From positions 1-7,873 of the forward strand of contig JAKANW010000111.1 in assembly GCA_021823555.1 (NCBI GenBank): 7,873 nucleotides of DNA. Reading direction: 5' to 3'. The notes beneath the pieces are model-generated. The model did not search any database, was not told the DNA's origin, and was given only the letters and a program-made list of their open reading frames with translations. The position numbers were made by a program, and so were the translations under genes. Numbering within the stretch: the stretch's first letter is position 1; each line of letters starts with the position of its first letter. This document shows positions 1 to 7,873 of this stretch, one piece after another. This stretch comes from Chloroflexota bacterium (lineage in GTDB: Bacteria > Chloroflexota > Anaerolineae > Anaerolineales > Villigracilaceae).

Positions 1-994
1 GCAGCGATTGCGCCACCTGCACCATCTGGTCAAGTTCAGGGATGGACACCTCGTACAGGTCGCGCAGGCTGGCGTGACAGTCATTCATCAACGCGCCAAA
101 AGAAACGACATCGCCATCATGCAGGAACTGGACGGCGCGCCTCGTCCGTTCGATCTCCTCGACGATATGACGCGCCCGCTTCTCCACCTGCGCCGGAAGC
201 TGGCGCGCCAACCGATTGAACGCATCCACACTGACATCGCGCAGGGCTGTGATATTCGGCAAATCCCGTTTGAGCAGGCGCACAGCTTCTTCACAGGCCG
301 CGCGGCGGTCATTGTAGGCGCTGCCGGTCAGGGAGCGCCGCACGGAGGTATCCGCGATCACGATGGCCACATCCTTTGGCAGCGGCAGGGACCGATATTC
401 CAGCGAGCGGCAATCCAGCAAAAGCAGGCGGTCCTTCTCGCCGCAAGCCGAAGCGAACTGATCCATGATGCCGCAGTTAACGCCAACGTATTTGTTCTCG
501 GCAAACTGGCAGAGACGCGCCAATTCCATCGGCGTAACCTGCCACTCTCCCAGGATCATCCAGGCGGTCGCAAAGGCCAATTCCACCGAAGCGGAGGAAC
601 TCAGTCCCGCGCCACGCGGCACATCCGAGGCAAAGACGGCCTGCATCCCTTTGACGGCCAGTGTCCTCCCGGCCAGCGACCAGGCCACCCCGGCAGGATA
701 TCGCGCCCAATCAGGCAAGGGAGAACCGTCCGGCTGGGTTTTGGCAGCCACACCTTCCAGCGTAAAATCCGCCCCCTCGGCGAAGTCCGCAGCCCACAGG
801 GCGGAATGATCGGAGCCGCTCAGCGAGAAGGCAACATACGTGGCGCGGTCAATCGCGACAGGCAGGACGAACCCATCGTTATAGTCCACGTGTTCGCCAA
901 GCAGGTTTACACGTCCCGGCGCACGTACGAGGTGGGCAGGTTCCCGTTCGAATTTTTCTATGAAAAGTTGGATGATCTTATTCTGTATATCCAT
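1..994 (-). CDS. galK: Galactokinase, C-terminus cut by the window edge
   Basis: Galactokinase phosphorylates alpha-D-galactose at C1 with ATP, the first committed step of the cytoplasmic Leloir pathway. I translated the minus strand from the ATG at 994; it stays open for 331 codons to the left edge. The galactokinase signature is at residues 27-38 (GRVNLLGEHVDY), with Arg28 and the sugar-binding Glu34, His35 and Asp37. The GHMP ATP-binding loop is at about 128-136 (GAGLSSSAS). The catalytic base is Asp178 in CGIMDQFAS. Family proteins have about 350-400 residues, so the last GHMP motif and the C-terminus lie outside the window. An in-frame TGA 13 codons upstream limits the start, and ATG 994 is the only ATG in that interval, but it has no clear Shine-Dalgarno sequence. 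galK follows livM after 72 bp on the same strand and seems to have its own promoter. Identity is very secure; the exact start is less so. Confidence 0.95.
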   Translation of the reverse strand, partial: MDIQNKIIQLFIEKFEREPAHLVRAPGRVNLLGEHVDYNDGFVLPVAIDRATYVAFSLSGSDHSALWAADFAEGADFTLEGVAAKTQPDGSPLPDWARYPAGVAWSLAGRTLAVKGMQAVFASDVPRGAGLSSSASVELAFATAWMILGEWQVTPMELARLCQFAENKYVGVNCGIMDQFASACGEKDRLLLLDCRSLEYRSLPLPKDVAIVIADTSVRRSLTGSAYNDRRAACEEAVRLLKRDLPNITALRDVSVDAFNRLARQLPAQVEKRARHIVEEIERTRRAVQFLHDGDVVSFGALMNDCHASLRDLYEVSIPELDQMVQVAQSL

Positions 995-1003
995 GAGAAT
1001 GGT

Positions 1004-1037
1004 GCAGGTGACGACCAGTGTATTTACCCGTCACTGC
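1004..1037. repeat. Inverted repeat in the galK leader
   Basis: The plus-strand arms are GCAGGTGACG (1004-1013) and CGTCACTGC (1029-1037). They pair over nine base pairs with one unpaired G, around a 15-nt loop. The repeat overlaps the predicted transcription start of galK, so it could be an operator for a sugar-responsive repressor or an RNA hairpin. There is no T-run, so it does not look like an intrinsic terminator for the upstream liv genes. Confidence 0.4.
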
Positions 1038-1040
1038 CCA

Positions 1041-1070
1041 ACTATAACATCATGGATGTCAAATTGTCAC
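1041..1070 (-). promoter_or_regulatory. Putative sigma70-type promoter of galK
   Basis: On the minus strand a -35-like GTGACA (1065-1070) is followed after 18 bp by TATAGT (1041-1046), each matching five of six consensus bases. The -10 box is preceded by TG plus one base (TGT-TATAGT), an extended -10 element. The -35 box overlaps the stop codon of livM. Transcription would begin near 1034, giving a leader of about 40 nt before the galK ATG. Recognised by eye only; it suggests galK can be transcribed independently of the transporter genes. Confidence 0.5.
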
Positions 1071-2122
1071 GAGAATATTTTCGACAAGCGTTCCCAACCC
1101 TGTTTGATCTGCAGGGACTTCGAGTGCCAGGCGCCAACGATGCCAAAAGGCACGAACAACACAAAAATAACGTAGATGGCGCCCGTGATAAAACTAGCGC
1201 TTTCACCGATGTAGCGCCGCAGACCGAAATCGAGCAAGCGGTAAACGAGCGCGCCGACCAACGCGCCCTGCAACGTGCCCACGCCGCCGATCAGGACAAT
1301 CAGCAAAGCCGTGACCGTGTACCCGAGGCTGGCGACGTTAGGTGTGACAATCGGCTGGTAGAGGGCGTAGAAGAATCCGGCCAGTGCGGCAGTGAAGGAG
1401 GAAAGCGCCAGGGCGGCAAGTTTGAAGTAAAAAGTGTTGTAGCCCAGCATTTGAGCGCGGCCTTCATTCTCACGGATGGCAATGCACACGCGCCCGGTCG
1501 GGGAGTTGACGAAGCGTTGGTACAGCAAATACATGAAGATGAGCACCGCCAGCATCACGAAGTAGAAGCGCAGGCGCTGCGTGGCCGGGCTGATGAAATC
1601 GGGGATAATCACGCCCTGCAGACCCACATCCGCGCCGGTGTAATTTCCAAGCTCACGCGACATGACCAGGATATAAAAGACCGAAGCCATCCCCAGCGTG
1701 ACCAGCGCAAAGGTGATGCCTTTGACGCGCGGCAGCACCAGGCCAAACAGGACAGCCTGCACCAGGGAGGCCAGGAACACCACTCCCAATGCAGCCCAGA
1801 GAGGCAAGCTGAAATTCTTCAAGGCAATGCCCGTGAGATACGCGCCGACCGCGAAAAACATGGCGTGCCCAAAGGAGAGCAGCCCTGTCACGCCAAAGAT
1901 CAGGTCATAGCTCATGGCATACAGGGCCAGGATGAATATTTCGATGGCAAATCCCTGCAGGAACTTGGAATAAGTGCTCTGGTTGAAAAAGACCATGGCG
2001 GGCGAAGCGCCTTCAAACAAGCCGATGATAAAAGGCAGGAGCACCAGCACCAGGGCGGCGATCAGCGCGGCGCGATATTTGGAGAAGAAAGACGGCAGGC
2101 GGGAGGTGGATGTCTGCTTCAT
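1067..2122 (-). CDS. livM: Branched-chain amino acid-type ABC transporter permease LivM
   Basis: This 351-residue inner-membrane protein is the second channel subunit of a HAAT-family importer and pairs with LivH. Hydrophobic segments recur along the chain (about 18-36, 56-76, 88-102, 107-130, 138-154, 184-201, 234-254, 268-293 and 312-330). Family hallmarks are LLSFGHAMFFAVGAYLTG (about 81-98) and the EAA-like cytoplasmic loop AIRENEGRAQMLGYN (215-229), which contacts an ATPase; a glycine-rich IGGVGTLQGALVG follows at 278-290. Length is normal for the family. The ATG at 2122 lies two bases after the livH TAA, and the Shine-Dalgarno AGGAAGGA is inside the end of livH, indicating translational coupling. 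It is the last gene of the transporter set. The ligand cannot be read from this subunit. Confidence 0.93.
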   Translation of the reverse strand: MKQTSTSRLPSFFSKYRAALIAALVLVLLPFIIGLFEGASPAMVFFNQSTYSKFLQGFAIEIFILALYAMSYDLIFGVTGLLSFGHAMFFAVGAYLTGIALKNFSLPLWAALGVVFLASLVQAVLFGLVLPRVKGITFALVTLGMASVFYILVMSRELGNYTGADVGLQGVIIPDFISPATQRLRFYFVMLAVLIFMYLLYQRFVNSPTGRVCIAIRENEGRAQMLGYNTFYFKLAALALSSFTAALAGFFYALYQPIVTPNVASLGYTVTALLIVLIGGVGTLQGALVGALVYRLLDFGLRRYIGESASFITGAIYVIFVLFVPFGIVGAWHSKSLQIKQGWERLSKIFS

Positions 2123-2124
2123 GG

Positions 2125-3678
2125 TTATTCCTTCCTGCCCAGTAAACCGTTCGGGAGAATCAACAGGATGATGACCATCAACAACACCGTGGAAGCGGGC
2201 ACAACTGGCGGCGTGGGCTTAAGGACAATTTCTGTAAATGGGATGGGGATGCCGATCTGCCCATATTTGATGATGAACTGCTGCAGGAGACCCACCAGCA
2301 CCGAACCCAACGCCGCGCCAGGATAACTGGTCAGGCCGCCGATGGCCAGGGCGATCAGCGCGTCGAGCAGCAGGTTCTCGCCCATGGCGTTGGAGAGTCC
2401 CATGGAGGGCGCGGCCAACGCGCCGCCGAGGGCAGCCAGTCCCACGCCGAGAGCGAAGACCATACTGAAAACGCGGCGCACATTGATGCCGAGCGCTTCG
2501 ACCATCTCGCGGTCCTGCACGCCGGCGCGGATGGTCATACCCAGCCGCGTGCGCTGGAGCAAAATCCAAATGGAGATGAGCACAACCAGCCCGACCAGCG
2601 GGAGGAAGATCTCGTTGTAAACACGCACTCGCCCGCCCAAGAGAAAGATCGTCGAGCAATGACCCTGCCACCAGGTGGAAAAACTGGTGGCAGGGCAGTC
2701 CCCTCCGGTGCCATTGAAAAACGGCGGCTTGGGCATCACGAATTCGGGACGGCCCCAAACGGCGCGCACCATTTCGATGCCGATGGCGCTCAAGCCAAGC
2801 GTGAGCATGAGCTGGTAGATCGGGCGGCTATACAGCGGACGGATGAGAGTCGCTTCCATCAAAGCACCCAGCCCCGCCCCACTCAACGTGGCGACAATGA
2901 CCGCGATCAGGAACAACCAGTCCGGGCTAAGCTTGATGAGGAATTGTGTGATCGCATCATTGAAGGAGCAGCCAATCAAGGCGACGAGAAGTAGAGTCAC
3001 AAACTCCGTAAATGATTTCCACGACAGGCGCGTTGTCCGCTGCACATCGCTCCCAAACAACGACAGGCCAAAGGCGCCCAACAGGCTGGCGAGCAATAAA
3101 CCACCCAGCGCAAGGAAAGGAGAAATCTTATCAAAAGTCACAACCGGCGGCGGCAGGCGCGTGGCCTGGTCGGCCATGAACGAATACGTGACCGGGCTTT
3201 GGGCGTAGTTGTCCAGGTTCCAGATGGCAATCGGATATCGAGGCAGGATCAGGACAAACAGGAGGATGGAGACGAGGATCAAAGCCCAGGGGAGGATCCG
3301 CTTCATTCGCACCGAGAGCTGGATACGGGTGAAAAGAAGCGGGTACACGTCCCGAAGCGCGAACCCGCTCATCGCCAGGGCAAAGGGTGTCAGTAAATCC
3401 ACAAAGGTATCAGGCCGAACATAGATCGTCCAGCCGATATAGGCGCCGATCATGAAAAGCGTGCCGTGCGCCAGGTTGAGCACATCGAGCAGGCCAAAGA
3501 TGAGTGAGAAACCCGAAGCAACCAGGAAGGTGACCGCCCCAACCGATAGGCCGCGCAAGAGCGTAATGACAAAATCCTGAGTGCTCATCCCCTGCGCGGC
3601 GATTGCAAAGAGGAAGGCAATGACCGCCAGTGTGATAAGGAACACGAGGTTTTTGCGGAAGAAGGTTGATAAATTCAT
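2125..3678 (-). CDS. livH: Branched-chain amino acid-type ABC transporter permease LivH, with a large membrane insertion
   Basis: This is the first channel subunit of the HAAT importer. At 517 residues it is far longer than typical LivH proteins (about 290-310). The conserved N-terminal core is present (VASGFSLIFGLLDVLNLAHG near 53-72, then MIGAYIGW), and family sequence resumes at about 265-282 (LSGAGLGALMEATLIRPLY). Between them, about residues 88-252 are extra and hold several hydrophobic stretches (roughly 128-146, 186-208, 224-250). The EAA-like loop IRAGVQDREMVEALGINV is at 383-400, and the C-terminal membrane segments and LILPNGLLGRKE tail look normal. A second, smaller outside loop (about 311-355) has Cys328 and Cys341. 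The start is ATG 3678 with AAAGGA upstream, 15 bp after livF. The reading frame is uninterrupted, so the insertion looks genuine rather than an assembly error. Confidence 0.9.
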   Translation of the reverse strand: MNLSTFFRKNLVFLITLAVIAFLFAIAAQGMSTQDFVITLLRGLSVGAVTFLVASGFSLIFGLLDVLNLAHGTLFMIGAYIGWTIYVRPDTFVDLLTPFALAMSGFALRDVYPLLFTRIQLSVRMKRILPWALILVSILLFVLILPRYPIAIWNLDNYAQSPVTYSFMADQATRLPPPVVTFDKISPFLALGGLLLASLLGAFGLSLFGSDVQRTTRLSWKSFTEFVTLLLVALIGCSFNDAITQFLIKLSPDWLFLIAVIVATLSGAGLGALMEATLIRPLYSRPIYQLMLTLGLSAIGIEMVRAVWGRPEFVMPKPPFFNGTGGDCPATSFSTWWQGHCSTIFLLGGRVRVYNEIFLPLVGLVVLISIWILLQRTRLGMTIRAGVQDREMVEALGINVRRVFSMVFALGVGLAALGGALAAPSMGLSNAMGENLLLDALIALAIGGLTSYPGAALGSVLVGLLQQFIIKYGQIGIPIPFTEIVLKPTPPVVPASTVLLMVIILLILPNGLLGRKE

Positions 3679-3693
3679 CAGGGATCCTTTGCG

Positions 3694-4398
3694 CTACGCG
3701 GCGCCCAGGTAACGATGGATGGCAGCTTTGTCTTCCACCAGATCTTTCATCGCGCCAGCCTTCACGGAACGGCCTTCTTCGATGATGACGTAATACTCTG
3801 CCAGTCTGCTGGCCACCAGGAAATTCTGTTCGACCAATACCACTGTGCTTTCCCTGGAAAGCTGGCGGATGGCATCCATCATGTGTTCGATGATGACAGG
3901 GGCAAGCCCCTCGCTGGGTTCGTCAATGAGCAGGAGGTGGTTATCGGCCACGAGGGCGCGTGCAATGGCGAGCATTTGCTGCTGCCCACCGGAAAGACTC
4001 GTGCCGGGCAGGGCAATGAGACGCTGGAGGTCGGGGAAGAGATCGAAGATGAAATCGCGTTTGCGGGCATAGTCATCTTTTTGGCGTTCTGCCAACTTGA
4101 GATTTTCCTCCACGCTCAGGTCGCGGAAAATGGCGCGGTGTTCAGGGACAAAGCCAATGCCCAGCGCGGCAATGTCGAATGAATGCATACCCTGCAAATC
4201 AAGGTCCTCAAAAACAACCTTGCCCTGGCGCGGGGGAGTCAACCCAAGGATGGTCTTGAGCGTGGTGGTCTTGCCCGCGCCGTTGCGTCCCAGCAGGGCG
4301 GTAATGGAACCTTTGGGTACGCGCAGATCCACGCCCTGCAGGATGTGGTATTGCCCAATGAAGGTATGGATGCCTTGAACGTCGAGGATATATTTCAT
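3694..4398 (-). CDS. livF: Branched-chain amino acid-type ABC transporter ATPase LivF
   Basis: This cytoplasmic ATPase of 234 residues, normal LivF length, dimerises with LivG and drives the LivH/LivM channel. Walker A is GRNGAGKTT (37-45), the Q-loop position carries Glu86 in VPEHRAIF, the ABC signature is LSGGQQQ (135-141) and Walker B is LLLIDEP (155-161). The switch residue is Gln191 in VLVEQN, where most ABC ATPases have His; this Gln and the Q-loop Glu are usual in LivF proteins and help separate it from LivG. The ATG at 4398 has a GAGG at short spacing (four bases). The 82-bp gap to livG is almost filled by a hairpin-forming heptamer repeat, while livH follows after only 15 bp. Confidence 0.94.
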   Translation of the reverse strand: MKYILDVQGIHTFIGQYHILQGVDLRVPKGSITALLGRNGAGKTTTLKTILGLTPPRQGKVVFEDLDLQGMHSFDIAALGIGFVPEHRAIFRDLSVEENLKLAERQKDDYARKRDFIFDLFPDLQRLIALPGTSLSGGQQQMLAIARALVADNHLLLIDEPSEGLAPVIIEHMMDAIRQLSRESTVVLVEQNFLVASRLAEYYVIIEEGRSVKAGAMKDLVEDKAAIHRYLGAA

Positions 4399-4410
4399 GA
4401 GGCCTCAGTT

Positions 4411-4477
4411 CAGTGGGAAGTGGGTAGTGAGAAGTGGATGGTTTTCCTGCCCACCATCCACTGTCCACTTTCCACTG
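4411..4477. repeat. Heptamer-unit inverted repeat between livG and livF (element A)
   Basis: The plus-strand left arm (4411-4442) is four imperfect 7-nt units of form NAGTGGR (CAGTGGG, AAGTGGG, TAGTGAG, AAGTGGA) plus TGGT. The right arm (4453-4477), read on the minus strand, is three such units (CAGTGGA, AAGTGGA, CAGTGGA) plus TGGT. The arms pair with about one unit left over, around a 10-nt loop. The element starts three bases after the livG stop and ends twelve bases before the livF ATG, so in mRNA it would be a strong intercistronic hairpin. It shares a 19-nt stretch with one mismatch with the element at 7747-7797. Confidence 0.85.
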
Positions 4478-4480
4478 TTC

Positions 4481-5251
4481 TCATACATTCAACTCATACA
4501 AGCCGCCAAGATATGCGCTCTGCACTTCCTTGTTGGCGGCAATCCCAGCAGGCGCGCCCTCGGCCAGGACTTTGCCCAAGTGCATGACGGTGATGGCATC
4601 CGAAACACTCATCACCACATTCATGTTGTGTTCCACCAGCATGACGGTTTTGTTGCCTGCTTTTTGAATTTCCTGGATCAAGGCGATCAATTCCGGGACC
4701 TGTTCCGCGGCCATGCCCGCGGTCGGCTCATCCAACAAAAGAACTTCGGGGTCGGAAGCCAGGATCATGCCCAATTCCAATTTGCGCTGGTCGCCATGCG
4801 GAAGGGTGCGGGCGGGCGCCTGGGCGCGTTCTTTCAAGCCAACTTTTTCGATGACTTCCCAGGCTTGCTCCTGGTAACGCTTGAAACGTGAAGCGTCCAG
4901 CCAAAACTTGAAGTTGTCGCTTCCAAGCGCCTGCGAAGCGAGGCGGATATTTTCAAGAACCGTCAGGTTTGGGAAAATATTGGTGATCTGGAAGGAGCGC
5001 CCGATGCCAAAATGAATGGTGCGATGGACAGGCTGGTGGGTAATGTCGCGTCCCTTGAAAATAACATGTCCGCTGGTGGGTTCAAGATTGCCGCTGAGCA
5101 AATTAAAAAACGTGGTCTTGCCCGCGCCGTTCGGGCCAATGATGGCGTGCAATGAGTTCTTGCGGACCTTGATGCTGACATTGTCCACCGCGACCAATGC
5201 ACCAAAGTGTTTGCTTAGATTGATGGTTTCGAAAATAATGTCACTTTGCAT
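4481..5251 (-). CDS. livG: Branched-chain amino acid-type ABC transporter ATPase LivG
   Basis: This cytoplasmic ATPase is the partner of LivF, 256 residues with the start chosen here. Walker A is GPNGAGKTT (39-47), the Q-loop glutamine is Gln88 in RSFQIT, Walker B is LLLDEP (171-176) followed by TAGM, and the switch histidine is His208 in VEHNM. The signature region reads LPHGDQRKLELG (150-161) instead of LSGGQ; degenerate signatures such as SYGQQ or HGDQ are normal in LivG-type subunits. The C-terminal extension AYLGGLYELNV is also LivG-like. The frame could start at a TTG at 5263, but ATG 5251 has GGAAG five bases upstream, and the TTG overlaps that site, so the ATG is preferred. It lies downstream of the binding-protein gene across a 130-bp spacer with two hairpins. 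Confidence 0.94.
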   Translation of the reverse strand: MQSDIIFETINLSKHFGALVAVDNVSIKVRKNSLHAIIGPNGAGKTTFFNLLSGNLEPTSGHVIFKGRDITHQPVHRTIHFGIGRSFQITNIFPNLTVLENIRLASQALGSDNFKFWLDASRFKRYQEQAWEVIEKVGLKERAQAPARTLPHGDQRKLELGMILASDPEVLLLDEPTAGMAAEQVPELIALIQEIQKAGNKTVMLVEHNMNVVMSVSDAITVMHLGKVLAEGAPAGIAANKEVQSAYLGGLYELNV

Positions 5252-5256
5252 GGCGT

Positions 5257-5261
5257 CTTCC
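5257..5261 (-). promoter_or_regulatory. Ribosome binding site that fixes the livG start
   Basis: GGAAG on the minus strand lies five bases before ATG 5251. The alternative TTG codon (5261-5263) shares its last base with this site and has no equally good site of its own, so the shorter protein is preferred. Confidence 0.6.
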
Positions 5262-5270
5262 AAATGCGAC

Positions 5271-5328
5271 CATAGACTGTGGACGGCAGACTGTTGGTGC
5301 TTTCGCGGTCCACGGTCTACCGTCCTGC
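5271..5328. repeat. Heptamer-unit inverted repeat upstream of livG (element B)
   Basis: Plus-strand units CATAGAC, TGTGGAC and GGCAGAC (5271-5291) face minus-strand units GCAGGAC, GGTAGAC and CGTGGAC (5308-5328). All six are seven bases long and end in RGAC. The best pairing is 5268-5287 against 5305-5324, 20 positions with four mismatches. The architecture matches element A but the unit sequence differs. It sits about 20 bases upstream of the livG start. Confidence 0.75.
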
Positions 5329-5339
5329 TATTGATCGAA

Positions 5340-5365
5340 CCCTGAGGGCCTGGCGACCCTCAGGG
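5340..5365 (-). terminator. Stem-loop after the binding-protein gene, possible attenuator or mRNA 3' stabiliser
   Basis: A perfect 9-bp GC-rich stem, CCCTGAGGG (5340-5348) with CCCTCAGGG (5357-5365), encloses an 8-nt loop. It lies 17 bases after the binding-protein stop. On the minus strand it is followed by TTCGATC rather than a U-run, so it is not a classical full terminator. In transporter operons such a hairpin commonly protects the abundant binding-protein message or reduces transcription of the distal genes; that role is inferred here. Confidence 0.6.
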
Positions 5366-5381
5366 ACTCATTGTATCAGAA

Positions 5382-6758
5382 CTACTTGCCGCTCAAATTG
5401 CCGTATGGCAAAGCGCCGCAGCGATCTTTCAAAGCCTCGGGCAGCAAGCAGGGCGGTTCGGGGCGGGTCGTATCCACATATTCGTAGAAGTTGGCATTCG
5501 GGTCGGTCAGGTTGGCCAGCTTCAGGATGTACATATCCTGGATGGCAACATGATCCTCCGGGCGGATCTGGATCGCGCCCTTCGGGCCGTCGAAGGAAAG
5601 CCCTTCCATCGCCTTGACCAGTGTGTCGCCATTGACGTCGCCGTTGGTCTTCTTGATGGCTGCAACGATCATCAGGGCAGCATTCATGCCATCTGCATCG
5701 AACAGGTCGGGCATCACGCCATAGCGCGCCTTATCCTGAGCGACCAAAAAATCGTTGATGGGATTCTTCGGAGCGCTGTAGTGATAGAGAATACCTGCCG
5801 TTGTGCCAATGGCATTGGAGAAGAAGGTTGGCATCAAGGTATTGTCAATAAAGGTCGCGCCCAGCGCCATCTTGCCGGTCACACCCTGATCCTTGGCAGC
5901 CTGCACCAAAGACACAAAACCGGAACCGGCCCAGGTCACGATGTAGGCTTCCGCGCCGGACTTGGCAATCTGGTCCATGTAGGGAGTGAAGTCCGTTGTG
6001 GTGGTGGGAGCGAAGATGTCGTCCGCAACGAAGGTGCCGCCATCCAGCGTGCAGGCATCGCGGAAGGCATCGGCAGAACCGTGACCGAAGGCGTAATCCG
6101 GCGCGATCTGCACGAAGGTCTTGTATTGCTTGGTCAACGCCAGGCATTCGTTCATGGCGTCCTGGTAGTTATTGCGGCTGGTGCGGAAAGTGTACTCGTT
6201 AAAGCCCGAGCCGGTGATGTCATTGGCAGCGGCGGGGGCAACGATCAGCGGGATCTTGTTCTGAAGGGCAATGCCCTGCAGGGTGGCCGTCGCAGCAGAC
6301 GAAACGGTCCCAACCAGGATGTTCACCTTTTCCACGTCAATCAATTCATTGGCGACGGTGGTGGTGGTATCGGGGGTGCTGGCATCGTCACGAACAAAGA
6401 CCTGGATCTCGCAATTATCGAGTTTGAACGCGTTTTCCTGGGCCTGCTTGAAATCAAACTTGTCGCCGGCCGAACCGGCCGCGCCGGTGGCGTATTCCAT
6501 GCCGAGCATGAACGAGCGCGGGATCATCGTACCGTAAATGGCCAGCGCGCCGGACAGGTCAGTGATCAAACCGACCTTGATCGGCTGGGCGCAGGTCAAA
6601 CCTGTGGGAGCCTGGGTCGGCGCTGCGGTTGCGGCGGGCGGCTGGGTGGCTACGGGAGCTGACGTCGGCGCGGCAGTGGGGGTGGCGGCTGGAGCGCAGG
6701 CGGCCAGGATCATGGACATGGTCACCAACGCAAAGGCTAACGTACGTAAAGCTTTCAT
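5382..6758 (-). CDS. Solute-binding lipoprotein of a HAAT-family ABC importer (LivJ/LivK-like)
   Basis: This 458-residue extracytoplasmic receptor captures the ligand and hands it to LivH/LivM. Residues 1-20 are a lipoprotein signal peptide with lipobox LAAC, Cys21 being the lipidated residue. A low-complexity Ala/Pro/Thr linker (about 22-52) tethers the domain. The mature part is a type I periplasmic-binding fold: IKVGLITDLSGALAIYG (about 60-76), the inter-lobe region around VGTVSSAATATLQGIALQNKIP (149-170) and a second lobe from about 212 (YKTFVQIAPDYAFG). Six cysteines remain in the mature domain (56, 116, 205, 236, 437, 447), possibly three disulphides. The ATG at 6758 has an excellent GGAGGAG site seven bases upstream. 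It is the first gene of the transporter set. Family members bind branched-chain or other amino acids, amides, urea or aromatic acids; I cannot assign the ligand and so give no symbol. Confidence 0.92.
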   Translation of the reverse strand: MKALRTLAFALVTMSMILAACAPAATPTAAPTSAPVATQPPAATAAPTQAPTGLTCAQPIKVGLITDLSGALAIYGTMIPRSFMLGMEYATGAAGSAGDKFDFKQAQENAFKLDNCEIQVFVRDDASTPDTTTTVANELIDVEKVNILVGTVSSAATATLQGIALQNKIPLIVAPAAANDITGSGFNEYTFRTSRNNYQDAMNECLALTKQYKTFVQIAPDYAFGHGSADAFRDACTLDGGTFVADDIFAPTTTTDFTPYMDQIAKSGAEAYIVTWAGSGFVSLVQAAKDQGVTGKMALGATFIDNTLMPTFFSNAIGTTAGILYHYSAPKNPINDFLVAQDKARYGVMPDLFDADGMNAALMIVAAIKKTNGDVNGDTLVKAMEGLSFDGPKGAIQIRPEDHVAIQDMYILKLANLTDPNANFYEYVDTTRPEPPCLLPEALKDRCGALPYGNLSGK

Positions 6759-6765
6759 GGGGTTA

Positions 6766-6772
6766 CTCCTCC
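6766..6772 (-). promoter_or_regulatory. Strong ribosome binding site of the binding-protein gene
   Basis: GGAGGAG on the minus strand, seven bases before ATG 6758, is the best Shine-Dalgarno match ahead of any gene in the window. This fits the excess of binding protein over membrane subunits usually seen in such importers. Confidence 0.8.
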
Positions 6773-6802
6773 AGAGATGTTTGATAGATTGGGTGGCGAT
6801 TC

Positions 6803-6860
6803 AAAATAAGTGATTTGCTTCGTGGGGCAGACGTTATTCCGCGCTGCATCACTTACTTTT
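6803..6860. repeat. AT-rich inverted repeat in the spacer upstream of the transporter genes
   Basis: The arms are AAAATAAGTGAT (6803-6814) and ATCACTTACTTTT (6848-6860), pairing over 12 bp with one bulged base; the core TAAGTGAT/ATCACTTA is perfect. The arms are 33 bp apart, so the two cores are about 41 bp centre to centre, close to four helical turns. The 160-bp spacer 6759-6918 must hold any promoter for the transporter set, but I could not identify a convincing -35/-10 pair. The repeat may be a pair of operator half-sites or a weak hairpin ending the hydrolase transcript. Confidence 0.45.
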
Positions 6861-6918
6861 CATCCACTACCGATGGATATTTAGCGAAACCAAAAGGTGT
6901 ATTTTTGAACAGCACCTC

Positions 6919-7725
6919 CTATCCTGTAAATTCGATCACGGCTTGCGAGGCGGCTTCCGGCATCTCAAGCGGGAAGAAATGCCCCGCATCAGGGAATATC
7001 ACAACTTTGCTGTCCGCGATCTGCTTCGCCAGCAGGTCCGCGTTTTCGGGGGGCACCACTTTATCGTGCGCGCCGAACAGGATCAGGGTCGGGACGGTGA
7101 GGCGGGGCAGTTTCGTCTCGAAGGCCGCGGCCTCAGGGATCAGCGAAAGCCCAATCGCCATCTGCGCCTGATACGGCGCCGGGTCAATTGGATTCGCCAC
7201 ACGCCACCTGACCCACTCTTCGATAACATCTGGATTCTTTTCCGCCCAGCCCGGCGCGGTGCTAACGACCAATCCGTTCTTGAAACGCGTCAGCGGATCG
7301 CCTGTCACATCGGTGAGAACTTTCAGCGCTTCGGGCGTGACCGGGATGTGGCGCGGCCCACCGAAGTTGGTCGAACACAAAATGAGTTTTTCCACCCTTT
7401 GCGGAAAATCGAGCGCCATCGCCTGGGCGATAAACCCACCCATCGAATGGCCCATAACAATTGCCTTTTCAATGCCCAGCGCGCCAAGCAGACTAGCAGT
7501 ATCGGCAGCCAGCATCTGCGCGCTGTACGGCCCGCCAGGTTTATCGCTCTGGCCGACGCCGCGATTATCGAAAGTGACGACCTGAAAACGTTCTTTCAAA
7601 AATGGAACCATGCGATGCCACTGCCACAGCGGGTAACCAATGCCGGAAATCAGCACGAGCGGTTTGCCCGCGCCGCCGTAGGTTTCATAGTAGAGTTCGA
7701 TATCGCCGGATCTGATTTTAGGCAT
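6919..7725 (-). CDS. Alpha/beta hydrolase (3-oxoadipate enol-lactonase-like)
   Basis: This is a 268-residue cytoplasmic serine hydrolase of the alpha/beta fold; no signal peptide is visible. The nucleophile elbow is GHSMGG (92-97) with Ser94, the acid is Asp221 in GAHDKVVPPENA, and the base is His249 in DAGHFFPLEMPE. The oxyanion-hole strand is VLISGIGYPLWQW (24-36), and FDNRGVGQSD (52-61) is the usual strand-4 turn. Residues about 120-200 form the cap that sets substrate choice. Length and motifs match enol-lactonase, esterase and C-C hydrolase members, which sequence alone does not separate. The frame extends to an ATG at 7770, but those 15 extra residues come from the upstream repeat; ATG 7725 has GGAG five bases upstream and begins the conserved MPKIRSGDIELYYE. 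It lies between the acyl-CoA synthetase and the transporter, all on one strand. Confidence 0.88.
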   Translation of the reverse strand: MPKIRSGDIELYYETYGGAGKPLVLISGIGYPLWQWHRMVPFLKERFQVVTFDNRGVGQSDKPGGPYSAQMLAADTASLLGALGIEKAIVMGHSMGGFIAQAMALDFPQRVEKLILCSTNFGGPRHIPVTPEALKVLTDVTGDPLTRFKNGLVVSTAPGWAEKNPDVIEEWVRWRVANPIDPAPYQAQMAIGLSLIPEAAAFETKLPRLTVPTLILFGAHDKVVPPENADLLAKQIADSKVVIFPDAGHFFPLEMPEAASQAVIEFTG

Positions 7726-7746
7726 AAGATCTCCAGAGGAAGCGGA

Positions 7747-7797
7747 TAGTTGAAAGTGGATAGAAACCACCCACTACTCACTGTCCACTATCCACTG
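7747..7797. repeat. Heptamer-unit inverted repeat between acyl-CoA synthetase and hydrolase (element C)
   Basis: Read on the minus strand from 7797, four 7-nt units follow one another (CAGTGGA, TAGTGGA, CAGTGAG, TAGTGGG) and then TGG. The plus-strand left arm has units TAGTTGA, AAGTGGA and TAGAAAC (7747-7767). The best stem is AGTGGATAG (7755-7763) with CTATCCACT (7788-7796), nine perfect pairs. CACTGTCCACTATCCACTG (7779-7797) matches 4459-4477 in element A with one mismatch. The right part overlaps the 3' end of the acyl-CoA synthetase gene. Confidence 0.85.
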
Positions 7798-7873
7798 CTT
7801 TCTCAACTCCGCCTTCATTACTTTCCCATACGGCGAATATGGCAACGCATCCACAAACTCCACGCGCTTGGGG
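7774..7873 (-). CDS. AMP-forming acyl-CoA synthetase, C-terminal fragment
   Basis: Only the last 32 codons are in the window; translation from 7872 down gives an open frame ending in TAG at 7774-7776. It begins PKRVEFVDALPYSPYGKVMK and continues AELRK. This is the C-terminal signature of ANL-superfamily acid-CoA ligases: the PKxVEFVDxLP strand followed by P-x-x-GK-x-x-x-xELR, in which the Lys after Gly is the catalytic residue for adenylation. Such enzymes activate a carboxylic acid with ATP to an acyl-AMP and transfer it to coenzyme A in the cytoplasm. The last eight residues (QWIVDSE preceded by Lys) and the stop come from a heptamer repeat rather than from conserved family sequence. The specific acid cannot be told from this fragment. 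It lies 48 bp upstream of the hydrolase on the same strand. Confidence 0.85.
   Translation of the reverse strand, partial: PKRVEFVDALPYSPYGKVMKAELRKQWIVDSE

Follow-up and report, generated by a model that had tools for sequence, protein, structure and literature searches.

Tandem heptanucleotides in direct arrays (STRR) are known from filamentous cyanobacteria, and REPs are related sequences present in high copy number and linked to RAYT transposases. According to extracts of two papers (PMC4679880, PMC4692102), an excess of heptamer repeats in bacteria has been noted since at least 2007, with no demonstrated explanation. GGGAATC repeats in Xanthomonas and GGGGA(C/T)T repeats in Nostoc/Anabaena were reported, one unit type per organism, in a G-quadruplex study (extracts of Rehm et al., 2015, PMC4692102), in which the tandem heptanucleotides of Calothrix are cited second-hand. 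The Xanthomonas heptamers form convergent pairs (70 in Xcc, 75 in Xac); the G-rich strand is preferentially the coding one shortly downstream of stop codons and the non-coding one shortly upstream of starts (same extracts). The TAACTGA repeats of Beggiatoaceae, cyanobacteria and Bacteroidetes are intergenic 7-nt units near start codons, described as a single heptamer repeated directly, apart from one indirect repeat, for which a role in translation was proposed (extracts of MacGregor, 2015, PMC4679880). In Geobacter metallireducens a multicopy, BLAST-alignable family of 49 copies consists of four or five tandem heptamers between and within genes; the extracts of its description (PMC2700814) mention neither an inverted design nor polarity. 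REP, REPIN and BIME elements are dispersed intergenic palindromes (extracts of PMC2817692, PMC3116915, PMC3733652 and PMC8266576).

The window, which is the whole 7,873-nucleotide stretch of DNA that was analysed, contained the following features.

1067..2122, minus strand, livM, permease
2125..3678, minus strand, livH, permease, 517 aa
3694..4398, minus strand, livF, ABC ATPase
4411..4477, unstranded, E1, AGTGGNN / NNCCACT inverted heptamer array in the gap from livG (upstream) to livF
4481..5251, minus strand, livG, ABC ATPase
5271..5328, unstranded, E2, GGACGGT/AGACCGT-type inverted heptamer array of weaker periodicity in the gap from the SBP gene to livG
5382..6758, minus strand, gene of a periplasmic, livJ-like substrate-binding protein (SBP), Peripla_BP_6
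6919..7725, minus strand, alpha/beta hydrolase gene
7747..7797, unstranded, E3, AGTGGNN / NNCCACT inverted heptamer array at the ligase/hydrolase boundary, half in the ligase gene
7774..7872, minus strand, 3' end of the upstream acyl-CoA ligase gene, stop codon 7774-7776, last residues WIVDSE in E3

The initial annotation had described three spacer elements at gene boundaries. E1 and E2 do lie in gaps, but E3 is half coding: the ligase stop codon (7774-7776) is inside it and 7777-7797 encode the end of ...RKQWIVDSE*. The stop codon fell within the array in 16 of 28 ligase orthologs, which bears on annotation. An array-like stretch in LIG1 was set aside, since relatives that lack an array code for similar residues at that place. 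No array was present at the tight junctions livM/livH (2 nt) and livH/livF (15 nt), as had been noted.

Like the Xanthomonas/Nostoc type, as described in the extracts of PMC4692102, the arrays are built from imperfect 7-nt tandem units (weakly so in E2), are mostly intergenic, vary in length among close species and have no assigned function. Convergent pairs with the G-rich strand first are also found here. The suggestion that no named family has this inverted form was overtaken by the convergent heptamer pairs already described, unnamed, in Xanthomonas (same extracts), of which the present arrays are a variant with many vocabularies. They differ from the Xanthomonas/Nostoc type in having several vocabularies per genome, most of them without GGG in every unit, in the change of vocabulary at orthologous junctions, and in a polarity measured over different vocabularies with other hairpins as the control. 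ACTGATAACTG-type arrays were also found here (L006, L046); intergenic 7-nt units near start codons are shared with the TAACTGA repeats, tandem heptamers between and within genes with the Geobacter elements, and a dispersed intergenic palindromic layout with REP/REPIN/BIME.

The 7-nt inverted arrays of the initial annotation were clear at E1 and E3; E2 was weaker and was backed by relatives. Lag-7 segments were located at 4412-4436 (score 12) and 4451-4476 (score 13) in E1 and at 7766-7796 (score 12) in E3. A best lag-7 score of at least 11 was reached by 7 of 300 second-order Markov simulations of the window, one of at least 12 by 2 and one of at least 13 by none. Self-match in the six arms was 0.47-0.76 at lag 7 and 0.38-0.79 at its harmonic, lag 14; lags 3 to 13 other than 7 gave 0.06-0.45. 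E2, with a lag-7 score of 8, was missed by Tandem Repeats Finder and fell below the list of window segments scoring at least 9. A GACCGTGGACGG-type element like E2 was present in the SBP/livG spacer of L004, L012, L013, L019 and L020 with scores of 12-17. E1 and E3 have a 33-nt stretch in common that is 82% alike. Stretches a few bases wider than E1, E2 and E3 folded at -39.0, -30.7 and -22.9 kcal/mol (RNA parameters, plus strand), which bears out their capacity to form hairpins. No T-run directly follows E1, E2 or E3 in the coding direction, so they do not qualify as intrinsic terminators, and T-runs were flagged in 4 of 55 heptamer hairpins in sampled spacers. Rfam covariance models gave two matches to the window, both with E 0.39 and far below the gathering score.

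In 81 sequences (1.1 Mb), 144 lag-7 segments were found versus 1 after shuffling; the other lags from 4 to 15 gave 0-23 segments and the harmonic lag 14 gave 67. Mostly intergenic segments, summed over six genome samples, numbered 201 at lag 7, 67 at lag 8 and 37 at lag 9, and 1, 7, 10, 11 and 11 at lags 5, 6, 10, 11 and 12; in G019 spacers lag 8 equalled lag 7 (20 each). Given this excess over shuffles and the recurrence in relatives, the window elements are not three isolated cases. Genes in the genome stretches were called by a custom hexamer script. Bases outside called genes made up 11-21% of the six samples, and spacers held 67 of 104 lag-7 arrays in G003, 20 of 26 in G019, 30 of 42 in G002, 51 of 73 in G016 and 24 of 35 in G018, with G006 (9 of 25) as the exception; the arrays are thus mostly intergenic. 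Arrays were borne by 144/972 co-directional, 7/146 convergent and 5/157 divergent spacers in the six samples, the highest share being that of G016 (36 of 122 co-directional spacers). Two or more arms were counted, at the threshold applied, in 39 of the 154 co-directional array-bearing spacers of the six sampled genomes; the other 115 were single-armed. The inverted layout proposed initially thus recurs widely, but two arms are one arrangement and not the rule. Short polar heptamer arrays, mostly in operon gene gaps, occur in many Chloroflexota bacteria.

Whichever strand of E1 is read, the G-rich arm comes first. This order prevails in two-arm elements, the G-rich strand of each arm pointing, 5' to 3', away from the gene next to it. 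Paired elements were pooled from 80 loci, the window and stretches of four genomes, leaving out contig C22 of G003, which holds the locus of L004; 94 of the 99 were G-first, 3 C-first and 2 equal. In sampled spacers the G-first to C-first ratio was 42:7 (6 equal) for heptamer hairpins and 160:168 (52 equal) for other hairpins, and strongly skewed arms gave G 20 : C 16, so polarity was rejected as a general hairpin trait. Raw matches, which overlap within elements and come from related genomes that are not independent, were 57 G-first in 7 genomes with 0 for the mirror expression and 35:1 for a second family in a scan of 301 genomes, and 596:9 and 63:6 in a scan of 40 genomes. Single arms nearest a stop codon were weakly polar (coding strand G 36 : C 28, 3 equal), and both heptamer hairpins found in divergent spacers (n=2) were C-first. 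Shielding of C-rich RNA from Rho was rejected as a source of the polarity, since C-rich single arms are common next to start codons (38 vs 9). Its derivation from stop codons was likewise rejected on inspection of the sequences, the stops falling in the other arm for some vocabularies. A purine-first bias was also present in other hairpins (40:6), which leaves the G-against-C and keto biases as the special ones. Arrays of 8-10-nt units showed a polarity of 19:12, which is not significant, and of 8:1 among strongly skewed arms. Searches of open-licence PMC papers brought up no earlier description of polarity across vocabularies. Strand polarity, which was absent from the initial annotation, is the most unusual property of the arrays.

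The AGTGG family has a unit of roughly [A/G]GTG[G/A][A/G/T][T/C/A], the core positions of which were fixed by the search expression. Parsing of 25 AGTGG elements gave 2-9 heptamers per arm. A GGG run hinges on position 6, and many units are without one. Vocabularies differed among junctions and species, with several unrelated ones per genome. Arrays within 5 kb of each other shared vocabulary in G003, G006 and G002 (permutation p 0.004, 0.030 and 0.002), while near and far likeness did not differ significantly in G019 (p 0.136). All 6 AGTGG-triplet matches in the 4.5-Mb G003 were at C22:173.5-181.1 kb, in or just upstream of the operon. Near-copies (at least 80% of element length identical) within the sampled DNA of the same genome, the samples covering part of each genome, were found for 13 of 140 heptamer elements (matches 24-33 nt long) and 68 of 403 other spacer hairpins. 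This contrast was modest (9% vs 17%; Fisher p 0.04) and absent in G016 (2/34 vs 2/26). With so few near-copies, simple copying does not explain the arrays. The proposal of a mechanism that generates such structures held in this respect, with many unit sequences far above shuffles, but the hairpin as a designed object was not supported: its arms are no more alike than arrays of other genomes, unit order is at most marginally mirrored, covariation was absent in the closest orthologs and most array-bearing spacers are single-armed. Hairpin-templated copying from arm to arm was rejected on the same likeness of arms and on the marginal mirroring of unit order (summed z 1.93, mean p 0.69, 99 elements).

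Orthologous junctions held another array, another hairpin or nothing. The junction table left out loci that lacked one of the two genes or had a gap of more than 400 nt, and ligases below 55% identity. Differences of exact 7-nt units were found between L003 and L062 at SBP/livG and between L010 and L007 at HYD1/THIO. Turnover was compared in pairs with livG identity of at least.83 and spacers up to 260 nt. At SBP-livG of L006/L017 the flanks were.930 identical and the spacers unrelated (z -0.6); at livG-livF of L012/L021 the flanks were.905 identical and the spacers 13 vs 72 nt. The claim of block turnover rests on these two pairs. By eye, the livG/livF and SBP/livG spacers of L009/L010 hold different elements with conserved ends (flanking 300 nt.927-.973); this pair was set aside as proof of block replacement because of its intermediate alignment score (z 5.2; 4.1 in a repeat; 'unclear', 'unrelated'). 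Twelve comparisons with flanks of at least.93, at least 6 of them involving array-free genomes, comprised 7 homologous, 4 both short, 1 unclear and 0 unrelated.

The reading that we favour, at a probability of about 0.42, is that of boundary arrays made at the DNA level by slippage and local recombination and tolerated mainly inside operons; the elements would be neither RNA genes nor copies of a mobile hairpin. Arrays would grow by replication slippage in a register of ∼7 nt and travel short distances through recombination or template switching among arrays of the same family. They would disappear or be exchanged as whole blocks and survive chiefly within operons, presumably because neither a promoter nor a terminator tolerates their presence. 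They would invade the 3' end of the upstream gene, as observed for the ligase, and an effect on the mRNA as an intercistronic stem-loop would be secondary. The exact 7-nt steps, the local vocabulary (3 of 4 sampled genomes), the polarity, the several-fold co-directional excess and the invasion of gene ends are observations; slippage growth, local recombination, block loss and operon tolerance are inferred.

Slippage alone gives no polarity, and adjacent AGTGG units were barely more alike than distant ones (5.06 vs 4.97 of 7), where pure slippage predicts much more. Selection for an effect at the RNA level could underlie the operon bias, and no turnover was seen at the highest flank identity (at least.93).

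An RNA role of this kind, in which mRNA hairpins between cistrons, like those of REP/BIME, serve to stabilise segments of the operon transcript, to process them or to insulate them, is unlikely. The strong folds of all three window elements and the co-directional bias speak for it, as do the many arrays that lie between stop codon and ribosome-binding site in aligned relatives and are replaced there by other hairpins. Folding with z below -5 was somewhat commoner in two-arm spacers (0.11 of 18) than in array-free ones (0.01 of 70), but median spacer z was no stronger with arrays (-1.63 to -1.81) than without (-1.65; one arm vs none p 0.79), a weak test in that dinucleotide shuffles of arrays also fold and groups were of at most 70 spacers. 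Selection on an RNA stem was not supported by the closest ortholog set A1 (5 sequences), with both-sides change in 0/25 pairs and a covariation term of +1.4; the wider alignment A2 (8 sequences) was equivocal, with compensated changes in 5/25 pairs and an unfavourable term of +0.91. Also against RNA stems are arms alike in vocabulary and not in register, the 115 of 154 single-armed spacers, and close relatives with array-free versions of a junction. Slightly less probable again are arrays of binding sites, each heptamer being read by a protein or RNA, with purifying selection keeping the core while other positions drift. AGTGG units do behave almost as if sampled from a single motif, with hardly any dependence on the neighbouring unit or the arm: likeness was 4.81 across the arms of an element and 4.90 between genomes or junctions, and the grammar is equal in both arms (C at position 6 in 1-2%, G at position 7 in 5-8%). 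The Geobacter arrays were, moreover, annotated as putative global regulatory elements (extracts of PMC2700814). The many unrelated vocabularies per genome, and per junction across species, would need many readers, however, and arrays are lost or replaced between relatives.

We know of no reader of heptamer units, nor of an enzyme that adds such units to DNA. Head-to-head fusion of telomeres gives a layout and polarity like those of these arrays, which could thus be ends healed by a telomere-like process, GT-rich units of ∼7 nt being added to 3' ends at a break or nick in a spacer and the ends rejoined head to head. This is improbable. It would account for the outward G-rich strand on both sides, for arms alike in vocabulary without being mirror copies, and for single arms as one-sided events, but it does not predict the operon bias, sits poorly with many vocabularies per genome, and Ku had no match in 25 of 25 genomes searched. 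If true, the arrays would be polar heptamer scars between genes and the many vocabularies drifting templates. Already disfavoured, and very improbable, is a mobile hairpin of REPIN or MITE type that a Y1 (RAYT) transposase would move or a reverse transcriptase would retro-copy. Dispersal between genes, presence/absence differences between relatives and Y1_Tnp matches in 39/40 genomes are as it would predict, but the many near-identical genome copies of REP/REPIN were not found (13/140), Y1_Tnp (PF01797) had 0 matches in the array-rich draft G016, and RVT_1 was unmatched in 12/40 genomes, among them the array-bearing G001, G006 and G017. The arrays differ from REP/REPIN in both copies and RAYT. 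Transposase, reverse transcriptase and Ku, each unmatched in array-bearing genomes, were rejected as required enzymes, provisionally, as these are drafts of unstated completeness.

Any mechanism is sharply constrained by a polarity that different vocabularies have in common and that was not seen in the remaining hairpins from the sampled spacers. Loss or replacement at flank identities of 90-93% suggests that births and losses of arrays may be caught in strain-level data.

The window genes and the three heptamer elements are as follows.

Minus strand, in order: acyl-CoA ligase (end only), hydrolase, periplasmic binding protein, livG, livF, livH, livM, galactokinase
4411-4477: E1, livG/livF junction
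5271-5328: E2, binding-protein gene/livG junction
7747-7797: E3, ligase/hydrolase junction

At livG and livF the nearest of the fetched loci were L005 and L004, at 81.7% and 81.0% nucleotide identity respectively, both from Chloroflexi MAGs. LivH (2125-3678, 517 aa) has a long extra stretch, since the best permease-domain match begins only at residue 243. A terminator-like stem (CCCTGAGGG..CCCTCAGGG, 5336-5370) lies directly past the binding-protein gene. In several relatives ACAATGAGT or a similar sequence is retained, but with a differing stem (CCCTAAAGG type versus GACTGRGA type).

The initial annotation described three spacer elements built of inverted 7-nt units. E1 and E3 are clear inverted AGTGGNN-unit arrays with lag-7 scores (strength of 7-nt self-match) of 12-13; of 300 simulated windows, two reached 12 or more. 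The periodicity of E2 is weaker, with a score of 8, but elements of its type scored 12-17 in five relatives. The term spacer fits E3 only in part: the stop codon of the ligase (7774-7776) lies inside it, and it codes for the final ligase residues, WIVDSE, comparable to WIVGSG* in L004. The stop codon lay within an array in 16 of 28 ligase orthologs and several relatives with no array, or less of one, end differently (e.g. REKFVK*), so coding ends have been invaded by arrays. Across the six genomes sampled, arrays overlapped the 3′ end of the upstream gene in 42/154 co-directional spacers and the start of the downstream gene in 11/154. One loop of the LIG1 ligase is encoded by a heptamer-periodic stretch whose units differ among species (L004 408-440, L026 366-396, L058 4077-4109, L062 538-572, L069 4971-5002, L070 4674-4713, L076 4776-4804); loop residues are similar in relatives without the array.

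Heptamer arrays are a general phenomenon beyond the window, and the expectation that the three elements were not isolated was borne out. Relatives comprised 80 loci from one binding-protein scan, nearly all with Chloroflexi titles. In 1.10 Mb (81 sequences), 144 self-match segments scored at least 14 at lag 7, whereas first-order shuffles yielded a single one. The harmonic, lag 14, gave 67, and each remaining lag between 4 and 15 gave 0-23. Looser criteria gave 169 elements in 48 of the 81 sequences. Samples of six genomes (2.43 Mb) all contained lag-7 arrays (G003 104, G006 25, G019 26, G002 42, G016 73, G018 35). Spacer totals were 201 at lag 7, 67 at lag 8, 37 at lag 9 and at most 11 each at lags 5, 6, 10, 11 and 12; lag 7 led in five genomes and equalled lag 8 in G019. 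Unit families (vocabularies) are many, several per genome, including AGTGGAT, AGTGATC, GTGTCAA, GAAAGAA, GGTAATT, AAGGATG and CGATATT. G039, G014, G037, G016 and G018 (58-196 raw GTG-core inverted-array matches) and G208 (39 and 30 raw matches to two patterns) are very array-rich and good census subjects.

Arrays occupied 144/972 co-directional, 7/146 convergent and 5/157 divergent spacers in the six genomes (p 4e-4 and 1e-5 for the co-directional excess over each). With gaps of 60-300 nt the counts were 109/687, 6/97 and 5/106 (p 0.009 and 0.0015); two narrower length bins gave an excess in the same direction, with p <0.05 in 1 of 4 comparisons.

The arms are polar. Among 99 paired-arm elements the 5′ arm was richer in G than in C in 94, poorer in 3 and balanced in 2. 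Heptamer hairpins in the six-genome spacers were 42:7 G-first (G-rich arm 5′), against 160:168 for the other hairpins of those spacers. AGTGG..CCACT gave 57 raw matches in 7 of 301 Chloroflexota genomes and its C-first mirror none in the 301; GGTGA..TCACC, a reversed control serving as second family, gave 35 versus 1. In 40 genomes, raw G-first and C-first matches numbered 596 versus 9 for a looser GTG-core pattern (23 versus 4 genomes) and 63 versus 6 for a TGGT-core pattern (17 versus 4 genomes). Co-directional spacers with at least two arms (n=39) were G-first/C-last in 29, reversed in 2 and mixed in 8. For single arms the coding strand was C-rich nearer the start (38 versus 9) and weakly G-rich nearer the stop (36 versus 28). 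In convergent and divergent spacers (n=16) the G-strand faced outward in 19/19 arms, with a skew of only 1 in four of them; as a counter-case, both heptamer hairpins detected by the hairpin finder in divergent spacers were C-first. On the whole, polarity follows the gene/spacer boundary and not the direction of transcription.

Six close relatives were aligned junction by junction. Exact 7-nt unit differences separated L003/L062 and L007/L010, the LIG1/HYD1 junction held an array in some relatives and a short spacer in others, and differing elements lay beneath a conserved stop codon and Shine-Dalgarno site. At flank identities of.90-.93, automatic scoring classed 9 of 26 comparisons as homologous and 5 as unrelated; in 6 both spacers were short, in 3 one was empty, and 3 were unclear. 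At.93 or above (n=12, at least 6 from array-free genomes), 7 were homologous and none unrelated, 4 had two short spacers and 1 was unclear. Clean cases were L006/L017 at SBP/livG (replacement; flanks.930, spacer z -0.6) and L012/L021 at livG/livF (13 versus 72 nt); L009/L010 appeared replaced by eye, yet alignment z was just 4.1 and 5.2. Other element types occupied LIG1/HYD1 in L010 and THIO/DUF35 in L003, L009 and L010: a GTAGGGGCGACC..GGTCGCCCCTAC palindrome and inverted arrays of 8-9-nt units (CACAAAGG/CACGAAGG). At LIG2/HYD2 of L005 (3230-3443) and L030 (2403-2629) a longer palindrome (GGTGGTTGAGCAGCC.. / GGTGGTCGAGTAGCC..) lies between GAAAGAA-array arms, as if inserted into the loop.

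Vocabulary sharing was higher within 5 kb than at distance in 3 of 4 genomes, and all six AGTGG triplets of G003 lay in or directly upstream of this operon. Unit likeness (25 elements, 7 sequences) was 4.81 of 7 between arms of one element, 4.90 to arrays at other junctions in other genomes and 5.06 between adjacent units.

Maintenance of the arrays by selection on RNA is not favoured, because the closest ortholog set held no compensatory pair, a wider set was equivocal and median folding was no higher with arrays. Mobile hairpins are disfavoured by copy counts, near-copies within a genome sample being fewer among heptamer elements (13/140) than among other hairpins (68/403, p 0.04), and by enzyme searches, in which Y1 transposase and reverse transcriptase each lacked a match in some array-bearing draft genomes. 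Ku-type joining is likewise disfavoured, as Ku had no match in the 25 genomes searched. For the polarity, a telomere-like process of adding and joining would be the boldest reading left, and a quite improbable one.

Earlier reports describe convergent GGGAATC heptamer pairs in Xanthomonas, oriented towards genes as the arrays here are (PMC4692102), TAACTGA arrays close to starts in Beggiatoaceae (PMC4679880) and heptamer elements in Geobacter (PMC2700814). As far as searches of open-licence literature show, what is new is many vocabularies under one polarity against a hairpin control, array replacement at orthologous junctions, a quantified operon bias and an array serving as a gene's stop.

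The preferred reading is that the elements are DNA-level arrays that may grow by 7-nt slippage, as the unit steps observed between relatives suggest, and that short-range recombination within one vocabulary would refresh them. The placement bias points to arrays that may be tolerated chiefly inside operons.
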